From Psychrilyobacter piezotolerans (GTDB taxonomy: Bacteria; Fusobacteriota; Fusobacteriia; Fusobacteriales; Fusobacteriaceae), in the NCBI RefSeq assembly GCF_003391055.1, contig NZ_QUAJ01000016.1, forward strand, positions 1 through 64,000: a stretch of 64,000 nucleotides of DNA. Reading direction: 5' to 3'. The number at the start of each line of letters is the position of its first letter. Within the stretch, counting starts at the first letter, position 1. The notes under the pieces were generated by a model that saw nothing but the letters and a program-made list of their open reading frames with translations, was not told where the DNA came from and did no database searches. Positions 1-64,000 of the stretch are shown in pieces. The translations under genes were made by a program, and so were the position numbers.

Positions 1-120
1 TTATATACATTTTTTTATTCATTTATTTCCTAAAAGTAATTTTTCCTCTAAAAATTCTTTACCACCCAACTAAACTTCTTCTTTTTTACAAATATTCAAA
101 TTTATAATTTCCTAGATAAT
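1..120. other. AT-rich stretch, no gene seen
   Basis: No open frame with a ribosome binding site is visible in this edge segment. It lies just beyond the terminator of the minus-strand lipoprotein gene and may be the 3' flank of a gene outside the window. Confidence 0.5.
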
Positions 121-150
121 AAAAAAAACCACCTAAATGGTGGTTTTTTT
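121..150 (-). terminator. Rho-independent terminator of the lipoprotein gene
   Basis: CCACC and GGTGG arms around a TAAAT loop, flanked by A8 on the left and T7 on the right. It can work in both directions. On the minus strand it ends the yajC-lipoprotein transcript and it overlaps the stop codon of that gene. Confidence 0.8.
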
Positions 151-661
151 ATTTCTTTTTAAATAAAAATATTGCTGCTGCCGCTACTAATACAGCTCCT
201 AAAATTCCAAAAAGAGTTTTATTACTCTTACTCTCTTCCACCGGAGTTTTTGCCTCTACAGCTTTAGCCTCGGTTTCTGTCTTTGCTATGAGCTTGTCTG
301 CGTCTTTATCTACAACCTCATCCACTTTATCTACAGCCTTATCCACAGATGTTTCTACTGCTGCCACCTTTTCCTCTACAACCACTTCTTTCTTCATAGG
401 TTTAGGAGCTGGTTTAGTTTTCTTTACCGTCTTTTTTGCAGGTTCCGACACCGACTCATAATCCTCATCGGTCAAAACTGGCTTTTCAACCTCTACCGTA
501 ACTACTTCAGCAGTTTCTGCTGCAGCTTCTTCTTTAGGTACTGCACTTTCATCCTTAACTGCTACCACTTCAGCTACAGTTTCTTTTTTTACAGTCTCAT
601 CCTTGCCAGAACAGCTTATCAGCACTCCTGTTACAGCCAAAATTAACATTATCTTCTTCAT
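149..661 (-). CDS. Lipoprotein with low-complexity spacer and C-terminal membrane anchor
   Basis: A 170-residue protein starting at MKKIMLILAVTG. This start is chosen over an upstream GTG because an AGGAGG site lies just ahead of it. The first 17 residues form a lipoprotein signal ending in the lipobox LISC. The middle is Val/Glu/Lys/Ala/Pro-rich, with a PAPKP stretch and repeated VDK-type units, so it is probably extended. The end is a hydrophobic helix (LFGILGAVLVAAAAIFLF) closed by KKK. It would thus carry an N-terminal lipid and a C-terminal membrane helix, possibly linking envelope layers. It follows yajC. No family is recognised and the function is unknown. Confidence 0.7.
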   Translation of the reverse strand: MKKIMLILAVTGVLISCSGKDETVKKETVAEVVAVKDESAVPKEEAAAETAEVVTVEVEKPVLTDEDYESVSEPAKKTVKKTKPAPKPMKKEVVVEEKVAAVETSVDKAVDKVDEVVDKDADKLIAKTETEAKAVEAKTPVEESKSNKTLFGILGAVLVAAAAIFLFKKK

Positions 662-696
662 GACCAACCTCCTATTATTAGAATTATTCCCAATCA

Positions 697-999
697 CTAT
701 AATACTTTTCTTATAGAGTCCTTTGTTAAAGTGAGTCTAACTCCTTTATCTACTCTGATAACAATGTATTGATCGCTTACAGATACAACTTCTCCTTTGA
801 TTCCACCAGCACTTATAACATCTTTTCCAGGTTGTAAGGCATCTATCATCTCAGCGTGCTTTTGCTGCTTCTTTTTATTCGGTCTGATTAAAAATAAATA
901 AAAAATTGCACCCCATATAATAAGTGTTATTGCCATCCCTGTGTAACCAGAACTTTGACTTGTTTGTTCCGCTCCAAAAGCTAAAAAATTACTAAACAT
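697..999 (-). CDS. yajC: Preprotein translocase accessory subunit YajC
   Basis: A 100-residue protein with the YajC layout: a short N-terminal segment, one membrane helix (about residues 22-39, ending in FYLFLIRPNKKKQQK), then a small cytoplasmic beta domain with GKDVISAGGIKGEVVSV. YajC associates with SecDF and the SecYEG channel; in this family it supports protein export but is usually dispensable. An AAGGAGT site precedes the ATG. The lipoprotein gene begins about 36 bases after its stop codon and probably shares its transcript. The length is normal for the family. Confidence 0.93.
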   Translation of the reverse strand: MFSNFLAFGAEQTSQSSGYTGMAITLIIWGAIFYLFLIRPNKKKQQKHAEMIDALQPGKDVISAGGIKGEVVSVSDQYIVIRVDKGVRLTLTKDSIRKVL

Positions 1000-1162
1000 A
1001 TCTTACTCCTTTTTATTAAGTTTTATTATCTAAAGTATAGCACTATCTTTCACATTTTTAAAATCTTTTTTTAGGTTAATCCATAAATAACCACTCATTA
1101 AACTTCTGCATATTTAAGCTTCTAACTATTGTTATTAATTTTTTCATACTTTTATTAAATAT
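1000..1162. other. Gap between dnaJ and yajC
   Basis: No gene is seen. The stretch holds the yajC ribosome binding site and AT-rich sequence in which a yajC promoter is likely but not clearly identifiable. Confidence 0.5.
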
Positions 1163-1163
1163 A

Positions 1164-1198
1164 TGAAAAAAAGAGAAAATTTCCTTCTCTTTTTTCAT
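1164..1198 (-). terminator. Terminator after dnaJ
   Basis: GAAAAAAGAGAA and TTCTCTTTTTTC arms form a long AT-rich hairpin ending in a U-rich strand. It separates dnaJ from yajC on the minus strand. Confidence 0.7.
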
Positions 1199-1209
1199 AA
1201 TTTTTATTT

Positions 1210-2352
1210 TTACTTAAATAGATCCTTCAATTTATCAAAAAATCCTTCTTTCATACCTGTATTTTTCTCCTTCAAACTATCTTCAAAGGCTTTCAATAAG
1301 TTTTTTTGCTCTGAATTCAGCTTTGTAGGAGTCTCAACTATAACTTTGACCAATTCATCCCCTACTCTTCCCCCTCTTGTGCTAGGTATTCCCTTACCAC
1401 GAAGTCTGAATACCTTTCCAGTCTGGGTTCCTTCTGGAATTTTTATCTTTATTGCCTCATCCAGAGTAGGGATCTGTATCTCTCCTCCTAAAACAGCCTT
1501 GGTATAGGAGATTGGTACCTCGCAAACAATGTCCGATCCGTGTCTTTCAAAGATAGCATGTTCCTTTACCCTTATAAATAAATATAAGTCTCCATTTGGT
1601 CCGCCACTTTCACTGGCTTCCCCCATCCCACCTAATCTGAGTTTTTGACCATCATCTATTCCAGCTGGGATTTTCACATGTTTTTCTACTTTTTCCTTCT
1701 CTACACCTGTTCCATGGCAGGTAGGACATTTTTCAGTAGGAACCTCTCCCTTACCATTACATCTGTCACATTCTACTACATTTTCAAAATTTCCAAACAT
1801 AGTTCTCTGGATCTCTTTTATTCTTCCATTACCATGACATTTAGAACAAGTTTTCGTATCTGTTCCTGGTTTAGCTCCAGTTCCGTGGCAGGTATGGCAT
1901 TCACCGTTTCTGAAATATTTAACCTCTTTTTCTGTACCCTTGGCAGCCTCTTCCAGTGTGATTTCCACAGTATATCTAAGATCTGCCCCAGGTTCTACTC
2001 GGGGACCACGAGAAGTTCCTCCGCCGAAGAACGAACCGAAAATATCTTCAAAGCCTCCTGCTCCTCCGAATCCTCCGAATCCGCCAAAGCCTCCTGCTCC
2101 TCCTCCACCTTGGGAGAATGCATCATGACCAAATCTGTCATATTTAGATCTTTTTTCTCCATCTGAAAGAACCTGATAAGCATCATTTACCTCTTTAAAT
2201 TTATGTTCTGCATCAGCTTTTTCCTTTTCAGTAGCACTACTATACTTATCTGGATGGTATTTCATAGCTTTTTTTCTATAGGCTTTTTTTATCTCGCTCT
2301 CACTGGCTCCCTTAGGTATTCCCAGCGTTTCATAATAATCTTTTTTAGACAT
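1210..2352 (-). CDS. dnaJ: Chaperone DnaJ (Hsp40)
   Basis: A 380-residue full-length type I Hsp40 that loads substrates on DnaK and stimulates its ATPase. The J domain (residues 1-70) has HPD at 33-35. A Gly/Phe-rich linker (about 80-115) follows. Next is a zinc domain with four CxxCxGxG-type repeats (CHTCHGTG, CSKCHGNG, CDRCNGKG, CPTCHGTG), then two C-terminal substrate-binding beta domains. It is on the same strand as hrcA-grpE-dnaK, but a GNAT gene and an aldose-epimerase-like gene lie in between, so it may be partly transcribed on its own. Confidence 0.98.
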   Translation of the reverse strand: MSKKDYYETLGIPKGASESEIKKAYRKKAMKYHPDKYSSATEKEKADAEHKFKEVNDAYQVLSDGEKRSKYDRFGHDAFSQGGGGAGGFGGFGGFGGAGGFEDIFGSFFGGGTSRGPRVEPGADLRYTVEITLEEAAKGTEKEVKYFRNGECHTCHGTGAKPGTDTKTCSKCHGNGRIKEIQRTMFGNFENVVECDRCNGKGEVPTEKCPTCHGTGVEKEKVEKHVKIPAGIDDGQKLRLGGMGEASESGGPNGDLYLFIRVKEHAIFERHGSDIVCEVPISYTKAVLGGEIQIPTLDEAIKIKIPEGTQTGKVFRLRGKGIPSTRGGRVGDELVKVIVETPTKLNSEQKNLLKAFEDSLKEKNTGMKEGFFDKLKDLFK

Positions 2353-2488
2353 TTTTCTCTCCTTTTTTCTTCTTCATTTTGCCGCCAATTTACGTAGTAA
2401 ATTTTTAGATACTTTTTTATGACCTTTACATTTATTTTGTGATTCAGTTTCTATTTTTTTGAATATAAATTTTAATTAGTGGTTGTTT

Positions 2489-3361
2489 CTAACCTTTGAC
2501 CCTGATTTTCAGGCTAGCCCTATATTCCCCATGGCCCTCTAATTTAATAATTCCGTCTTTTTCCTCTAACCTGCCGCTTGCATCTACAAAATCCGCTATT
2601 CCATTCCAAGGCTCCAGACACACAAATTCTGCTCCTACCTTATTCCAGAATGCGATATATTCAAAGTTGCTGTAATCCATAGTTACAACCCTGGTATTTT
2701 TTTTACACTTTAACGATACTTTTTTAGAGTTTAAACCTTTAAATATAAAGGCATCATCTTTAAAGAGATCTTCACTCAACTCTATTTTTTTACTGTTCTC
2801 TAAAAATTTTATGGTATTTCTGGATATATTTCTCCCCTCTAAAGGAAGTATTGAGGCAGTTTCATTTTTTTCAAATTCCAAATAATAATCCGAAATCTTA
2901 GTATCTCTATCTGTAGGAATACTAAATGCAGGATGGGCTCCAACTGAAAAATAGATCTCCTCATGGGATAAATTTTCTACCCTGTATTCAATGGATAGAC
3001 ATCCATTTTTTAGACTGTATTCCAGATAAAGCTTAAACTCAAATGGATATTTTTTTAAAGTTTCTTCATTTGACTCCAGTAAAAAAACTACCCTGTTTTC
3101 CTCCTTGGAAATAACTTCAAATTTATTGTCCCTTGCAAATCCATGCTGTCCCATCTCATAAGTTATCCCGTGATAGCTGTATTTCCCATCTTTTAACCCT
3201 CCTACAATGGGAAACAACACAGGTGAAGTCCGTCCCCAAAATTCAGGATCAGCATTCCACATAAATTCCTCGTTATTTTTTAGAAATTTTAAGCTTTTTA
3301 ACTCTGCACCATGACTATCTATAACAGCCTCTGCAATTCCATCGGTTATTTTATATCCCAT
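2489..3361 (-). CDS. Aldose 1-epimerase family protein (LacX/YeaD-like mutarotase)
   Basis: A 290-residue beta-sandwich protein of the galactose mutarotase-like superfamily. Its members interconvert alpha and beta anomers of sugars or phosphosugars. Visible marks are an early ADPEFWGRTSPVLFPIVG segment, the active-site-type VGAHPAFSIP with its histidine, and a late CLEPWNGIADF segment; this pattern suits the LacX-type branch better than GalM. The ATG at 3361 is preferred over one five codons upstream because GAGGAG lies seven bases before it. It sits between the GNAT gene and dnaJ. The exact substrate cannot be read from the sequence. Confidence 0.85.
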   Translation of the reverse strand: MGYKITDGIAEAVIDSHGAELKSLKFLKNNEEFMWNADPEFWGRTSPVLFPIVGGLKDGKYSYHGITYEMGQHGFARDNKFEVISKEENRVVFLLESNEETLKKYPFEFKLYLEYSLKNGCLSIEYRVENLSHEEIYFSVGAHPAFSIPTDRDTKISDYYLEFEKNETASILPLEGRNISRNTIKFLENSKKIELSEDLFKDDAFIFKGLNSKKVSLKCKKNTRVVTMDYSNFEYIAFWNKVGAEFVCLEPWNGIADFVDASGRLEEKDGIIKLEGHGEYRASLKIRVKG

Positions 3362-3396
3362 AGTTATTCTCCTCATTCAAAGTCTAACTTTCATAG

Positions 3397-3849
3397 TTAT
3401 ATTACTTTGTTTAAATATATATCGGTTATATCATATCCCATTTTCTTATATACTGCTATGTTTTTTTCATTATATCCATATGAATGGATATTAATTTTTT
3501 TTATATCTAATTCATCGGCTTTCTCTTCGATCAACTCGATGAATTTTAACTCATATTCATTTTCCTGGAATTCTTCAAAGATACAGGTATTATTTACAAA
3601 CATTTCATTGTTAAATTTATTCATCCAAACAAATCCTACCTTAACTTCATCTTCATAGGCATTTAACAAGTAATGGTTAGGAGTAGATATCCCTTCATTT
3701 AAAATCTTATCCAAGGCTTCCTTGGATAGTTCCAGGGCTTCTCTTTCCGACCAGTGACCCACCTTTATCTTGTCTTTAGCATAATCAGCTATCATCTTTC
3801 CTTTTACCATGTTAAAGTCTGCTTCTGACATTCTCTCTAATTTTAACAT
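3397..3849 (-). CDS. GNAT-family N-acetyltransferase
   Basis: A 150-residue single-domain protein. The C-terminal half carries the GNAT acetyl-CoA-binding pattern: IKKINIHSYGYNEKNIAVYKKMGY ends in the usual asparagine, alanine/tyrosine and 'KMGY' elements, and VGFVWMNKF supplies the central strand. These enzymes move acetyl groups from acetyl-CoA to amines of small molecules or proteins; the substrate is unknown. It sits between dnaK and the mutarotase-like gene, all minus strand, and could be co-transcribed with the chaperone operon. The length is usual for the family. Confidence 0.78.
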   Translation of the reverse strand: MLKLERMSEADFNMVKGKMIADYAKDKIKVGHWSEREALELSKEALDKILNEGISTPNHYLLNAYEDEVKVGFVWMNKFNNEMFVNNTCIFEEFQENEYELKFIELIEEKADELDIKKINIHSYGYNEKNIAVYKKMGYDITDIYLNKVI

Positions 3850-3907
3850 CTATGTATCCCCCTCTTTCATGTTTTTTTACCCTCATCAGTCCTTAAAGAT
3901 TCCCTCA

Positions 3908-3950
3908 CCATACAAGAAGAGAGGCTAAACCCTATAAGCTTAGCCCCTTC
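3908..3950. other. Hairpin between dnaK and the GNAT gene
   Basis: GAAGNGAGGCTAA and TTAGCCCCTTC arms flank a short loop. There is no good U-tract on the minus strand, so this looks more like an RNA processing or stabilising hairpin, or a weak terminator after dnaK. Confidence 0.4.
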
Positions 3951-4064
3951 TATATTTAACCCTTTATTCTACTTCAGTTTCTCCCTATCACATTTAAAAT
4001 TCATTCTAACTAGAACTAATTTTAATACTCGCGAATCGAGAAACTATCAGAAGGAAGAGGGTTC

Positions 4065-5927
<1,863 letters not shown>

Positions 5928-5988
5928 CTACCCTTATATTATTTTTTTTATACTTTCAAATTCAACCTCAGTTTCCCTTAAATATCGT

Positions 5989-6014
5989 AATTCTCTTATA
6001 ATTATAAGAGAATT
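5989..6014. other. Perfect 26-bp palindrome between grpE and dnaK
   Basis: Two 13-base arms (AATTCTCTTATAA and its complement) meet without a spacer. As RNA this gives a stable AU-rich hairpin in the grpE-dnaK spacer, with no U-tract after it. It may mark a processing site that separates the abundant dnaK message from hrcA-grpE. That role is an inference. Confidence 0.55.
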
Positions 6015-6039
6015 TCGTACTCATCAATCGGGAGTTCTT

Positions 6040-6597
6040 CTATTTTTTACAAACTTTTACCATTGAAGGTCTGATTACTTTACCCTTCATCTTATATCCT
6101 TTTTGCAGTTCCATTGTAATATGATCATTATCCATCGTTTCACAGTTTTCAGTCATTACAGCCTGGTGAACGTGAGGATCATACTCTTTTCCTACTGCTT
6201 CAATTGGTTCCACCCCTTCTGCATTCATGATTCCATGCATTTGAGTCAGCGTCATTTCTACACCTTTCACCAATGCATCAAAATCTTTTGTTTCAACAGA
6301 TGCCGCAACTCCCCTTTCAAGGTTATCCACTGCCTCTAACACTTTTAAGATTACTTTTTCTGATGCATATTTTCTAAATTCTTCTAATTCATTTTGCTTT
6401 CTCTTAGTAAAATTTTGAAATTCTGCATTTTTTCTAGCATATGCACTCTTCCAATCTTCAAGATCAGCTTCTATCTTAGCCATTTTATCTTCTAATGTTT
6501 CCTCATCCTCTGTTATTTCCTCCTGAACCTCTTCTATTTTTTCTTCTGCTGCCACTTCTTCTACTTTTTCTTCTTCAACCTTTTTTTTCTTACTCAT
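6040..6597 (-). CDS. grpE: Nucleotide exchange factor GrpE
   Basis: A 185-residue GrpE, the cofactor that releases ADP from DnaK. The N-terminus is Lys/Glu-rich and disordered-looking, followed by a long coiled coil with WKSAYARKNAEFQNFTKRKQ. The C-terminal beta domain carries EPIEAVGKEYDPHVHQAV and ends GYKMKGKVIRPSMVKVCKK, close to the family signature. Its start overlaps the end of hrcA by 8 bases, pointing to translational coupling. Confidence 0.97.
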   Translation of the reverse strand: MSKKKKVEEEKVEEVAAEEKIEEVQEEITEDEETLEDKMAKIEADLEDWKSAYARKNAEFQNFTKRKQNELEEFRKYASEKVILKVLEAVDNLERGVAASVETKDFDALVKGVEMTLTQMHGIMNAEGVEPIEAVGKEYDPHVHQAVMTENCETMDNDHITMELQKGYKMKGKVIRPSMVKVCKK

Positions 6598-7615
6598 TAT
6601 TTTCTCCTTTTTTTAGTGCTGTATTAATCATATTATTAACTTCTTTAGTCACATATTCTACCAGGCCTACAGTTTTAGAGTAAGCCATCCTTTTAGGACC
6701 TACTACTCCTATAATCCCCTGGGAACTACCGTTCTTATAGAAGGAATATACAAAACTGAAATCTTTTAGTGCCTTTATATTCAGTTCATCCCCGAATACC
6801 ACATACACTTCTCCCTGTTTATGTTCCCTTGTGCTGATCAACTCTTTAAATATCTCATCCAGCCCCTTGCGTCTGTTAAAAATTTCCAGGGCTTCCTTGG
6901 CTTCCTCCACTGTTTTGTTTTCAAATATAGTAGAAGCACCATTTATAAAAAACTCCCCCTCCATATCCTGATATACTTTATCCGATATAGATTCTAGTAC
7001 CGGGTTTCCTTTTTCCTTTACAAAATTTTCTATTTCAAAGGTCTTAACTTCACCTCTGGATGATTTTTCATTTAATTTTAAGCATATTTTTTTTAATTCT
7101 ACCTCATCTATCGGGTTTTCAAAATGTATCTTTCTGGTTCTTACTGTAGAGTCATCCATAACTATTACAGCCATAGCCATATAGTTATTTACATGAACTA
7201 ATTCAACCTTCTTTATTGTCTCACGACTTATACTGGGCTCTAATACTATCCCTGCATAAGATGTTAATTTGGACAGGAGATTAGAAGTTCTTTTCAATAT
7301 ACCGTCAAATTCCCCGATTTTCTCCTCATATATTTTATGTATTTTTTCCATCTCTTGCCTGGATAGTTTTTCTATCTTGAGCAGTTCTGAAAGATAAAAT
7401 TTATACCCTAGATCTGTAGGTATCCTTCCTGATGACGTGTGGGTCTTGGACAGATAACCCAAATCTTCCAGATCAGCCATTACATTTCTAATGGTTGCCG
7501 ATGAATACTCTATATTGTATTTTTTCACTAATGTCCTGGAGCCTATCGTCCCACCTGAAGTCAGGTAATAATCGATTATTGCTCCTAACACCAGTTTTTC
7601 CCTATCTGTAATCAT
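6590..7615 (-). CDS. hrcA: Heat-inducible transcription repressor HrcA
   Basis: A 341-residue repressor that binds CIRCE and depends on GroEL in well-studied bacteria. An N-terminal winged helix (about residues 1-75, with TIGSRTLVKKYNIEYSSATI) precedes a GAF-like domain. The ATG at 7615 is chosen because a possible upstream GTG start lies inside the CIRCE operator. A GGAGTG site precedes the ATG. As first gene of the operon it controls itself, grpE and dnaK. Confidence 0.96.
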   Translation of the reverse strand: MITDREKLVLGAIIDYYLTSGGTIGSRTLVKKYNIEYSSATIRNVMADLEDLGYLSKTHTSSGRIPTDLGYKFYLSELLKIEKLSRQEMEKIHKIYEEKIGEFDGILKRTSNLLSKLTSYAGIVLEPSISRETIKKVELVHVNNYMAMAVIVMDDSTVRTRKIHFENPIDEVELKKICLKLNEKSSRGEVKTFEIENFVKEKGNPVLESISDKVYQDMEGEFFINGASTIFENKTVEEAKEALEIFNRRKGLDEIFKELISTREHKQGEVYVVFGDELNIKALKDFSFVYSFYKNGSSQGIIGVVGPKRMAYSKTVGLVEYVTKEVNNMINTALKKGENNE

Positions 7616-7640
7616 CTTCACCACTCCAATCAGCCAGTTG

Positions 7641-7667
7641 TTAGCACTCACCGGATTAGATTGCTAA
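7641..7667 (-). promoter_or_regulatory. CIRCE operator of hrcA-grpE-dnaK
   Basis: TTAGCACTC, nine bases, then GATTGCTAA. It matches the TTAGCACTC-N9-GAGTGCTAA consensus at 17 of 18 positions. It lies between the -10 box and the hrcA start codon, the usual place for HrcA binding. Confidence 0.96.
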
Positions 7668-7676
7668 CTTAGGATG

Positions 7677-7705
7677 AGTATATACCCATTTTTCAACTTT
7701 GTCAA
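7677..7705 (-). promoter_or_regulatory. Sigma-70 type promoter of the hrcA operon
   Basis: On the minus strand, -35 TTGACA (7705-7700) and -10 TATACT (7682-7677) are separated by 17 bases. The -10 box ends 9 bases before CIRCE, so bound HrcA would cover the start point. Confidence 0.92.
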
Positions 7706-7720
7706 CACTTTTTTGCACAA

Positions 7721-7751
7721 AATTAGCCACCTGTTATCCAGGTGGCTAATT
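7721..7751 (-). terminator. Terminator of the 141-residue gene
   Basis: A perfect 13-bp stem (AATTAGCCACCTG and its complement) with a TTATC loop. On the minus strand it runs into a short T-rich stretch just before the hrcA promoter. Confidence 0.8.
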
Positions 7752-7767
7752 CATTAAAGTTCTATAT

Positions 7768-8193
7768 TTATTTACTTTCCTTGGCTATTTGCTCCTCCAA
7801 TTCTTCAATCTCTTCAAATTTTTCATCAAAGAACTCTCCGAACTCTTCCTCGATCTTCTCTTCATATATGTCTAAATCTCCATTGGGAGCTTCCATCTCA
7901 TATACGCAGTTGAAGTCATTGATATGGCATAACTCTACCATAGCTTCAAAATTTACTTCTTCTTCCTCTGCAGTAAACATATACCCTATCCCCTTATTCC
8001 CATTCTCTTCCTCAAAATCATACAGTTCCCATTCCATTCCTATATTCATTCTTTTTTCAGATAATTCCTTAGCTAATTTTTCAGCTACTCCCTCTTTTAC
8101 ACAGACATATATATTACAGATTGCTTCGTTTTCTATCCCGCAAGTAATCTTATACCCGTCATTTGTCATCTCCATATAGTTAAATTTTTTCAT
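7768..8193 (-). CDS. Hypothetical acidic protein
   Basis: A 141-residue soluble protein with no signal peptide and no membrane helix. It is strongly acidic in its last 40 residues (FGEFFDEKFEEIEELEEQIA), probably helical, and has several cysteines in the first 90 residues. No family is recognised. It stands as a single gene between its own terminator and a terminator on the FAH side. The Shine-Dalgarno site ahead of the ATG (GGAGG) supports it as real. Confidence 0.65.
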   Translation of the reverse strand: MKKFNYMEMTNDGYKITCGIENEAICNIYVCVKEGVAEKLAKELSEKRMNIGMEWELYDFEEENGNKGIGYMFTAEEEEVNFEAMVELCHINDFNCVYEMEAPNGDLDIYEEKIEEEFGEFFDEKFEEIEELEEQIAKESK

Positions 8194-8270
8194 CTTTACC
8201 TCCAGCTTTAATAATTAGCAAATGTCCTTTACTAATTTAATATTTTTTCTATATTATACCACATCTAAAG

Positions 8271-8306
8271 AAAAAAACGACTAAATCCATTTTATAGATT
8301 CAACCG
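8271..8306 (-). terminator. Terminator after the FAH-family gene
   Basis: On the minus strand, CGGTTGAATC and GATTTAGTCG pair with G-U wobbles and are followed by T7. Confidence 0.6.
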
Positions 8307-8323
8307 CTTTTCTCTTTTACTTT

Positions 8324-8349
8324 GGTCTCTCCTAATTATAGGAGAAACC
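8324..8349. other. Hairpin downstream of the FAH-family gene
   Basis: TCTCCTA and TAGGAGA arms around ATTA, extended by GGT/ACC. There is no U-tract, so it probably acts as a 3' stabiliser just before the terminator at 8271-8306. Confidence 0.45.
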
Positions 8350-8373
8350 ATAAAAAGGATGAGGTATGTGACC

Positions 8374-9270
8374 TTATCTCTTTACCGTATTTTTCAGAAC
8401 TCCTATTTTCTCTATTTCACACTCTATGATATCTCCATCTTTCAAATACTTTGGCGGATCAAAAGACATCCCTACCCCTGCCGGTGTTCCTGTAGAAATT
8501 ATATCTCCTGCTTCTAAAGTCATCCCCCTTGATATGTCTGAAATTAAGGTATCTATGTCAAATATAAAATTTTCCGTATTAGAATTCTGCCTCAGCTCTC
8601 CATTTATCTTAGCGGATATATTCAATTTTACCGGATAATCTATATAATCTTTGTGGACGATACACGGTCCCATAACTACTGCTCCATCTAAGCCCTTACC
8701 AATAGTCCACTGCTGATGTTCAACCATAAGATCCCTGGCAGAGATATCATTCATAATTGTATATCCAAAGATACTCTCTTTTACCTCTGATTTTGCTATT
8801 TTTGATATTTCCTTTCCTATCACTACCCCTAATTCCACCTCATAATCTAATTTTTTTGTAATGTCCTCATGCAGCGGTATTACAGCCTCTGCACCACCTG
8901 CATGTCTTGCTCTCTTACTGAATATTACAGGGCTGGCTGGCACCTCATTTTTTATATTTAACTCAACTACTGTCTCTGGTATATGTGCCTTATAGTTCAA
9001 TCCTATAGATATAATGTCATGGAGGGGCAGAGGAATGGGAGCTAATACTAAAATTTTATCGAAATCATAGTATACATCTGATTTTTCCTCTCCCTTCCAT
9101 AGTTTATCTAATTTTTCTATATCACTTTTTTCATGGGTCTCTATAAAATCATTCATATCAAAAAATTCCTGACTTAACCGGACCTCATCTATAGGTATTA
9201 TCTTCTTCCCATCCTTTGTTAATATTCCTATCTCCTCTAACCCCTGGTATTCAAATGTAAAAAACTTCAT
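8374..9270 (-). CDS. Fumarylacetoacetate hydrolase (FAH) family protein
   Basis: A 298-residue protein with the FAH/2-hydroxyhepta-diene-dioate isomerase fold in its C-terminal 210 residues. Visible marks are IISIGLNYKAH, the metal-binding region DYEVELGVVIGKE, FGYTIMNDISARDLM and the late GDIISTGTPAGVG. The family cleaves or decarboxylates beta-diketo acids, often with Mg2+; many bacterial members act on oxaloacetate or acylpyruvates. The substrate is not assignable here. The ATG has a GAGGAGG site. It follows the AI-2E-type permease by 14 bases and is likely in one transcript with it. Confidence 0.88.
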   Translation of the reverse strand: MKFFTFEYQGLEEIGILTKDGKKIIPIDEVRLSQEFFDMNDFIETHEKSDIEKLDKLWKGEEKSDVYYDFDKILVLAPIPLPLHDIISIGLNYKAHIPETVVELNIKNEVPASPVIFSKRARHAGGAEAVIPLHEDITKKLDYEVELGVVIGKEISKIAKSEVKESIFGYTIMNDISARDLMVEHQQWTIGKGLDGAVVMGPCIVHKDYIDYPVKLNISAKINGELRQNSNTENFIFDIDTLISDISRGMTLEAGDIISTGTPAGVGMSFDPPKYLKDGDIIECEIEKIGVLKNTVKR

Positions 9271-9284
9271 CCTGTCCTCCTCAT

Positions 9285-10355
9285 CTATTTTCTATTTTTC
9301 ATATCATCTCTTTCTACCAATGCTATCATAAATTTATATCCCAAAGCTAAAATTACAGGTCCCACAAAAAGTCCGATTATGCCATAAGTAACCATCCCTC
9401 CTAAAGATCCCAGGAGGATCACAAGCATGGGAATATCCACACCCCTCCCCAGAATAAATGGTTTCAATACATTATCTAAAATTCCTACAAATATACTCCA
9501 TATTATATATAGTACAGCTATGGTTATTGTTTGTTTAGAATATACATAGACAGCTACCGGAACTAATATTACCATTGGTGGCAGCTGAATTATTGCCAAG
9601 ATCATAACCAATATACTCCATATTCCTGCACCTGGCACTCCCACTGCCAACATCCCAATCCCTGCAAAAACAGCCTGAATTATTGCTATTCCCACAACTC
9701 CCTGAACAACACTTCTTATAGTTCCTGCTGCTATCTCATGGAAACCTTCTACAAATTCTCCTATCAAAATTTTAAAAATTTTACCAGTGCCCCTACTGCA
9801 AACCTCTGCATTTATAAGAAGTATCCCTCCTATAAATATAGATAATATAAACTGAACTATCGCTATCCCTAAAGTTGAAATTATTCCTAATATTTTAGAA
9901 GCATATATTTGAAGCTGGGGAGCTATTTTTTCTATCATATTTCTAAAATCTCCTGTAAATAGTATCCACAGCTTAGCTATCTTTTCACCCAATACAGGTA
10001 TTCCTTTTATCTCTTCACTTACTTGGGGTATTGTCAGTGTTCCAGCTTCCAAACTTTCTGTTATCTTCCCCAAACTTTCTATTGTGGAATCCATGAATAA
10101 TATCACAGGTGAAATTACAAATATTAAACCTATAACCACCAATAATATCGCCGACAGTTTATCTCTCCCCTTTAATATTTTTGTGAATCTCTTATGAAGC
10201 GGAAAACTCGACACCGCGATTATTATCCCCCATAGAGTAATCATAAAAAGTGGCTTTATTATTGTAAAACTCCATATAAAAAGTATCCCTATAAAACTTA
10301 TCCGTATAAAAACATTTACAGCTTCCCGTGTATCCACACGATTTTTATTCTCCAC
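9285..10355 (-). CDS. AI-2E transporter family (UPF0118) membrane protein
   Basis: A 356-residue polytopic protein with about eight hydrophobic segments in the order typical of this family: two at the N-terminus, a soluble stretch around residues 95-150, then a cluster with IIQLPPMVILVPVAVY and a C-terminal LGSLGGMVTYGIIGLFVGPV motif. Family members include exporters and Na+/H+ antiporters, and the name 'AI-2E' does not prove a quorum-sensing role. The start codon appears to be GTG, behind GGGGAGGG; no in-frame ATG is nearby. Confidence 0.85.
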   Translation of the reverse strand: MENKNRVDTREAVNVFIRISFIGILFIWSFTIIKPLFMITLWGIIIAVSSFPLHKRFTKILKGRDKLSAILLVVIGLIFVISPVILFMDSTIESLGKITESLEAGTLTIPQVSEEIKGIPVLGEKIAKLWILFTGDFRNMIEKIAPQLQIYASKILGIISTLGIAIVQFILSIFIGGILLINAEVCSRGTGKIFKILIGEFVEGFHEIAAGTIRSVVQGVVGIAIIQAVFAGIGMLAVGVPGAGIWSILVMILAIIQLPPMVILVPVAVYVYSKQTITIAVLYIIWSIFVGILDNVLKPFILGRGVDIPMLVILLGSLGGMVTYGIIGLFVGPVILALGYKFMIALVERDDMKNRK

Positions 10356-10478
10356 AATCCCTCCCCATCACAATAAAAAATATATCTCAACGGAATATAC
10401 TCTCTTTTTTTTTATTTCCTGTACATCTAGAATAAGGTTTTTAATGCGTGCACCATCGCGAAAGTTCAGTATATAATT

Positions 10479-10576
10479 GATATAAACGCTGTGGATTAGT
10501 GTTTTCTCCTAAATTAAAATTTATATTTTAAATATTAGGAGGAAACATACACAAAGCACAGTATCCTTATAATAAC
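10479..10576. repeat. Long interrupted palindrome upstream of the 57-residue gene
   Basis: Nested inverted segments: TATAA/TTATA outermost, then CTGTG/CACAG, then GTGT/ACAC, then a 12-base arm pair (GTTTTCTCCTAA at 10501-10512, TTAGGAGGAAAC at 10535-10546), around an AT-rich inner stem. It would fold as one long RNA or DNA hairpin between the divergent AI-2E-type gene and the small plus-strand gene. It could be a structured 5' leader or a small palindromic mobile repeat. Confidence 0.6.
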
Positions 10577-10601
10577 AAAATATTTTTTAAGAGGTGATTT
10601 T

Positions 10602-10775
10602 ATGTTAGTCGTAATTTATAAAAATGGTGATATATATATCGGACAAAAAGAATTTTATTTAGACAGTAAAAGCGGTACTATCCAGGTAGGAGATAAAACC
10701 ACCGACCTTTCCGATGTCAGTACAATTATAGCCGGTGACAGGACTATCTATGGAGATACTATGGAAGCATTTTAA
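10602..10775 (+). CDS. Small hypothetical protein of 57 residues
   Basis: The frame runs from ATG at 10602 to TAA at 10775, with a GAGGTGA site six bases ahead. The product begins MLVVIYKNGDIYIGQKEFYL and ends YGDTMEAF. It alternates hydrophobic and polar residues with Gly-Asp turns, so it is probably a small all-beta protein, with no signal peptide. A strong terminator follows at once, making it a single-gene unit behind a long palindromic leader. No family is recognised. Codon use resembles the neighbours. Confidence 0.75.
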   Translation: MLVVIYKNGDIYIGQKEFYLDSKSGTIQVGDKTTDLSDVSTIIAGDRTIYGDTMEAF

Positions 10776-10787
10776 CACGAACTTATA

Positions 10788-10816
10788 AAAGAGCAGATTT
10801 TTTTCTGCTCTTTTTT
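10788..10816 (+). terminator. Terminator of the 57-residue gene
   Basis: AAAGAGCAGA and TCTGCTCTTT arms around a T6 loop, followed by a T-rich tract. Confidence 0.9.
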
Positions 10817-10863
10817 TATTTTGTAGGTAAATAGCAAATAAAGCGGTAGATAATTAACACGCG

Positions 10864-10885
10864 GCTGCTAAAACTAAAAAGCAGC
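10864..10885 (+). other. Small hairpin in the ppdK leader
   Basis: GCTGCT and AGCAGC arms with a ten-base A-rich loop, in the roughly 150-base stretch before ppdK. No clear promoter boxes could be fixed here. Confidence 0.3.
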
Positions 10886-10966
10886 TGAAAGTGAAAAATA
10901 CCCATGTAGACCTGAAGATAATAAGGACAAAAGAATAACAAGGATGAAAAAAATCAGCTTAAAAAT

Positions 10967-11200
10967 GAGGGAGGTATCTGGTATGGAGAAGGTTTGTAGG
11001 TTCGCTAATGAGAAAGCCCAGAGTGAAGCAGAGCTTAAAAATTTATTGGGAGGAAAGGGGGCAGATCTAGCTGAGATGGCTAAGAGGGAGGTAATTGATA
11101 TGGGCAAGATTTATCGGTTCGGTAATGGGAAAGCCGATGGTGGAGCAGAGCTTAAAAATTTATTGGGAGGAAAGGGGGCTAACCTAGCTGAGATGGCCAA
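10967..11200 (+). repeat. Tandem 117-bp duplication at the start of ppdK
   Basis: Two units, 10967-11083 and 11084-11200. Each holds a GAGGGAGGTA ribosome binding site, an ATG eight bases later (10983 and 11100), and the first 30-plus codons of PPDK, including the LLGGKGA nucleotide-binding segment. A 36-base core is identical in both; the flanks have diverged. The unit is 39 codons, so the frame is kept. Confidence 0.92.
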
Positions 11201-13805
11201 AATTGGTGTTCCAGTACCTCCTGGATTTACACTGACTACCGAAATGTGTAATTTTTACACTGAATTTGGAGAAGAAGCATTGAAAGATTCCATTTGGAAT
11301 GAAATAAAAGATGGAATTTCCGAGGTTGAAGATATCTTGGGGAAAAAATTCGGGGATTCTAAAAATCCATTATTATTTTCAGTCCGATCCGGAGCCAGAC
11401 AGTCTATGCCTGGGATGATGGATACAGTTTTAAATCTGGGGCTGAACGATGAAATAGTGGAAGGATTAGCTGCTATCACTAATAATCCAAGGTTTGCCTG
11501 GGACTCCTATAGAAGATTTATTCAAATGTATGGAGATGTGGTTCTTGGGATGACACCTGAATCCAAAGAGGATCTTAACCCCTTTGAAAATATAATTGAT
11601 AACTATAAAAAGGAGCTAAAGATAAAAACTGATCTAGACTTTGATGTGCAAAATCTAAGAATATTGGTAGATCGATTTAAAAATATTATATCTGAAAGGA
11701 TGGGGATCGAGTTCCCGCAAGACCCCTATGAACAGTTATGGCTGGCTATATTGGCCGTCTTCAGGAGCTGGATGAATGACAGAGCCATTTCATACAGAGC
11801 TATCGAGGGGATTCCATCTAATTGGGGAACCGCAGTAAATATACAGTCTATGGTCTATGGAAATACAGGCTCTGACTCTGCCACCGGGGTAGCCTTTACA
11901 AGAAATGCCGCTACCGGTGAAAATTATTTTAATGGAGAATTTTTGATAAATGCCCAGGGGGAAGATGTGGTGGCTGGAGTCAGGACTCCATGGCAGATAA
12001 CTAAAAAAGAATCTATTGAATGGGCAATAAGAAATAACATCTCCATGGAAGAAAGGGAAAGGTCTCAGCCTTCTCTGGAAGAACTCATGCCTGAAGTATA
12101 TAAAGAGCTGTATAAAATTCAGACAATATTGGAAGATCATTATAAGGATATGCAGGATATGGAGTTCACAGTGGAAAATAGAAAACTTTGGCTCCTCCAG
12201 ACTAGAACTGGAAAGAGGACTGGTATGGCCATGATAAAGATAGCCATGGATCTCTATAATGAGAATATGATAAATTCAGAGGAAGTCATCAAGAGGATAA
12301 AACTCAGTAAGATCGATGAACTCCTGCATCCGGTATTTGATACCGAAAAAATAAATGTAGATGTCCTTACTCGTGGACTGCCTGCTGCACCAGGAGCTGC
12401 TGTAGGCCAGGTTGTATTCTTTGCTGATGAGGTGGAAAAATATGAAAAAGCCATCTTGGTCAGACTCGAAACTTCCCCCGAAGATATAAATGGTATGAAT
12501 TTAGCTCAAGGATTTCTAACTGTTCGCGGCGGAATGACCTCCCATGCAGCCGTGGTAGCTCGTGGAATGGGAAAATGCTGCATTGCCGGAGCCGGAGAAA
12601 TAGTAATAGACTATAAAAAAAGAATATTTAGAGTAAAGGATAAGGTATTCAAAGAGGGAGATTTTCTGTCTCTCGACGGTAGTACCGGGATGGTTTATGA
12701 AGGTAAACTTATCACCAAAGCTCCTAAATTAGATGAGAATTTTCATCAAATTTTAGAGATTGCAGACAAACTAGCCAGGATGGAGGTCAGGGCAAATGCC
12801 GATACCCCAAAAGATGCTAAAAAAGCAATTGAATTTGGAGCTAAAGGGATAGGTCTCTGCAGAACAGAGCATATGTTCTTTGAAGATGACAAAATCAAGG
12901 CCATGAGGGAGATGATCTTAGCTCCTGACACAGGCGGACGGGAAAAAGCTCTGGCTAAGATGCTCCCCCTCCAAAGGGACGATTTTATAGGCATCTTTGA
13001 AGTTATGAAAGAAAAACCTGTAACCATCAGGTTACTGGACCCGCCCCTCCATGAATTTCTACCGCATACTGTGGAAAAACAGGAGGAGTTAGCTCATGAA
13101 ATTCATGTTCCAGCTGGTAAAATTAGAGAAGCTGTGGAACATCTAAAGGAATCCAATCCAATGTTAGGACACCGTGGGTGCCGTCTGGGAATTACCTATC
13201 CTGAGATCACTGTTATGCAGACTCGGGCTATTATAGAGGCTGCACTGGAGGTTCATTCTAAAGGAATAGATGTCTATCCCGAGATAATGGTTCCCCTGGT
13301 TGGAAAAGTAGAGGAATACAGATTGCAAAAACAACTGATCTTAGATACTATTACAAAGGTCTTTGAAGAGAAAAAAAATAGTGTCAGATATAAGATAGGG
13401 ACTATGATTGAAGTTCCTCGGGCTGCTCTTACAGCAGATAAGATTGCTCTGGAAACAGAATTTTTCTCCTTTGGTACAAATGACCTCACACAGATGACCT
13501 TTGGATATTCTAGAGATGATACAGGAACATTTTTACCTACCTATCTGAAGCAGCAAGTATTGGAGGTTGACCCATTCAAAGTAATAGATACTGAAGGTGT
13601 GGGACAACTCATGGATATTGCCAGCACCAAGGGGCGAAGTGTCAATAAAGATTTAGAGATTGGAATATGCGGAGAACACGGAGGAGAGCCCCACTCTATC
13701 AAATTTGTAAATAGCCTGGGTTTTGACTATGTCAGCTGTTCCCCATACAGGGTTCCTGTAGCAAGATTGGCTGCTGCCAAGGCAGAGATAGATAAAGAAA
13801 ATTAG
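10983..13805 (+). CDS. ppdK: Pyruvate, phosphate dikinase with duplicated N-terminus
   Basis: Interconverts pyruvate + ATP + phosphate and PEP + AMP + PPi. The ATP-grasp domain starts with LLGGKGANLAEMAKIGVPVP. The swivelling phosphohistidine domain has GGMTSHAAVVARGMGK with its catalytic histidine. The C-terminal TIM barrel has GIGLCRTEHMFF and the catalytic-cysteine motif GICGEHGGEP. Two starts are possible. The ATG at 11100 gives 901 residues, near family length. The ATG at 10983 adds a 39-residue copy of the same N-terminus, and both have the same ribosome binding site. An upstream ATG at 10944 has no good site. Either start yields an intact C-terminal enzyme. Confidence 0.95.
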   Translation: MEKVCRFANEKAQSEAELKNLLGGKGADLAEMAKREVIDMGKIYRFGNGKADGGAELKNLLGGKGANLAEMAKIGVPVPPGFTLTTEMCNFYTEFGEEALKDSIWNEIKDGISEVEDILGKKFGDSKNPLLFSVRSGARQSMPGMMDTVLNLGLNDEIVEGLAAITNNPRFAWDSYRRFIQMYGDVVLGMTPESKEDLNPFENIIDNYKKELKIKTDLDFDVQNLRILVDRFKNIISERMGIEFPQDPYEQLWLAILAVFRSWMNDRAISYRAIEGIPSNWGTAVNIQSMVYGNTGSDSATGVAFTRNAATGENYFNGEFLINAQGEDVVAGVRTPWQITKKESIEWAIRNNISMEERERSQPSLEELMPEVYKELYKIQTILEDHYKDMQDMEFTVENRKLWLLQTRTGKRTGMAMIKIAMDLYNENMINSEEVIKRIKLSKIDELLHPVFDTEKINVDVLTRGLPAAPGAAVGQVVFFADEVEKYEKAILVRLETSPEDINGMNLAQGFLTVRGGMTSHAAVVARGMGKCCIAGAGEIVIDYKKRIFRVKDKVFKEGDFLSLDGSTGMVYEGKLITKAPKLDENFHQILEIADKLARMEVRANADTPKDAKKAIEFGAKGIGLCRTEHMFFEDDKIKAMREMILAPDTGGREKALAKMLPLQRDDFIGIFEVMKEKPVTIRLLDPPLHEFLPHTVEKQEELAHEIHVPAGKIREAVEHLKESNPMLGHRGCRLGITYPEITVMQTRAIIEAALEVHSKGIDVYPEIMVPLVGKVEEYRLQKQLILDTITKVFEEKKNSVRYKIGTMIEVPRAALTADKIALETEFFSFGTNDLTQMTFGYSRDDTGTFLPTYLKQQVLEVDPFKVIDTEGVGQLMDIASTKGRSVNKDLEIGICGEHGGEPHSIKFVNSLGFDYVSCSPYRVPVARLAAAKAEIDKEN

Positions 13806-13940
13806 ATAAACCACACCTCTATATAACTTATCATTTTTAGTTTTTTCATAAGAATTTACTTATATATACTAAAGAAAATTAGTATTATTAAATTATTCAC
13901 AAAAGTTATATAATACCTTAAAGCAGTTGAAAGAGCAGAA

Positions 13941-13967
13941 TTGAGAATTAAGATTTTTAATTCTCAA
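13941..13967. other. Hairpin between ppdK and the UPF0324 gene
   Basis: TTGAGAATTAA and TTAATTCTCAA arms around a five-base loop, with only a short T run after it. It is either a weak terminator for ppdK or a leader hairpin of the next gene. Confidence 0.5.
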
Positions 13968-14010
13968 CTTTCCATCATCAGCTTGCTATAGGTTAAATGG
14001 AGGTAAAAAA

Positions 14011-14994
14011 ATGAAAAAAGATATGATTAGCGGATTAACAGCCTGTGTAATTATAGGTATGCTGGCTAAGCTTGCATCTGTAATTCTTCCCCTGGTAGGA
14101 AGTACAAGTTTGGCTATAATAATAGGGATTATTGCAGGGAATACCCTGGCTAAAGATAAAAAATACATTCCTGGGGTGAAGTTTGCAGAAAAAACTATAC
14201 TGCCTGGAGCAATTATGCTTTTAGGAGCTACCCTTCACCTCAGTGCTATAACAAGTTTGGGTATAAAAGGAATATTTTTTATTCTTTTAGAAATTTCTTT
14301 AGTTATCGGAATAAACTTAGTTATTGGAAGATCTTTGGGGTTCAGTAAAAATTTTTCCCTCTTGATGGGAGCTGGAAATGCTGTCTGCGGTTCTTCTGCT
14401 ATTGCTGCCACAGCGCCTGTCTTAGGTGCAAAAGAAGATGAAATTGGAATTCCTGTAGCTGTAATCAATCTCATTGGAACTATATTTATGTTTATATTAC
14501 CTGCAGTTGCATTTAATATCCTGGGGTATACTCCTATGGAAAGTGGCGGACTTATCGGAGGAGGCCTTCAATCAGTAGGCCAGGTTGTTGCTGGAGGCAA
14601 TTTTTTAGGAGAAGAAACAGGTAAGTTTTCCATTTTATTTAAAATGATCAGAATCAGCATGTTAGGAGGAGTAGTTTTGATCTTCTCCCTTATGAACAAT
14701 AAAAATTTAAACAATATCAATCCTAAAAAAAATAAATTACCTGTTCCACCATTTATAATCGGATTCATTCTCCTCAGTATCTTAGCTACCCTGGGGTTTC
14801 TTAACAATCAAATGAGGAATATTTTAGGATTCCTCAGCAATAACCTGTTATTAGTTGCCATGGCAGGAATAGGAATGAGGGTGAAATTTAAGGAATTACT
14901 CAGTGAAGGACCCAAAGCTTTATTGTTTGGAATAATAGCTATGTTCTCCCAAATTGCCCTATTGATAATTTTGATAAAATTAATATTAAAATAG
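14011..14994 (+). CDS. UPF0324/YeiH-family putative anion exporter
   Basis: A 327-residue membrane protein with about ten hydrophobic segments. It carries the family hallmark GAGNAVCGSSAIAATAPVLGA near residue 120 and the GGGLQSVGQVVAGG glycine-rich segment. Members are annotated as putative sulfate or sulfonate exporters; direct evidence for this is limited. The ATG follows TGGAGGT. It stands between ppdK and the EIIA-CBS gene on the plus strand; hairpins on both sides suggest its own transcript. Confidence 0.85.
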   Translation: MKKDMISGLTACVIIGMLAKLASVILPLVGSTSLAIIIGIIAGNTLAKDKKYIPGVKFAEKTILPGAIMLLGATLHLSAITSLGIKGIFFILLEISLVIGINLVIGRSLGFSKNFSLLMGAGNAVCGSSAIAATAPVLGAKEDEIGIPVAVINLIGTIFMFILPAVAFNILGYTPMESGGLIGGGLQSVGQVVAGGNFLGEETGKFSILFKMIRISMLGGVVLIFSLMNNKNLNNINPKKNKLPVPPFIIGFILLSILATLGFLNNQMRNILGFLSNNLLLVAMAGIGMRVKFKELLSEGPKALLFGIIAMFSQIALLIILIKLILK

Positions 14995-15038
14995 AGTAAA
15001 AAAAATCAAAATAAATTGTATAATAGAATAGAAAATAG

Positions 15039-15070
15039 AGATAGAGAAAAAATACTTTTTCTCTATTTCA
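15039..15070 (+). terminator. Possible terminator after the UPF0324 gene
   Basis: ATAGAGAAAAA and TTTTTCTCTAT arms with an ATAC loop, followed by a short T/C run. Its closeness to the next start means it could also act in that gene's leader. Confidence 0.5.
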
Positions 15071-15092
15071 AATAAAAATTTGGGGGTTATAT

Positions 15093-16016
15093 ATGAAATT
15101 ATCAAGTTATCTAAATCCTAAGTGTATCTACTTAAATTTAGAGGGAGATACCAAGGAAGATATCATCGGTCAGATGATCGACAATACGGCTAAATACGAC
15201 AAAACATTCAATGAATCTGTGGATCTAATAAGGAAATCAGTTTTTACCAGGGAAGCCGAGGTTTCTACAGCCATGGGGAGCGGAATTGCTATCCCTCATG
15301 CCAGGGTGGATGGATATGACGATATCCTGATATCTATCGGTATCATGAAGGAACCTATTGAATGCGATATGGCTGATATGAGAAATAAAGATCTGGTAAA
15401 AATATTCTTTCTGATCACTGCTGAAACTTTAAAGAATAAGGTTATCTTAAAGATCATGTCTTCTATCACTAAGATAGCTGTCAAAGATAAGCTCTTGTTG
15501 GAAAAAATAAAAAATGCCAAGAGTCCGGACGAAGTCTATGATCTTTTAAGTCATATCAATGTAAAGATCGAAAATAAGATCACAGCTGAAGATGTTATGG
15601 ACCCCACAATAAAACCGGTGAGTCCGTACGATACCCTGGACGATATAGCCAGAAGGCTTATCACAGAGGAGAAACCTGGATTCCCAGTAGTGGATGATAA
15701 TGGATATTTCCTGGGAGAGATGACCGAAAGAGAGCTCATCTCCTTCGGTATGCCCGACTACACCTCGGTAATGGACGACTTAAATTTCTTCACCATAGGT
15801 GAGCCCTTTGAGGAATATCTAAAAAATGAAAAAACAGCCAGAATTGAAGATATTTACAGAAAAAAAACACCAGTTGTAGACAGAAAAACTCCTATAATGG
15901 AAATATGCCTGCTCATGGTAAACAAAGGCTTTACCAGAATATATGTGGTTGAAAATGGTAAATATTACGGTACAATTTTGAGATCACATATAATCAAAAA
16001 AGTTTTACACATATAA
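15093..16016 (+). CDS. PTS EIIA-like domain fused to a CBS pair
   Basis: A 307-residue soluble protein. Residues 1-150 resemble the fructose/mannitol-type PTS EIIA domain; STAMGSGIAIPHARV contains the histidine that accepts phosphate from HPr. Residues 170-305 form two CBS motifs (AEDVMDPTIKPVSPYDTLDD; KKTPVVDRKTPIMEICLLM), which commonly bind adenine nucleotides. No EIIB or EIIC lies nearby. The next gene is an ion-transporter-like permease, so this is probably a regulator that reports PTS phosphorylation and energy state to that permease. That role is inferred from context. Confidence 0.85.
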   Translation: MKLSSYLNPKCIYLNLEGDTKEDIIGQMIDNTAKYDKTFNESVDLIRKSVFTREAEVSTAMGSGIAIPHARVDGYDDILISIGIMKEPIECDMADMRNKDLVKIFFLITAETLKNKVILKIMSSITKIAVKDKLLLEKIKNAKSPDEVYDLLSHINVKIENKITAEDVMDPTIKPVSPYDTLDDIARRLITEEKPGFPVVDDNGYFLGEMTERELISFGMPDYTSVMDDLNFFTIGEPFEEYLKNEKTARIEDIYRKKTPVVDRKTPIMEICLLMVNKGFTRIYVVENGKYYGTILRSHIIKKVLHI

Positions 16017-16080
16017 GTGGGCTGATAAATTTAAAATTACCAACATACGAGCACCAAATTTATAAAAATAGGCGGGCTGT

Positions 16081-16108
16081 TTGACAAAACGACCCACCAA
16101 AATATATA
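16081..16108 (+). promoter_or_regulatory. Possible promoter of the permease gene
   Basis: TTGACA (16081-16086) and TATATA (16103-16108), 16 bases apart, 20 bases ahead of the permease ATG. It would allow expression apart from the EIIA-CBS gene. Confidence 0.5.
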
Positions 16109-16127
16109 AGTTTAGGAGGAAAGAAAG

Positions 16128-17402
16128 ATGCAGTTAGCAATAGGTTTAATCATATTTATAACGACATTTTATTTGATAATAACAGAAAAAGTCCCGGGGC
16201 CCATAGCCACTCTTTTAGGAGGATTATCCATGGCATTACTCGGGATTATAAATGAACACGAAGCACTCAATGCCATCGGCTCCAGACTGGAAATAATCCT
16301 CCTGCTGGTAGGGATGATGATCATCGTTAGTTTTGTCTCTGAAACAGGAGTATTTCAATATTTGGCATTAAAGGTAGCACAATTGGTTAAGGGAGAACCA
16401 TTTCCATTGCTGGTACTTCTGGCAGTAATAACTGCATTCTGTTCAGCATTTTTGGACAATGTAACCACCCTCTTACTCATGGCACCGGTATCTATCTTAC
16501 TGGCTAACCAGCTTAAGTTGGATCCATTCCCATACATTATGACCCTCATAATGTCTGCCAATATTGGTGGATTAGCTACCCTTATAGGTGATCCTACCCA
16601 GCTTATTATAGGATCAGAGGGTAAAATCGGATTCAATAATTTCATGGCAAACACAGCTCCAATTGCTATCATTTCCATGATTGTGCTGATAATTACAGTC
16701 TATTTTATGTACGGTAGAAAGATGGTTGTCTCCAGAGACTTAAAAGCCAGAGTCATGGAAATGGATGCGTCCAGATCCTTAAAAAACATGAAATTGCTGC
16801 AGGAATCTGCTACTATCTTTGCCACAGTAATCTTTGGATTTTTGATGAATAACTTCATCGATAGGGGACTGGCAATAATAGCTCTCAGTGGTGCAGTTAT
16901 ATTGATACTAATAACTAAAAGAGATCCTGTAGAAGTATTCAAAGATGTGGGATGGGATACCTTGTTTTTCTTCATGGGACTATTCATGTTAGTACAGGGG
17001 ATGGAAGCCACAGGTCTCGTGGATATTGTCGGACACAGTATTATAAAACACACCAAGGGAAATTTCCCATTGGCTGTGAGTATGATATTGTGGGTATCGG
17101 CATTATTCAGCTCGGTAATTGGAAATGTAGCCAATGCAGCCACGGTATCCAAGATAATTCATTTTATGATTCCCAGTTTTAAAGGTATGAACACTACAAC
17201 ATTTTGGTGGGCACTTTCCATGGGATCACTCCTGGGAGGAAATATCACCCTCCTGGCATCGGCAACCAATGTGGTGGCTGTAAGTTCAGCCGCGAAGGCA
17301 GGATGTAGGATAACTTTTGGTAAGTTTCTGAAATTCAGCTTCATCATAACTGTTCTGACCTTAGTTACAGCAAATATCTATCTATGGATTAGATATTTTT
17401 AG
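16128..17402 (+). CDS. NhaD/ArsB-type (SLC13/CitMHS-like) ion permease
   Basis: A 424-residue inner-membrane transporter with about eleven hydrophobic segments. The conserved cores are SAFLDNVTTLLLMAPV (about residue 107) and GDPTQLIIGSEGKIGFNNFM in the first half, and FSSVIGNVANAATVSKI plus GSLLGGNITLLASATNVV in the second, forming the usual inverted pair of re-entrant loops. Family members move Na+/H+, arsenite or di/tricarboxylates; the substrate is not readable. A GGAGGAAA site precedes the ATG. It pairs with the EIIA-CBS gene upstream. Confidence 0.88.
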   Translation: MQLAIGLIIFITTFYLIITEKVPGPIATLLGGLSMALLGIINEHEALNAIGSRLEIILLLVGMMIIVSFVSETGVFQYLALKVAQLVKGEPFPLLVLLAVITAFCSAFLDNVTTLLLMAPVSILLANQLKLDPFPYIMTLIMSANIGGLATLIGDPTQLIIGSEGKIGFNNFMANTAPIAIISMIVLIITVYFMYGRKMVVSRDLKARVMEMDASRSLKNMKLLQESATIFATVIFGFLMNNFIDRGLAIIALSGAVILILITKRDPVEVFKDVGWDTLFFFMGLFMLVQGMEATGLVDIVGHSIIKHTKGNFPLAVSMILWVSALFSSVIGNVANAATVSKIIHFMIPSFKGMNTTTFWWALSMGSLLGGNITLLASATNVVAVSSAAKAGCRITFGKFLKFSFIITVLTLVTANIYLWIRYF

Positions 17403-17420
17403 AGATTAAACAAGTGATAC

Positions 17421-17452
17421 AAAAAAAAGTCGTGAAATTCACGACTTTTTTT
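17421..17452. terminator. Bidirectional terminator between the permease gene and speB
   Basis: GTCGTG/CACGAC stem flanked by A8 and T7. It serves the plus-strand permease gene and the minus-strand spe operon, which converge here. Confidence 0.9.
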
Positions 17453-18299
17453 ATACCATGGTCAAAACTACTTCCCGTAAAACCTTGCAGGCTGTAGCTG
17501 TAGAAGCTCCACTGGTATCATAGCTGGGAGAAAGTTCTACTATATCTCCCCCTACTACATTTAATTTTTCAAACTCTTTTATCCCATCCATCATCTCTTT
17601 GAATGTAATTCCTCCCGGCTCCGGTGTCCCGGTCCCTGGAAATATAGAGGGATCTAAAATATCCAAATCAATAGTAATATACACAGGAACATCTTTTAGT
17701 TTGTCTACAATTTCACTTAATGTATTCATAGAATATTTTTCCATATAGGTATGATCCTTTGCCCATAGGAACTCTTCCTTGCATCCAGATCTAATACCAA
17801 ATTGATAGATCTTTCCGTCTCCTAAAAAATCCCAACAACGTCTAATCACCGAAGCATGAGAAAATTGTTCTCCCATATAGTCTGCCCTCAAGTCTGCATG
17901 TGCATCCAGATGAATAACATGAAGATTAGGATATTTTTCATAGACAGCTTTTATTGACCCATAGGAAACCAGGTGTTCCCCTCCTACCATAAATGGAACT
18001 TTATCATCTTTTAATATTTCTTCAGTATATTTATATATACTATCTAAAACAGCCCCTGGATTTCCAAATGAAAATTCCAGATCTCCCCCATCAAAAACTT
18101 TATAATTTTCTAAATCTTTTTCTAAATAAGGGCTGTAAGTTTCCAATCCGTAAGATTCTCTCCTCATTACTTCTGGAGCAAACCTGGTACCAGGTCGAAA
18201 AGATGTTGTCCCGTCAAAGGGAGCACCAAAGACTACTATTTTGGATTCATCATATTCATTATCAAATCCAATAAAAGTAGAAATATTCTTATTTTTCAC
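17451..18299 (-). CDS. speB: Agmatinase
   Basis: A 282-residue ureohydrolase that splits agmatine to putrescine and urea. The manganese ligands are visible in GGEHLVSYG, HLDAHADLR and ITIDLDILDPSIFPGTGTPE, in the order normal for the family. The agmatinase call rests on these plus context: it is the last gene of speA-speD-speE-speB. The start is a GTG with AAGGAG about ten bases ahead and overlaps the end of speE by 11 bases. Confidence 0.95.
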   Translation of the reverse strand: MKNKNISTFIGFDNEYDESKIVVFGAPFDGTTSFRPGTRFAPEVMRRESYGLETYSPYLEKDLENYKVFDGGDLEFSFGNPGAVLDSIYKYTEEILKDDKVPFMVGGEHLVSYGSIKAVYEKYPNLHVIHLDAHADLRADYMGEQFSHASVIRRCWDFLGDGKIYQFGIRSGCKEEFLWAKDHTYMEKYSMNTLSEIVDKLKDVPVYITIDLDILDPSIFPGTGTPEPGGITFKEMMDGIKEFEKLNVVGGDIVELSPSYDTSGASTATACKVLREVVLTMV

Positions 18300-19146
18300 C
18301 CTCTAACATCTCCTTAACATAGTTCGGTAATGCAAAGCACCCTCTGTGCAGTTCCGAATTATAGTACCTAGTTTTTATATTTAATTTTTCCCATTCTTCC
18401 GGCTTATGATCTTTTATAGGATCAAATTTTTTAGATGCAAATCCAAATAACCAGTGTCCAGAAGGGTAAGTAGGCTGATGAAATTGATATACCTTAGCTA
18501 TTGGAAAAGTATCCAATATTTTTCTATGAGCTTTCTGCATCTCTTTAGAAAACTTTTCAAAATATGGAGATTCATGCTGGTTTATCAGGATTCCTTCTTC
18601 TCCCAATACTCTGAAGCAGTTATTGTAAAATTCTGTTGTAAATAATCCCTCTCCTACAGATATTGGATCGGTAGAATCTACTAAAATAAGGTCATATTCC
18701 CCGGATTCTGCCTCTTCTACAAATTTTAACCCGTCTTCAAAATACATCGTTACTCTGGGATCAGTTAATTTATCTGCTGTAACAGGTAAAAATTGCTGGG
18801 ATAATCTTACTACTCTTTCATCTATTTCTACCATATCTATTTTTTCTATATTTTTATATCTAGTTAATTCCCTGACAGTTCCACCGTCACCGGCACCAAT
18901 AACCAATACTTTTTTTACCTTTGGATTAGTTGCCATGGCTACATGGGTAATCATATCATGATAGATAAATTCATCTTTTTCCGTCACCATCATAAGACCG
19001 TCTAAAGTAAAAAATTTACCATATTCTTCCGATTCAAAAAAATCTATTTTTTGAAACTCACTCATCTCACTGTGAAGATGATTTTTTACCTTAATTGAAA
19101 ATCTTGTGTTTTCAGTCCAGTTTTCTGTATACCATAAATCTAACAT
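18289..19146 (-). CDS. speE: Spermidine synthase (polyamine aminopropyltransferase)
   Basis: A 285-residue class I methyltransferase-like enzyme. It moves the aminopropyl group of decarboxylated S-adenosylmethionine to putrescine. Key segments are LWYTENWTENTRFSIKV at the start, VLVIGAGDGGTVRELTRY (dcSAM site) and ILVDSTDPISVGEGLFTTEF with the catalytic aspartate. The start at 19146 is set by GGAGGG directly ahead of ATG. SpeD supplies its co-substrate and SpeB its acceptor. Confidence 0.97.
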   Translation of the reverse strand: MLDLWYTENWTENTRFSIKVKNHLHSEMSEFQKIDFFESEEYGKFFTLDGLMMVTEKDEFIYHDMITHVAMATNPKVKKVLVIGAGDGGTVRELTRYKNIEKIDMVEIDERVVRLSQQFLPVTADKLTDPRVTMYFEDGLKFVEEAESGEYDLILVDSTDPISVGEGLFTTEFYNNCFRVLGEEGILINQHESPYFEKFSKEMQKAHRKILDTFPIAKVYQFHQPTYPSGHWLFGFASKKFDPIKDHKPEEWEKLNIKTRYYNSELHRGCFALPNYVKEMLEGEK

Positions 19147-19165
19147 AATTCCCTCCAATTTTCCT

Positions 19166-19600
19166 CTAATAATTAATTGTTTCCTGGTCCTCTTCCGGCT
19201 TGAAAGTTACCTTTCCTAATTCTTCAGGGTGGAATTTTCTGATTTTTTCTACCATTCCCCTAGGAATTTCCATAGATTCACTTCTATCTGCTCCAAATAC
19301 ACCCTCTAAAAAATCAAAAGCTGTCCATGGGTTTATCTTGTCTCCGCATGTAAATACATCTACTGCAGCATACCCATATTCCGGCCAAGTATGAATAGCC
19401 AGGTGAGATTCAGAGATAATAACAGCTCCAGATACTCCATATGGATTAAAGTGGTGAAATACCGAATTAACTATAGTCGCGTTTGCTATCTTTGCAGCCT
19501 TATTCATATATTTTTCAATAAGTTCAGGACTAGCTAAAGTCTCCTCATTACAATTATAAAATTCTATCAAAATATGTCTTCCTAAAGTTTCTAATTTCAT
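19166..19600 (-). CDS. speD: S-adenosylmethionine decarboxylase proenzyme
   Basis: A 144-residue proenzyme of the short bacterial (SpeH/SpeD1B) class. It cleaves itself between Glu64 and Ser65 in IISESHLAIHTWPEYG; Ser65 becomes the pyruvoyl group that decarboxylates SAM. The later VDVFTCGDKINPW holds the conserved cysteine. The protein is slightly longer than the commonest members, with a Glu-rich tail. The ATG overlaps the speA stop codon by 4 bases. Confidence 0.96.
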   Translation of the reverse strand: MKLETLGRHILIEFYNCNEETLASPELIEKYMNKAAKIANATIVNSVFHHFNPYGVSGAVIISESHLAIHTWPEYGYAAVDVFTCGDKINPWTAFDFLEGVFGADRSESMEIPRGMVEKIRKFHPEELGKVTFKPEEDQETINY

Positions 19601-21039
19601 CTGTGTTCTCCTTTTAAAATACTTATATTATTTAATGTTTTATCGTTCATTCCAGTTATAACAGCCTTTTGTTCCTTTAAAAAATATATATGGTCTATCA
19701 AATCCTTTGTAATTCTCTCTCCCTGGATCAGCAGTGGAATTCCTGGAGGATATACCATAATAGATTCCCCGCTTACCTTTCCGATAGCTTCCGATAGGGG
19801 TATACTCTCGGTCTCTGAATAAAAAGCATCCCTGGGAGATACCACTAATTCCAGACTTTCAAGTTCATTAAAATCTATTAATTGATTATTTCCTTCGTAA
19901 TTTTCTGCCATCTCTTTGAGGGCATCTATGAGTTTTTGATAATCTTCCCAGGTATCTCCTATACTGGCTATTCCCAATATATTGTGGGTATCTGCTAACT
20001 CCATTTGGATATTATATTTTTCCCTCAAGATATCATACCCTTCAAATCCTGTGAGTCCCAAACCGTGAAGATTTATCCCTATCTTGGTATCGTCAAAATC
20101 ATAGAGTTTATCCGATAATATTGATTTAAAACATCTTATTCCCGGGATAGAATTTAACTCCTCTCTAAATTTAGAGATCATCTCTAAAAGATCATTAAAA
20201 ATCTCGTCCCCTTGTGTAACCAAAGTTTTCCTGGCCACATCTAAGCTCGTCATCAAAAGATAAGACGCACTTGTAGTCTGAGTTAAATTTAACATGTTTT
20301 TTACTCTCTCTTGTTTTATACGTCTGTGATTTAAAAAAAGTACTGAACTTTGAGTAAGGGAGCCTCCTGTTTTATGGATACTTACAGCAGACATATCTGC
20401 TCCCAAAGCCATGGCATTTTTAGGGAATTTCTCATGAAACGGGAAATGGGCTCCATGAGCTTCATCTACCAGGACAACCATATTTTTTTCATGACAAATT
20501 TTTATAATTTCTTCCAGATCAGATACAGCCCCGTAATATGTCGGATTGATAATAAATACTGCCTTTATATCCGGGTCTTTGATCAGGGCTTCTTTTATTT
20601 TTTCTACACTTATTCCTAAACTTATACCCAAAGTTTCATCTACTTCGGGATCAATATAGACTGGTGTAGCTCCACTTAGAATAAGTGCATTGATAGCACT
20701 TTTATGAACATTTCTAGGCAGGATTATTTTGTCACCTGGATTGCAGGCACTCATAACCATGGTCTGTATACCAGAAGTTGTTCCGTTTACAAGAAAAAAA
20801 GCTTCATCTGCACTATAAGCATCAGCCATTAATTGATGGGCTTCCCTTATTACCCCAGTTGGGTTATTTAATATATCCAGCTCCTTCATGGAATTGGTGT
20901 CTAATTCTATTATTTTATGACCTACATAGTCCGAAAATTCATTTTGAAACCTTTTTTTATGTCCCGGAACATCAAAAGATACTATATCTGTTTTATGATA
21001 GTTTTTTAATGCATCGAAGAGTGGTGTCTTGTTTTGCAT
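19597..21039 (-). CDS. speA: Arginine decarboxylase (aminotransferase fold; Orn/Lys/Arg family)
   Basis: A 480-residue PLP enzyme of the fold-type I Orn/Lys/Arg decarboxylase family. PGHKKR opens the catalytic domain. LVDEAHGAHFPFH contains the PLP-binding aspartate region and SVSIHKTGGSLTQSS the Schiff-base lysine. The family cannot be split by sequence alone into lysine, ornithine or arginine enzymes. Arginine is favoured because speB in the same operon uses agmatine. The start at 21039 is chosen for its AGGAGG site; an earlier in-frame start has none. It is the first gene of the spe operon. Confidence 0.92.
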   Translation of the reverse strand: MQNKTPLFDALKNYHKTDIVSFDVPGHKKRFQNEFSDYVGHKIIELDTNSMKELDILNNPTGVIREAHQLMADAYSADEAFFLVNGTTSGIQTMVMSACNPGDKIILPRNVHKSAINALILSGATPVYIDPEVDETLGISLGISVEKIKEALIKDPDIKAVFIINPTYYGAVSDLEEIIKICHEKNMVVLVDEAHGAHFPFHEKFPKNAMALGADMSAVSIHKTGGSLTQSSVLFLNHRRIKQERVKNMLNLTQTTSASYLLMTSLDVARKTLVTQGDEIFNDLLEMISKFREELNSIPGIRCFKSILSDKLYDFDDTKIGINLHGLGLTGFEGYDILREKYNIQMELADTHNILGIASIGDTWEDYQKLIDALKEMAENYEGNNQLIDFNELESLELVVSPRDAFYSETESIPLSEAIGKVSGESIMVYPPGIPLLIQGERITKDLIDHIYFLKEQKAVITGMNDKTLNNISILKGEHR

Positions 21040-21181
21040 GATCCCTCCTATATTCAAAGTTTACCAATACTAAACCTTTTTTTAAAAAAAATATTGTCCC
21101 TTCAAAATCTTGAAAGAGCAATATTTTGTTATTTACTTTTCTCAATAAATTAGAATTTAGAAACCTTATTTTTTTAAGTTA

Positions 21182-21275
21182 TTATGTTTTATATAACGCG
21201 TTTTAAAAAACAGTATTACTAAACTTTTTACATGATATTGTATAAAAAAAATAAAACTTTGTCAATCTATTTTTT
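21182..21275 (-). promoter_or_regulatory. spe promoter and operator block
   Basis: On the minus strand, -35 TTGACA (21265-21260), 17 bases, then -10 TACAAT (21242-21237). Downstream of the -10 lies a block (21182-21225) almost identical to one at the same distance from the pot promoter. It contains imperfect inverted half-sites (GTTTTATATAAC and GTATTACTAAAC on the plus strand). A roughly 190-base leader follows before speA. Confidence 0.85.
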
Positions 21276-21285
21276 TTTATAAATC

Positions 21286-21330
21286 AAAAAAAAAGATCAT
21301 TGATAATTCTGGTCATCTACGATCTTTTTC
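21286..21330 (-). terminator. Terminator of the pot operon
   Basis: AAAAAGATC and GATCTTTTT arms with a 22-base inner loop region, followed on the minus strand by T9. It ends potABCD just upstream of the spe promoter. Confidence 0.75.
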
Positions 21331-21337
21331 ATTTTAT

Positions 21338-22357
21338 TTATTGAGTTAAAATTTCATTCCAAACTTCACTTTGAGGGGCTAATGCCTCTCCTAAATCTTT
21401 CATAAGATAAGCTTCCTTCAGATCCTCTACATCATAAACTGGTGTAGTTTCTCTGAGTTTACCTGCTCCTATATTTATAGAAGGAGTTTCTAAATAATCT
21501 ACAATTTTTACATATACTTCCGGTCTGTAGATATAATCTATAAATTTATAAGCATTTTCGATATTTTTAGCTCCCTTTAGTATAACCATGCTGTCTATAT
21601 ACATCTGAGCTCCCTTTTCCGGTATGAAAAACACCATATTTTCAGCCTGTTCATCGGTCATATGAGCTGCTATATTTTCATAATAACCATGTACCACTAA
21701 ATACTCCCCATTTGTAAATCCTTTTCCAAAACTCTCACTGTCAAATTTTAAGATATTTTCCTTCCATCCTAAGATTATATTCTGAGCATCTTCCAAGTCT
21801 TGCGGATCAGAAGATTCCGGCGAATGCCCTGCAATGATTAGTGCACTGGACATAACCTCTCTCATATCATCTAAAAGAGTCATCTTCCCCTTCAGGTCTT
21901 TCCTGTTATATATATCAAATGATCTTTCAAAATCTTTCACATATTCTGTATTCACAGCTATTCCGGTTGCTCCTACAGAATACGGGATGATATAGTCATG
22001 ATTTTTATCAAAACTGATCTTAGATGCAATATCTTCATTCAGTTCCTTCAAATTTGAAATTTTAGATTTATCTATTTTTTCCAGCATCCCTTGCTTCATC
22101 ATAATTTCAGCATAGTCAGTAGATGGAACAGTTATATCGTAGCCATCTCCCCCGGCCTTTATCTTTGCGTACATCTCCTCATTGGAAGAATAATAATCAG
22201 TTATAACTTTTATTCCTGTTTCATTTTCAAAATCAGTAATTACCTCATCTGGAATATAATCCGACCAGTTGAATAAATAAAGCTCGTTTTTTTGTTCCTC
22301 TTTTCCGCAGCCTGCTAAAGCCAATAACATCAAAATAAATATAACACTTTTTTTCAT
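21338..22357 (-). CDS. potD: Spermidine/putrescine-binding lipoprotein
   Basis: A 339-residue ABC-importer solute-binding protein. The signal peptide ends in the lipobox LALAGC (Cys17). The mature part begins ELYLFNWSDYIPDEVITDFE, the typical PotD/PotF start with the polyamine-box tryptophan and tyrosine. VNTEYVKDF and the VILKGAKNIENAYKFIDY stretch fit the family. It captures polyamines outside the inner membrane and passes them to PotBC. Confidence 0.95.
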   Translation of the reverse strand: MKKSVIFILMLLALAGCGKEEQKNELYLFNWSDYIPDEVITDFENETGIKVITDYYSSNEEMYAKIKAGGDGYDITVPSTDYAEIMMKQGMLEKIDKSKISNLKELNEDIASKISFDKNHDYIIPYSVGATGIAVNTEYVKDFERSFDIYNRKDLKGKMTLLDDMREVMSSALIIAGHSPESSDPQDLEDAQNIILGWKENILKFDSESFGKGFTNGEYLVVHGYYENIAAHMTDEQAENMVFFIPEKGAQMYIDSMVILKGAKNIENAYKFIDYIYRPEVYVKIVDYLETPSINIGAGKLRETTPVYDVEDLKEAYLMKDLGEALAPQSEVWNEILTQ

Positions 22358-22373
22358 CTTTTTCCTCCTTTTT

Positions 22374-23147
22374 TTAACTTACCATATATTTTTGTATCTT
22401 TTTTGTAGACATAGCCAGTGCTATTGTTCCTGCAATCAATATCACTGAAAGTGCATTTATAATCGGTGAAACCCCGAACTTAATCATTGAATAGATATGC
22501 AGAGGTAAGGTAGAAGATCCCGGTCCTGCTACAAAAAACGTTATTACAAAATCATCCAATGACAGTGTGATAGACATTAAAAGTCCGGATATTATCCCCG
22601 GCATGAGGTTCGGCAATATTACCTTGGTAAGGGCTTGTTTTTGGGTTGCCCCAAGATCATACGCCGCTTCCACTATGGAATAATCGAAATCATGTAACCT
22701 AGACAGCACAATAAACAGCACAAAAGGGATATTAAATGTTGTATGAGCCAAAAATATAGTGACCAGCCCCAGTTTAAACTTTATACTGGTAAATAAAATT
22801 AATAACGATACCCCCATTATTATATCCGGAAGAACCAAGGGCAGATAAGATATTACCTGGAGATATTTTTTATGTTTAAAACTATACCACTGAAGCGATA
22901 TTGCTCCTAAAGTTCCTATTGCTGTAGATATTAGAGACGAAGTCAATGCAATTAAGATACTGTACCTGAAGGATTTCCATAACCTTGCAGAGTGATTAAA
23001 TAATTCATCGTACCATTTGAGGGAAAATCCATCCCATCCTACACCCTTACCGGAATTAAAAGATTGAACGATAAGAACTACCAAGGGTAGGTATAGAAAC
23101 ACCAGGGTTAATATAAACATATTCAGTGAAAACTTCTTCTTATTCAT
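22374..23147 (-). CDS. potC: Spermidine/putrescine ABC permease PotC
   Basis: A 257-residue permease with six membrane helices and the ATPase-contacting EAA loop (EAAYDLGATQKQALTKVILP). LPLVLPDIIMGVSLL and LSLDDFVITFFVAGPG are characteristic of PotC/PotI. It forms the import channel with PotB. The gene starts 2 bases after potB stops. Confidence 0.95.
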   Translation of the reverse strand: MNKKKFSLNMFILTLVFLYLPLVVLIVQSFNSGKGVGWDGFSLKWYDELFNHSARLWKSFRYSILIALTSSLISTAIGTLGAISLQWYSFKHKKYLQVISYLPLVLPDIIMGVSLLILFTSIKFKLGLVTIFLAHTTFNIPFVLFIVLSRLHDFDYSIVEAAYDLGATQKQALTKVILPNLMPGIISGLLMSITLSLDDFVITFFVAGPGSSTLPLHIYSMIKFGVSPIINALSVILIAGTIALAMSTKKIQKYMVS

Positions 23148-23149
23148 CT

Positions 23150-23986
23150 TTATATTTCTCCTCCCTTATGACCCTTATCATATTTTGATAAAACAAGAAT
23201 AAAAATAACTGTTATTATTGTTAAAATTGTTGAAATAGCAGCAGCTTTGGGCCAATTCCTGGTAATTGTAAGTTCTCTGGCTATGATATTTCCCAGCATT
23301 TGAGAATCATTTCCCCCGACTAATTTTGGGATAGCATAAGATCCCAGTGCCGGTATAAATGTAAACAATGTAGCAGTTATAATCCCTGGTTTTATATTGG
23401 GTAAAAATATTTTGATATAAGCCTTTATCTTACTGGCTCCTAAATCTCTTGCTGCATCAATTATTGCAAAATCAAATTTTTCTATGGCAGAGTAAAGGGG
23501 TAAAATAGCATAGGGCAGATATGCATAAACACTTACCAGTATTACTGCAAACTTATTATAGATAAACTGGTGAGGCTCCAACCCAAGTTTTATCAAAATA
23601 TTATTTAACAGGCCGTTGTTTCCAAGAAGAGCTATCCAGGAATAGATCCTTATCAAAAAATTTGTCCAGAATGGAATTATTATTAAAAATAATAAAAAGT
23701 TTTTATACTTGGAGGTGGCTATATAAAGAGCCACCGGTACAGCTGTTAAGACCGTAATTACAGTGGCGACCACAGATATTTCCACTGTATTCCAGACTAC
23801 TTTTAAAAAATACGAACTGCTGAAAAAGTTATATCCCTCTACAGAAAATATCCACTCCACTCCTCCGTAGATTCCCTTTTTTAAGAAGCTGTAGACTATA
23901 ACTATTAATGTCGGAGCCACAAATAATAAAGTCAGCCAAAGGGTTATAGGAGCAGAATAGACTAAACCGCTTCTCTGATTTTTCAT
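23150..23986 (-). CDS. potB: Spermidine/putrescine ABC permease PotB
   Basis: A 278-residue permease with six membrane helices. It has the EAA loop DAARDLGASKIKAYIKIFLP and the PotB-type segments FVAPTLIVIVYSFL and FIPALGSYAIPKLVGG. It is the partner of PotC. It abuts potA directly. Confidence 0.95.
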   Translation of the reverse strand: MKNQRSGLVYSAPITLWLTLLFVAPTLIVIVYSFLKKGIYGGVEWIFSVEGYNFFSSSYFLKVVWNTVEISVVATVITVLTAVPVALYIATSKYKNFLLFLIIIPFWTNFLIRIYSWIALLGNNGLLNNILIKLGLEPHQFIYNKFAVILVSVYAYLPYAILPLYSAIEKFDFAIIDAARDLGASKIKAYIKIFLPNIKPGIITATLFTFIPALGSYAIPKLVGGNDSQMLGNIIARELTITRNWPKAAAISTILTIITVIFILVLSKYDKGHKGGEI

Positions 23987-25090
23987 CTATATCACCTCTA
24001 AGAGGAAACTGTCAGCTGAATCCCAAATAACATAAACTTCATCTTTCCAATGGATAGTTTCTGCATCTTCCTCAAAGAAATCCACATGCTGTTTGAATGC
24101 ACTGAACAGTTTATCTCCTACATTTACAAAGAACTTACTTTGGAATCCTGAGTAGATCACCTCTTCAATCTTACCTTTGAATATATTGTCATTGCCATCT
24201 AAATATCTGGGTTTTGATTTAGATACCTTTACTTTTTCAGGCCTGATAGTTAATTTCACAGAATTTCCTACTGCCACTTCCTTATCCAGCTCAAATTTTA
24301 CCCTTCCATAATTAGATGATTCCAGGTATCCGAACTCCCCTTCTAACTCTACAACCTCACCTTCGATGAAATTGGTTTCACCGATAAAGTCAGCTATATA
24401 TGCATTAGCCGGACTTTCATAGATCTCATTGGGTGTTCCTATCTGGAGTACCTCTCCATCCTTCATCACTGCAATCCTGTCAGATACACTGAGGGCTTCC
24501 TGCTGATCGTGGGTAACAAATACAAAGGTAATCCCTACCTCTTCATGGATATTATCCAATTCTATCAGCATATGCTGTCTGAGTTTCGCATCGAGTGCAG
24601 ATAATGGTTCGTCCAAGAGAAGAACCTTTGGTTTATTTATCAGTGCACGGGCTATGGCAACCCTTTGTTTTTGTCCCCCTGAAAGCTGGGATGAATATTT
24701 ATTTGCATGTTCAGATAATTTCACCATCTCTAAATATTTTTTTACCTCTCTGTCTATCTCTGCATCCTTTATTTTTTTTAACCGCAATGGGAATGCTATA
24801 TTTTCATAGATTGTCAGATGAGGAAATAATGCGTAGGTTTGAAATATTGTATTAACATCTCTCTTATCCGGGCTTAGACGGGTTATATCCTCTTCCCCCA
24901 GATAGATTGTTCCTCCATCAGCTTCTATAAACCCTGCTATCATCCTAAGAAGGGTGGTTTTTCCGCATCCAGATCCTCCTAAGATAGAAAAAAACTCTCC
25001 GCCCTTAATCTCAAAACTAATATTTTTCAATACTTCTACCCCGTCAAAAGACTTAGATATAGAATCAATTTTTATATTTCCCTGTTTCAT
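23987..25090 (-). CDS. potA: Spermidine/putrescine ABC ATPase PotA
   Basis: A 367-residue ATPase that drives the PotBCD importer. Visible are Walker A GGSGCGKTTLLRMIAG, Q-loop FQTYALFPH, signature LSGGQKQRVAIARAL, Walker B VLLLDEPLSALDAK and the H-loop FVTHDQQEAL. The C-terminal 130 residues form the TOBE/OB-fold regulatory domain of this family. It is the first gene of the operon, behind a promoter matching that of spe. Confidence 0.97.
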   Translation of the reverse strand: MKQGNIKIDSISKSFDGVEVLKNISFEIKGGEFFSILGGSGCGKTTLLRMIAGFIEADGGTIYLGEEDITRLSPDKRDVNTIFQTYALFPHLTIYENIAFPLRLKKIKDAEIDREVKKYLEMVKLSEHANKYSSQLSGGQKQRVAIARALINKPKVLLLDEPLSALDAKLRQHMLIELDNIHEEVGITFVFVTHDQQEALSVSDRIAVMKDGEVLQIGTPNEIYESPANAYIADFIGETNFIEGEVVELEGEFGYLESSNYGRVKFELDKEVAVGNSVKLTIRPEKVKVSKSKPRYLDGNDNIFKGKIEEVIYSGFQSKFFVNVGDKLFSAFKQHVDFFEEDAETIHWKDEVYVIWDSADSFLLEVI

Positions 25091-25175
25091 AAAATCTCTC
25101 CCTGCTATATAAATTTTAACCGTATCAGTTTCATCTAAAATAAACTTACTTTAATAAATTACATTTATTGTCACT

Positions 25176-25269
25176 TTATGTTTTATATAATACGTTTATA
25201 AAAACAGTATTACTAAACTTATAGCGTTTCATTTTATAAAAAAAAACATACTTTGTCAATTGATTTATT
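25176..25269 (-). promoter_or_regulatory. pot promoter and operator block
   Basis: On the minus strand, -35 TTGACA (25259-25254), 17 bases, -10 TAAAAT (25236-25231), then the block shared with spe (25176-25219). The two blocks align over about 90 bases without a gap. The -35 box touches the -35 box of the divergent regulator promoter. Confidence 0.85.
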
Positions 25270-25288
25270 TTATATATCAAGCTATAAT
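25260..25288 (+). promoter_or_regulatory. Promoter of the XRE-cupin regulator
   Basis: TTGATT (25260-25265), 17 bases, TATAAT (25283-25288). It is back-to-back with the pot promoter, so a regulator bound nearby could affect both. Confidence 0.75.
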
Positions 25289-25345
25289 ATTAAATAGACT
25301 TGTAATAAAAAAAGATAATTTTGAATAAATAAAAGGGAGTGAATA

Positions 25346-25885
25346 ATGGATATAGGCAAAAAAATTAAAAGACTGAGACAGGAGAAATTCCTCACTCAAG
25401 ATGAGTTAGCTATGAGGTGCGAACTATCCAAAGGTTTTATATCCCAATTAGAAAGAGATCTTACATCTCCATCTATCACTACCCTAATAGACATCTTAGA
25501 AGGATTAGGTACCAACCTTCGGGATTTTTTCAATGAGGATGAAGATGAAAAAATTGTCTTTAAAAAGGAAGATGTCTTCGAGAGTATCGATGAGGAATTA
25601 AAGTATAAGATCGAGTGGATCGTTCCCAACGCACAGAAAAATCAAATGGAACCTATCCTCATAACCATAGAGGAGGGAGGAAGGTATAAGGAGGAACTGC
25701 CCCACGAGGGAGAGGAGTTCGGATATGTCCTCAGCGGTACCGTCTTAATTCATTTAGGAGAAAAAATATATAAAGCCCGTAAGGGGGAATCATTTTATTA
25801 TAAGTCCAGAAAAAACCACTATATTTCCAATGCAGGAAAAAACATAGTTAAAGTTTTATGGGTGTCCAATCCGCCATCATTTTAA
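25346..25885 (+). CDS. XRE-cupin transcriptional regulator (PuuR-like)
   Basis: A 179-residue regulator. Residues 5-60 form an XRE helix-turn-helix (TQDELAMRCELSKGFISQLE); residues 105-178 form a small cupin (ELPHEGEEFGYVLSGTVLIH). This layout is that of PuuR and of regulators next to polyamine genes in many bacteria, where the cupin is thought to sense a polyamine or related ligand. It is divergent from potABCD. The operator block shared by spe and pot makes it the best candidate for their repressor; this is an inference. GGGAG precedes the ATG. Confidence 0.9.
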   Translation: MDIGKKIKRLRQEKFLTQDELAMRCELSKGFISQLERDLTSPSITTLIDILEGLGTNLRDFFNEDEDEKIVFKKEDVFESIDEELKYKIEWIVPNAQKNQMEPILITIEEGGRYKEELPHEGEEFGYVLSGTVLIHLGEKIYKARKGESFYYKSRKNHYISNAGKNIVKVLWVSNPPSF

Positions 25886-25924
25886 AAAAGGTATCAAAAG
25901 TAATATTACTTTTGATACCTTTTT
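25885..25924. terminator. Bidirectional terminator, perfect 20-bp stem
   Basis: AAAAAGGTATCAAAAGTAAT and its exact complement meet at the centre, with A and T tracts at the ends. It serves the converging XRE-cupin and M20 genes. Confidence 0.93.
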
Positions 25925-25927
25925 AGT

Positions 25928-27091
25928 TTATACCGACAGGACATTCAAAATCTGAATAGCAACTCCTAAATGCAGTGCATCCTCATCTATATCAAAAAAT
26001 CCATTGTGAGCTGACGCTGCTATTCCTTTTTTTTCATTTTTTACTCCCAGATAGAAAAATACTCCCGGTATTTTTTCCAGATAATATCCAAAATCTTCCA
26101 CACCCATATTAGCCTTTTCTTTTTCCAGCACATTTCCCACCCCTAAAATATCCACTGCATTTCTTTTTACTAAATCCACCATCTTATCGTCATTAATAAG
26201 GGAAGAATACCCTTTCTCGATCTTTAATATACCCTTTCCACCCATGGAAACAGGCAGAGTTTCCACTAAAACCCTTAATTTTTCTTTGACTAACTTCCTG
26301 ACTTGAGGATCCAAAGTTCTTAAAGTCCCCATGAGTTTGACAGAATCTGCTATGATATTAGGAGCTGTCCCTCCAGCTATCATCCCCATGGTCAGCACCG
26401 CACTGTCTCTGGCATCTATCCGACTCACTATGGACTGCATAGCTGTTATCAGTTGAGCTGTTATCACAATTGCGTCTACCCCTTCTCCGGGATATGCCCC
26501 ATGGGCGGACACCCCCCGGATCTCTATCTCTATACTGTCCGAAGAAGCATTCATCTGCTTATACCTGTATTCCACACTTCCTTTTTCTATCTCGGAACTC
26601 ACATGCAATCCAAATATAGCATCGACACCTTCTAAGGCCCCCTCTTTAATCATGGGCTCAGCTCCTCCTACAGTTTCTTCTGCAGGCTGAAATATAAACC
26701 TGACATTTACACCTAATTCATCCTGTTTTTCACTGAGTATTTTAGCTGCACCCAAAAGGATGGCAGTATGTGCATCGTGACCGCAGGCATGCATAACTCC
26801 ATTATTTTTAGACCTGTAAGAAACATGATTTTTCTCCAAAATAGGCAGGGCATCCATATCAGCCCTGAGAGCTATAGTTTTAACTGCACCTTTTCCCTTT
26901 ATCTCTCCTACCACCCCTGTTTTTGCCATCTTTTTATATAAGATCCCAAATTCATCCAAATATTCACAAATTTTCCTCTGGGTACGTAATTCCTCCATCC
27001 CCAGCTCCGGATACATATGAAAATCTCTTCTGACTTCGGATAACCAGGGAGATATTTCTTTTGCCAATTCTAAAATTTTATTGCTATCCAT
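25928..27091 (-). CDS. M20-family amidohydrolase
   Basis: A 387-residue metallo-amidohydrolase of the IAA-amino acid/hippurate/N-acetyl-amino acid hydrolase group. Metal-site motifs are MHACGHDAHTAILLGAA and FQPAEETVGGAEPM. The inserted dimerisation domain is marked by GVSAHGAYPGEGVDAI. These enzymes cut N-acyl bonds of amino acids or small peptides. The substrate is uncertain. It could act on N-acetyldiaminopimelate or acylated amino acids; its position beside polyamine genes also allows a role on acylated amines. AGGAGG precedes the ATG. Confidence 0.88.
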   Translation of the reverse strand: MDSNKILELAKEISPWLSEVRRDFHMYPELGMEELRTQRKICEYLDEFGILYKKMAKTGVVGEIKGKGAVKTIALRADMDALPILEKNHVSYRSKNNGVMHACGHDAHTAILLGAAKILSEKQDELGVNVRFIFQPAEETVGGAEPMIKEGALEGVDAIFGLHVSSEIEKGSVEYRYKQMNASSDSIEIEIRGVSAHGAYPGEGVDAIVITAQLITAMQSIVSRIDARDSAVLTMGMIAGGTAPNIIADSVKLMGTLRTLDPQVRKLVKEKLRVLVETLPVSMGGKGILKIEKGYSSLINDDKMVDLVKRNAVDILGVGNVLEKEKANMGVEDFGYYLEKIPGVFFYLGVKNEKKGIAASAHNGFFDIDEDALHLGVAIQILNVLSV

Positions 27092-27807
27092 AAAAAATAA
27101 CCTCCTAAAAATTTAATTTTTTCTTTTTCTGTCACAGATTACACGAATGAAAAGCTAGAGAGCTCACTAAGAGGTTCTTTTTTTCTTACCGCGAATTGCA
27201 CGAATCCATAATCTAATTTTTATAGATTAAGAAAACCTATCAACGCAGAGACTCACCGAGGTTAGATTGGAGTTTCACTGAGCTTTCTCCGTGTACTTTC
27301 TTTTTTCCCTCAGTGTATCTCCGTGTTCAAGTTTTTTATCTTTTATTCTTGGTTTGAACTTTCTTTTGACTTTAAACTGTGAAGTTTATAGTCGTTACAC
27401 TTCAGCTGTACTGTTTCTACAATGACGATCGTGACTTACTCACAAAGATAACTTATAAACTTCTTGAACTTTTTCGTTAATTTTTCTTTCAAGAGAAAAA
27501 GTAACCCGTATTAAAGATGGAATCTTTAGAATCTGTTTACCCTCTCTCGCCCTTCGAGCACGAGTTTTGCGATTATTAAAATTTACTATAAACAATCGTT
27601 AATTTTAAATGCAAATCCCAAATAGGGAGAAAGAACTATATTGAGAAAGATAACCCATAGCATTTGCTTATCAGCAACTATCTTTGCTTCGGTTTCTCTG
27701 ATTTGAGATTCATATTTAAAATTTATTCTAAAGTTAGAATTAATTTTGATATTCATGAAATCTCCATAAAAAGGAAGAGTTTGAAATTCAGTTTTCTGCC
27801 TTACTAT
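27092..27807. repeat. Gene-free 0.7 kb holding dispersed repeats
   Basis: No coding frame is supported. The stretch shares exact segments, in inverted orientation, with the gene-free region at 51.3-52.0 kb. Examples are a 16-base match (27381-27396), a 22-base match (27412-27433) and a 25-base match (27684-27708). It also has CACGAAT/GCGAATT-type short motifs (27130-27205) and 'CACCGAGG'-type motifs (27254-27325) that recur in other spacers of the window. Confidence 0.75.
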
Positions 27808-29292
27808 TTATTTCAAATAATAGATACTCTCCATTACCTTCTCCAATTTTTCAGATATTTTGGTTCCGCTCATCCCATGATGATTTATTATTATGGAGAA
27901 GGCCAGCAGATCTCCGTCAACATTATACATATATCCCCCGTAGGATTTTACCCCTGTAAGAGTGCCGCTCTTCCCGTGAAGATTATCCACTAAGACCGTC
28001 TGTTCTTGAAACTTTTTAAAGGTTCCATTCTTTCCGGGTTCAGCCAAAGAATCATAGAAACTAGAAAAATTCTCGGATTTTTTCATATATTTCAAGAGTT
28101 CTACAAGAGTGTCAGGGGTCACCCCATTGTAACGGGATAACCCGCTTCCATCATAGATATACAGTCCCCTTGCAGATAAACGATTACTCCAATACCCCTT
28201 CATTGTTTCAACACTCTCTTTACTTTTTCCCCTTAATTTCTTCTCAGCCTCTATCTTTAGATGTTCTGAAAATAGGTTTACACTATATTTATTTGTATAA
28301 CCTATGATCTCCTCCAGTTTAGGAGAATACTGGGTATAAATAAGGTTATTTTTATTTATAGCTTTATCGTTTTTCCCCATTAACCTGCCGCCATTATTTT
28401 TTATGCCTTCCTCTTTTAAAGTTTTAGAAAATATTACAGCCAGGGCAGAAGCAGGATCCTGCATCACTGTATTGTATGAAATTATTGGTTTATTCATAGT
28501 TCCCAGTGCAACTATTTCATTGGTGTAAGGAGACACTACCAGGGTTATTTTAGACGGCCGGATTTCATCTGCTGCAACTCTGTTGGTTACCACAGTATTA
28601 ACCCACGACGGGGACACACTTGCCCTGATATTTCCATCTTCCCTTTGCAGTATCAGCCTGATACTGTTATCCAAAAAAGTAAGCCCGCTGGGTCGGGAAG
28701 CAAAGGTGTACCTCAGATCCCCCCATTCCCACGTTTGAGACAGAGTTGTTTCAGGATAATAAGATGGGTCGGCTACTATCTGGCCATTAATTTTTTTTAT
28801 CCCCATGCTTTTAATTTTTTCTGCCCAGATATTTAAAAATTCCAGCTGTTTCTTTTTTTCCCCTGTTGTTACCCTTTCAGGATCTTCTGCAGCCAGATAT
28901 TTAGACCCCAGGGTGGGATCTCCCCCGCCAATAATATAGATATTCCCGTCTAAAGTCCCGTCCGATCCTATCTTCCCGTCATAGGCTAAGATAGTTTTAA
29001 ATCTATAATCTTTCCCCAAAATTTCCAAAGCTGCTCCTGTTGTCAATAACTTCATATTGGAAGCAGGCACCAGGGATTTATCAGGGTTTAATTTAAATAA
29101 AGTTTTACCACTTTCTAAGTTCACAACTTTCATCCCCAGGCTGGCATTTTCTGTCTGAGGCATATGCGTAAAGTCATCCACTGCTTTCTCTGTGGCAGAT
29201 TTTATTGGAACAACTGGAGTTTCTGTACTCCTGCACGAAATTATAGATACCAGGATTATCAATAAAACTAATTTTTTTAATATATTTTTCAT
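27808..29292 (-). CDS. D-Ala-D-Ala carboxypeptidase/endopeptidase, lipoprotein (S13, PBP4-like)
   Basis: A 494-residue penicillin-binding protein of the S13 family. It trims D-alanine or cuts cross-links in peptidoglycan. A lipobox SIISC (Cys20) anchors it. The active-site triad is complete: SNMK at 78-81, SVN in KYSVNLFSEHL and KSG in GKSGTLTG. The large insertion between SxxK and SxN is typical of PBP4/DacB. Its start overlaps the stop of the S66 gene by 4 bases, so the two wall peptidases are likely made together. Confidence 0.93.
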   Translation of the reverse strand: MKNILKKLVLLIILVSIISCRSTETPVVPIKSATEKAVDDFTHMPQTENASLGMKVVNLESGKTLFKLNPDKSLVPASNMKLLTTGAALEILGKDYRFKTILAYDGKIGSDGTLDGNIYIIGGGDPTLGSKYLAAEDPERVTTGEKKKQLEFLNIWAEKIKSMGIKKINGQIVADPSYYPETTLSQTWEWGDLRYTFASRPSGLTFLDNSIRLILQREDGNIRASVSPSWVNTVVTNRVAADEIRPSKITLVVSPYTNEIVALGTMNKPIISYNTVMQDPASALAVIFSKTLKEEGIKNNGGRLMGKNDKAINKNNLIYTQYSPKLEEIIGYTNKYSVNLFSEHLKIEAEKKLRGKSKESVETMKGYWSNRLSARGLYIYDGSGLSRYNGVTPDTLVELLKYMKKSENFSSFYDSLAEPGKNGTFKKFQEQTVLVDNLHGKSGTLTGVKSYGGYMYNVDGDLLAFSIIINHHGMSGTKISEKLEKVMESIYYLK

Positions 29293-30203
29293 CTGACTGC
29301 TCCCTCTAAACTCCTAATCGTTAATTCATCACAATCTATCTCTATCTCTATCCCCAGAGGGAGAGTTACCATGGGTTTACAATGACCCGATTGAAAATTA
29401 TAGATTATGGGAATACCTAAATTTTCCAGCCTGTCTTCCAATAGATCCATGAGGTTCATATCGTATTCCGATGCAGGAATGCAGTTATTAAAATCTCCCA
29501 GGATGATTCCATTTAACTGATATAGTTTTCCTGAATTTAAAAGCTGAGTCAGAGCACGGTCAATCTTATATGTGGGCTCCCTGATCTCCTCTACAAATAA
29601 TATTTTTCCTTTAAAATCAAGTTCATTTGTAGTCCCCATATCTGCCATAAGGGTTGTCAAATTCCCCCCTGCCACTACCCCAACAGCCTTTCCTCCTGCC
29701 AGAGATTTTAATTCTATCGGATTTATTATTTCTCCTGGCTGGATTCCTTCCACACTTTTTCTAAATGAATCTGTGGTAAATTTATCTATATCAAAAAAAT
29801 TAGACGCTGCCATGGGACCATGGAAGGTAACTAAACCAGCCTTTTGGTTCAATGCACTATGAAGTGTTGTAATATCACTATATCCTATAAATACCTTGGG
29901 ATTTTTCCTTATCATCTCGATATCCAGGTCCTCTACAATCCTGATACTTCCATATCCCCCACGAAGACACATGATGGCATCTACCTCTGGATCTTTAAAA
30001 AAATTATTTATATCCGATACTCTCCTTTTATCCGTTCCTGCAAATGAATGCCAGGTATCAAAGATATGTTTTCCCAGTTTCACCTTATATCCCAGACTTT
30101 CCAACCTTTCTTTCGATCTCAGCACCTTCTCTTTGGAACCGGAATTAGCAGGAGCTACAACTCCTATGGTATCTCCTTCTTTTAATTTTTTTCCCTTTAA
30201 CAT
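29289..30203 (-). CDS. LD-carboxypeptidase (S66 family)
   Basis: A 304-residue serine peptidase of the LdcA/MccF family. The nucleophile is Ser109 in FIGYSDITTLH; AIMCLRGGYGSIRIV and the late FQSGHCKPMVTLPLG carry the remaining family marks. LdcA removes the terminal D-Ala from murein tetrapeptides during wall recycling; MccF-type members cleave microcin C. Coupling with an S13 peptidase favours the wall-recycling role. The ATG is preceded by AGGAGG. Confidence 0.92.
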   Translation of the reverse strand: MLKGKKLKEGDTIGVVAPANSGSKEKVLRSKERLESLGYKVKLGKHIFDTWHSFAGTDKRRVSDINNFFKDPEVDAIMCLRGGYGSIRIVEDLDIEMIRKNPKVFIGYSDITTLHSALNQKAGLVTFHGPMAASNFFDIDKFTTDSFRKSVEGIQPGEIINPIELKSLAGGKAVGVVAGGNLTTLMADMGTTNELDFKGKILFVEEIREPTYKIDRALTQLLNSGKLYQLNGIILGDFNNCIPASEYDMNLMDLLEDRLENLGIPIIYNFQSGHCKPMVTLPLGIEIEIDCDELTIRSLEGAVR

Positions 30204-30231
30204 CTCTGTCCTCCTATGGCAAAAATAAAAC

Positions 30232-30260
30232 TTTACATTCTTTCAAAAATAAGTTATACT
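30232..30260 (+). promoter_or_regulatory. Promoter for a candidate small RNA
   Basis: TTTACA (30232-30237), 17 bases, TATACT (30255-30260) on the plus strand, in a spacer that has no plus-strand gene. Confidence 0.65.
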
Positions 30261-30266
30261 GTCTTT

Positions 30267-30392
30267 GAAATGTGTTAGCGACATTATGGTGTTTCTAATG
30301 CTGAGCCAGTAAACTTTCTCAAAAGGTTTACTGGCTCTTTCACTTTATAGAGTTTCCCTCCTTTATCTTCTAGACAAGGAGGGATTTTTTTT
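30267..30392 (+). ncRNA. Candidate intergenic small RNA of about 126 nt
   Basis: A consensus-like promoter, a stable 11-bp hairpin (AGCCAGTAAAC at 30304-30314 with GTTTACTGGCT at 30326-30336) and a classic terminator lie in the right order. The terminator has arms CCCTCCTT at 30356-30363 and AAGGAGGG at 30376-30383, then T8. The spacer lies between the S66 gene and topB, both minus strand, so the terminator cannot serve them. The only frame inside is an eight-codon ATG frame at about 30286. The terminal arm is CU-rich and could pair with ribosome binding sites. Start point estimated from the promoter. Confidence 0.55.
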
Positions 30393-30435
30393 ATTTTTGA
30401 TTATGACTAATTGGATGCAGCGTCACGTTGCTTTT

Positions 30436-32511
30436 TTATTCTTTTTCCGGAAAATATTTTTCTAATTTTAGGTTCACATATTTCCCTGTATCCTCTAATT
30501 TAAATTCAGCTGAATACATCTTCTCATTTTTACCCTTTATCTTCTTTACAAGGATAGGTTCTCCTTTTATTAATTTTTTAGCCCTTGTTTTGGATATCTT
30601 CACTTCGATAGATTTATATTTACTTTCTTTCCATAGGGTAAAATTGCACGGCGGGGTATCTCTATAACCTACACATGAAAATCCCCTGCTGTTCTCATAG
30701 ATATTCTTGCCGCATCTGGGGCAGATTCCTATTATCTCTCTTTCTGAATCATCATATACCCTGGGTATCTCTATATTCTGGCCTATAATTTTCTGCAGTT
30801 CCCCTGTAACCAGATCTATGGTTTCCTGGATAGTGCTGTTTCCCTTATACACTTTTTTCAGGAGTTTGGAAAATTCCACAGTTTTTGTTTTATATAGATC
30901 CACATTTAATTTATCCAGGGTCTCCACCACTTTTTGACCCAATGGTTCCAGAGAAAAATTAGAACCTTTCTGTGATATATATTCATATTTTTTGGCATTT
31001 TCTATTATCCCTGTTCTCGTAGCCTCGGTTCCTATCTCTATCCCCTTCAACATAGCTCTATATTCATCCTCTTCAGTATCACTGTCCTTCCTAAATGGAT
31101 TTTTTAAATGGGCTGACAGTTCCCTTTCCGATACTTTTCTGGGGGGATTAGTTTCCTTTAATATTTTTTTAAACTGGACTTTAAAGATATCTCCTACAAT
31201 AAAATTTGGTAACTTATTCTCAAGATTTGCAGGTTCATACCTGTAAAATCCCTCCTGTACGACACTCTCCCCCGAAAGTTTAAACTTTTCCTCTCCCACA
31301 CCTATCGTTACCACAACCTTGGCTGTAATAGTTTCCTCAGCTACAAAGTTTGAAATAAAACGATTTAGAATAGTTTCATAGATTATTTTTTCCCGGCCAT
31401 TCAAATTGTTTTTGGGAAATTTCATCGTCGGAATTATGGCACTATGACTCTCCACCTTGTCATCATCAAATATCTTCTTGGAATCCTTAAATTTTACATT
31501 ATGATCCTTTGAAAGCACCTTTAGGAGCTGTTTAACCTTCCCCTTTTCATTTACCGCCAAATATTCTGTATTTGTCCTGGGGTATGTGATATATCCATTC
31601 TCATATAATTTTTGTATTATTTCCAATGACCCCTTAAAATCTATCTTATTTTTTTTCGAAAGCTGGGATTGTAATTTTGACAATGAAAATAACCTGCCCG
31701 GCTGTTTTTTTATCTCCTTATTTTCTTTAGATAAAACTATCCCCTCATAAGAGTTCAGTTCTTCACACTTTGAGTCAGCTTTTTTCTCAGCTTTCATGGG
31801 GTATTTGGTACTTTTAGACAATTTAAATTTAATCTCATCTTTTTCACATTCACTCTCAAGCTGGATATATTTTTCTTTGACGAATTTTTCTATGGCTATA
31901 TCCCTGTCATAGATAAATTTTAATACAGGTATCAGTACCCTCCCTACCGGCATCAACTGGCCGCTTTTCAGGGTGATATACCTGGTTAAATTTATCCCGA
32001 AGAGCCAGTCCATTACAGTTCGGGAATACCCCTCAAAAGCTAACCTTATATACTCCCTGTCAGGTTTTATATTTTCAACTTCCTTTATGATGGTTTCCTT
32101 GGTCTGCTCCGGCAGCCATAGTCTGTATACCTCTTTTTTGATCTTGGATTCCTTTATAATCCTATCTATTATTATCTGTCCCTCTCTGTCTGCGTCCCCG
32201 CAATTGATAATTCCTTCTACATCTTCCCTCTCCATAAGATTTTTAAGGATTTTAAATTGTTCGGCTATTCCCTTGCTTTCCTTCAATTTAAATTTAAACT
32301 TCCTGGGCGTAAAGGGGAGTTCTACCTCCTTCCACTTCATCTTCTGGCCAAAATAATCATCTACATCTGACAGTTCGAACAGGTGCCCGAATGCCCAGGA
32401 AACAATATATTTTTCACCTTCTATATATCCATTTCCTCTTTTTTTCAGGCCCAGTGCATTGGCTATATTTCTTCCTAAACTTGGTTTTTCTGCTATAATT
32501 AATTTTTTCAT
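30436..32511 (-). CDS. topB: DNA topoisomerase III
   Basis: A 691-residue type IA topoisomerase, which relaxes or decatenates DNA by single-strand passage. The Toprim domain opens IIAEKPSLGRNIANALG and has NCGDADREGQIIID. The catalytic tyrosine is in GYITYPRTNTEYL. A C-terminal zinc-ribbon-like module (CPRCGKNIYENSRGFSC...C) follows, then about 60 extra residues. The TopB-type call rests on Toprim layout and length; topA would be longer with more zinc modules. No clear terminator is seen beyond its stop. Confidence 0.92.
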   Translation of the reverse strand: MKKLIIAEKPSLGRNIANALGLKKRGNGYIEGEKYIVSWAFGHLFELSDVDDYFGQKMKWKEVELPFTPRKFKFKLKESKGIAEQFKILKNLMEREDVEGIINCGDADREGQIIIDRIIKESKIKKEVYRLWLPEQTKETIIKEVENIKPDREYIRLAFEGYSRTVMDWLFGINLTRYITLKSGQLMPVGRVLIPVLKFIYDRDIAIEKFVKEKYIQLESECEKDEIKFKLSKSTKYPMKAEKKADSKCEELNSYEGIVLSKENKEIKKQPGRLFSLSKLQSQLSKKNKIDFKGSLEIIQKLYENGYITYPRTNTEYLAVNEKGKVKQLLKVLSKDHNVKFKDSKKIFDDDKVESHSAIIPTMKFPKNNLNGREKIIYETILNRFISNFVAEETITAKVVVTIGVGEEKFKLSGESVVQEGFYRYEPANLENKLPNFIVGDIFKVQFKKILKETNPPRKVSERELSAHLKNPFRKDSDTEEDEYRAMLKGIEIGTEATRTGIIENAKKYEYISQKGSNFSLEPLGQKVVETLDKLNVDLYKTKTVEFSKLLKKVYKGNSTIQETIDLVTGELQKIIGQNIEIPRVYDDSEREIIGICPRCGKNIYENSRGFSCVGYRDTPPCNFTLWKESKYKSIEVKISKTRAKKLIKGEPILVKKIKGKNEKMYSAEFKLEDTGKYVNLKLEKYFPEKE

Positions 32512-32678
32512 TTTTTTTACTCCTCTTATCCGGCTGACTAAGGGTTTCTCTCTGGCTTAAAATCCACCCTATAAAAATTTTATTTTTTTACTCTCTGTTC
32601 TTCATGACAAAGGTTTTTTCTAAGTTTTCTCTTTTAATTTTAGAGTATTGTAAGGTTTAAATCAAGAAAAAAAGAAAA

Positions 32679-32708
32679 TTGACCTTCTCCTCCTAATATT
32701 GATATAAT
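32679..32708 (+). promoter_or_regulatory. Promoter of the ftsE operon
   Basis: TTGACC (32679-32684), 18 bases, TATAAT (32703-32708), about 75 bases ahead of ftsE. Confidence 0.7.
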
Positions 32709-32783
32709 TTAAGGATAAATGGGCAGTGATTTTCCATCTATAGACTTTCAGTAATCAACTCTTGTTTCATAGGAGAATTTAAA

Positions 32784-33434
32784 ATGTTAAAATTTAAGAA
32801 TATAACCACTTACGAAAAGAAACCATGTCTCAATAATTTAAATTTAAATGTTTCAAATGGAAGATTTGTCCTTTTAAATTATAGATCTAAGCTGGAAAAA
32901 AACAAGATGATCGACTTGATCTGTCAATTGGATACTCCTAAATCCGGGAAGATAACAATAGGAGGTAAAAACCTTGCTAAGTTCAATTGCCGTTCAAAAA
33001 TAATCCACAAAAGAATAGGTATTTGTTTTGAAGATTTTAAACTTATACAAACTAAGGATGTTCTGGCAAATATCACCCTTCCCTTGGAGATCCATACAAA
33101 ATTGTCTCCTGAGAAACTCATTGCAGCAGGTGAGGAACATTTAAAAAATTTCGGCCTTTTAGAGAAAAAAAATAATTCTTTAACTACTCTGAATTTAGAG
33201 GAAAAACAAAGACTTAACATCGCCAGATCTGTGGTGTTAGATCCAGAATTGATCATCCTGGATAACCCGCAAATGCATTTAAAGACCGAAAAAATTGAGA
33301 GTTTGATGAAATACCTCCAAGATCTTAATAACAAAGGTAAAACTATCGTAATCTTTACCAACAATAAAAAAATTGAAAATATGATAAATTGTGACAAATA
33401 TATCTTAGAGAAGGGAGCAATATCCAATGTTTAA
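32784..33434 (+). CDS. ftsE: FtsE-like ABC protein with degenerate ATPase motifs
   Basis: A 216-residue protein with FtsE length, fold pattern and context, since ftsX follows with an 8-base overlap. In known FtsEX, FtsE hydrolyses ATP to switch periplasmic wall hydrolases on. Here the nucleotide motifs have decayed. The P-loop GxSGxGKST is replaced by YRSKLEKNK (33-41; only Lys39 remains). The Q-loop is CFEDF instead of FQD, and the signature LSGGEQQR reads LNLEEKQR. Walker B ends LDNP instead of DEP. The H-loop THD reads TNN. The frame is intact with a good AGGAG site, so it looks like a maintained pseudo-ATPase rather than a pseudogene. Confidence 0.85.
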   Translation: MLKFKNITTYEKKPCLNNLNLNVSNGRFVLLNYRSKLEKNKMIDLICQLDTPKSGKITIGGKNLAKFNCRSKIIHKRIGICFEDFKLIQTKDVLANITLPLEIHTKLSPEKLIAAGEEHLKNFGLLEKKNNSLTTLNLEEKQRLNIARSVVLDPELIILDNPQMHLKTEKIESLMKYLQDLNNKGKTIVIFTNNKKIENMINCDKYILEKGAISNV

Positions 33435-34278
33435 AAAAATACGTCAAATGAATACCGAGATAAATGAATTGATCCAAAAAAATATAACCTATTACACCCT
33501 CAGCTTCACTACTTTGATCTGTGCATTTTTATTTTTCAATATAAGCCTTATCTCCATCTATAATATCCATCAGAGTAATAAAACTTTAAATAAAAGTTAT
33601 GCTCTCAGTGTGTATATGAATAACAACGTCTCTCAAAACAGTATTGAGAAGATTGAAAAAAGTATTTTGAACCTCCAGGGTATTGAAAAAATCAGCTATA
33701 TAAATAAAGAATTAGCGTTTCAAAATTTAGCTGCCCAACTGGGACTCAGTAATCGCGGGATAAATAATCCCCTCTTAAACTCCTTTATAGTAAAAACTGA
33801 AGGAGAAAAAAACCTAAATGAAGCAAAAGTGATTATCGATGAGATCGATGGTGTAAAAGAAGTCGTAATCAATAAAAAAAGGGTCGCTGCACTGGATGAA
33901 AAAATAAAAAGAAATAATAAGCTTATAATCGGATTACTTATCATCACACTTCTGCCTATAAAAATAATGATATTTAATATAATGCATAGCAGTGTCGTCA
34001 GCCAAAATCATGATATAGAAGCTAAACTATATCTCGGCATGGAAAAAAAAGAGATCTTAAGGCCCTATTATTTTATAAATAATATAAAATTTATCTCGGC
34101 AGCTGTTATAGGCAGTTTAATTTTTTTAAACCTCTATGAATTTATCCGCACTGAAATAGCAGGATTAAATTACCTGGCCTCTACCATCCAGGCTGGAATC
34201 GTTGTGGGAATCATCATTATCCTTGTGAGCTTAAGTTTTCCATTTCTATCCTTTAACCTGATAAAGGTTAAGAGGTAG
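33427..34278 (+). CDS. ftsX: Cell division protein FtsX
   Basis: A 283-residue permease-like protein with four membrane helices (about residues 22-45, 165-185, 215-235, 245-275). A periplasmic domain lies between the first two (about 46-163). This is the FtsX layout, in which the extracellular domain binds EnvC or other hydrolase regulators. It overlaps ftsE by 8 bases and ends 4 bases before the EnvC-like gene, so the three are probably made together. Confidence 0.9.
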   Translation: MFKKIRQMNTEINELIQKNITYYTLSFTTLICAFLFFNISLISIYNIHQSNKTLNKSYALSVYMNNNVSQNSIEKIEKSILNLQGIEKISYINKELAFQNLAAQLGLSNRGINNPLLNSFIVKTEGEKNLNEAKVIIDEIDGVKEVVINKKRVAALDEKIKRNNKLIIGLLIITLLPIKIMIFNIMHSSVVSQNHDIEAKLYLGMEKKEILRPYYFINNIKFISAAVIGSLIFLNLYEFIRTEIAGLNYLASTIQAGIVVGIIIILVSLSFPFLSFNLIKVKR

Positions 34279-34282
34279 GTCA

Positions 34283-35401
34283 ATGAAGAAACTAATATTT
34301 TGCCTGATCACAATAATTATTACCACAACCACATTTTCCAACAGCTTAGATGAAAAAAAAAATCAGATCAATCAGATTGAAAATGAGATCAAAAGAAAGG
34401 GTGAAGAGATAAAAAAAAACACTCAAAAGATCAAAACCATAGATAAAAAAACCGAAACACTGAAAGAACAGATAACCCGTGTAGAAAAAGAATTAAAAAT
34501 TATTGAAAGCGAGAAAGAACTCCTCAAGGCAAAAATTGATGTGGTCAGCAGGAAGGTCGATTATGGGAAACGGAATCTGAAATTCAGTTCCAAAGAACTC
34601 GCTAATATGGAAAATGATTATGTGGCTATGCTCCAGTCATGGCAGAAAAAAGAGATAACCGATGAAGTCGACACCTATAATTTTAAGGAAATCCTCAAGG
34701 CCAATCAGGAGAGGCAGGAGGAGATAAAAAGTGTCCAGCACAATATAAAAAAAGTCAAAGAAGATATCGAGAATGAGCAGCGAAATCTTAAAAAACTTCA
34801 ATCCCAGCTGGCTTATAAAGAACGTCAGCAGGAGAGCAAGAAAAGACAGCACAACAATCTAATAGCACAATATAATAAAGATAAGAAGCTAACAACAGCC
34901 AAAACAAAACAAGCTGAAAATACAATAACTAACCTTCAAAAACAAAAAGCTGCCATTGAAAAAGAGATCGATAATATAATCAGAACCAGAACCAAACAAC
35001 TGGGAAATGTAAATTATTCAACTGTTGCTAAATATTTAGGAAGTTTTAAAAGCCCCATCTCTGGAAGGGTCGTAGTTGGATTTAATGAAGCCAAGGTAGG
35101 AGGAATCCGTAGTTCCGGGCAGGAGATCCAGGGAAATCTAGGAGACCGGGTTGTTTCTGCAAATAAAGGGAAGGTTATCTATGCAGGTAAATTTATGAAT
35201 ATGGGAAAAGTTGTCATGATAGATCATGGATATAACCTGATCACTATTTACGGAAACCTGATTTCTAACTATGTAAAGTTAGGACAAACGGTAGGAAAAG
35301 GCAGTGAAATCGGGATTTTAGGACTTAACTTAGACGGGAGATCATATCTTTATTACGAGACCAGGTTTAACCTGAAATCCTCTAATCCAGATAATTTTTA
35401 G
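34283..35401 (+). CDS. envC: EnvC-like murein hydrolase activator with degenerate LytM domain
   Basis: A 372-residue exported protein. Residues 1-19 form a signal peptide. About 20-235 is a long Lys/Glu/Gln-rich coiled coil, and 245-372 is a LytM/M23 fold. The zinc ligands of active M23 enzymes are missing: the HxxxD region reads RSSGQEIQG, the HLxF/HxH region reads SYLYYETRF, and YAHL is IYGNL. E. coli EnvC shows the same loss (LYGYN, SLYFE) and acts as an activator of amidases rather than an enzyme. Together with ftsX this is the divisome wall-splitting module. Confidence 0.9.
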   Translation: MKKLIFCLITIIITTTTFSNSLDEKKNQINQIENEIKRKGEEIKKNTQKIKTIDKKTETLKEQITRVEKELKIIESEKELLKAKIDVVSRKVDYGKRNLKFSSKELANMENDYVAMLQSWQKKEITDEVDTYNFKEILKANQERQEEIKSVQHNIKKVKEDIENEQRNLKKLQSQLAYKERQQESKKRQHNNLIAQYNKDKKLTTAKTKQAENTITNLQKQKAAIEKEIDNIIRTRTKQLGNVNYSTVAKYLGSFKSPISGRVVVGFNEAKVGGIRSSGQEIQGNLGDRVVSANKGKVIYAGKFMNMGKVVMIDHGYNLITIYGNLISNYVKLGQTVGKGSEIGILGLNLDGRSYLYYETRFNLKSSNPDNF

Positions 35402-35467
35402 ATCCAGATTTTCTGTTTATACATTTAAATATACACATTTGACCATAGGTCATACAGGGGGAGAAAG

Positions 35468-36262
35468 ATGAAAAAAAAGGTATGTATCATATATAATACC
35501 TCTAAAAAAGATGCAATAAAATTTTATGAAGTATCCAAGGAATTCTTTGAAAATTGCGGTATAGAGGTCCAGCCAGAGATAGAAGGATCAGCCTTTGTTG
35601 TGGTAATTGGTGGTGACGGAACCCTCCTAAAGGCCAGCAAGGAAATAGCTGCCCACAATAAATTTGCCGTTGCTGTAAATATGGGAAGTCTTGGATTTCT
35701 TACAGATATAAGGAGGATCGAAGCTCTTCAAGTTTTTGAAGATGTTTTGATGGGAAACTATAAGTTAGAGGAAAGGCATATGCTGGAGGTAGAGGTCGGC
35801 GGAAAAACATATACCGGACTCAATGAGGTGGTTATGGCAAAGGGAGGTATCCTGCAAAAGTTAATCAGGATCAGAGCTTCAGGGGAACACTATATCAATA
35901 CCTACAGGGCAGATGGATTAATTGTTGCTACTCCCACAGGGTCAACAGGCTATTCCCTTTCAGCAGGAGGACCCATCATCAGACCGAATTTAGATGTTCT
36001 TTTAATTACTCCCATTGCCCCGCACAACTTAAGTACCAGACCTATAATAGTAGATGGCAAAGAGGAGATCACATTAAAATTAGAGGAAAGAGAAGGTTCA
36101 GCTTATGTAGCTGTGGATGGAGATGATATTATCGAGATTACTAAAGATGACACCGTTAAAATAAAATATTCAGATAAAAAATTAAAGTTGGTGCTGCCAA
36201 AATCAAGAAACTATTATTCTGTTTTAAGGGAAAAATTAAAGTGGGGAGATAAGATATGTTAA
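35468..36262 (+). CDS. nadK: NAD kinase
   Basis: A 264-residue enzyme that phosphorylates NAD to NADP. The GGDG motif is at 48-51 (VVVIGGDGTLLKASKE), followed by NMGSLGFLTD and the TPTGSTGYSLSAGGP substrate loop. GGGGAGAAAG precedes the ATG. It overlaps recN by 7 bases, a nadK-recN pairing seen in many bacteria. Confidence 0.96.
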   Translation: MKKKVCIIYNTSKKDAIKFYEVSKEFFENCGIEVQPEIEGSAFVVVIGGDGTLLKASKEIAAHNKFAVAVNMGSLGFLTDIRRIEALQVFEDVLMGNYKLEERHMLEVEVGGKTYTGLNEVVMAKGGILQKLIRIRASGEHYINTYRADGLIVATPTGSTGYSLSAGGPIIRPNLDVLLITPIAPHNLSTRPIIVDGKEEITLKLEEREGSAYVAVDGDDIIEITKDDTVKIKYSDKKLKLVLPKSRNYYSVLREKLKWGDKIC

Positions 36263-37917
36263 GGGAACTTCGAATTGAAAATTTAGCAATTATAGATAAA
36301 TTAGAATTAGAATTTCAAGATAAATTAATAGCTCTCACAGGGGAAACAGGAGCAGGAAAGTCTATTATCCTTACAGGTATCAACCTTCTTATCGGCGAAA
36401 AAACCAATATGGAGATGCTCCGGGACGGGGCAGACTATCTTCTGGCTGAAGGTGTATTCGATGCCGATGAAAACCAGGTCCGTGAACTCCATGAGATGGG
36501 AATAGATGTAGAAAACAACGAGATAATTGTCCAAAGAAGGATGGAATCCAATGGCCGGGGAAAAGCCTTTGTAAATGGCAGAAGAGTACCCATGAGCAAC
36601 CTGAGAGAAATCATGGGTACCCTGGTTGATATCGTAGGCCAGCACTCCCACCAGATGCTCCTTCATAGAGGAAATCATATAAAATTAATCGACAGATTTT
36701 TAAATAAAGATGAACATCTTATCAAAGACCAGCTGGGAAGTATTGTCTCCAGCTATGAGGAGATTCACAGACTCCTGATCCAGCTTTCTGAAACAAGAAA
36801 TAATATCAAAGAGAAAAAGGATCTCTACGAATATCAGCTGGCCGAGATTGAAGAAGTCAACTTATCTGAAAATGAAGATGAAGAATTAGAGGATGAGTAT
36901 AAGATCCTTTTTAATGCCGGTAAAATCACTGAAAAACTAAAAAATTCCTATTATAGTATCAGTGAGGGAGAGATAAATGTCACATCTCTACTCCATAATG
37001 TAAAAAAAAATATGGAATCCCTCTCCGGGTATGGTAAAGATTATGAGGCTATCTTTGAAAAAGTAGAAAAAATCTACTATGAAGTTGAAGACCTCACATA
37101 CAATATAGAAAATATTCAGGATAGCATGGATGTGGATGAGTACCGGCTAAATGCTGTAGTGGACAGACTGGATAAGGTAAACAACCTCAAGAAAAAATAT
37201 GGGGAAGATATCCCGGAAATTTTAGGATACCAGGATAAGATTAAAAAGGAATTGGATCTTCTGGATGAAAGTGATTTTGAGGAAAAAAAATTAAATAAAA
37301 AGATGGAAGATCTCCTAAAAAAATATAAAACCGTAGCTGCCGATTTATCTGCTGCCCGTAAGGTCAAAGCTAAGCTGATAGAGGAAAGTCTGACTTCTGA
37401 GCTGATCTATTTAAATATGAAGGATGCCAGGTTTAAAGTGGATTTTAAAGTGGATGAAAAGATCTCCAGATCAGGGATGGATATAGTAGAATTTATGATA
37501 GCTCCCAACCTGGGCCAGGAGATGAAGCCTCTGGCTAAGGTGGTTTCCGGCGGAGAGATGAGCAGGATCATGCTGGCTCTAAAAGTGATATTTTCAGCTG
37601 TGGATAATGTCCCTATACTGGTATTTGACGAGATCGATACCGGGGTAGGGGGAGAAACCGTGAGAAAGATAGCCGATAAACTATATGACATCGGGGAGAA
37701 TGCCCAGATCATATGTATAACCCATTCCCCTGCCATCGCAGCCAAGGCAAGCCAGCAATTTTATATTGAGAAAAAAAATATTCAGGGAAAAACCATAGCC
37801 ACAGTAAAAAACCTAAATCCAGAAGAGAGAATAGATGAGATAGCACGAATGTTAGCAGGAGATCAGGTCAGTATCAGTGTGAAAAATCATGCAAAAGATC
37901 TATTAAAAGGCAATTGA
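36256..37917 (+). CDS. recN: DNA repair protein RecN
   Basis: A 553-residue SMC-like ATPase that acts early in double-strand break repair. Walker A is GETGAGKS at 29-36; the ABC signature is VVSGGEMSRIMLALK and Walker B is ILVFDEIDTGVGGETV. Between them lies a long coiled coil (about 150-380). The length and motif order are those of full-length RecN. Confidence 0.97.
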   Translation: MLRELRIENLAIIDKLELEFQDKLIALTGETGAGKSIILTGINLLIGEKTNMEMLRDGADYLLAEGVFDADENQVRELHEMGIDVENNEIIVQRRMESNGRGKAFVNGRRVPMSNLREIMGTLVDIVGQHSHQMLLHRGNHIKLIDRFLNKDEHLIKDQLGSIVSSYEEIHRLLIQLSETRNNIKEKKDLYEYQLAEIEEVNLSENEDEELEDEYKILFNAGKITEKLKNSYYSISEGEINVTSLLHNVKKNMESLSGYGKDYEAIFEKVEKIYYEVEDLTYNIENIQDSMDVDEYRLNAVVDRLDKVNNLKKKYGEDIPEILGYQDKIKKELDLLDESDFEEKKLNKKMEDLLKKYKTVAADLSAARKVKAKLIEESLTSELIYLNMKDARFKVDFKVDEKISRSGMDIVEFMIAPNLGQEMKPLAKVVSGGEMSRIMLALKVIFSAVDNVPILVFDEIDTGVGGETVRKIADKLYDIGENAQIICITHSPAIAAKASQQFYIEKKNIQGKTIATVKNLNPEERIDEIARMLAGDQVSISVKNHAKDLLKGN

Positions 37918-38074
37918 TAATTAAATAAAGCTTTTGACGCTGACTTTAACAGACTAGAAAAACGACTATTGACGACTACAGTTTTCTGCGTAGAGATAAT
38001 CAGAGAAAATCGGTGTTAATTGGTGACAAAAAAGGTTTGGTTATTAGTTTCGCAGAATGCGATTGGAGGATTAG
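37918..38074. repeat. Spacer with degenerate dispersed-repeat sequence
   Basis: There is no gene in the 157 bases. Motifs such as 'TCTGCGTAGAGATAATCAG' and 'GGTGTTAATTGGTGAC' (37985-38030) belong to the same family of degenerate spacer sequences seen near 40.1 kb and 27.2 kb. Confidence 0.5.
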
Positions 38075-38932
38075 ATGCTTGAGAAAGTTCCAGGGTACAA
38101 AGAATTCGAAAAACACATGAAAGACAGCAGCTTTAGTTACAACAGCTGCGAAGCCTACAAAAAAGATATCGATGATTTCTTTATCTTTATCAGGTATAAA
38201 CCTCTAAATGAAATAATAAAGGAGGACATCTTAAACTTCATAAGAGATCTGAAAAAAGTCTATTCCAACAACAGTATCAACAGAAAAATAATATCTATCC
38301 GGGGATATTTAAAATATTTTTACAAAAATGGTATAATTGATAGTCTGCCCATGGAAAAGATAAAAAATCTACCTCCTGAAAAAAGAACTTTAGAAATATT
38401 GAGTTTAAAGGAGATAGATAAACTGAGGGAGGTTATGGATGACTCCCCAAAAGAATATAGGGATAAGATCATCTTAGATATCCTCTATGATACCGGTATT
38501 TTAATCTCAGAGGTTTTAGATCTCAGGTGTGAAGATCTGATCTCAGAAGATTATAAAGCTATCACTCAGATTAAGGGGACCAAAATAAACAAGATCCCTT
38601 TGGACGACTCTTTAAGTGAACGATTACAGATATTTATAGAAGAGAAAAGAGATGAACTCCGAAATAAAAACACCAAGATATTTTCCAGTGTTTCCAGACA
38701 AAATTATAGAGCCAGGCTGATACAATATGGAAAAAGAGCCGGCTTAGACAGGGAAATATATACCCATATGATCAGAAATTCCGTCCTAAAAAATATTTTA
38801 GACACAGAGGGTGCCCATGTGGTAAAGGAAAGGATGGGGTATTCAACCATTCAAAATACCAGTCTTTACAGCAGCAGAAATACAGGAAAAATCAAGGAAA
38901 AATATATGGAGATAGGAATCGGAGATGAGTAG
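38075..38932 (+). CDS. Xer-like tyrosine recombinase with altered active site
   Basis: A 285-residue protein with the XerC/D layout: an N-terminal SAM-like core-binding domain (about 1-95) and a C-terminal catalytic domain. The nucleophile Tyr265 (TSLYSS), His231 and Arg234 (HMIRN) and Lys167 are present. The first catalytic Arg of the 'TGLRxSE' motif is Leu143 (TGILISEV), and the 'LGH' histidine is Tyr256 (MGYST). It could be a recombinase that needs a partner, or a DNA-binding protein that no longer cuts. It lies between recN and era with no phage genes near. Confidence 0.82.
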   Translation: MLEKVPGYKEFEKHMKDSSFSYNSCEAYKKDIDDFFIFIRYKPLNEIIKEDILNFIRDLKKVYSNNSINRKIISIRGYLKYFYKNGIIDSLPMEKIKNLPPEKRTLEILSLKEIDKLREVMDDSPKEYRDKIILDILYDTGILISEVLDLRCEDLISEDYKAITQIKGTKINKIPLDDSLSERLQIFIEEKRDELRNKNTKIFSSVSRQNYRARLIQYGKRAGLDREIYTHMIRNSVLKNILDTEGAHVVKERMGYSTIQNTSLYSSRNTGKIKEKYMEIGIGDE

Positions 38933-38953
38933 GGGTAATTCATGAATTACCCC
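38932..38953. other. Perfect 22-bp palindrome between the Xer-like gene and era
   Basis: GGGGTAATTCA and its exact complement meet without a spacer, directly after the stop codon. No U-tract follows, so it is not a typical terminator. It may be an operator, a processing hairpin or a recombinase-type site. Confidence 0.6.
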
Positions 38954-38990
38954 CTACCTCTATTAATAATATAAGAAAAAAGGAGATTTA

Positions 38991-39887
38991 ATGAAAGCAG
39001 GATTTATAGCAGTAGTAGGAAGGCCAAATGTAGGAAAATCTACATTGATGAATAAGATAGTAAATGAAAAGGTAGCCATAGTTTCTAACAAAGCCGGGAC
39101 AACCAGAGATTCAATCAAGGGAATATTGACTATCCAGGATACACAATATGTATTCATTGATACTCCGGGAATCCATAAACCTAAACATCTTTTAGGTGAA
39201 CATATGACCAATACAGCCATCAGTGCACTAAAAGAAGTGGAAGCAGTTATTATGGTACTGGACGGGACTCAGGAGATCAGTACAGGAGATCAATTTGTCT
39301 TCGATAAGATTATGAAAGCTCCTAATACTCCTAGAATTGCTATTATCAATAAGATTGACCTTATGAAAGACGAGGAGATCGAGGAAAAAATCGGGGAAAT
39401 CAAAGCAAAATTAGGGAATTTCCACAAGATCGTAACTATGTCAGCTGAATATGCCATCGGTATTCCTAAGTTATTGGAAGCTATCGATCCATTTTTAGAG
39501 GAAGGCATCATGTACTATCCTGAAGATATGTATACCGATATGCCTATGTATAGGATGATCATAGAGATTGTTAGGGAAAAAATATTAACTAGAACCAGAG
39601 ATGAAATCCCTCATTCTATCGCTGTTGAGATCATCAATGTAGAAAGAAGGGAAAACGGTAAGGATAAATATGATATCAATATCTATGTGGAAAGAGATTC
39701 TCAAAAAGGGATAGTTATCGGTAAAAAGGGAGCTCTTTTAAAAGCTGTTGGTACCGATGCCAGAAAAGATATCGAAACTTTGTTGGAGAAAAAAATATAC
39801 TTAAACCTATGGGTTAAAGTTAAGGATAACTGGAGAAAGAAAAAGCCATTCTTAAAGGAAATGGGATATAACTTAGACGAATTATAA
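38991..39887 (+). CDS. era: GTPase Era
   Basis: A 298-residue essential-type GTPase that binds 16S rRNA and helps mature the 30S subunit. The G domain has GRPNVGKST (10-18), a TT switch, DTPGI and NKIDL. The C-terminal third is a KH domain with IVIGKKGALLKAVGTDARKDIE. The length is normal. AAGGAG precedes the ATG. Confidence 0.97.
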   Translation: MKAGFIAVVGRPNVGKSTLMNKIVNEKVAIVSNKAGTTRDSIKGILTIQDTQYVFIDTPGIHKPKHLLGEHMTNTAISALKEVEAVIMVLDGTQEISTGDQFVFDKIMKAPNTPRIAIINKIDLMKDEEIEEKIGEIKAKLGNFHKIVTMSAEYAIGIPKLLEAIDPFLEEGIMYYPEDMYTDMPMYRMIIEIVREKILTRTRDEIPHSIAVEIINVERRENGKDKYDINIYVERDSQKGIVIGKKGALLKAVGTDARKDIETLLEKKIYLNLWVKVKDNWRKKKPFLKEMGYNLDEL

Positions 39888-39892
39888 AAACT

Positions 39893-39916
39893 AGGGGGAT
39901 TTTTCCTCCTTTTTTG
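39893..39916 (+). terminator. Terminator after era
   Basis: AGGGGGA and TCCTCCT-type arms (one G-U pair) followed by T6. Confidence 0.65.
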
Positions 39917-40186
39917 CTAATACCTATAAATTAGCCACGAATTAACACCAATATTCACTAATAGTGACAAAAAAGTAAGACTCTTATATAATTGAAGTAA
40001 GCAGTTTATAGATTAGATTGGTGGCAGAAATAATTTACGTCAAGGATTTTGAATTAGCGTAATTCGCGGTAAAAAACGGTCTTAATTCTGTGTCAAAAGA
40101 ACAATCGGATCTTAGTCTGCGTCAGGATTTTTTATTTTTTATTTCGTGATAATTCATGTAATTCGTGACCAAAAAGAGGGGGAGGA
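39917..40186. repeat. Spacer with degenerate 'CACGAATTA'-type repeats
   Basis: There is no gene in about 270 bases. Short imperfect repeats recur: GCCACGAATTAACACC (39933), GCGTAATTCGCGG (40057) and TTCGTGATAATTCATGTAATTCGTGACC (40143-40170, shown as two arms TTCGTGATAATTCATG and GTAATTCGTGACC). Similar text stands at 27132-27203. Confidence 0.5.
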
Positions 40187-40792
40187 ATGGGGAAAAAATA
40201 CAGGATACTCATCGTCAGTGATACAGAAATTTTGGGACGATATCCCATGGATAAGTTAAAAAATATGTTTTCCGATATTGATTTTATAATTTCAGCAGGA
40301 GATCTGGGAAATGATTATTTGGATTATCTTTTTACAACTCTCAATAAGGATGTCATCTATGTCAATGGAAATCATGTCTATAAGAAGGGGCACGATATCT
40401 CATTTTGTAAAAATATAGATGGAAAAATTATAAAATATAAGGGGCTGAAAATATTCGGCCTGGGAGGGAGTAAAAAATACTCCTACCAGGAAAATCAATA
40501 CTCGGAGTTTGAGATGACCCAGAGGATAATCTTAAATTTAGGATACCTTTTCTGGGGAAACCTGGACATCATGGTAACCCATACTCCCCCTCGAAGGATC
40601 AATGACCGGGAAGATTTTACCCACCAGGGATTTGAGGTATTTCATAAAATTTTAAAATATTTTAAACCTAAATTATGGATCCATGGGCATATTCATCTGG
40701 TTTCCCATATGGATACCCAGGAAACCATCGTAGGAAATACCAGGATCGTCAATGCCTACGGGTATAAAGTTATAGAATATATGAAAAATTAG
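40187..40792 (+). CDS. Metallophosphoesterase
   Basis: A 201-residue calcineurin-like phosphoesterase. The blocks are ILIVSDTE, FIISAGDLGNDY, VIYVNGNH, VTHTPPRRIND and WIHGHIH. The first block has Glu in place of the usual His of DxH. This fits a subgroup that also has the GLGGS segment and a YSEFEMTQRI block, so it may be a family trait rather than damage. The substrate is unknown. It is the first gene of a three-gene plus-strand cluster, ten bases ahead of the ParB-like gene. Confidence 0.85.
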   Translation: MGKKYRILIVSDTEILGRYPMDKLKNMFSDIDFIISAGDLGNDYLDYLFTTLNKDVIYVNGNHVYKKGHDISFCKNIDGKIIKYKGLKIFGLGGSKKYSYQENQYSEFEMTQRIILNLGYLFWGNLDIMVTHTPPRRINDREDFTHQGFEVFHKILKYFKPKLWIHGHIHLVSHMDTQETIVGNTRIVNAYGYKVIEYMKN

Positions 40793-40801
40793 GAGGTCTT
40801 T

Positions 40802-42553
40802 ATGATTAATTCATATATCCAGGAGGAAGCTAAAAATGCTTATGATAAATTTGTAGGAAAGGGTAAGATCTTGGGGATTCCTCTGGGTCACAGAGAGGAA
40901 TTGAAGAAATTTTCAGATATACAGAAAGAACTATCTGCCTATAACAACTCCTGCCTGGGACTTCAAAGTGTTCCCCTCTCTAAAATTGTCGGCAGTGTTC
41001 AGAAAACCGAAGATTTTAAGAAGGGATTTATTCCTAAAAACAGTATCGTCAAGATAAGATGGTGCAACATCTATATTGAGATGCTGGGAGATTTCAAACT
41101 TCCCCCGGTTGATCTCTATAAAATAAGGGATGAATACTATGTCTATGACGGCAACCACAGGGTTTCTGTGGCTCATTTTCTTAATTTTTCATCTATAGAG
41201 GCTGTAGTAACCGAATTTTTTTCAGGGGAAGACAGTCAGGAGGAGATGAACTACAGGGAAAAGTTTAAATTTACCAAACAAACCCAGCTGAACCTTGATC
41301 TGACAGAAAGCGGAGACTACAAGAAACTCCTGGATGATATTGAAGGTTTAGAAGGTGGCAGGAGCCTTATTGATAAATCCAAATATTGGCATCAATATAT
41401 ATACCATCCTATTATAAAAATTTTAAAATTTAATGGGATGGCTACATATGAAAAACTAGAGGGAGACCTCTATATAAAGTTTTTAGAACACAGAGGGTAT
41501 CTGATCAACACCACTAAAAAATATGATTATTCCTATGCCCTGGTTGATTATCTCAATATGATCTACCTTCAGAAGAAATATACCATCCAGACCCAGATAA
41601 AGATCAATCATTATATAGATTCCCTCATTAGAAGGCTCTACAAATTAGATAAGGAAAGATCCATGGATAAGGTCCAAAAAGATAAACTTTCAGATCTCCG
41701 GGGATTGATCAGGGGTGATTTTACAGATGAACTCTATTTTTCCAGGGTCATCAGGGAAGATATCAGATCATGGTATTATACAAAAGTCCGAACAACTATA
41801 GATATTTTTAAAGAAAAATCCAGATCATTTGAAAGTTCCAGATTGATTCAGACAAACCAGCTGAAATTATACAGGGAATTAACGGACTATATGAATTATT
41901 ATAAAAAAATTCATTCAAATATCTCCATAAGGGAAGGAATTTTAGACTATATCCTGGAAATTTTAATGCCTACATTTAACTACCTTTCCCATAAAAAAAT
42001 AGATAAAGATGAATTTATTATACAGTACTTTAAATTCAGTCATAGAAAAATTAAATTTTTAAAGAATGGAAAAAATATAAGCCTGGAAGAATTGGACGAC
42101 CTCTACCTGGATATTGGATCGGAAAGTTCCACCATCCAGGACTGGCTTTCCAAAACATTGAAAAAGGAAAAAACTTTTAAGGGGGATATCCTAAAAGGGG
42201 TCAAAGAACTCCTCCTCATAAAGGGGCAGGATGTAGAAACTTTTGTTGAATTGATGGATCTTTACGAGGGAACCACAAACTATAAAACTATCCTCCATAT
42301 AAAAAAACAAATCTGGAATTTTGTGGAACAATATCCTTCCGATGACTGGGTCAAAGGTAAATTTGCTGTGGATCTGGAAAAATTAACCCATAATAAAGAG
42401 GGATTAAAGTTTTTTAAAACCGAAAGATTTATGCACTTCATCCGGGGAAAATCAAACACCTATACCATCGTTGATTTTTATATGGATATCATCAATTACG
42501 GGGAAAATACAATAGATATAGATACATTGCTGATGCAGTATATTAACAGATAG
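40802..42553 (+). CDS. Large protein with ParB-like DGNHRVSVA motif
   Basis: A 583-residue soluble protein. Residues about 80-150 resemble the ParB/sulfiredoxin-like fold: IPKNSIVKIRWCNIYIEML, then YYVYDGNHRVSVAHFLN. The remaining 430 residues are mostly helical, charged and Tyr/Lys/Ile-rich, with no motif I recognise. No DNA-binding helix-turn-helix like that of chromosomal ParB is seen, and no parA is nearby. AGGAGG precedes the ATG. The tight spacing with a phosphoesterase and an HAD phosphatase suggests a shared role in phosphate-ester or nucleotide chemistry, but this is a guess. Confidence 0.65.
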   Translation: MINSYIQEEAKNAYDKFVGKGKILGIPLGHREELKKFSDIQKELSAYNNSCLGLQSVPLSKIVGSVQKTEDFKKGFIPKNSIVKIRWCNIYIEMLGDFKLPPVDLYKIRDEYYVYDGNHRVSVAHFLNFSSIEAVVTEFFSGEDSQEEMNYREKFKFTKQTQLNLDLTESGDYKKLLDDIEGLEGGRSLIDKSKYWHQYIYHPIIKILKFNGMATYEKLEGDLYIKFLEHRGYLINTTKKYDYSYALVDYLNMIYLQKKYTIQTQIKINHYIDSLIRRLYKLDKERSMDKVQKDKLSDLRGLIRGDFTDELYFSRVIREDIRSWYYTKVRTTIDIFKEKSRSFESSRLIQTNQLKLYRELTDYMNYYKKIHSNISIREGILDYILEILMPTFNYLSHKKIDKDEFIIQYFKFSHRKIKFLKNGKNISLEELDDLYLDIGSESSTIQDWLSKTLKKEKTFKGDILKGVKELLLIKGQDVETFVELMDLYEGTTNYKTILHIKKQIWNFVEQYPSDDWVKGKFAVDLEKLTHNKEGLKFFKTERFMHFIRGKSNTYTIVDFYMDIINYGENTIDIDTLLMQYINR

Positions 42554-42561
42554 GAGGAAAA

Positions 42562-43344
42562 ATGATAAAAGCGATTATGCTGGATCTGGACGGGACATTA
42601 TTAGGTAACGACCATAAGATCAGCGAGACAAATAAAGAAGTCCTAAAAAAATTAGAGGATAAGGGAATAAAGATATTTTTAGCCACCGGCAGAAGTTATG
42701 AGTCTATGAGATCATATCATGAGGAACTTAACTTAACAACTCCTGCTATCTGCTATAACGGGGCAAAAATCATATATCCCCATGGTAGTGAAAAGGAATA
42801 CCCGGTAAAAGAAAGGCCCCTCAAGACATTGATAGAGATTGCAAGGGAGTATAAAACCCACCTAAACCTATACCAGCATGAGATCTGGTATTCTGAAAAT
42901 ATTACCAATGAAGAAACTGAACTGTATAAAGAAATTTCAGGACTGGAACCGGTAAAAAAGGATTTTGACCGATTGGATGAGATGTTTTCCACAAAGGTTC
43001 TCTATGTGGGAGAGCACGAGAATCTATTGGAGATAGAAAAAGATATAAAAGAAAAATTAGGTGACAGTGTCTACACTACCTTTTCAAGACCATTTTTCCT
43101 GGAAATTTTAGATGGAAATGTCAACAAAGGCACAGCTATGAAAAATATCATGGAGGAGGAGAATATTCCCCTGTCCCAGGTAATAGCCTTTGGAGACGGA
43201 TTGAATGACAAGGAGATGCTGGAAATAGCCGGAATAGGAGTAGCAATGAGTGATGCATTTGACGAGTTAAAACAAGTTGCTGACCATGTGGCTGCATCCA
43301 GTGATGAATCCGGGGTAGGAGAATTTTTAAAAAAATATTTGTAG
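42562..43344 (+). CDS. Cof-type HAD hydrolase
   Basis: A 260-residue phosphatase of HAD subfamily IIB. The catalytic aspartates are Asp8 and Asp10 (MLDLDGTLLGND); ATGRSYESM gives motif II, NVNKGTAM the lysine region and FGDGLNDKEML the metal site. The inserted cap domain spans about residues 85-190. These enzymes dephosphorylate sugar phosphates, FMN or related esters. It is the last gene of the cluster, starting 8 bases after the ParB-like gene. Confidence 0.93.
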   Translation: MIKAIMLDLDGTLLGNDHKISETNKEVLKKLEDKGIKIFLATGRSYESMRSYHEELNLTTPAICYNGAKIIYPHGSEKEYPVKERPLKTLIEIAREYKTHLNLYQHEIWYSENITNEETELYKEISGLEPVKKDFDRLDEMFSTKVLYVGEHENLLEIEKDIKEKLGDSVYTTFSRPFFLEILDGNVNKGTAMKNIMEEENIPLSQVIAFGDGLNDKEMLEIAGIGVAMSDAFDELKQVADHVAASSDESGVGEFLKKYL

Positions 43345-43364
43345 GTCCTTCTTACAATAATAAT

Positions 43365-43400
43365 AATCTCCTCCTAAATTTAGGAGGAGATTTTATTTTC
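43365..43400. terminator. Bidirectional terminator, 14-bp perfect stem
   Basis: AATCTCCTCCTAAA and its exact complement meet at the centre, with a T-rich tract on the right. It serves the plus-strand HAD gene and the converging UxaA-type operon. Confidence 0.88.
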
Positions 43401-43406
43401 TCATTT

Positions 43407-44582
43407 TTATTTGTTTTTGCAACTACCCAATAGCTGTTCCAACCTTTGATCTTTTTGATACAACGTCAGAGTTGCACTTCCAATATCTTCTAACTGTGTT
43501 TTTTCACCATTTGCAATTTCAACAATTTTTTTAATTATATTATTACCAACATTATCAACAGTATCTGATCCATCCATTATACCTCTAGCATCAATATCCA
43601 TATCATCATTGAATAGATCTTCATTTCCACTTATACGAATTACGGGAATAATTGGATTGTTAAATCCTGCTGCTCCACTTGTCCATAAAACCATTTGAGC
43701 TCCTAAAGATGCAAAGTTCACACCGGCTCCACCACACAACATTGTTGTTTCCGACAGGTAAAAACCACTTTCCTTTGGTTTATCAATAAAATCTTTATTG
43801 ATCTCTAAAATATCTTTTATTGGTTTCGTACCCATTTTATAAAGTGCACCAAGTGATTTTTCCTCAATAGTAGTAAGCCCGCCTACACTGTTACCAATAC
43901 TCATTGTCTCAACATTTGTTCCTTCTACACTCCATCTTGACTTTTCAGCTTCAATTAAAGAATCAATTTTATTAAACACTTCTTCAGAAACAGCACGTTT
44001 TCTTAGGTTTTCCTGGCATCCTTGAAGTTCAAATAACTCTCCACCAATTCCTATACCACCTGCATCAATTAATTTATCAATAGCATTTCCTGCACTAGGA
44101 TTAGATGCCATTCCAGAGCTTGTATCCGATCCACCACACTTCACACCTACTATTAATTCAGCGATAGAAACATCTTCTCTTGGAGTTTTATTGATCTCTT
44201 CTGATATTGTTTTTAATTTTTGGATTCCTGTCTCGATTGTTCTACGTGTTCCACCGTTTTTTTGACATGTAAGTATATCTACAGGCTTGCCTATTTTTGC
44301 AATTGGTTCAGCAATTTGCTCAGGTAAAATACTACCACACCCCATTGCAATAACTAAAACTCCTCCAACATTAGGATTTTTTCCAACTGCTATCATTTGG
44401 TTAAAAGTTTCTTCATTTCCACCAAGCATACATGTGTATGAATTAGTCAAAACTACTGAGTCTTTTACTTTTTCCGAAATATTTCTGGCAATTCCATCAC
44501 AACATTCATCCACTGCTATAATCAGAGTTTTGTTTCTAATCCCTATTGATCCATCCTCTCTTCTGTATCCCTTAAAGTTCAT
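43407..44582 (-). CDS. UxaA-family hydro-lyase, large subunit
   Basis: A 391-residue protein of the altronate/galactarate dehydratase C-terminal family. It opens FKGYRREDGSIGIRNKTLII, has the cysteine-bearing segments VLTNSYTCMLGG and VIAMGCGSILPEQIAEP, then LTCQKNGGTRRTIE and VGVKCGGSDTSSGMASNPS. These cysteines probably hold an iron or Fe-S centre. Two-gene versions include altronate dehydratases and SuyB of sulfolactate lyase. The ATG at 44582 is preferred to an upstream GTG. It is the last gene of the sigma-54 operon. The substrate is unknown. Confidence 0.85.
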   Translation of the reverse strand: MNFKGYRREDGSIGIRNKTLIIAVDECCDGIARNISEKVKDSVVLTNSYTCMLGGNEETFNQMIAVGKNPNVGGVLVIAMGCGSILPEQIAEPIAKIGKPVDILTCQKNGGTRRTIETGIQKLKTISEEINKTPREDVSIAELIVGVKCGGSDTSSGMASNPSAGNAIDKLIDAGGIGIGGELFELQGCQENLRKRAVSEEVFNKIDSLIEAEKSRWSVEGTNVETMSIGNSVGGLTTIEEKSLGALYKMGTKPIKDILEINKDFIDKPKESGFYLSETTMLCGGAGVNFASLGAQMVLWTSGAAGFNNPIIPVIRISGNEDLFNDDMDIDARGIMDGSDTVDNVGNNIIKKIVEIANGEKTQLEDIGSATLTLYQKDQRLEQLLGSCKNK

Positions 44583-44928
44583 TTGCTTCACCTTCTTCTT
44601 GCATAATTTTAATTTGTCTCATTATTTCTTTTTTAAATTCTTTTGGAATATCTACTGTTAAACTTTTTACATTATGTACATGTACTAAGTCTCCTTTTTT
44701 TATATCCTCTGTACATATCCCTATAACTTCACCATATTTATAAATTTTGTCTCCATTATTAATATCATTTAGAGCAATTTTATTTCCATGGGGTATCATT
44801 TCGTTGGACTGTACATTTGTCAAACGTTCTCCATTAGATAGATATATATGGGCTGCTTTATTTTTCCCTAAATCAACTAATGCTGTTGCAACATTGTCTT
44901 TTTCATCCTTTTTACTAAATCTATTCAT
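44572..44928 (-). CDS. UxaA-family hydro-lyase, small (SAF-domain) subunit
   Basis: A 118-residue protein with the SAF fold found at the N-terminus of altronate and galactarate dehydratases and in SuyA. Visible segments are NVATALVDLGKNKAAHIYL, IPHGNKIALNDINNGDKIYKYG and LVHVHNVKSL. It would pair with the large subunit gene, which overlaps its end. The ATG at 44928 follows AGGAAGGAAA and overlaps the BCCT gene by 8 bases. Confidence 0.85.
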   Translation of the reverse strand: MNRFSKKDEKDNVATALVDLGKNKAAHIYLSNGERLTNVQSNEMIPHGNKIALNDINNGDKIYKYGEVIGICTEDIKKGDLVHVHNVKSLTVDIPKEFKKEIMRQIKIMQEEGEANEL

Positions 44929-46534
44929 GATTTCCTTCCTTTTCATTATCAATTAAAATATAATTATTTTCTTTTTCTGTGTGAACCTGATAGTCTTTTA
45001 CCATCCATTTAATCCATCCATAAACCATTATTATCATAAGGAATATTATCGGTACTCCTGTAATAATTGCTGCTGTTTTGATTGTATTTAAATTTGCTCC
45101 TATAAAGATCATTACTAAAGGAACTAAAGCTAATAATACACACCAGAATAATCTATGAATTGGATGTGGATTTTCATTTGATTTTAATCCCGGTGTAGCT
45201 GTAGATGCCATTGTAAATGCTGCTCCGTCTAGAGTTGTTGCCAAAAATAATACGGCTATAATTGAGAACATCATCATGAATATACTACCTAAAGGTAAAG
45301 TTTTCATGACTTCGATTATGGCAAATGTATCTTTACCTGCACCTAATAAACCAGTCATGTCAACTAAGCCCTTCATTTGCCTGTCTATAGATAAACTTCC
45401 AATTACTCCGAAAAAAGCAAAACATCCAATACTTCCACTGACTAAAGTATTTATAATTACCGACCTGATAGTTCTTCCTTTTGAAACTTTTGCGATAAAT
45501 ATTCCTGTAAATGGAGCATAAGTTATCCAGTATAACCAGTAAAATATTGTCCATGACTGAGGAAATCCAGTTTGACCTATTGAATCTGTAAATAGACTCA
45601 TACCAACGAAATTTTGTAACATTAACCCAAGTGAATTAGTAGTATTATTTATGATAAATAAACTAGGACCTAAAACTATAATTGCTAACAGAAAGAAAAT
45701 CGCTAATTTACCATTCCAATCTGATATTCTGGCCATTCCTTTTTCGATACCAATATATGAACTAAGGGAATAAACTATTGAAATTAATAAAATTAATGCA
45801 ACATTCATCGAGAAAGTAGGTGTGATCCCAACTACAGCACATAATACTTGTGAAACTAGAGGTACTGATACTCCTAAAGTAATGCTTAATCCACCAAAAC
45901 AGATGAAAATAAACATAACATTAATGATCGTAGCAATAATACCATCTTTTTTGATTCCAGTGATTTTGCTGATTATAGAACTAAGGCTGAGACCTTCATT
46001 TTTTCTAACATAAAAATGATAACACATTGGTAATCCGACTAAAGCATATAACGTCCACGCACTAAATCCCCAGTGGAACATATTGTAAGGCAGTGCCATT
46101 TCAAATGCTCTTATTGAGTTTGCTTCTATTCCTAATCCAGGGGTTCCTATATAATAAGCCCATTCTATAAATGCCCAATAAATAGTAGCTGATCCCAGTC
46201 CGCAGCTAATCATCATTGCAACCCATTTAAAGGTCGAATGTTCAGGTGCATGATCACCTAATTTAATGTTTCCGTATTTTGACAATGCTACTCCCACTAA
46301 TATTACAAAACCTGAAAAAGTAAAGATTAATGTAAATGACCCAAACCAATTTGTCATTTTACCGAATATAATATTTGCAATTTCCTGAGAAGCTTCAGGG
46401 TTTGTATACAATAACCCAACCAGTAGAATAACGAAAAAGATACTAATAGAAATCAGCACTTTATCAATTCTAGCTCCCTCTATATTTTTTTCTATTTTTA
46501 ATTTTCCAACATTTACACCTGTTTTTTTACTCAT
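44921..46534 (-). CDS. BCCT-family transporter
   Basis: A 537-residue secondary transporter with twelve hydrophobic segments, of the betaine/carnitine/choline family. Hallmarks are the tryptophan-rich stretches KWVAMMISCGLGSATIYWAF and WTIFYWLYWITYAPFTGIF followed by AKVSKGRTIR. Members use Na+ or H+ to take up quaternary ammonium or related zwitterions, or run as antiporters. The glycine-rich helix 3 region reads FNMFHWGF-like here (LPYNMFHWGFSAW). It lies between an enolase-superfamily gene and the UxaA pair, so it probably brings in their substrate. Confidence 0.93.
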   Translation of the reverse strand: MSKKTGVNVGKLKIEKNIEGARIDKVLISISIFFVILLVGLLYTNPEASQEIANIIFGKMTNWFGSFTLIFTFSGFVILVGVALSKYGNIKLGDHAPEHSTFKWVAMMISCGLGSATIYWAFIEWAYYIGTPGLGIEANSIRAFEMALPYNMFHWGFSAWTLYALVGLPMCYHFYVRKNEGLSLSSIISKITGIKKDGIIATIINVMFIFICFGGLSITLGVSVPLVSQVLCAVVGITPTFSMNVALILLISIVYSLSSYIGIEKGMARISDWNGKLAIFFLLAIIVLGPSLFIINNTTNSLGLMLQNFVGMSLFTDSIGQTGFPQSWTIFYWLYWITYAPFTGIFIAKVSKGRTIRSVIINTLVSGSIGCFAFFGVIGSLSIDRQMKGLVDMTGLLGAGKDTFAIIEVMKTLPLGSIFMMMFSIIAVLFLATTLDGAAFTMASTATPGLKSNENPHPIHRLFWCVLLALVPLVMIFIGANLNTIKTAAIITGVPIIFLMIIMVYGWIKWMVKDYQVHTEKENNYILIDNEKEGNHE

Positions 46535-46543
46535 GATTCCCTC

Positions 46544-47683
46544 CTAATTTTTAAATATATCTGCTATATCAACTCTATATTTTTCCACTATTTCTTCATC
46601 CAACTCAATTCCAAGTCCCGGTTTGTCACTTACTTTGACATATCCATTTTTAAACGTTGGAGCCCCTTTAACTAATTCGGTTACCAAAGGACTCTGACTT
46701 TCAGAAAATTCCATCAATGTTCCATACTCTCTGGAGGCTAAAAACTGTACAGAAGCCGCAAGTAAAATCCCGGTACTAAATCCATGAGGAATCAGTCTTA
46801 CCCCGTGCATTTGAGACATATCATATATTTTTTTTATTTCCGTGATTCCCCCACATCTGGTAATATCCGGCTGAATTATATCAGCATCATATTTCTCTAA
46901 AAATTCCTTAAATTCATGCACGGTAGTTAGAGCTTCTCCTCCTGCTAATTTAGCTTCTACACAGCTAGAAAATTTGGCATACCCATTTGAATCGTCAGCT
47001 AAGATCGGTTCCTCTATCCAATTTAAGTTGAATTCCTTTAATCTGTTTGCCATATAGATAGCGTGTCCCGAAGTTCTCCACTTAGTTGCTAGATCTATTT
47101 GAAGTTCTACCTCCTCTCCAATTTCATCTCTTACAGATTTGACGATGTTATAATCTGTATCCGGATCTTCTCCAAAAACTCCTCCTCCAAACTTAATACT
47201 TTTAAAACCCTTGTCTACAAGACGCCTTGCCTCTTCTTTATTTTTTTCTAAATCATTATATGGAATAAAAGTTCCATAAGCCATTATTTTCTCTCTATGT
47301 TTCCCGCCTAAAAGTGTATGAACTGGTACACCGTAATGTTTCCCGGCGATATCCCAAAGTGCTATATCAATCGCACTGATTGCATGAATCCCTGCTCCCC
47401 TTCTCCCCATATAATTAGATGCCCAGTACATCTTATCCCATAGTTTTTCAATTTCCAGTGGATTTTCACCTATTAATAATTCCTTTAATCCATAGCAATA
47501 TAGATTGGAGTTGGGAGTCTCTATTATTGATTTTATAACCAGTGGTGACGAGTCACTTTCACCTATTCCTACAATGCCACAGTCTGTATGTACTTTTACA
47601 ATAACTGCATCATCTCCCCAAGTACATGTTTTTCCTATTTCTGGAACCCGTAGTATAATTACCTCAATATCTGTTATTTTCAT
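46544..47683 (-). CDS. Enolase-superfamily dehydratase or epimerase (mandelate racemase type)
   Basis: A 379-residue (beta/alpha)7-barrel enzyme that abstracts a proton next to a carboxylate. Catalytic Lys164 is in SIKFGGG; metal ligands are Asp197 (QIDLATKW), Glu224 (WIEEPI) and Glu250 (AGGEAL). The His300-Asp273 dyad (PHGFSTG, QPDITRCGG) assigns it to the mandelate racemase subgroup, which includes many sugar-acid dehydratases. The exact substrate is not predictable. First gene after the sigma-54 promoter, so it should act first in the pathway served by the BCCT and UxaA genes. Confidence 0.88.
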   Translation of the reverse strand: MKITDIEVIILRVPEIGKTCTWGDDAVIVKVHTDCGIVGIGESDSSPLVIKSIIETPNSNLYCYGLKELLIGENPLEIEKLWDKMYWASNYMGRRGAGIHAISAIDIALWDIAGKHYGVPVHTLLGGKHREKIMAYGTFIPYNDLEKNKEEARRLVDKGFKSIKFGGGVFGEDPDTDYNIVKSVRDEIGEEVELQIDLATKWRTSGHAIYMANRLKEFNLNWIEEPILADDSNGYAKFSSCVEAKLAGGEALTTVHEFKEFLEKYDADIIQPDITRCGGITEIKKIYDMSQMHGVRLIPHGFSTGILLAASVQFLASREYGTLMEFSESQSPLVTELVKGAPTFKNGYVKVSDKPGLGIELDEEIVEKYRVDIADIFKN

Positions 47684-47717
47684 TTTAACCTCCTAATGTT
47701 TTATTACTCATGTATTT

Positions 47718-47733
47718 AGCAAAAATCGTGCCA
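47718..47733 (-). promoter_or_regulatory. Sigma-54 (-24/-12) promoter of the catabolic operon
   Basis: On the minus strand, TGGCAC, five bases, TTGCT. This is the consensus, with GG and GC at the right spacing. It lies about 35 bases ahead of the dehydratase start codon. The sigma-54 gene and a sigma-54 activator gene stand just upstream. Confidence 0.93.
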
Positions 47734-47805
47734 AACCATAGATATCAATGATTTTTTATCTAAGATAAGTTGAAATTAAAAACCATCCCAAAATAAATAA
47801 AAAAA

Positions 47806-47823
47806 CGAGTCTTTTACGACTCG
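47806..47823. promoter_or_regulatory. Palindrome 1: likely activator site, doubling as terminator
   Basis: CGAGTC, TTTTAC, GACTCG. The centre is about 83 bases upstream of the -24 box, the usual distance for an enhancer-binding protein. On the minus strand it is flanked by AAAA and followed by T7, so it can also end the activator transcript. A near-copy stands at 47876-47893. Confidence 0.75.
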
Positions 47824-47875
47824 TTTTCTTTTGGTTTTTTTAGATTGTATATAGAACATATGAAGTATTAACCGA

Positions 47876-47893
47876 AGAGTCTTTTATGACTCG
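47876..47893. promoter_or_regulatory. Palindrome 2: second likely activator site
   Basis: AGAGTC, TTTTAT, GACTCG, identical to palindrome 1 at 16 of 18 positions including the loop. It overlaps the end of the activator gene, and another CGAGTC half-site follows at 47893-47898, giving GACTCGCGAGTC. It is about 150 bases upstream of the -24 box. Confidence 0.65.
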
Positions 47894-49233
47894 CGAGTCT
47901 TTTTTGGTTCGATATATTTTTTTATCAATCGACTGGCCTTACTTTGACTTATTTTTAACTCCTTTGACAGTTTTCTTGAACTGGGATATAATTCATAATA
48001 TTTTTTTATTATCTTCTCCTCGTATTCACTCATAATTTCATCTAAATTTATGTCTGTGTTTTCAAAAATATTTTCCTCTTCATCCTGAAGGGTGAAAAAT
48101 TCACCAGGTAAAATATTAGGCATTATCTTAGTCTTTTCAGATGTCACTACCAATCTTTCAATTATATGAGATAATTCCCTTATATTTCCAGGCCAGGAAT
48201 ACCCCAGCATTATTTTTAATGTTTTTTCATCTAAATAACAATTTCTTCCATATTTTTCATTATTTTTATTCAAAAAATAATTAGCCAGCGGTGTTATATC
48301 TCTTTCTCTTTTTCTTAAGGGAGGAATCAGAAGTTCAAAAATATTCAGCCTATAGTATAGATCCCTCCTGAATTTCCCAATATTTACCATCTCTTTTAGA
48401 TTTCTATTGGTTGCAGCCACTATTTTAATATCTATCTTAATGGGTTTCGTTCCTCCTACCGGGATAAATTCCCTGTCTTGAATCACATGGAGAAATTTTG
48501 CCTGTAATTCAAGGGGCATCTCACCTATTTCATCTAAGAACAAGATCCCCCCGTCAGCTATCTGGATAAATCCCTTCTTTCCACTCCCCACAGCCCCTGT
48601 AAATGCTCCCTTTACATATCCAAATAATTCCGACTCCAATAAATTCCCATTGATAGAGGCACAGTTTATAGATATAAACGGTTTTTTACTCCTCTTGCTT
48701 TTTTTATGCAGATATTTTGCTAAAAATGTTTTTCCTGTCCCTGACTCTCCCTGGATCAAAACCGTTGAATCTATCTTTGCTATCTTTTCAGTCAAACTTA
48801 AGAGAACGGTCATCTCTTTACTCATGGTAATAAAATCCTTGTTTTTTAATTCTACAGTATCTTTCACTGTAGAAGGGACCTCTGAAACTACATCCTTTAC
48901 ATTCATAGCCACATATTCTAATTTTCCCTTAGCTGAAAAAATAGGCACCGCCGTAGTTTTTATTTTAGCTCCCAAATGGGTTTTTTGAATTATACTTACA
49001 ATTCTTGGATTTTTATATACATCTGGAAGAACAGAGGGATACCAATACTCTTTTTTTGTCAATTCATAGAATGTTTTTCCTATAAGTTCCTCTGGAGACA
49101 AACCATAGTGTCTATAACTGGCCTTATTCACATAGACTATCTTATAGTCATCATCCCATACGATCACCTCATCATAGAGATTATCTACTAAATTTTTAAA
49201 TACTGAATATTTCAGTTCATTTTTATCATTCAT
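47884..49233 (-). CDS. Sigma-54-dependent activator with PAS sensor domain
   Basis: A 449-residue enhancer-binding protein. Residues about 8-120 form a PAS domain (VIVWDDDYKIVYVNKASYRHYG). The AAA+ domain (about 140-375) has Walker A GESGTGKTFLAKYLH, the sigma-54-contacting GAFTGAVGSGKKG and Walker B GGILFLDEIGEMPLE. The C-terminus is a Fis-like helix-turn-helix (SRKLSKELKISQSKASRLIKKY). The PAS domain may sense the pathway substrate. Its stop lies inside its own likely binding site. It overlaps rpoN by 8 bases. Confidence 0.95.
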   Translation of the reverse strand: MNDKNELKYSVFKNLVDNLYDEVIVWDDDYKIVYVNKASYRHYGLSPEELIGKTFYELTKKEYWYPSVLPDVYKNPRIVSIIQKTHLGAKIKTTAVPIFSAKGKLEYVAMNVKDVVSEVPSTVKDTVELKNKDFITMSKEMTVLLSLTEKIAKIDSTVLIQGESGTGKTFLAKYLHKKSKRSKKPFISINCASINGNLLESELFGYVKGAFTGAVGSGKKGFIQIADGGILFLDEIGEMPLELQAKFLHVIQDREFIPVGGTKPIKIDIKIVAATNRNLKEMVNIGKFRRDLYYRLNIFELLIPPLRKRERDITPLANYFLNKNNEKYGRNCYLDEKTLKIMLGYSWPGNIRELSHIIERLVVTSEKTKIMPNILPGEFFTLQDEEENIFENTDINLDEIMSEYEEKIIKKYYELYPSSRKLSKELKISQSKASRLIKKYIEPKKTRES

Positions 49234-50383
49234 AGTTCTTTCTCAGCCTCCCTTTCAATATGCCCAGCCTTTCCCTGTATTTGGTCACAGTTCTCCTGGC
49301 AACCACTGTATCTTTTTCTTCCAGCCTTTTTCTTATCTCCTCATCTGAATATGGATTAAATTTATCCTCTGCATCTACCAGTTTTTGAATTTCAACAGAT
49401 AACCTCTGGGATGAACAGCCCTTTCCTGCCTCTCCCACAAAAAAATCATTTAACTTATACTGTTTGCAGTTATATTCCAATATTTTATCCTTACAGGCTC
49501 TGCTTATTGTAGATATATGTAACTCCAGTTCCCCTGCAACATCCGACAACTTTAAAGGAACCATATATCCCCCACAAAAAAATTTCCTTTGCTTTTCCAG
49601 GATAAAATGAGCTATATTGAGCAGAGTTTTTCTTCTGGCTTCCAGTGCCAGATTGATTGAATCTATCTCCTTTAATTTTTTTCTAGATAAAAATTGAGAG
49701 AGTTCCCCTCCATCAAACTGATATTCATACCTTTTGTCTAAAGTTAAAATCAGTTCATTGGAAATCATTATATCTGAACTTTGAATTCTGGCTTTTTTGC
49801 TTGCAAAATCCCTCCTGGGATAGGATATAAAATTTCTTACAGGAGCTATAAGATCCTTTAAGGCAGTCACTGAAATACCTAATTTTATAGCTGCCCGATC
49901 CAGCCTCATATTTAAAATGTCGTCCCATATCTTGGGAGATATCTTTTTCAACTCCTCATGGTTTCTGCTCTGAATAATAATAGCTTCTTTTAAATTACCG
50001 GCTCCTATTCCTGCCGGCTCCAAGGTTTCTAATGTTTCCTTTGCTTCTTTAACCTTAAAAATTGTGGTTTTAAATTTTCTTGCCGCTGCATTCAATGAAA
50101 TATTTAAATATCCTTTGTCATCTAAACTTTCTGCAAAATACCTGCAGATCTCTTTTTCTAACCTGCCTATTTTTAAGAATCTAAGCTGGTCCCATAAAAA
50201 TTCTTCTAAAGAATCTTCTTTTTTTTCATATATCTCATTCGTTAATTCTGTTGTAGGTATAAAATTTTCACTCTTAAATTCCCATAAAAAACTGTTCAGT
50301 TCATCTGTATTCATCTCTAAAATTTTTAATTTTTTTATGTTTTTCTGGGATAATACCTGTTTAGTTCCCAATAAAATATCCAT
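49226..50383 (-). CDS. rpoN: RNA polymerase sigma-54 factor
   Basis: A 385-residue sigma-54. The N-terminal activator-responsive region is compact (TKQVLSQKNIKKLKILEMNT), with an LEPAGIGAGNLKEAI core-binding stretch of the 'DP.GVGA.nl.E' type. The DNA-binding part ends with the RpoN box ARRTVTKYRERLGI. The length is below the usual 430-480, mainly through a short acidic region. Co-transcription with a single activator gene is unusual, and the adjacent operon has a matching promoter. Confidence 0.93.
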   Translation of the reverse strand: MDILLGTKQVLSQKNIKKLKILEMNTDELNSFLWEFKSENFIPTTELTNEIYEKKEDSLEEFLWDQLRFLKIGRLEKEICRYFAESLDDKGYLNISLNAAARKFKTTIFKVKEAKETLETLEPAGIGAGNLKEAIIIQSRNHEELKKISPKIWDDILNMRLDRAAIKLGISVTALKDLIAPVRNFISYPRRDFASKKARIQSSDIMISNELILTLDKRYEYQFDGGELSQFLSRKKLKEIDSINLALEARRKTLLNIAHFILEKQRKFFCGGYMVPLKLSDVAGELELHISTISRACKDKILEYNCKQYKLNDFFVGEAGKGCSSQRLSVEIQKLVDAEDKFNPYSDEEIRKRLEEKDTVVARRTVTKYRERLGILKGRLRKNYE

Positions 50384-50498
50384 TCTAAACCCTCTTCCTT
50401 CATATGTCTTATATTGAATATGTTAACATTAAAAAATTTAAATTACAAATAACCTATTTTCACTAAAATGAAACCACAATCACAAATCACACAAAAAT

Positions 50499-50527
50499 TT
50501 GACCAAATTCAGATTACATGGTATTAT
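50499..50527 (+). promoter_or_regulatory. Promoter of the outer-membrane protein gene
   Basis: TTGACC (50499-50504), 17 bases, TATTAT (50522-50527), on the plus strand. Confidence 0.6.
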
Positions 50528-50595
50528 AATTTAAGTACAAAGATAACAAATAAGTTACTTATGTGTGGGAATTTTAATTTATGGGGGATTTAATC

Positions 50596-51222
50596 ATGAA
50601 AAAATTATTCTTATTAGTATTAGTAGTCTTATCAACTGTAACGTTTGCTGAATCTGATTTTTATATAAATCCAAAAATTGGTGTAGATATAATATCTGGA
50701 TACGAAAGAACTTATGATGATAATGGAAACACTCTCTTAAACAGTAAAACAAAAGGGTTTGGTGGAGAGGTAGCGGTAGAAGGATATAAAATTTTAAATG
50801 AACATATAGATGTAGGTTTAGGTCTGGCTTATCAGGTTCATGCTGGCAGAAAACATTTTAATTATAAAAGTAAGGTGGATACCTCAGGTGTACGATATCG
50901 TTCTATACCGGTATATGTAACCGGTAGATACAACTTTATTTCGAATTCACAAGTAAAACCATATTTAAAGGCCAATTTAGGATACTCATTCAATTTTGAT
51001 GCTTCAGATTTAAAATCAAAAAACACACTCAACGACAGGATAGAAAAAACTTCCATAAAGGTGAACAGTGGTTTATACTGGGGGGTAGGTGCCGGGATAG
51101 AATACAAAAATTACACTATAGAATTAATGTATGCAATTAATAAGTGTAAAGTCAGCGGTTCCAGAGAAAGAGTTGACTATGACAGAATCACCCTTTCAGT
51201 TGGTTATAAATTTAACTTCTAA
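50596..51222 (+). CDS. Outer-membrane beta-barrel protein
   Basis: A 208-residue exported protein. Residues 1-18 form a signal peptide (MKKLFLLVLVVLSTVTFAES). The rest alternates polar and hydrophobic residues in about eight strands with Asp/Asn/Lys-rich loops, and ends in phenylalanine (VGYKFNF), the usual BAM recognition end. This resembles small OmpW/OmpA-barrel-like proteins; no exact family is claimed. The start is set by GGGGGA seven bases ahead of ATG at 50596. It stands alone behind its own promoter and terminator. Confidence 0.82.
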   Translation: MKKLFLLVLVVLSTVTFAESDFYINPKIGVDIISGYERTYDDNGNTLLNSKTKGFGGEVAVEGYKILNEHIDVGLGLAYQVHAGRKHFNYKSKVDTSGVRYRSIPVYVTGRYNFISNSQVKPYLKANLGYSFNFDASDLKSKNTLNDRIEKTSIKVNSGLYWGVGAGIEYKNYTIELMYAINKCKVSGSRERVDYDRITLSVGYKFNF

Positions 51223-51248
51223 AAAGCAGCATGTACTGCTTTTTTTTT
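51221..51248 (+). terminator. Terminator of the outer-membrane protein gene
   Basis: AAAGCAG and CTGCTTT arms with a six-base loop, followed by T8. Confidence 0.88.
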
Positions 51249-51341
51249 GACCTCATTTTCCCTTCTATTTTCTCTGTGGAACTCTAATCTCGACCTCGGT
51301 GTATCTCTGTGTTAAGATATTCAGAACGACTATAAACTTCA

Positions 51342-51395
51342 AGAAGGTTAAACTCCTCCTTCTTATGGTTTCTCTCAAATCAGAGAAACCGAAGC
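51342..51395 (+). repeat. 54-base double-hairpin repeat, copy 1
   Basis: Identical to 51910-51963. Contains an AGAAGG/CCTTCT hairpin and a GGTTTCTCT/AGAGAAACC hairpin. Its right part (51373-51397) also occurs inverted at 27684-27708. Confidence 0.9.
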
Positions 51396-51909
51396 AAGAA
51401 TAATTGGCGTTGAGTAATACACGATCGTCATTGTAGAAACACTACGGCTGAAGCTTAACGACTATAAACTTCGAAATTCAAAGTCCAAAGATAGCTTTTT
51501 AATTCTTGAATTTCACTTCTTTTTCTAGATGTTACCTAGCTTCGCAGTAAATATCTTACTTAGTCGTCAAACAGAATAAGTTCCACAGTGAAGCGAGGAC
51601 TGTCACAGTAAAAAGACGGAAATTACCCCTGACTTACTCCTATAACATCATTTGGAAAAAGTCTGCTTTTCTTTCCTCTATTTATTTTTCAGATAAAAAG
51701 AAACAGAGCCACTTAAGGGTGGCACCCTTAGAACCTTATTTTTCAATATTTACTTAAAAGTTAAAAATATATTTAATAATTGTATATCAATTAAGTTCCA
51801 AAGTTTCCGCCTTTGATACGAGTTACTTTAGATATCGCGATTATTTTATTTTCTCTAATAACATTAGAAAAAATAAAAATGCGAGCAAAAAAAGTAACCA
51901 AAAAGTGAA

Positions 51910-51963
51910 AGAAGGTTAAACTCCTCCTTCTTATGGTTTCTCTCAAATCAGAGAAACCGAAGC
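51910..51963 (+). repeat. 54-base double-hairpin repeat, copy 2
   Basis: Exact direct copy of 51342-51395, starting 568 bases downstream. After the repeat the two copies differ by one base and then share a few more. Confidence 0.9.
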
Positions 51964-52257
51964 TAGAACCAGTTGGCTTCTAAGTCGAGATAACACCGCT
52001 ACGAGCTTTCGTGTTCCAGTCCTCGTTACACTGAGTACCTTAATTTGTAGGTCGCTCTCGGCAGGATAATCACTGTAAAAGCTAGATCGCCTTGAAAATT
52101 AAAAAAAGTAGGATATTATTGAGATAAAGGGGTTTTATCTCCGAAAATTTCAGTGTACTCTAAATTTCAGTTATCAGTTATGCGGTAAGATTTTCCAGTA
52201 GAAGTTGTAAAATATATGTATCTATAGTATAATATTGTAGTAGAATGAGGTGATATT

Positions 52258-52704
52258 ATGGCATTGGCTAAAAACAAAAAAGCGTTTCATGAGTATTTTA
52301 TAGAAGATAGACTTGAAGCAGGAATAGAGTTAATTGGTAGTGAGGTAAAATCTATAAAGGCTGGTCAGGTAAGTATCAAGGAAGCCTTTGTCAGGATAAT
52401 AAATGGAGAGATCTTTATTATGGGTATGAGTGTTGTTCCCTGGACCTTTGGGAGTGTATATAATCCCGATGAAAAAAGGGTAAGAAAACTTCTTATTCAC
52501 AAAAAAGAGATTGCAAAACTTCATGAAAAAGTATCTCAAAAAGGATACGCTATAGTACCTATCTCGGTATACCAAAAGGCTGGAAGGATCAAGATAGAAA
52601 TAGCTTTGGGTAAGGGTAAAACAAACTATGATAAAAGGGATACCCTGGCAAAAAAAGATGCAAAAAGACAGATTGACAGAGCTCTTAAAGATACATATAG
52701 ATAA
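52258..52704 (+). CDS. smpB: SsrA-binding protein SmpB
   Basis: A 148-residue protein that carries tmRNA to stalled ribosomes. The OB-fold core begins NKKAFHEYFIEDRLEAGIEL and has GSEVKSIKAGQVSIKEAFVR; the C-terminal tail YDKRDTLAKKDAKRQIDRAL is the basic helix that reads the empty mRNA channel. GAGGTGA precedes the ATG. The tmRNA gene begins 35 bases downstream, so both act in ribosome rescue and are probably co-transcribed. Confidence 0.98.
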   Translation: MALAKNKKAFHEYFIEDRLEAGIELIGSEVKSIKAGQVSIKEAFVRIINGEIFIMGMSVVPWTFGSVYNPDEKRVRKLLIHKKEIAKLHEKVSQKGYAIVPISVYQKAGRIKIEIALGKGKTNYDKRDTLAKKDAKRQIDRALKDTYR

Positions 52705-52738
52705 GATATATGACTTTAATATAAAAATTCAACATTAC

Positions 52739-53085
52739 GGGAGTGCACTGGTTTCGACAGGGGCATTAGGTTATAGGAAGCAGGTCAGGTTGACCGCTGT
52801 GAGAGGTCAAACCATTTTTTAAATGGAAACGAAAATTACGCAATAGCTGCCTAATAGCGCAGCGTGTTCTACCTTCCTAAGGCCTGTGCAGGTCGGTAGA
52901 ATATAATTAACATCAGGCTTACCAATGGTTTCGTCATTAAACCTGCGGGACATCTTTAATTGACTGGTATAAACTGGTTCTGTTTGTGAGACGAGTTTAT
53001 ACGAGACTAATTCACGAAATAAGCTTGTAGAAACCTATAATACTGGTGTTCTTGGACACGGGTTCAATTCCCGTCACTTCCACCA
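52739..53085 (+). ncRNA. ssrA: Transfer-messenger RNA (tmRNA)
   Basis: 347 nt. The 5' end GGGAGTG pairs with CACTTCC near the 3' end, with one G-U pair. CTGGTTTCGACAGGGG is the conserved D-loop-like start. GGTTCAATTCC forms the T arm. CCA is encoded at the end. The resume frame at 52825-52854 starts GGA and encodes GNENYAIAA, ending TAA TAG. Such tags direct unfinished proteins to proteolysis. It is of the one-piece (not permuted) type. Confidence 0.97.
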
Positions 53086-53138
53086 AAAATAATTTTCTTA
53101 TAACTTTTCTAGAAAGTTGTGGGAGTTAATAATAGAGA

Positions 53139-53171
53139 AAGGAGTTAGGCAATTGCCTGACTCCTTTTTTA
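53139..53171 (+). terminator. Terminator of the smpB-ssrA unit
   Basis: AAGGAGTTAGGCAA and TTGCCTGACTCCTT arms (one mismatch) followed by a T run. Confidence 0.88.
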
Positions 53172-53228
53172 TATACTTCTTTGACTTCTTTTTTTTAGAG
53201 GAGTATAGCACCACTAATATATTAAAAA

Positions 53229-53262
53229 TGAGAAGCAATAATTAAAGAATTATTACTTCTCA
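53229..53262 (-). terminator. Terminator of the ethanolamine operon
   Basis: TGAGAAG-C-AATAATT and AATTATT-A-CTTCTCA arms with an AAAG loop; on the minus strand it is followed by T5 and AT-rich sequence. Confidence 0.8.
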
Positions 53263-53354
53263 CTTTATAAAAGTTTTATATTAATTTTTAGAGTTTAAAC
53301 AAAACTTGCAACAGCCTCAAAATTTATATGAAAACACAAAAGTTGTTATACCAT

Positions 53355-54473
53355 CTACATTAATCCGTAATATAATTTAGTCAATAATTCAATATATTCT
53401 TCACTTGTAAATTGATTAGGATTTCCAGTGGTACAAATGTCTTTTTCAATATCATTTAAAAATTGTGGCATTAATTTTTTATATTCCTCAAACTCTATAC
53501 CTAAATCCTTTAAAGAATTTGGAATTTCCATTTTTTCTTTTAAAATAGTAATTAATGCTATCAAGGAATTTTTACCTTCCACTATATTTTCTGAAGGCAA
53601 GCCGAGCATTTTAGAAATTTCAAAATAATGTTCATAAGCATTTTTATTATTTTCTATTATATAAGGCATTATTATTGCATTTGATCTCCCATGAGATAAA
53701 TGCAAATTAGAACCCAAAGTATGAGCTATACTATGATTTATACCTAAAGAAGAGTTATTAAAGGCAAGACCTGCCATACATGAAGCATGCTGTATCTCTT
53801 CTCTAGGTTTTATTAACTCAGCATTTTCATAATGCTTTAACAGATTTTTATAAACTATTTTAATTGCTTCTAAAGATAAAGCATTCGTAAACGAATTCCT
53901 AGAAGTAGATACATATGCTTCAATTGCATGAGTTAATACATCCATTCCAGTATCAGCAATTACAACTTTTGGTAGAGTTTTCATAAACTCTGGGTCTAAA
54001 ATCGCTATAGTTGGCAACATTTCATCATCTGATAAAGCTATTTTACTATTTTTATTTGTAATAACGCTATAGGAGGTTACCTCTGAACCTGTTCCACTTG
54101 TTGTAGGAATTGCTATGAATGGAATTCTTTTTATACATCCATTATGTTCTTTTTGAATTTTATAACTAAAATAAATTATCCCTTTACAAGCATCGATAGG
54201 AGAACCTCCGCCTAATGCTATTATTACTTCCGGACTAAACATAAAATATTCTTTTATTCCATCCTCTATAACTTCTATAGTTGGATTAGGTTGAACTTTA
54301 TCAAACACTTTTATTTCTGATCCATTCAAATTAGATATTACTTTATCAACTAAGCCTAATTTAACCATAGTTTTATCTGTCACTATAAGAATTTTTTTTG
54401 ATTTCAAATTTTTAATCCATCCTAAAGATTGGCTTCCATATTTAATTTCAGGCTTTAATTTAAAGTCTTTCAT
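53355..54473 (-). CDS. eutG: Iron-containing alcohol dehydrogenase of the eut operon
   Basis: A 372-residue type III (Fe-dependent) alcohol dehydrogenase. The GGGSPIDACKGI nucleotide loop and IPTTSGTGSEVTSYSVI are clear. The metal site is formed by Asp in VIADTGMDVLTHAIEAY and histidines in NHSIAHTLGSNLHLSHG and later segments. In an ethanolamine microcompartment it reduces acetaldehyde to ethanol and regenerates NAD+. The eutG call comes from operon context. Last gene of the operon. Confidence 0.88.
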   Translation of the reverse strand: MKDFKLKPEIKYGSQSLGWIKNLKSKKILIVTDKTMVKLGLVDKVISNLNGSEIKVFDKVQPNPTIEVIEDGIKEYFMFSPEVIIALGGGSPIDACKGIIYFSYKIQKEHNGCIKRIPFIAIPTTSGTGSEVTSYSVITNKNSKIALSDDEMLPTIAILDPEFMKTLPKVVIADTGMDVLTHAIEAYVSTSRNSFTNALSLEAIKIVYKNLLKHYENAELIKPREEIQHASCMAGLAFNNSSLGINHSIAHTLGSNLHLSHGRSNAIIMPYIIENNKNAYEHYFEISKMLGLPSENIVEGKNSLIALITILKEKMEIPNSLKDLGIEFEEYKKLMPQFLNDIEKDICTTGNPNQFTSEEYIELLTKLYYGLM

Positions 54474-54482
54474 TTCATCCTC

Positions 54483-54932
54483 CTAGTTTTGTTCTTGCCA
54501 ATTAGCTGGATAAACAACATAAACAAATTTAGCGTAATCCGGTGCACTAAATTTAATTTTGGAACCTTTAGGTATTAACATTACGTCTCCCTTTTCTCCA
54601 ATTACTTCTCTTCCATCAATAATAACTTTTAATGTTCCTTCAATTATATAATCTATTTCATCATAGTTTAATGTCCAGTCAAAAGTAGATTTTTCCATTT
54701 CCATCATTCCTGCCCCTATTCTTGGACTTTCAGTTAATGAAAATAAATCTGTAACATAGACTTGATCACTAGGATTTCCAGTATCAAATCTTTCTCGTTC
54801 TATTTTATTTGCTTTTATTACTCCTACTCCACTTGGATCAAAGTATTTAATTTTTGAATCCTTTTTACCACCTAATTCTGCTTCTATAACTTTTTTTATT
54901 AATATTTCTAATTTTTTTTGATTTATATTCAT
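54483..54932 (-). CDS. eutQ: EutQ-type cupin protein
   Basis: A 149-residue protein whose last 75 residues closely follow the EutQ cupin: TFDWTLNYDEIDYIIEGTL, GEKGDVMLIPKGSKIKF, YVVYPANWQ. Enterobacterial EutQ has acetate kinase-like activity and about 90 further N-terminal residues, which are missing here; a separate small protein two genes upstream resembles that missing part. Its start touches the eutH stop. Confidence 0.92.
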   Translation of the reverse strand: MNINQKKLEILIKKVIEAELGGKKDSKIKYFDPSGVGVIKANKIERERFDTGNPSDQVYVTDLFSLTESPRIGAGMMEMEKSTFDWTLNYDEIDYIIEGTLKVIIDGREVIGEKGDVMLIPKGSKIKFSAPDYAKFVYVVYPANWQEQN

Positions 54933-56035
54933 TATACCTCTTCTCCAACTGGTTTTTTATTTTTAGATGAACTATACATAAATGATGCTAATGTCATAGC
55001 ACTAATTCCTCCTACTAATTTTCCTATTACCATCGGGAATATCATGCTTTTATCAACACCGGCAGTAAATCCTAAATGATCTCCGAATACAAAAGCAGCA
55101 CTTACCGCAAAAGCTACATTTAATACTTTCCCTTTTTCATCCATGTCTTTCATTAATCCAAACATGGGAATACTGTTCGCTAAACTAGCTACCATTCCTG
55201 TTGCAGAAGTTTCATTCATTCCTAAAAGTTTTCCAAATTTTAATAAAGGTTTATTAAATACCTTAGTAATGAAATGAACTAATGGAAATGCTCCTGCTAA
55301 TGTGATTGAAACCGCTCCTATAATTTCAATACCTTCAGATATCGGGGCCATTCCTGGTATAACTACTATTCCTGTTAAAGTTTCTATCACTATTGCTGCT
55401 AGAGCTAATGTAATAACTATTACTACTCCTTGACCAAAAATCGTAAATCCTTTTATCATTTTAGCCGGAATTTTCCATAACCCTAAAGCTATTATTGCAG
55501 CAAATAAAATTATAGGAACTAAGTTAACCAAAATTAATTCTAAATTAAATCCACCTGCTAAACCACCTACTAAACAACCTAATGGTATAGTTACAACCCC
55601 TGCTAGTACACCTTTTGCAAGAAATTCTCTATCCTCAACTTTTATAATTCCTAAAGCTACCGGTATTGTAAATACTATTGTTGGTCCCATCATAGCTCCT
55701 AAAATAAGCCCTGCAAATACTCCTGCTTCTGGAGTTTCTGCTAATTGCATAGCTAAAGGATACCCACCCATATCATTAGCAAGTAATGTTGTTGCAAACA
55801 TCGCAGGATCTGCTCCTAACATTTTATACAGCGGTGAAACTATTGGTCTTAATACATTAGCTAATACTGGAGCTAAAGATATAACTCCTACCATTGCCAG
55901 CGCAAGTGCTCCCATAGCCATAAACCCTTCTTCAAATTTTTCTCCATATCCATATCTATTTCCCATACATTTATCAATAGCACCTACTGCCATAAAAAAA
56001 ACCATTATATAAATAATAATGTCATTAATTCCCAT
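54932..56035 (-). CDS. eutH: Ethanolamine transporter EutH
   Basis: A 367-residue membrane protein with about eleven hydrophobic segments. Conserved stretches include CMGNRYGYGEKFEEGFMAMG, LLANDMGGYPLAMQLAE and FGDHLGFTAGVDKSMIFPMV. EutH helps bring in protonated ethanolamine when the external level is low or the pH is acid. The start overlaps the end of the upstream small gene by 11 bases. Confidence 0.96.
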   Translation of the reverse strand: MGINDIIIYIMVFFMAVGAIDKCMGNRYGYGEKFEEGFMAMGALALAMVGVISLAPVLANVLRPIVSPLYKMLGADPAMFATTLLANDMGGYPLAMQLAETPEAGVFAGLILGAMMGPTIVFTIPVALGIIKVEDREFLAKGVLAGVVTIPLGCLVGGLAGGFNLELILVNLVPIILFAAIIALGLWKIPAKMIKGFTIFGQGVVIVITLALAAIVIETLTGIVVIPGMAPISEGIEIIGAVSITLAGAFPLVHFITKVFNKPLLKFGKLLGMNETSATGMVASLANSIPMFGLMKDMDEKGKVLNVAFAVSAAFVFGDHLGFTAGVDKSMIFPMVIGKLVGGISAMTLASFMYSSSKNKKPVGEEV

Positions 56036-56303
56036 TTTTTACCATCTCCTCAATAATTTTTATAATTTTATTTACTTTTTCTTTTTCTACCACGTTAAAT
56101 TCTTTTTCTAAGATTATTTTAATTCTATTCTCTAAAGATATTTCTTTATTTTCTTTGGCTTCGCTGTAAGATAATTTTATATCTCTTTCTTTCAAACAAT
56201 CCTTTACTATAGGTGATAGTATCATATTTTTAGATACATAAAAGTCACTACCACAAATATATTCATCGATATTCCTTAAAGTAATCAATATTTTCTTATT
56301 CAT
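56025..56303 (-). CDS. Small EutQ-N-like protein
   Basis: A 92-residue protein. Its first half follows the pattern of the EutQ N-terminus and related Eut domains: KKILITLRNIDEY, a hydrophobic strand, then ILSPIVKDCLKERDIKLSY (compare the 'ILTPSAxDxLxxxxIxI' motif that also opens the EutT here). The second half is a Lys/Glu-rich helix pair, possibly for attachment or assembly. Within the eut operon it overlaps both eutN (8 bases) and eutH. Its function is unknown. Confidence 0.7.
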   Translation of the reverse strand: MNKKILITLRNIDEYICGSDFYVSKNMILSPIVKDCLKERDIKLSYSEAKENKEISLENRIKIILEKEFNVVEKEKVNKIIKIIEEMVKNGN

Positions 56304-56559
56304 CTTCTCCTCCTTTTTCTTCTATTTCATCAATAATGCCTATAACCAATGAATCTATAGGCACATTTTCATCATAAGTTCCTTTTCTTGCTCCACTTCC
56401 TAGAGTCACTAAAACTCTATCACCTTCACCTGCTCCTATATTGTCACAAGCAACAATTTTTTCACTATCTTCTAATTCTATCACTAAAAACTTATATCCA
56501 TTTAAATTATTTGATTTTCTAGTGGCCCAAACATTACCAATTACTTTACCTATTTTCAT
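56296..56559 (-). CDS. eutN: Microcompartment vertex protein EutN (BMC-P)
   Basis: An 87-residue pentamer-forming shell protein of the EutN/CcmL family, which caps the twelve corners of the polyhedron. It opens MKIGKVIGNVWATRKSNNLNG and has VACDNIGAGEGDRVLVTLGSGAR, both typical. The last ten residues are acidic. It starts 4 bases after the gene before it ends. Confidence 0.96.
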   Translation of the reverse strand: MKIGKVIGNVWATRKSNNLNGYKFLVIELEDSEKIVACDNIGAGEGDRVLVTLGSGARKGTYDENVPIDSLVIGIIDEIEEKGGEDE

Positions 56560-56563
56560 CTCA

Positions 56564-57136
56564 TCACCTTTTTAATAATTTGATTTCATTTTCTCTTGCA
56601 AATTCTTTAGCCAGCTCTGTTATCTTTACATCCTTGGACATTTCTATTACCTTACTAGAGTTAAATTCATTTTTTATTTTTTTCAAATCTAAAATTCCTT
56701 CTGAAATATATTTACTTTTTTTTATTAATTTCTCTTGAATTTCCAATCTTTTAGATATTTGTATTCCATATTTTTCAATTTTTTTTTCATACTCTTCATA
56801 TATCACTTTTAAAGATAATGGAATTTTTTTATATTTTCTCCAAGCTATTCCTTCTTCTATTAAAAAAATTTTCTTGCCATTTAATAATTCTTTTAAAATC
56901 TTTTCACAATAATCATTATCATAAGTCCCCTGAGAAAGAGCGACCATCTCTTTTATCCCAATTGTTGTAACAACCAAACATTCGCCTTTATCAGATATTT
57001 CAAATTTTTTGCTTAACTCATCTTTTAGAAGTAAATCTTCACCTATAATTTCTATATTTTTATTTAAGATATTATCAAATTTAATATATCTCATTACCTC
57101 TTTTTTTATTAACTCTATTATATTTTCTTCATTCAT
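56564..57136 (-). CDS. Conserved ethanolamine-operon protein of unknown function
   Basis: A 190-residue soluble protein. Its place between the PduL-type phosphotransacylase and eutN matches an uncharacterised protein found there in Firmicutes-type eut operons (I believe the family TIGR02536). Strands such as GECLVVTTIGIKEMVALSQG and KIFLIEEGIAWRKYKK suggest an alpha/beta fold. The end, DVKITELAKEFARENEIKLLKR in parts, again resembles the 'ITPLAxDxAxExxI' Eut motif. It overlaps the PduL-type gene by 4 bases. Confidence 0.7.
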   Translation of the reverse strand: MNEENIIELIKKEVMRYIKFDNILNKNIEIIGEDLLLKDELSKKFEISDKGECLVVTTIGIKEMVALSQGTYDNDYCEKILKELLNGKKIFLIEEGIAWRKYKKIPLSLKVIYEEYEKKIEKYGIQISKRLEIQEKLIKKSKYISEGILDLKKIKNEFNSSKVIEMSKDVKITELAKEFARENEIKLLKR

Positions 57137-57780
57137 ACTATTTTTCCATAGGAATTTTTGTTAAGACTACAAGCATTAGCTTCATCATAATCAATATGCA
57201 TACTTAATCTAAATGAATCATTTACCCTTATCAATACTTCTTCAAAAATGATAGGTCTTTCTGAATGAATTTTCACTTTTACTTTCTGCTTATCTCTGAC
57301 ATCTAATCTTCTTGCTTCTTCTGAATTCATATGAATATGATTTTTAGCTATTATGGCTCCTTGGTTTAATATTATTGTTTTATCTTTATTTGTCACAATT
57401 ATTCCAGCTGTACCTAGGATATCTCCAGAATTTTTTATAAATGGTTTTATCCCCAATTTACGACAATCAGTCAAAGAAATTTCAACTTGACTCTTTGCTC
57501 TAGCGGGTCCTAAAATTATTACGTTTTCTATCACACCTTTTGGACCAATTATTCTAACTCTTTCTTCACAAGCAAATTGACCTGGCTGAGATAATTCTTT
57601 TTTTTGCTTTAAGTCATATCCTTTTCCAAATAAGTTCTCTATATCTTCATAAGATAAATGAATATGTCTTCCAGAAGCTTCTATTGGTATTTTTTTCTCA
57701 TCGCACTGTTCTAATTGATCTTTTTTATTGTATTGTTCTAATTGATCTTTAACAAGTTTTACTATTTTTTCAATTTCCAT
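57133..57780 (-). CDS. pduL: PduL-type phosphate acetyltransferase (EutD role)
   Basis: A 215-residue phosphotransacylase of the PduL family. It converts acetyl-CoA to acetyl-phosphate and frees CoA inside the shell. Zinc ligands are in EASGRHIHLS and later IAKNHIHMNSEEA; GPARAKSQVEISLTDCRKLG is typical. Residues 1-30 would hold the helix that targets it to the shell; there a KDQLEQ unit is repeated, backed by a 20-base DNA repeat. It takes the place of the unrelated Pta-type EutD of enterobacteria. Confidence 0.93.
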   Translation of the reverse strand: MEIEKIVKLVKDQLEQYNKKDQLEQCDEKKIPIEASGRHIHLSYEDIENLFGKGYDLKQKKELSQPGQFACEERVRIIGPKGVIENVIILGPARAKSQVEISLTDCRKLGIKPFIKNSGDILGTAGIIVTNKDKTIILNQGAIIAKNHIHMNSEEARRLDVRDKQKVKVKIHSERPIIFEEVLIRVNDSFRLSMHIDYDEANACSLNKNSYGKIV

Positions 57781-58546
57781 ATTCCCCTTTTTCCTCCTTT
57801 AACATCATTATATAAATTGCACTGCTTAGTCTATTTAGGGCTTTTAAAAGATCTATCTTTTGAACCTTTGACTCTGATACAAAAGCATCTACAGCCGTTA
57901 TTTCTACTTCTCTAATTAATGCCCTTAATTTATTTAAGTATAAAGTTCTAATGTTATTTTCAGATGATATACCAAAAAGGTTATCCATAGAAAAATATTT
58001 TTTAGGATTATGAGAGATTTCTCTTATTTTTTCCAATGATAAATTAAAAATTTTTAAGTCTTTATCTAATCTAGTATTTAACACTTCTGATTTTATTATT
58101 TCATCTAAAAATCGTTTTATGCTTTTAAAATCTTCTTTTAATTCAATATTATTATTAGTATTAACTTGCTTTTCGATTAATATCAATTCTGATAAAAAAC
58201 TATCCATTTTACTTCTAAAATAAATTATTTTATGATTTTTTTTTACCAAGATATTCCCTGAAAGTTGAGTCATATATTCTGGCTTTTCAAAATATACTTC
58301 TCCCATGAGCCCTTGATATTTAGCAACTTCATCTTTTTTTACTAATTTTTCTTCTTTTATCTGCTCAATTTTATTTTTTGTTACTTCTATTTTTTTCTGT
58401 TCTTTTTTTTCTTGGGTTACTTCTATTTTTTTATCATGAAGAAATTGTTTAGCAGAAGGCGTTAATATCACACCTTTCTCTAAATAATATTTACTAAATT
58501 CTTTATTCCTATAACTTTCTCTTAATTTTAATTCTGTTACTACCAT
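57770..58546 (-). CDS. eutT: Corrinoid adenosyltransferase EutT
   Basis: A 258-residue protein that makes adenosylcobalamin for EutBC. An N-terminal Eut-type segment (EKGVILTPSAKQFLHDKKIEV) is followed by a Lys/Glu-rich linker and the PduO-like all-helical adenosyltransferase domain (about 100-255), with FLSELILIEKQVN and ALIREVEITAVDAF segments. The HxxxCC metal site of Salmonella EutT is absent, as no cysteines are seen. Overlaps the PduL-type gene by 11 bases. Confidence 0.85.
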   Translation of the reverse strand: MVVTELKLRESYRNKEFSKYYLEKGVILTPSAKQFLHDKKIEVTQEKKEQKKIEVTKNKIEQIKEEKLVKKDEVAKYQGLMGEVYFEKPEYMTQLSGNILVKKNHKIIYFRSKMDSFLSELILIEKQVNTNNNIELKEDFKSIKRFLDEIIKSEVLNTRLDKDLKIFNLSLEKIREISHNPKKYFSMDNLFGISSENNIRTLYLNKLRALIREVEITAVDAFVSESKVQKIDLLKALNRLSSAIYIMMLKEEKGEYGN

Positions 58547-58554
58547 ATAGTTAC

Positions 58555-60015
58555 CTACCTATTTAATAAGTTTTGTACTACTTTTCTAATGATGCTTTCT
58601 ATATCTATATCTATATTTAAAGAAGTTTCATTATTTGAATTTGAGATAGAAGTTTTATTAGGTTTTAAATCCTCTAACTCCTTAATTCCCCAAGCTACCC
58701 TTCTTATGTTGATAAGATTTAAAGGTGTTATATTATCTGACGTAGAACTCCCTCCGACAGCTCCGCATCCCAGTGTAAATGCAGGCGCTAAAGCAGTTGT
58801 TCCACCTACTCCACCTAAAGCTCCTGGAGTATTTACTAATATTCTGGAAGCTGGTTTTTTTAATCCAAATTCTCTAATAATTGCTTTGTCCTCTGAATGA
58901 ATGCACAGAGTATGACCTGCCCCTTCATTATTTAATATTTCTATAGATCTTTTACAAGCACCTTCCCAGTTCTTCTCCACATAAAAAGCTAATATTGGAG
59001 CTAATTTTTCTCTTGAATAAGGATTTGTTTTAGATACTGTTGTTTCCTCTGAAATCATTACTCTTGTCCCTTCTGGAACTTCAATATTTGCAAGAGTTGC
59101 GATATGTTTTACACTTTTCCCTACTATTTGCGGATTCATAGATCCATTAGCTCTCAGTATAAACTTTCCTAATTTTTCAGATTGCTCTCTTGTTAAAAAA
59201 TAAGCCCCTTGTTTTTTTAATTCTTCTATTACTTCTATTTTTTTCACTTCTTCTACTATTATTGATTGTTCTGAGGCACAAATAACACCATTATCAAATG
59301 TTTTACTGTCTAAGATTCTTTTTACAGCAAGTTTTATATTTGCACTTTTCTCTATAAAAGCAGGACCATTTCCAGGACCTACTCCTATAGCTGGATTCCC
59401 TGAACTATAAGCTGCTTTCACCATTGCTTCTCCACCTGTTGCTAGGATAACAGCGGTATCTTTATGTTTCATAAGAGCTTGGGTTCCTTGTAAAGTTGGA
59501 ATTTCAATTACTCCAATTAATCCCTCCGGTGCTCCAGCTTTATATGCTGCATTTTGCATAATTCTAACTGTTTCCATTATGCAATTTTTAGCATTTGGAT
59601 GAGGACTAACAATTATTCCATTTCCTGATTTTAATGCTAATAAAACTTTATATATCGTTGTGGAAGTAGGGTTAGTTGACGGAATTATTCCTGCTACAAC
59701 CCCTAGTGGAACTCCTATTTCTAATATATTTTCTGTTTCTTTAATTACTCCTACTGTTTTCATGTCTTTTATATACTCGTATAAATATTCAGAAGCAAAT
59801 TTATTTTTTATTACTTTATCTTCCCATATACCAAAACCAGTTTCTTCTGCTGCTTGTTTTGCCAACCTTTCATTATGCGAAGACATTTCTTTTACAACGG
59901 CTTTAACTATATAATCAATTTTTTCTTGACTAAATTCAGCATATTTTTTTTGTGCACCTTTAGAAAGGGTCATTAAATCCCTAACCTGCTGTATTGACAA
60001 TAAATCTTTATCCAT
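58555..60015 (-). CDS. eutE: Acylating acetaldehyde dehydrogenase EutE
   Basis: A 486-residue enzyme oxidising acetaldehyde with CoA and NAD+ to acetyl-CoA. The catalytic cysteine is in FDNGVICASEQSIIVEEV; IIPSTNPTSTTIYKVLLALK and ILATGGEAMVKAAYSSGNPA are family segments. The C-terminus carries an amphipathic helix (DIESIIRKVVQNLLNR) after a Ser/Asn-rich linker, which looks like an encapsulation peptide. In EutE of enterobacteria a targeting helix is found at the N-terminus instead. Confidence 0.95.
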   Translation of the reverse strand: MDKDLLSIQQVRDLMTLSKGAQKKYAEFSQEKIDYIVKAVVKEMSSHNERLAKQAAEETGFGIWEDKVIKNKFASEYLYEYIKDMKTVGVIKETENILEIGVPLGVVAGIIPSTNPTSTTIYKVLLALKSGNGIIVSPHPNAKNCIMETVRIMQNAAYKAGAPEGLIGVIEIPTLQGTQALMKHKDTAVILATGGEAMVKAAYSSGNPAIGVGPGNGPAFIEKSANIKLAVKRILDSKTFDNGVICASEQSIIVEEVKKIEVIEELKKQGAYFLTREQSEKLGKFILRANGSMNPQIVGKSVKHIATLANIEVPEGTRVMISEETTVSKTNPYSREKLAPILAFYVEKNWEGACKRSIEILNNEGAGHTLCIHSEDKAIIREFGLKKPASRILVNTPGALGGVGGTTALAPAFTLGCGAVGGSSTSDNITPLNLINIRRVAWGIKELEDLKPNKTSISNSNNETSLNIDIDIESIIRKVVQNLLNR

Positions 60016-60025
60016 TCTTTTCCTC

Positions 60026-60541
60026 CTAAATATACCTTAATATTCCATTACTAGGATTATTTATTTTTCTATAATTTTTTACTTTGTACGATTTAGTCAC
60101 TAAAATTATCGCTTCTTCGATAGAATCTATATTTCCAGTTACAACATAATAACTTTTCCCCGCAATACCATAGCCTAATACTAACTTTACTATTTCCACA
60201 TCAGTTTTTTTTATTACACTATCTAAAGAATAAAGGCTCTCAGAAATACTTAAAAATTCAAATATTCCTATAGAACTTTTTATTTCTTTACTATTTTGAT
60301 TTTTTATTGCTTTCAGAATATCCTCTGAAACTCCTGAAATTGCTATCTTTTTTTGTTCATTGCTTAAACTATTTAGGCCTGTATTTATAGATTCTGTGTC
60401 ACCTAAGACTATAAAATAATATTTCCCCGGACATGTCGTTCCAGCTCTATATACATCGACGTCCACTCCTTTTAAAAATTTATCCAATGTTTCTATTCCT
60501 TCAGCAATACTAAAGAATTCAGCTACACCAATTGAACCCAT
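60026..60541 (-). CDS. Tandem-BMC shell protein, PduT-like with Fe-S-type cysteine
   Basis: A 171-residue protein made of two BMC domains (about 1-80 and 88-160), so a trimer that looks like a hexagon. The first domain has YRAGTTCPGKYYFIVLGD, with Cys37 at the place where PduT carries the cysteine that binds a [4Fe-4S] cluster at the trimer axis. The second has LGYGIAGKSYYVVTGNIDS, close to PduT's 'GIGGKCYMVVAGDV'. A role in moving electrons across the shell is plausible; this is inferred from PduT. It sits between eutM and eutE. Confidence 0.87.
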   Translation of the reverse strand: MGSIGVAEFFSIAEGIETLDKFLKGVDVDVYRAGTTCPGKYYFIVLGDTESINTGLNSLSNEQKKIAISGVSEDILKAIKNQNSKEIKSSIGIFEFLSISESLYSLDSVIKKTDVEIVKLVLGYGIAGKSYYVVTGNIDSIEEAIILVTKSYKVKNYRKINNPSNGILRYI

Positions 60542-60565
60542 ATTAATTCTCCCTAATTTTTAAAC

Positions 60566-60597
60566 GGCAGAAGTTGTATATTTTTACAACTTCTGCC
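60566..60597 (-). other. Strong hairpin between eutM and the PduT-like gene
   Basis: A perfect 13-bp stem (GGCAGAAGTTGTA and its complement) with a six-base loop in the 70-base spacer. The minus-strand side continues GTTTAAAAATTA, not a full U-tract. It could stabilise the abundant eutM message or act as a partial terminator. Confidence 0.7.
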
Positions 60598-60611
60598 AAT
60601 TTAATTGTTTA

Positions 60612-60899
60612 CTATTTAGTTTTTACTTCTGGTAAAATAATTTCAACTTCTGAATGAGGTCTTGGAATTACATGAACAGATATTAATTCTCCAACTCTAT
60701 CTGCTGCTGCTGCTCCTGCATCTGTAGCGGCTTTAACTGCTCCTACATCTCCTCTAACTAGTACAGTTACTAATCCTCCACCGATCATTTCCTTCCCTAC
60801 TAATGTTACGTTTGCTGCTTTCACCATTGCGTCTGCTGCTTCTACCGCTGCTACCAATCCCTTTGTTTCAATCATTCCTAATGCATTTAAAGTTGCCAT
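60612..60899 (-). CDS. eutM: Major hexameric shell protein EutM (BMC-H)
   Basis: A 95-residue BMC-H protein that tiles the facets of the ethanolamine microcompartment. It opens [20 protein letters not shown], has the pore-region sequence [20 protein letters not shown] and ends [18 protein letters not shown], all typical of EutM. The gene is well set for high expression, with an AGGAGGAAT site. Confidence 0.97.
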
Positions 60900-60920
60900 A
60901 ATTATTCCTCCTGTAGTTTT

Positions 60921-61331
60921 TTATTTTTTATTTTTTATTTTTTTCTCGACTATTGTCTGTTTTTTCAACTCTTTTATTTCTTCTGGCTTTACTTCTTCTA
61001 GTTTTATTTCTTTTTCAACTGTTTTTTCAATTTTTTTTGTTATTTGAAGATTGTCGTTTTTTAAATCACCTAAGATTAGATTTGCGATTGAATCACCAGG
61101 TCTTGCTATTACATTACTACTCATAAAAACACCTAGTTTTTTAGTAGCTTCTACAGCTGCTTCTATAGCTACTTTCACCGCTCCTATATCTCCTGTTATT
61201 TCTAATGTTACTATTCCCGCACTAATAAAATGCTTATTTAAAATCTCGACATTTGCTGTTTTTGTAGCTACATCTGCAGCTTCTATAGCTCCTATCAATC
61301 CAGTAGTTTCTATCATTCCCAATGCTTTCAT
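60921..61331 (-). CDS. BMC-H shell protein with Lys/Glu-rich tail
   Basis: A 136-residue protein. Residues 1-88 form a BMC-H domain (ALGMIETTGLIGAIEAADVA, then HFISAGIVTLEITGDIGAVK). The last 45 residues are a Lys/Glu/Ile-rich tail ending in KKIKNKK, without the winged-helix fold of E. coli EutK. It occupies the EutK-like place beside eutL. The tail could bind cargo, DNA or RNA, or the next shell layer; its role is unknown. Confidence 0.85.
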   Translation of the reverse strand: MKALGMIETTGLIGAIEAADVATKTANVEILNKHFISAGIVTLEITGDIGAVKVAIEAAVEATKKLGVFMSSNVIARPGDSIANLILGDLKNDNLQITKKIEKTVEKEIKLEEVKPEEIKELKKQTIVEKKIKNKK

Positions 61332-61341
61332 TGCTTACTCC

Positions 61342-61995
61342 TTAATACTTAGTTGGATTTGCAGCTACATACTTAACCGCATCTGCAAAAGTTTCACAAG
61401 CTGCTTTGCATGCTGATTGACTCCCAGTTAATAAAGCACCACCAAAGTTTGTTTCAGATGGTGGTCCAAAAAATGCAACCATCTCTACATCTGCAGCTTT
61501 CATCGCTGTATCTAAAGCATACATTGCTTCTATAGGAGGAGCTATTAAATAAGCTAGGGCTTCCCCTTCTTTTATACCTGAGCTTTCTGATAGATATGTT
61601 CCTGTTCTTGAAATACAGTGTGCATAATAAGCTATAGAATCATCTTCATTAGCACTATAAAAACATGCTTCATTTTCTATAAAATCAACTATCGAGTCTA
61701 ATCCACTCTTTACTTCAGCAGGGCTTGGTCCTGCTATTATTCCAATAACTTCTCCTGCTAATTTACTGTTTGCATTTGCTGCTCCACCATAGAATGATTT
61801 TCCATAAACAACTTCTACTTCTGCCATTTTAGTAGCAGCATCAAGCGCTGTATAAGTTACATCATCACAATCTGCAGTAACAATTCCAATACTTTTATAC
61901 CCATTTGGTAATTTTAATTCCTTTGCCATCTTATCATCAACATTTGGTATAACTTTTACTCCTAATACTTTTGCTCTCAACTGATCATTAATCAT
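61342..61995 (-). CDS. eutL: Trimeric shell protein EutL
   Basis: A 217-residue circularly permuted double-BMC protein whose trimers have a gated pore. It matches EutL from NDQLRAKVLGVKVIPNVDDK through AGPSPAEVKSGLDSIVDFIE and FFGPPSETNFGGALLTGSQS to YVAANPTKY. Two cysteines lie in ENEACFYSANEDDS and YYAHCISRTG. EutL is a minor facet component probably used for larger cofactors. Thirteen bases separate it from eutC. Confidence 0.96.
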   Translation of the reverse strand: MINDQLRAKVLGVKVIPNVDDKMAKELKLPNGYKSIGIVTADCDDVTYTALDAATKMAEVEVVYGKSFYGGAANANSKLAGEVIGIIAGPSPAEVKSGLDSIVDFIENEACFYSANEDDSIAYYAHCISRTGTYLSESSGIKEGEALAYLIAPPIEAMYALDTAMKAADVEMVAFFGPPSETNFGGALLTGSQSACKAACETFADAVKYVAANPTKY

Positions 61996-62008
61996 TATTT
62001 TCCCTCCA

Positions 62009-62884
62009 CTAAAGTTTTAAATCTTGTCCACTAGCCTTAGCTTCCAAACTTTGTTTTATAATATGTGCTATATGTGCGCCAGCTTCCGCAGCAGATGTTC
62101 CATTTCTATGAATATTTGAAACTACTGTTCTTTTAGCTTCTGGAATCCCTATATAGCCTTTATACGTAATATATGCACTCATACTTTCTGAAGTTGCCAA
62201 TCCTGGTCTTTCTCCGATCAATACACATGTTAATTCTGCATCCACAACCTCTGAAACTTCATCTGCTGCACCGACTCTACCATATTTTACAAAAAATGGA
62301 GTCCCTGTTTCTATCCCATAAGATTTTAATCCATTTAATAACGATGGTAGAGTGTCCTCAATATTTGCTTCTATAGCAGTTGAGCTTAGACCATCTGAAA
62401 TATAAACTTGTACTTTAGGTGATTTTTTACATTTTTCTTTAATTTCTTGAACTCCTGTTTCAGAAATCCTTCTTCCTAGATCAGGTCTAGTAAGATATTC
62501 ATCTTTATTCTCACATCTTGTTTCTACTTTAAATAAATTATTTCTTTTTAAAAATTCTTCAGATACATCACTAAATACTGCATCTATCGCAGCAGCATGG
62601 TCTGCTTTAAATCTCAATGAAGTACTAGTAAGATATCTACTTCCAGCTCTAGACACTCCTACTCTTGCAGGTGTCTTTTGTTTATATTTTAAAAATTCTT
62701 CCTTATTATGGAATTCTTTTAATTCACATATATCTTTAATTTCTTTCACTGTTATGTCTTCTAACTCTTTATTGCATAATTTTTCTGATTTTTCTTCCAC
62801 TAATTGATTTTCTATTTTTGTTTCAGACCCCATTTGTTCTAAAACTTTAGAAATTATGCTTTTAAGTTCTTTTTCTGATACCAT
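62009..62884 (-). CDS. eutC: Ethanolamine ammonia-lyase small subunit
   Basis: A 291-residue subunit of the adenosylcobalamin-dependent enzyme. The first about 75 residues are charged and helical, probably the shell-targeting part (LKSIISKVLEQMG at the start). The core has KTPARVGVSRAGSRYLTST, VYISDGLSSTAIEAN and CVLIGERPGLATSESMSAY. It binds the nucleotide end of the cofactor with EutB. GAGGAGG precedes the ATG. Confidence 0.96.
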   Translation of the reverse strand: MVSEKELKSIISKVLEQMGSETKIENQLVEEKSEKLCNKELEDITVKEIKDICELKEFHNKEEFLKYKQKTPARVGVSRAGSRYLTSTSLRFKADHAAAIDAVFSDVSEEFLKRNNLFKVETRCENKDEYLTRPDLGRRISETGVQEIKEKCKKSPKVQVYISDGLSSTAIEANIEDTLPSLLNGLKSYGIETGTPFFVKYGRVGAADEVSEVVDAELTCVLIGERPGLATSESMSAYITYKGYIGIPEAKRTVVSNIHRNGTSAAEAGAHIAHIIKQSLEAKASGQDLKL

Positions 62885-62896
62885 TTTTTCCTCCTC

Positions 62897-64000
62897 TTAT
62901 AAAAAAATTGATCCGTCTCCTGATTTTTTTGTAAATTTCCCATCCTTTCTAATTCCCATCTCTTCAAGCCATAAAGAAAATTCATTAATTGGATTTTTAT
63001 TTAATGTTTCTCTTACTGTTTGTATGTCATGGTATCCTGTTGTTTGATAGTTAAGCATAATATCATCTCCAACGGGTACTCCCATAAAGAAATTACATCC
63101 TGCTGCTCCCAACAATATTGCTAAGTTTTCTATATCATTTTGATCTGCTTTCATATGATTTGTGTAACAAACATCTACTCCCATCGAAAGTCCATGTAAT
63201 TTACCCATAAAATGATCTTCTAATCCTGCTCTTGTTACTTGTTTACTGTCGTATAGATATTCTGGTCCTATAAAACCTACTACTGTATTTACAATGAAAG
63301 GGTCATATCTTTTAGCGAACCCATAACATCTTGCTTCCATCGTTAGTTGATCCACGCCATGATGTGCATCTGATGAAAGTTCAGATCCTTGTCCTGTCTC
63401 AAAATACATTACATTTGGTCCAGCTGCAGTCCCTTCCCTCAATGCTAAATTTTTAGCTTCTTCTATCATTTTCGCATTTATACCAAAAGCTTCATTTCCT
63501 TTTTCAGACCCTGCTATACTTTGAAATATTAAATCTGTTGGTGCTCCTCTTTTTATTGCTTCCATTTGTGTTGTAACATGAGCAAGTACACAAATTTGTG
63601 TTGGTATTTTCCATTTTCTTTTTATTTCATCAAATCTTTCTAATACTCTAATTACACTATCAACCGTATCATCTACAGGATTAAGTCCTATTACAGCATC
63701 TCCAACTCCATAACTTAATCCTTCTAAAAGGGAGATCATAATTCCATCGGGATCATCTGTTGTATGATTTGGTTGTAATCTTGCTGCAAGTACTGTTTCT
63801 CCTCCAATAGTAGTGTTGCAATGTTTAGTCACGACTATCTTTTTAGCTGTTTGTATTAAGTCTAAATTTGACATTAACTTAGTTACAGCTGCTATCATTT
63901 CTGAGGTAAGACCTCTTCTAATCCACTTAATATCATTTCCTTTTACTTCTGTACTCAATAACCACTCTCTTAAATCTTTAACAGTCCATTCTTTTATTTC
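62897..64000 (-). CDS. eutB: Ethanolamine ammonia-lyase large subunit (partial, start beyond the window)
   Basis: The last 367 residues of a protein that is usually about 453 long. The frame stays open to the window edge, and the edge bases encode an EIKEWTVKDLREWLLSTE stretch that matches EutB before the usual 'RKGLTSE' segment, so no start lies inside. It holds the TIM-barrel active site: HCNTTIGG, RLQPNHTTDDPDG, CVLAHVTTQ and YFETGQGSELS, with VGFIGPEYLYDSKQV later. It splits ethanolamine to acetaldehyde and ammonia. The rest of the operon must begin upstream, off the right end. Confidence 0.98.
   Translation of the reverse strand, partial: EIKEWTVKDLREWLLSTEVKGNDIKWIRRGLTSEMIAAVTKLMSNLDLIQTAKKIVVTKHCNTTIGGETVLAARLQPNHTTDDPDGIMISLLEGLSYGVGDAVIGLNPVDDTVDSVIRVLERFDEIKRKWKIPTQICVLAHVTTQMEAIKRGAPTDLIFQSIAGSEKGNEAFGINAKMIEEAKNLALREGTAAGPNVMYFETGQGSELSSDAHHGVDQLTMEARCYGFAKRYDPFIVNTVVGFIGPEYLYDSKQVTRAGLEDHFMGKLHGLSMGVDVCYTNHMKADQNDIENLAILLGAAGCNFFMGVPVGDDIMLNYQTTGYHDIQTVRETLNKNPINEFSLWLEEMGIRKDGKFTKKSGDGSIFL

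What the first reader, a model, noticed from the sequence alone, without database searches (positions are those of the whole stretch)
30232..30392. Candidate plus-strand small RNA in the S66-topB spacer
TTTACA-N17-TATACT, an 11-bp internal hairpin and a CCCTCCTT/AAGGAGGG-T8 terminator follow each other within 160 bases, while both flanking genes are on the minus strand. The terminal stem contains a sequence complementary to Shine-Dalgarno sites, so trans regulation of translation is possible.
Basis: seen in the sequence. Interest (0 to 1): 0.52.

Follow-up and report, generated by a model that had tools for sequence, protein, structure and literature searches.

The report
Conserved small RNA gene in Psychrilyobacter
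A short stretch between two genes of a marine fusobacterium very probably makes a roughly 126-base non-coding RNA whose front part is almost unchanged across its relatives, so it is likely a real but uncharacterised regulatory RNA.

Summary
Promoter, internal hairpin and terminator are present as described, except that the internal hairpin is 15 bp, not 11, and a further hairpin lies upstream of it. The same unit sits beside topB in 6 of 8 genomes of the genus (Psychrilyobacter); in the other two the spot is not assembled or not found. The -35 box, the 17-bp spacing and a 35-nt 5' domain are invariant in all six, while only 3 of 44 four-fold degenerate sites of neighbouring topB are. The middle hairpin shows compensatory changes. 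No convincing match was found elsewhere in the class (98 genomes) or in Rfam.

The proposed mechanism, SD blocking by the terminator arm CCCTCCTT, is poorly supported. That arm is locked in a -15 kcal/mol stem, is not conserved, is missing in one genome, and a similar arm ends an ordinary gene at 43365.

Best reading: a genus-restricted trans-acting small RNA, acting through its invariant 5' domain and the conserved linker TTCACTTTAT. No target was found. It is a new member of a known kind.

The parts
30232..30260 (+). sigma70-type promoter TTTACA-17-TATACT
   Evidence: -35 identical, -10 TATA[AC]T and 17-nt spacing in 6 of 6 genomes aligned
30267..30392 (+). predicted small non-coding RNA, about 126 nt (start inferred 7 nt after the -10 box)
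   Evidence: fold z -7.7; conservation in 6 genomes
30267..30301 (+). invariant 5' domain: GAAAT tail plus SL1 hairpin (12 pairs, 4 of them G-U, -9.5 kcal/mol)
   Evidence: 35 of 35 columns invariant in 6 genomes; pairs, fold
30303..30337 (+). SL2 hairpin, 15 pairs, terminator-like by itself
   Evidence: two compensatory pair changes, in one genome
30338..30353 (+). unpaired linker TTTCACTTTATAGAGT, its TTCACTTTAT part identical in 6 of 6
30355..30392 (+). SL3 intrinsic terminator TCCCTCCTT...AAGGAGGGA plus T8
   Evidence: a hairpin here in 5 of 6 genomes with changed sequence, absent in G001

Best explanation
30232-30392 is an independent small-RNA gene of Psychrilyobacter. A vegetative promoter starts a transcript at about 30267. 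It folds into a weak, sequence-invariant 5' hairpin (SL1), a strong middle hairpin (SL2), a conserved unpaired linker and a replaceable terminator (SL3). Shown: the anatomy, its conservation under strong selection, and its placement between a divergent and a convergent neighbour. Inferred: that it is transcribed, and that it acts in trans by base pairing of the invariant 5' domain and/or linker with target mRNAs, perhaps helped by KhpA/KhpB-type proteins since no Hfq was found. The terminator arm is not thought to be the active part.
For: Promoter, SL1, SL2 and linker kept in 6 of 6 genomes where the topB 3' flank is assembled. The core has 74 of 86 columns invariant with a 36-nt invariant run, against 3 of 44 four-fold sites and a longest run of 14 in topB. 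SL2 is 98.9% paired with 2 compensatory changes. All six RNAs fold far better than shuffles, z -5.4 to -9.5. The unit stays when the upstream gene changes: S66 is absent beside it in G005 and G001, where the S13-type carboxypeptidase is next (named by likeness to the window's protein, Pfam run on the window's only). No open frame of 50 aa or more lies in the unit. Hfq: no match in own genome; KH_KhpA-B: 2 matches over cut-off. Trans-acting sRNAs in a host without Hfq are described in Fusobacterium nucleatum (PMC11005410, sections read).
Against: No transcript data. SL1 never varies, so its pairing is untested by covariation, and SL2's covariation rests on one genome (10 of 500 shuffles reach it). 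No target was found: exact 12-nt complements of the linker core number 8/5/5/2 in four genomes (the gene itself included) against 5/5/4/0 for the reversed control. The only site shared by three genomes lies in the minC promoter and start region and is read as chance. A 19-nt complement of SL1 at up to 3 mismatches finds only the gene itself plus one coding hit in G007. Invariance of paired bases could equally mean protein binding.
Confidence: 0.55

Rival explanations
1. A protein-binding or housekeeping-like RNA: the invariant 5' hairpin is recognised by a protein (a KH protein, RNA polymerase or the ribosome) and the RNA titrates or modulates it, rather than base pairing with mRNAs.
For: 35 of 35 columns of the 5' domain invariant, both arms and loop, including 4 G-U pairs; single copy per genome; no convincing mRNA targets.
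Against: No match to any Rfam family at gathering score; successive short hairpins unlike 6S (fold of 6S recalled); genus-restricted, unusual for a housekeeping RNA.
Confidence: 0.25
2. Anti-SD regulator: CCCTCCTT of the terminator blocks Shine-Dalgarno sites in trans.
For: CCCTC occurs in the 5' arm in 5 of 6 genomes; in Fusobacterium FoxI and FoxJ use C-stretches as seeds (PMC11005410, section read).
Against: Arm fully paired at -15 kcal/mol; 2 of 39 SL3 columns invariant; no hairpin or CCCTC in G001; the same kind of arm ends an ordinary gene at 43365 and occurs in 2 of 5 strict terminator-like sites of the window, this one included.
Confidence: 0.06
3. Cis-antisense or transcription-interference element for topB: the plus-strand RNA, or readthrough from it, meets topB mRNA at its 3' end, with SL2 and SL3 merely stopping it.
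For: Convergent placement next to topB in all six genomes; no minus-strand hairpin with T-tract was seen after topB at this spot (by eye).
Against: The most conserved part is the 5' end of the RNA, farthest from topB, not an overlap with topB; antisense function needs no invariant hairpin.
Confidence: 0.07
4. Not a gene: chance promoter plus tandem intergenic hairpins.
For: The promoter scan of one genome alone is at chance level.
Against: Conservation far above neutral sites in six genomes and fold z-scores.
Confidence: 0.04

Closest known systems
FoxI and FoxJ of Fusobacterium nucleatum
   Same: Fusobacterial small RNAs conserved among related species, with intrinsic terminators, in a host without Hfq (PMC11005410, sections read)
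   Different: They are sigma-E dependent with C-rich seeds and foxJ lies between der and ylmH; ours has a sigma70-type promoter, no unpaired C stretch, lies by topB, and its model finds no convincing homologue in the class. Direct sequence comparison with FoxI/FoxJ was not made.
6S RNA (RF00013)
   Same: Small, structured, non-coding
   Different: The 6S model has 187 positions in one long bulged hairpin (recalled); ours is successive hairpins and gets no 6S match
PyrR binding site (RF00515)
   Same: Highest-scoring sub-threshold Rfam hit, 24.8 bits, E 0.18
   Different: Far below its gathering score of 54; a cis leader, whereas here no gene follows on the plus strand

Membership tests
Bacterial intergenic (trans-encoded) small RNA | Own promoter, independent of flanking genes | tested here: met
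   Conserved promoter; both flanking genes on the other strand; upstream gene differs in 2 of 6 genomes
Bacterial intergenic (trans-encoded) small RNA | Intrinsic terminator | tested here: met
   SL3 with T-tract in 5 of 6; G001 has only SL2 with a T-rich tail
Bacterial intergenic (trans-encoded) small RNA | Conserved at RNA level, non-coding | tested here: met
Bacterial intergenic (trans-encoded) small RNA | A discrete transcript exists | not testable with these tools
   no RNA data available
Bacterial intergenic (trans-encoded) small RNA | Base pairing with distant target mRNAs | tested here: inconclusive
   short-complement searches in four genomes only; nothing convincing
Any Rfam family | Score at or above gathering cut-off | tested here: not met
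Anti-SD sRNA by terminator arm | Conserved, accessible SD-complementary seed | tested here: not met
Sigma-E dependent FoxI/FoxJ group | Sigma-E promoter and C-rich seed | tested here: inconclusive
   A sigma70-type promoter is present and no unpaired C stretch is seen; no sigma-E motif model was run

The most novel reading that the evidence does not exclude
A genus-restricted, near-invariant RNA that works through a protein partner (for example a KH-type chaperone, RNA polymerase or the ribosome) as a global modulator in Psychrilyobacter, a job held by unrelated RNAs elsewhere.
Probability: 0.15. Interest if true: 0.6.

Novelty: new member of a known kind. Interest (0 to 1): 0.36.

Why it matters
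It gives a compact, testable small-RNA gene in a marine fusobacterial genus for which the searched library held no paper with both 'Psychrilyobacter' and 'sRNA'. The 35-nt invariant 5' domain beside near-randomised synonymous sites marks a strong, unexplained constraint, and the host has no detectable Hfq, so it would add a case for RNA regulation without the classical chaperone. It does not overturn anything.

Tried and rejected
Anti-SD mechanism: rejected as main reading. Known Rfam family: none at threshold; 11 sub-threshold hits, among them PyrR at E 0.18, taken as chance. 6S RNA: no match in own genome. In the class it rings in 26 of 98 genomes, and in 1 of the 61 of this family, so its absence here says nothing special. 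Encoded peptide: no frame of 50 aa or more; one 8-codon frame across SL1/SL2 was seen by eye, it changes in G001, and no Shine-Dalgarno was seen. Homologues in other genera: three weak model hits, G055, G079 and G089 (E 0.002-0.1). The alignments of the first two match mainly on SL2-like stems, and all three were set aside. Minus-strand hits on the gene itself are the SL2 palindrome. Weak DNA matches to the promoter part in G028, G035 and G023 look like ordinary AT-rich promoters and lack the rest of the RNA. The match in G026 was also set aside. The topB homologue loci of other genera and the second copy in G007 (12 loci read) have different 3' neighbours, and no unit was recognised there. 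MinC as target: the 12-nt complement is shared by three genomes, but it overlaps the minC -10 and start region, so mostly outside the mRNA. The two genomes without the RNA: G003's contig ends 24 bases from the start of the topB stop codon, in a terminator-like arm, and G004 gave no topB match at the threshold used. Genome-wide target prediction was not done.

Full report
Observation. The sequence described is present at the stated place. TTTACA at 30232 and TATACT ending at 30260 are 17 bases apart. In the single genome such a site is not remarkable (6 found, 5.5 +/- 2.5 expected). The predicted RNA 30267-30392 folds into three main hairpins, -47 kcal/mol against -24.5 +/- 2.9 for shuffles. 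The neighbours are an S66 LD-carboxypeptidase followed by an S13 D-Ala-D-Ala carboxypeptidase upstream, and a topoisomerase (topB-type; Topoisom_bac and Toprim) downstream, all on the minus strand. No plus-strand gene leads into the spacer, so two plus-oriented terminator-like hairpins there make sense only for a transcript starting in the spacer (inference).

Relatives. A DNA search of 41 genomes found the unit in six genomes of the window's own genus. The SL1 27-mer, with up to 3 mismatches allowed, occurs once in each of 6 of 98 genomes of the class, all in this genus, and nowhere for the reversed control. A scan of the named collection of species genomes returned three records: a Psychrilyobacter MAG, Fusobacteriia bacterium 4572_74 and Fusobacteriaceae bacterium UBA2433. 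No viral contig holds an exact 20-mer of SL1. The covariance model found nothing convincing outside the genus (9 of 98 genomes at E <= 0.1: the six plus three weak ones). Of eight genus genomes the two without it are uninformative: G003's contig ends 24 bases from the start of the topB stop codon, within what looks like the terminator arm, and G004 gave no topB match at the threshold used.

Selection. Among the six genomes the core alignment has 74 of 86 columns invariant and a 36-nt unbroken invariant run. In the adjacent topB 3' part 436 of 729 sites, but only 3 of 44 four-fold degenerate sites, are invariant; the longest run is 14. By part: -35 6/6, spacer 6/17, -10 5/6, 5' tail 5/5, SL1 30/30, SL2 28/37, linker 11/16, SL3 2/39. 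Constraint thus falls on the promoter boxes, 5' domain, SL2 and linker, not on the terminator. SL2 keeps 98.9% of its cells paired, with two pairs changed on both sides, in G001; SL1 never varies. All six RNAs fold with z between -5.4 and -9.5. In G001 and G005 the S66 gene is not next to the RNA and the S13-type carboxypeptidase is, so the RNA is not tied to S66.

Mechanism. CCCTCCTT is an arm of a -15 kcal/mol stem, differs among relatives and is missing in G001. A similar terminator, CTCCTCCTA/TAGGAGGAG, closes an ordinary frame at 43365. The anti-SD idea is therefore unlikely. The likely active parts are the invariant 5' domain and the unpaired linker (inference). The host shows no Hfq but two KhpA/B-type KH domains over cut-off, like Fusobacterium nucleatum, which lacks Hfq and ProQ (PMC11005410, section read). 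That KhpA and KhpB bind small RNAs in F. nucleatum is known here only from a reference title seen. A short-seed search for targets in four genomes gave nothing convincing over control. The one linker-complement site shared by three genomes at a gene start, before minC (name recalled from the protein's look, not from a call), overlaps that gene's own -10 region.

Known systems. No Rfam family reaches threshold. The nearest known things by kind are FoxI and FoxJ of F. nucleatum. Literature: no paper in the searched library holds both 'Psychrilyobacter' and 'sRNA' as whole words. Two large ncRNA discovery papers mention Fusobacteria but neither Ilyobacter nor Psychrilyobacter in the main text (PMC11109978 and PMC8632094, passages seen). 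Their supplements were not read.

Verdict. A real, strongly conserved, genus-restricted small RNA gene (about 0.85-0.9 that it is a genuine non-coding RNA), with trans base pairing the most likely but unproven way of working.

Noticed in passing
30395-30436 (core 30413-30431): A dispersed repeat, GGATGCA[AG]CGTCACGTTGC followed by a T-tract (small hairpin), lies behind the sRNA terminator: 46 copies in this genome, 62 in G006, 46 in G007, 4 in G002, 0 in G005 and G001, 70 in G011 of another genus; reversed control 0 in all seven (up to 1 mismatch). Some copies keep the same place between genomes, just before genes, others lie at convergent gene ends.
   Followed up: partly
43365-43392: Strong terminator CTCCTCCTA/TAGGAGGAG behind an ordinary plus-strand frame, with the same anti-SD character as the sRNA terminator.
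   Followed up: partly
whole class (G handles): The Rfam 6S model rings in 26 of 98 genomes of the class but in only 1 of 61 genomes of this family, and in none of the eight of this genus; a diverged 6S RNA may await description.
   Followed up: no
29289-30203: The S66 carboxypeptidase between the S13 carboxypeptidase and the sRNA is absent from this spot in G005 and G001.
   Followed up: no
52739-53085: tmRNA gene with tag GNENYAIAA.
   Followed up: no

What the first reader, a model, noticed from the sequence alone, without database searches (positions are those of the whole stretch)
32784..33434. FtsE that has lost every ATPase motif but keeps its place with FtsX and EnvC
Aligned by eye to E. 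coli FtsE, the protein keeps length, frame, ribosome binding site and the overlap with ftsX. The P-loop glycines and Ser/Thr, the Q-loop glutamine, the LSGGEQQR signature, the Walker B glutamate and the H-loop histidine are all replaced. In model systems FtsE ATP hydrolysis is needed to activate wall hydrolases through FtsX. This lineage may run FtsEX without ATP, or FtsE may have become a scaffold. The loss across all motifs with an intact frame argues for an altered function rather than recent decay.
Basis: partly seen in the sequence, partly recalled or inferred. Interest (0 to 1): 0.78.

Follow-up and report, generated by a model that had tools for sequence, protein, structure and literature searches.

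The report
ATPase-dead FtsE kept beside FtsX
In a genus of marine fusobacteria the ATP-burning half of a cell-division switch (FtsE) has lost its ATP-handling parts but is still kept under strong selection beside its membrane partner, and it looks like an evolutionary halfway stage towards relatives such as Fusobacterium that run the same switch with no FtsE gene beside it.

Summary
ORF 32784-33434 is an FtsE-derived protein (FtsE fold, correct place, 8-nt overlap with ftsX, then envC-nadK) in which P-loop glycines and Ser/Thr, Q-loop Gln, signature glycines, D-loop, Walker B Glu and switch His are gone; only the P-loop Lys and Walker B Asp remain.

It is not a decaying pseudogene: all seven genus members with ftsX carry it, pooled dN/dS is 0.11 (ftsX 0.09), and the former ATP-site codons are equally constrained. 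No second FtsE passes the family cut-off in the genome.

A census of the 98 Fusobacteriota genomes held shows a gradient: two deep families have intact FtsE; one Leptotrichiaceae-type genus is half-degenerate; four Fusobacteriaceae genera (12 genomes) are fully degenerate; 61 genomes with FtsX have no adjacent ftsE, as published for F. nucleatum, where FtsX-EnvC still drive cell separation. Trees place the degenerate state ancestral to the FtsE-less crown. FtsX keeps its FtsE-binding coupling helix where pseudo-FtsE is kept and loses it where FtsE is gone within that family.

Best reading: ATP control of FtsX-EnvC was abandoned before the gene was lost, and pseudo-FtsE persists as an FtsX-bound scaffold. 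Biochemistry is untested.

The parts
32679..32708 (+). Sigma-70-type promoter TTGACC-N18-TATAAT (TG before the -10)
   Evidence: Best promoter match in the region, 11 of 12; both hexamers identical wherever the sequence was held in the genus members aligned
32771..32775 (+). Ribosome-binding site AGGAG of the pseudo-ftsE
   Evidence: Sequence; AGGAG kept in all seven genus members
32784..33434 (+). Pseudo-ftsE: FtsE-derived ABC nucleotide-binding-domain protein without ATPase motifs
   Evidence: AlphaFold2 mean pLDDT 92 and FtsE fold; omega 0.11
32880..32906 (+). Former Walker A: YRSKLEKNK (canonical GxSGxGKST); Lys39 kept, Gly before it replaced by invariant Glu38
   Evidence: Alignments
33030..33032 (+). 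Former Q-loop Gln, now Glu83
33189..33212 (+). Former LSGGEQQR signature, now LNLEEKQR
33246..33284 (+). Former Walker B and D-loop: ELIILDNPQMHLK; Asp160 kept, catalytic Glu is Asn161
33360..33362 (+). Former switch (H-loop) His, now Asn193
33427..34278 (+). ftsX, overlaps pseudo-ftsE by 8 nt
   Evidence: Pfam FtsX_ECD E 1e-13; NCBIfam FtsX; single FtsX_ECD in the genome
33973..34080 (+). FtsX cytosolic loop between TM2 and TM3 (coupling helix, FNIMHSSVVSQNHDIEAKLYLGMEKKEILRPYYFIN), the FtsE-docking element
   Evidence: Alignment with E. coli and 79 fusobacterial FtsX; position of the coupling helix from PMC11627006
34283..35401 (+). envC: coiled coil plus LytM domain without zinc ligands, an amidase activator rather than a peptidase
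   Evidence: Peptidase_M23 E 2e-18; best solved relative is the EnvC-type protein in 8tzk/8tzl
35468..36262 (+). nadK (NAD kinase), next gene of the operon-like run
   Evidence: ORF; found downstream of envC in Fusobacteriaceae relatives; the same order is reported for F. nucleatum

Best explanation
The protein is the orthologue by descent and position of FtsE, turned into a pseudo-ATPase. It most likely still binds the coupling helix of FtsX from the cytoplasm and acts as a scaffold (stabilising the FtsX dimer and/or linking it to the division ring), while FtsX-EnvC activates the cell-wall amidase without an ATP binding and hydrolysis cycle. Shown by sequence: loss of the catalytic residues, retention under purifying selection, retention of the FtsX coupling loop, the phylum-wide gradient, no second FtsE over the family cut-off. 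Inferred: that it does not hydrolyse (and probably does not bind) ATP, that it binds FtsX, and what it does there.
For: Catalytic Glu, Q-loop Gln, switch His, signature and P-loop glycines absent in all seven genus members and, with small exceptions at single positions, in three further genera. Pooled omega 0.110 (95% CI 0.073-0.149) against 0.091 for ftsX; ex-motif codons 0.102. Promoter, RBS and 8-nt overlap kept across the genus. FtsE fold predicted with pLDDT 92; best solved match FtsE of an FtsEX-EnvC complex, 8hd0, TM 0.94. No TIGR02673 match over cut-off in this genome or any of 98 Fusobacteriota. Trees: pseudo-FtsE genera form a grade from which the FtsE-less crown arises (AU p 0.038 against one clade). 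FtsX coupling loop kept in pseudo-FtsE genera; 3-aa deletion and motif loss in the FtsE-less crown. F. nucleatum, without ftsE at the locus, still needs FtsX and EnvC for cell separation (PMC5915739). In the intact deep-branching pair FtsE is more conserved than FtsX (50% vs 33%); in the pseudo pairs between genera it is not (26-41% vs 30-57%). In E. coli, FtsE K41A and D162A still go to mid-cell (PMC10269673), so FtsE can have ATP-independent roles.
Against: No biochemistry. P-loop Lys and Walker B Asp are retained, so weak or unusual nucleotide binding cannot be excluded from sequence. Contact between pseudo-FtsE and FtsX is inferred from co-retention of the coupling loop; within Fusobacteriaceae this rests on about two independent losses. 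FtsE-less Leptotrichiaceae-type genera keep a coupling-like loop, so the correlation does not hold phylum-wide. In E. coli an ATPase-dead FtsEX blocks septal synthesis (PMC7343993), so ATP-free operation needs other changes. The curated FtsE cut-off is strict: even the intact FtsE of G037 stays below it (249 bits), so absence of hits over it is not by itself proof that no working FtsE exists.
Confidence: 0.7

Rival explanations
1. Another intact ABC ATPase of the cell docks on FtsX and supplies the ATP cycle (as suggested for HMPREF0397_1681 in F. nucleatum), and the pseudo-FtsE is an accessory or forms an asymmetric heterodimer with it, like degenerate/consensus sites in heterodimeric ABC proteins.
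For: Many intact FtsE-like ATPases in the genome (best 211.8 bits); an ABC ATP-binding protein came down with F. nucleatum FtsX (PMC5915739); heterodimers with one degenerate site are well known (PMC7756269).
Against: Where FtsE is absent in the Fusobacteriaceae crown the FtsX coupling helix that would dock any such ATPase is itself shortened and lost; no candidate reaches the FtsE cut-off; there is no second FtsX_ECD protein.
Confidence: 0.15
2. The pseudo-FtsE still binds nucleotide weakly through Lys39/Asp160 and works as a nucleotide sensor or slow ATPase with non-canonical chemistry.
For: Lys39 invariant and Asp160 nearly invariant in the pseudo-FtsE.
Against: The P-loop has lost all its glycines and the Ser/Thr; Glu replaces the glycine next to Lys; the A-loop aromatic is not conserved; Q-loop, signature and switch His are lost.
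Confidence: 0.1
3. It is a decaying gene kept only for translational coupling to ftsX, on its way out.
For: Sister lineages have lost the gene; pseudo-FtsE diverges faster relative to FtsX than intact FtsE does; one genus member has a 16-residue deletion.
Against: Omega 0.11 over the whole protein including ex-motif codons; intact frame in 12 genomes of four genera spanning a deep grade.
Confidence: 0.05

Closest known systems
FtsE of FtsEX (E. coli, S. pneumoniae, P. aeruginosa, M. tuberculosis)
   Same: Gene order ftsE-ftsX-hydrolase activator, length, ABC nucleotide-binding-domain fold (TM 0.94 to 8hd0), Q-loop/coupling-groove neighbourhood
   Different: All catalytic motifs replaced; below the FtsE family cut-off
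FtsX-EnvC without FtsE in Fusobacterium nucleatum (PMC5915739)
   Same: Same phylum, same ftsX-envC-nadK gene run; no working FtsE at the locus
   Different: There the gene is absent; here it is present as a conserved pseudo-ATPase and FtsX keeps its coupling helix
E. coli FtsE D162N / K41A laboratory mutants (PMC7343993, PMC10269673)
   Same: ATPase-dead FtsE that can still assemble or localise
   Different: In E. coli the D162N complex blocks septal synthesis; fusobacterial FtsX lacks the ~50-residue N-terminal extension reported to contact FtsA (alignment; PMC11627006)
Degenerate nucleotide-binding sites of heterodimeric ABC proteins (TM287/288, CFTR; PMC7756269)
   Same: Loss of catalytic residues in an ABC nucleotide-binding domain
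   Different: There a partner domain keeps one working site; here no intact partner is encoded at the locus

Membership tests
FtsE (NCBIfam TIGR02673, cell division ATP-binding protein) | Score over curated cut-off 264.85 bits | tested here: not met
   131.6 bits
FtsE (NCBIfam TIGR02673, cell division ATP-binding protein) | Walker A, Q-loop, signature, Walker B Glu, switch His | tested here: not met
   All replaced; only P-loop Lys and Walker B Asp kept
FtsE (NCBIfam TIGR02673, cell division ATP-binding protein) | Adjacent to and overlapping ftsX, with EnvC/PcsB-type partner | tested here: met
FtsE (NCBIfam TIGR02673, cell division ATP-binding protein) | ABC nucleotide-binding-domain fold, closest to FtsE | tested here: met
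   AlphaFold2 pLDDT 92.2, best PDB hit 8hd0 FtsE TM 0.94
FtsE (NCBIfam TIGR02673, cell division ATP-binding protein) | ATP binding and hydrolysis; complex with FtsX | not testable with these tools
   Needs protein
FtsX | FtsX_ECD domain and coupling helix between TM2 and TM3 | tested here: met
   PF18075 E 1e-13; coupling loop aligned; the AlphaFold2 model of FtsX is low confidence (67.8)
EnvC-type degenerate LytM activator | LytM domain without zinc ligands after a coiled coil | tested here: met
   Alignment to EnvC-type and DipM chains; positions of the zinc ligands of active M23 peptidases (family knowledge) read S, E, N and Y-L-Y in the sequence

The most novel reading that the evidence does not exclude
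The invariant Glu-Lys pair at the former P-loop (Glu38-Lys39 in all 12 Fusobacteriaceae pseudo-FtsE) is a built-in substitute for bound phosphate that holds the FtsE-FtsX complex in one fixed state, so that hydrolase control passes entirely to EnvC or the amidase: an ABC-type signal transmitter converted into a nucleotide-free structural part.
Probability: 0.15. Interest if true: 0.82.

Novelty: new variant of a known kind. Interest (0 to 1): 0.7.

Why it matters
FtsEX is taken as the textbook case in which ATP hydrolysis in the cytoplasm switches on wall hydrolases outside. A phylum-wide series from intact FtsE through conserved ATPase-dead FtsE to no adjacent FtsE, with FtsX and EnvC kept, suggests that the ATP cycle can be dispensed with, and in which order: catalysis first, then the protein, then the FtsX docking helix. 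It also bears on the open question of what replaces FtsE in Fusobacterium: the series argues that nothing needs to. It offers natural separation-of-function proteins for testing what FtsE does besides hydrolysing ATP.

Tried and rejected
Sequencing error or chance frame: rejected, same state in seven genomes of the genus. Pseudogene: rejected by omega 0.11. Second FtsE elsewhere in the genome: none over cut-off, and there is only one FtsX_ECD protein. 'Restricted to this genus': rejected, three more genera. Ex-motif sites or the coupling groove evolving at a different rate from the rest within the genus: no difference (Fisher p 0.83 and 0.82). The genome-contig scan returned mostly ordinary ABC ATPases outside Fusobacteriota; useful for names and as alignment rows for folding, not as evidence on conservation, because its search patterns were taken from the pseudo-FtsE. 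AlphaFold2 of FtsX was too weak to use. Degenerate FtsE outside Fusobacteriota was not surveyed. Five literature searches on FtsE/FtsX and ABC degeneracy showed no report of a pseudo-FtsE in the titles and abstracts listed.

Full report
WHAT IS THERE. ORF 32784-33434 (+) encodes 216 aa, starts after AGGAG, overlaps ftsX (33427-34278) by 8 nt, and is followed by envC (34283-35401) and nadK (35468-36262). The gene before it is on the other strand; a TTGACC-N18-TATAAT promoter stands at 32679-32708 and both hexamers are identical in the genus members whose sequence was held there. The best curated family is FtsE, but at 131.6 bits against a cut-off of 264.85. Two are kept: P-loop Lys39 and Walker B Asp160. 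AlphaFold2 gives mean pLDDT 92 and an FtsE fold; best solved match is FtsE of FtsEX-EnvC (8hd0, TM 0.94, 25% identity).

IS IT DECAYING? Seven genomes of the genus have the protein (the six others are 88-91%, 78% and 52% identical to it). Pairwise dN/dS is 0.065-0.156; pooled 0.110 (95% CI 0.073-0.149) against 0.091 (0.065-0.123) for ftsX; codons of the former ATP site alone give 0.102. The present, non-canonical residues are therefore themselves conserved. The genome (99.8% complete) has one FtsX_ECD protein and no protein over the FtsE cut-off.

CENSUS OF THE PHYLUM. All 98 Fusobacteriota genomes held were searched for FtsX (79 positive) and the DNA before ftsX was read. Eighteen have an adjacent ftsE. 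Two deep families (G037, G038) are intact except for one signature glycine. Four genomes of a Leptotrichiaceae-type genus (g21) are half-degenerate: GKST, Gln and Asp-Glu kept, P-loop shortened, signature and switch His lost. Twelve genomes of four Fusobacteriaceae genera (g1, g5, g10, g14) are degenerate throughout, although two g14 members keep Asp-Glu at Walker B. Sixty-one genomes with FtsX have no adjacent ftsE; in several of these the contig begins shortly before ftsX, but every such genus except g3 (390 and 538 nt held) has a member with more than 1 kb held. No genome has an FtsE over the cut-off, and the intact G037 FtsE is the best hit of all at 249 bits, so the cut-off is strict for this phylum. 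The window's genus is Psychrilyobacter by the title of a contig of the same length as that of G001 (L175); g10 corresponds to a MAG labelled Ilyobacter polytropus SZUA-427 (L182). From memory, the chromosome lengths of G031 and G094 fit Ilyobacter polytropus and Sebaldella termitidis.

ORDER OF EVENTS. A tree of FtsX+EnvC+NadK and one without FtsX agree that the pseudo-FtsE genera are a grade leading to the FtsE-less crown of the family; holding them together as one clade is disfavoured (AU p 0.038). The crown lost the gene once (support 100/98); genera g3 and g7 lost it separately. So the FtsE-less crown arose from ancestors whose FtsE was, most simply read, already ATPase-dead. All 12 pseudo-FtsE share Glu-Lys where Gly-Lys should be, in line with a single origin.

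FTSX FOLLOWS. The cytosolic loop between TM2 and TM3 of FtsX is the coupling helix that inserts into FtsE (PMC11627006). The four pseudo-FtsE genera keep it (DI..K.Y.G......KPY); eight FtsE-less crown genera have a 3-residue deletion and have lost the motif; g3 and g7 have lost its glycine. Per genus, similarity to canonical FtsX in this loop is higher with pseudo-FtsE (Mann-Whitney p 0.004, not corrected for shared ancestry), while the mean scores of the extracellular domain are close (0.89 and 0.77). This is the best evidence that pseudo-FtsE still binds FtsX. It does not hold in Leptotrichiaceae-type genera, where FtsE-less FtsX keeps a coupling-like loop.

MECHANISM. In model systems ATP binding to FtsE moves FtsX, which compresses the EnvC coiled coil and frees its LytM domain to open an amidase (PMC11627006). 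In E. coli, ATPase-dead FtsEX blocks septal synthesis, yet rescues ftsEX defects where it cannot block (PMC7343993), and FtsE K41A/D162A still localise (PMC10269673). Here EnvC is the activator type (LytM without zinc ligands), one Amidase_3 is encoded, and FtsX lacks the long N-terminus that contacts FtsA in E. coli. In F. nucleatum, with no ftsE at the locus, loss of ftsX or envC gives chains with complete septa (PMC5915739), so FtsX-EnvC works there without a neighbouring FtsE; the authors proposed a substitute ABC protein from a pulldown. The series found here makes a substitute unnecessary: ATP control was given up while FtsE was still in place, and the docking helix was lost with or after FtsE. 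I infer that pseudo-FtsE is a nucleotide-free scaffold on FtsX; its exact role (dimer stability, ring tethering) is not resolved.

LIMITS. No nucleotide-binding or interaction data. Genomes were anonymous, so genus names other than Psychrilyobacter are leads. The number of independent events is small. FtsE motif loss outside this phylum was not surveyed.

Noticed in passing
genomes G039, G041-G043, G045-G051, G053, G059 (g17), G040 (g18), G088 (g26): These Leptotrichiaceae-type genera have no FtsX extracellular domain at all; for the seven tested, a family-specific FtsX profile found at most fragments. The whole FtsEX system appears lost there.
   Followed up: partly
L129, L130, L134, L135 and relatives (g19, g20, g25): FtsE-less FtsX of these genera keeps a canonical-looking coupling loop (RKREI...EG) although no ftsE is adjacent; they may still use an ATPase encoded elsewhere.
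   Followed up: no
L131, L122-L124 (g21, Sebaldella-like): Half-degenerate FtsE: Walker A shortened but GKST kept, Walker B Asp-Glu kept, signature and switch His lost; looks like a separate or earlier step of the same decay.
   Followed up: partly
L140 / L175 (G001): The most divergent Psychrilyobacter pseudo-FtsE carries a 16-residue deletion after the former P-loop (window residues 56-71) with the frame intact.
   Followed up: no
L137 and L138 (G037, G038): The intact fusobacterial FtsE have LSIGE/LSKGE, with one signature glycine already replaced.
   Followed up: no

What the first reader, a model, noticed from the sequence alone, without database searches (positions are those of the whole stretch)
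38075..38932. Xer-like recombinase with two catalytic residues changed
The first catalytic arginine is Leu143 and the final-box His is Tyr256, while Tyr265, His231, Arg234 and Lys167 remain. It sits in a housekeeping region between recN and era with no phage genes. It may work only with a partner, or may have become a structural DNA-binding protein.
Basis: partly seen in the sequence, partly recalled or inferred. Interest (0 to 1): 0.5.

Follow-up and report, generated by a model that had tools for sequence, protein, structure and literature searches.

The report
Dead XerD after recombinase swap
The gene is a member of the usual chromosome-unlinking enzyme pair whose active site has been dismantled but which is still strictly kept, in a bacterial family that seems to have lost the partner motor FtsK and to have handed the job to a different recombinase sitting beside its own target site at the replication terminus.

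Summary
In detail: window 38075-38932 encodes a 285-aa XerD-like tyrosine recombinase between recN and era, with Arg-I=Leu143 and last-box His=Tyr256. It is not a strain quirk. Yet the gene is under strong purifying selection (omega 0.06, like recN), and its C-terminal tail Y..IGIGD holds three of its four fully invariant residues. The family also lacks FtsK-gamma (1/61 against 37/37 in sister families) and shows classic dif hits barely above control (5/61 against 25/37). A third, canonical tyrosine recombinase is clear in 53/61 family genomes and absent in 37 others. An ATATAA-N6-TTATAT repeat follows it in 36 of 46 testable loci, and GC skew flips across it in 4/4 chromosomes sampled. Best reading: dimer resolution moved to a new single-recombinase/dif module; XerD survives as a non-catalytic DNA-binding partner protein. 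Catalytic death, activity of the new module and the retained role are inferred, not shown.

The parts
38075..38932 (+). xerD-like gene (285 aa) with dismantled catalytic site; the finding itself
38501..38503 (+). codon of Leu143 at the place of catalytic Arg-I
   Evidence: Arg in 0 of 54 family members, 33 of 34 in sister families
38573..38575 (+). codon of Lys167 (hairpin Lys, kept here)
   Evidence: Lys in 24 of 54 family members
38765..38776 (+). codons of His231 to Arg234 (HxxR box, kept here; His in only 8 of 54 family members)
38840..38842 (+). codon of Tyr256 at the place of the last-box His
38867..38869 (+). codon of Tyr265, the presumed nucleophile, kept here; absent in 38 of 54 family members
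38885..38929 (+). C-terminal tail, residues 271-285 (GKIKEKYMEIGIGDE), kept in the family even where the Tyr stretch is gone
   Evidence: (Y277, I282, G283 each 54 of 54; the fourth fully invariant residue is F203)
36256..37917 (+). recN, upstream neighbour; a recN match lies in the fetched flank of 51 of 51 family loci checked
38991..39887 (+). era, downstream neighbour; an era match in 50 of 51 family loci checked (the other is near a contig end) and in 0 of 34 loci of sister families

Best explanation
The gene is the vertically inherited XerD of its lineage turned pseudo-recombinase. In the ancestor of the family (Fusobacteriaceae in the NCBI sense) the FtsK-XerCD-dif route of chromosome dimer resolution was given up: FtsK and dif were lost and XerD lost its catalytic Arg-I. 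A third, canonical tyrosine recombinase (working name XerF) took over at its own dif-like inverted repeat at the replication terminus, as XerS/difSL and XerH/difH do elsewhere, but without FtsK. XerD was not discarded: it keeps the two-domain fold and a C-terminal tail under strict selection. The most likely working mode is a non-catalytic DNA-binding subunit that sits beside XerC (which in this genus keeps Arg, His-Arg, His and Tyr) and controls or completes its assembly through the tail. Shown by computation: conservation, residue losses, co-absence of FtsK and clear dif, presence and terminal position of XerF and its site. Inferred: catalytic death, XerF activity, and the partner role.
For: Orthology: recN match beside the gene in 51 of 51 family loci and 30 of 34 sister-family loci checked. 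Residues: family 0/54 Arg-I, 16/54 Tyr; sister families 33/34 Arg, 31/34 Tyr, 30/34 full RKHRHY. Selection: omega 0.061 (17 of 21 pairs usable) against recN 0.057, XerC 0.053, Era 0.040, XerF 0.026. Tail: Y277, I282, G283 54/54; mean conservation of the tail 0.69 against 0.51 for the whole protein in the family, while in sister families the box III-Tyr stretch reaches 0.83. XerC: Tyr and Arg-II in 40/40 family copies examined; XerC keeps Arg-I in the 15 genomes where XerD keeps Tyr and lacks it in the 21 where XerD lacks Tyr, no mixed case in 36. FtsK-gamma 1/61 against 37/37; FtsK motor match of 139 bits or more in 37/37 sister genomes, in the family only in G002 (a 1639-aa protein). dif pattern: 25/37 sister genomes against 5/61 in the family; reversed-pattern control 1/37 and 2/61. 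In 8 sister chromosomes with dnaA at an end of the contig, dif sits at 0.49-0.55 of its length. XerF: 53/61 clear plus 2 doubtful; in 37 sister genomes only 3 weak matches, which lie on their xerD genes; RKHRHY in 52/53 copies fetched; site core in 36/46 loci against 0 in 111 kb upstream and 3 in 800 kb of other DNA; GC skew changes sign across it in 4/4 chromosomes sampled and about 11 kb beyond it in F. vincentii.
Against: Tyr265, His231, Arg234 and Lys167 remain in the window protein, so residual cleavage is not excluded. No experiment shows that XerF recombines at the site. 10 of 46 loci lack the site core (G055, G044, G054, G021, G041, G002, G038, G037, G039, G034), and in 8 of the 36 with a core the arms extend poorly (at most 2 of the next 5 positions pair). 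The core was read off these same loci. Six family genomes have no XerF match: G015, G025, G056 and G061 are 62-82% complete, but G012 (93%) and G052 (92%) are not; G046 and G047 have only a 39% identical copy. One family genome (G045) has a weak FtsK-gamma match. 24 of 40 family XerC copies examined lost Arg-I and 21 of these also His-II, so an active XerC partner cannot be general. Three Leptotrichia-like genomes that keep FtsK also have damaged XerD residues, so FtsK loss is not required for XerD decay. In one search the first dif pattern hit 7 of 61 family genomes, fewer than its reversed control, and only 9 of 37 sister genomes, so dif rests on the refined pattern.
Confidence: 0.66

Rival explanations
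1. The dead XerD is kept for a recombination-free job at the terminus: it binds XerD half-sites and unloads SMC complexes, as XerD does in Bacillus subtilis.
For: Precedent stated in PMC8242196 and PMC13342612 (passages). Catalytic residues are lost while the tail and overall sequence stay under selection.
Against: No XerD half-site array at the terminus was shown; a half-site-like motif GTCC[GT]ATA is denser around xerF (67 in 292 kb against 35 in 800 kb) but 30 of the 67 lie inside the xerF frame. SMC-ScpAB was not looked for. That the B. subtilis function needs no catalysis is recalled; the primary paper was not held.
Confidence: 0.2
2. XerC and the dead XerD still do half a reaction: XerC makes one strand exchange with XerD as scaffold, for mobile elements or plasmids.
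For: In the window genus XerC keeps R, H, R, H, Y; the C-terminal tail is conserved.
Against: XerC of this genus lacks the hairpin Lys by alignment, and in 24 of 40 family XerC copies examined Arg-I is lost as well. The dif patterns gave no hit in the 8 genomes of the genus.
Confidence: 0.15
3. The gene is a decaying relic without function.
For: Catalytic residues erode step by step; in many genera of the family the nucleophile stretch is gone.
Against: omega 0.06 in the genus; beside recN in 51 of 51 family loci checked; three tail residues invariant in 54 of 54.
Confidence: 0.05
4. It is still an active recombinase in which other residues replace Arg-I and the last-box His.
For: K167, H231, R234 and Y265 are kept in the window protein.
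Against: Replacements at Arg-I differ (K 23, L 15, S 10, Q 6 of 54) and Tyr itself is lost in 38 of 54 orthologues.
Confidence: 0.06

Closest known systems
XerD of the XerCD/dif/FtsK system (TIGR02225; E. coli XerD, PDB 1a0p)
   Same: Same place beside recN as the canonical XerD of sister families, same two domains, best NCBIfam hit; fold search lists XerA, integron integrase, XerD and XerH among the top hits.
   Different: Arg-I and last-box His lost; no FtsK and no clear dif in the own genome.
XerS/difSL (streptococci, lactococci) and XerH/difH (Helicobacter, Campylobacter)
   Same: The third recombinase of the family is a single enzyme of about 330-370 residues next to a dif-like site, as described for XerS and XerH in PMC5357621 (passages), here at the terminus.
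   Different: XerF matches the XerS model only at 87.8 bits against a 267-bit cut-off; XerS and XerH are described as FtsK-dependent but the family seems to have no FtsK; spacer 6 bp against 11 bp in difSL; degenerate XerC and XerD are kept beside it.
Archaeal XerA
   Same: [quoted passage not shown] best NCBIfam model for XerF (126.7 bits).
   Different: Below that model's cut-off of 220 bits; bacterial; the older Xer pair is still there.
B. subtilis XerD as SMC unloader
   Same: A second XerD role, a possible reason to keep a dead XerD (passages).
   Different: There XerD is an intact recombinase (recalled); here no binding sites or SMC link have been shown.

Membership tests
XerD (site-specific tyrosine recombinase) - window protein | Two-domain tyrosine recombinase fold | tested here: met
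   Pfam hits; AF2 model mean pLDDT 83 but pTM 0.59 and low confidence after about residue 250; Foldseek hits XerA, XerD, XerH with probability 1.00, TM 0.41-0.63 in the 50 rows shown
XerD (site-specific tyrosine recombinase) - window protein | Catalytic R-K-H-R-H/W and Tyr nucleophile | tested here: not met
   L-K-H-R-Y-Y
XerD (site-specific tyrosine recombinase) - window protein | NCBIfam TIGR02225 cut-off | tested here: not met
   136.3 against 329.6 bits; the canonical XerD of sister genome G072 also misses it (269.4), so this test is weak
XerD (site-specific tyrosine recombinase) - window protein | Works with FtsK-gamma and a dif site | tested here: not met
   Neither found in the own genome; a divergent dif cannot be excluded
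XerD (site-specific tyrosine recombinase) - window protein | DNA cleavage and strand exchange | not testable with these tools
   needs biochemistry
Single-recombinase Xer module (XerS/XerH-like) - third recombinase | Canonical catalytic residues | tested here: met
   RKHRHY in 52 of 53 copies; the 53rd is cut by a frame break
Single-recombinase Xer module (XerS/XerH-like) - third recombinase | Adjacent dif-like inverted repeat | tested here: met
   core in 36 of 46 loci with at least 250 bp downstream
Single-recombinase Xer module (XerS/XerH-like) - third recombinase | At the replication terminus | tested here: met
   GC skew changes sign across it in 4 of 4 chromosomes sampled, ten 20-kb windows each
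Single-recombinase Xer module (XerS/XerH-like) - third recombinase | FtsK-dependent | tested here: not met
   No FtsK found in the family apart from one 1639-aa FtsK-like protein in G002
Single-recombinase Xer module (XerS/XerH-like) - third recombinase | NCBIfam XerS equivalog (NF003462) | tested here: not met
   87.8 against 267 bits
Single-recombinase Xer module (XerS/XerH-like) - third recombinase | Resolves chromosome dimers | not testable with these tools
   needs genetics

The most novel reading that the evidence does not exclude
A whole bacterial family swapped its chromosome-dimer resolution system for an FtsK-free single recombinase acting at its own terminal site, and kept the old XerC/XerD pair as pseudo-recombinases with a new, recombination-free role (for example terminus organisation or SMC unloading) that depends on the invariant C-terminal tail of XerD.
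Probability: 0.35. Interest if true: 0.86.

Novelty: new variant of a known kind. Interest (0 to 1): 0.7.

Why it matters
[quoted passage not shown] A family that includes Fusobacterium seems to have replaced them, and sister families with the intact system give a natural before-and-after comparison. It offers a dead XerD as a tool to ask what XerD does besides recombination, and a single recombinase that would have to work without FtsK, which makes the need for FtsK control directly testable.

Tried and rejected
Strain-specific mutation: rejected, fixed in the genus and changed throughout the family rows examined. Mobile-element integrase: rejected; the place beside recN is conserved and phage hits are only 24-28% identical in the eight rows shown of 30 records. 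Classic dif in the family: two patterns; one search hit 7 of 61 family and 9 of 37 sister genomes (reversed control higher in the family); one search hit 5 of 61 and 25 of 37 (reversed control 2 and 1). G039, G041 and G045 may hold vestiges; the four hits of G047 look like plasmid pdif sites (recalled) and may be contamination. Phage carriers of the new site: 0 exact 22-mers and 6 exact 18-mers without matching outer arms in viral contigs, so no support. The broken site in G055 is followed by unknown genes; PHROGs and Pfam gave nothing significant. Motif GTCC[GT]ATA as half-site array: inconclusive. DnaA as origin marker: not found in the family genomes tried, so GC skew was used. DnaA and FtsK queries from sister families: F. 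vincentii is not in the 40 rows shown (of 61 and 661 records), while the window's Era finds it first; supportive, not decisive. A family XerD-like query did not show F. vincentii in the 5 rows shown of 34; the gene was then found beside era by position.

Literature: ten searches. None of the titles and abstract starts listed deals with Xer, dif or FtsK of this family; most listed papers were not opened. One opened paper (PMC10269558, one passage) names RecN and 'tyrosine recombinase XerD' with EnvC and NAD kinase in genomic islands of Fusobacterium nucleatum subspecies, evidently this locus; the passage says nothing of catalytic residues. PMC7203096 held no DnaA, oriC or FtsK mention in the part held.

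Rows dropped: of 61 family genomes seven have no XerD-like row (G008, G015, G016, G017, G018, G034 not found or not fetched; G061 only a 92-aa piece), and of 37 sister genomes three (G073, G075, G077, only pieces of the gene found). XerC was examined in 40 of 61 family and 14 of 37 sister genomes (those 14 are all RKHRHY). The recN/era check covers 51 of the 54 family rows. In one search seven of 53 loci with under 250 bp downstream were set aside. XerF was fetched for 53 of 55 matching genomes (not G045, G058). In one search genera g4 and g7 were labelled with the Tyr-less group although g4 has no XerD-like row and g7 no XerC row.

Full report
WHAT IS THERE. The window lies in an unnamed Fusobacteriota genome (G000, 3.36 Mb, 86 contigs; window = contig C16, 1-64000). 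The nearest named relatives found are Psychrilyobacter MAGs (93% and 69% protein identity). ORF 38075-38932 codes for a 285-aa tyrosine recombinase whose best curated model is XerD.

ORTHOLOGUES. A search of 98 Fusobacteriota genomes found a match in 97. I took the recN-linked gene from most of these and aligned 54 from the window's family (f1, 61 genomes) and 34 from other families (f2-f6, 37 genomes). A recN match lies in the fetched flank of 51 of 51 family loci checked and of 30 of 34 others; an era match in 50 of 51 and 0 of 34. In other families 30 of 34 have full RKHRHY; the exceptions are G067 (cut by a contig end), G068, G074 and G080. In f1, 0 of 54 keep Arg-I (K 23, L 15, S 10, Q 6), 8 of 54 keep His-II, and 16 of 54 keep Tyr. 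In the other 38 the stretch that carries the Tyr is lost or replaced, but the protein ends in the same kind of tail, about KI(R/K)E.Y..IGIGD(D/E). Y277, I282, G283 and F203 are identical in 54 of 54. The tail is as conserved as in the sister proteins (0.69 and 0.69) while the box III-Tyr stretch has relaxed (0.55 against 0.83) and the whole protein stands at 0.51 against 0.68.

SELECTION. Within the window genus the gene evolves with omega 0.061 (median of 17 usable pairs of 21, 7 sequences), like recN 0.057, XerC 0.053, Era 0.040 and XerF 0.026 (own NG86 script). It is therefore not a decaying pseudogene; L143 and Y256 are fixed in 7 of 7, window included.

XERC. The own genome's XerC-like gene lies at G000:C1:19212-20099 (-) beside trmFO- and cmk-like genes (gene names by eye). 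It keeps Arg, His, Arg, His, Tyr but not the hairpin Lys by alignment. Of 40 family copies examined Tyr and Arg-II are kept in 40 and Arg-I in 16; 24 lack Arg-I and 21 of these also His-II. The 14 sister copies examined are all RKHRHY. XerC keeps Arg-I in the 15 genomes where XerD keeps Tyr and lacks it in the 21 where XerD lacks Tyr; none of 36 is mixed. On an XerF tree this split needs only two changes, so it may reflect very few events and should not be read as 36 independent cases.

FTSK AND DIF. FtsK-gamma (PF09397) matches 37 of 37 genomes of f2-f6 and 1 of 61 of f1 (G045, 5e-7). The FtsK motor (PF01580) scores 139 bits or more in 37 of 37; in f1 only G002 does (138.6 bits, 1639-aa protein) and other f1 hits are at most 36.5 bits (there mostly 26 first-look candidates per genome were scored). 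In the own genome all 50 candidates were scored, best 22 bits. A dif pattern built from first hits matches 25 of 37 genomes of f2-f6 and 5 of 61 of f1; its reversed control matches 1 of 37 and 2 of 61. In eight sister chromosomes with dnaA at an end of the contig the hit lies at 0.49-0.55 of its length, which supports that it is dif; a ninth, G062, has its only hit on another contig.

THIRD RECOMBINASE. P0004 (G000:C18:72065-73135, +) has a match at E<=1e-20 in 55 of 61 f1 genomes, one each; 53 are clear (49% identity or more) and two doubtful (G046, G047, 39%, far apart on the tree). In f2-f6 only three weak matches occur (G083, G091, G092), which lie on their xerD genes. Of 53 copies fetched, 52 have RKHRHY and one is cut by a frame break. 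It passes no cut-off of the NCBIfam models listed (XerA-type 126.7/220, XerD 121.7/329.6, XerS 87.8/267). XerF is a working name only.

THE NEW SITE. Downstream of the stop codon lies an inverted repeat, ATATAA-N6-TTATAT, often with longer arms such as ACTACATATAA-TTAACA-TTATATGTAGT. The core is within 850 bp in 36 of 46 loci with enough sequence; in 28 of the 36 at least 3 of the next 5 arm positions pair, in 8 fewer. The same core occurs 0 times in 111 kb upstream and 3 times in 800 kb of other DNA of four family genomes. The core was read off these loci, so this is a description with a background control, not an independent test. In the own genome the site is AATACTGAATATAA-TAACTG-TTATATTCATTATT at C18:73203-73236, 64 bases after the stop. 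Arms around a 6-bp spacer are the layout of dif. In G055 the right arm is missing and the following sequence differs from that of a sister species: perhaps an inserted element, whose genes are unknown.

TERMINUS. Sampled GC skew around XerF is positive at -60 and -30 kb and negative at +30 and +60 kb in G042, G026, G028 and G016 (4 of 4; the weakest values are -0.005 in G028 and -0.023 in G026 at +30 kb, and +0.027 in G016 at -30 kb); the antipode shows the opposite switch in 3 of 4 (not G026). In the complete Fusobacterium vincentii SB055 record (filed as a plasmid, 2,108,235 bp) XerF is at 1,133,635-1,134,645 with the site AATACTGCATATAA-TTAACA-TTATATGCAGTATT about 0.4 kb beyond, and skew changes from + to - about 11 kb further on. 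Its recN-era gap holds a 256-aa XerD-like protein without the Tyr stretch, ending in IGIGDK.

STRUCTURE. An AF2 model from ten sequences has mean pLDDT 83 but pTM 0.59; residues after about 250, with Y256, Y265 and the tail, are of low confidence. Foldseek returns XerA, integron integrase, XerD, XerH and Cre with probability 1.00 and TM 0.41-0.63 in the 50 rows shown of 245. It supports the fold, not a mechanism.

MECHANISM. Shown: the losses, the selection, the co-absence of FtsK and clear dif, and the presence, site and terminal position of XerF. Inferred: that Leu143 and Tyr256 abolish strand exchange (importance of Arg-I recalled), that XerF resolves dimers, and that XerD is kept for binding DNA and a partner. 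The tail is the argument for a partner: in E. coli XerCD the C-terminal end of each subunit docks in its neighbour and controls its activity (recalled). The partner is most simply XerC in this genus. A terminus role with SMC, known for XerD of B. subtilis (PMC8242196 and PMC13342612, passages), is the main rival.

A SECOND CASE. In the Leptotrichia-like genus g21 (name recalled; 13 genomes) six have a damaged XerD (G068, G074, G080 by residues; G073, G075, G077 found only in pieces). In one search none of these has a clear dif hit (G075 has one poor 2-mismatch hit), while six of the seven with intact XerD do; G074 has a 3-mismatch hit. They keep FtsK and lack XerF. XerD decay and dif loss thus seem to go together a second time, but without FtsK loss.

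PAPERS. Passages only were seen of PMC5357621, PMC3025954, PMC8242196, PMC13342612, PMC12322038, PMC8138268 and PMC10269558; the first two do not contain 'Fusobacteri' in the main text. PMC10269558 mentions this locus (EnvC, NAD kinase, RecN, XerD) in Fusobacterium nucleatum as part of genomic islands, with no word on catalytic residues in the passage. The primary paper on XerD and SMC was not held. That the swap is unpublished is only as sure as the ten searches listed under Tried and rejected.

Noticed in passing
family f1, e.g. own genome G000; G026, G028, G042: No recognisable DnaA (PF00308) in 19 of 19 family genomes searched (only 37-46-bit hits in G059 and G006, transposase-helper-like by size and copy number), while all 12 other-family genomes searched have it at 5e-75 to 2.5e-47. 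The family may start replication without standard DnaA.
   Followed up: partly
G000:C18:72065-73135 and 73203-73236 (L223): Third tyrosine recombinase with adjacent dif-like inverted repeat, proposed single-recombinase dimer resolution module.
   Followed up: yes
L226 about 3396-3500 (G055): The dif-like site next to the third recombinase is split; the right arm is missing and unknown genes follow, possibly an element inserted at the site.
   Followed up: partly
Leptotrichia-like genus g21: G068, G074, G080, G073, G075, G077: Damaged or fragmentary XerD and no clear dif although FtsK is kept and the third recombinase is absent.
   Followed up: partly
around xerF loci L223-L275: Motif GTCC[GT]ATA, like the left arm of the sister-family dif, is about five times denser than in 800 kb of other DNA (67 in 292 kb against 35), though 30 of 67 lie inside the xerF frame.
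   Followed up: partly
L244, L246, L249 and similar, about 0-200 bp after the xerF stop: Further short inverted repeats such as AATAACNGTTATT and AATTATTATTTCGAATAATT flank the central site and may be accessory binding sites (seen by eye).
   Followed up: no
NZ_CP084075.1: A 2.1-Mb Fusobacterium vincentii record is filed as a plasmid although it carries recN, era and a terminus-like skew switch.
   Followed up: partly
G047 contigs C114, C161, C195: Four dif-like sites with varying 6-bp spacers resembling plasmid pdif modules, perhaps contamination of that assembly (pdif recalled).
   Followed up: no
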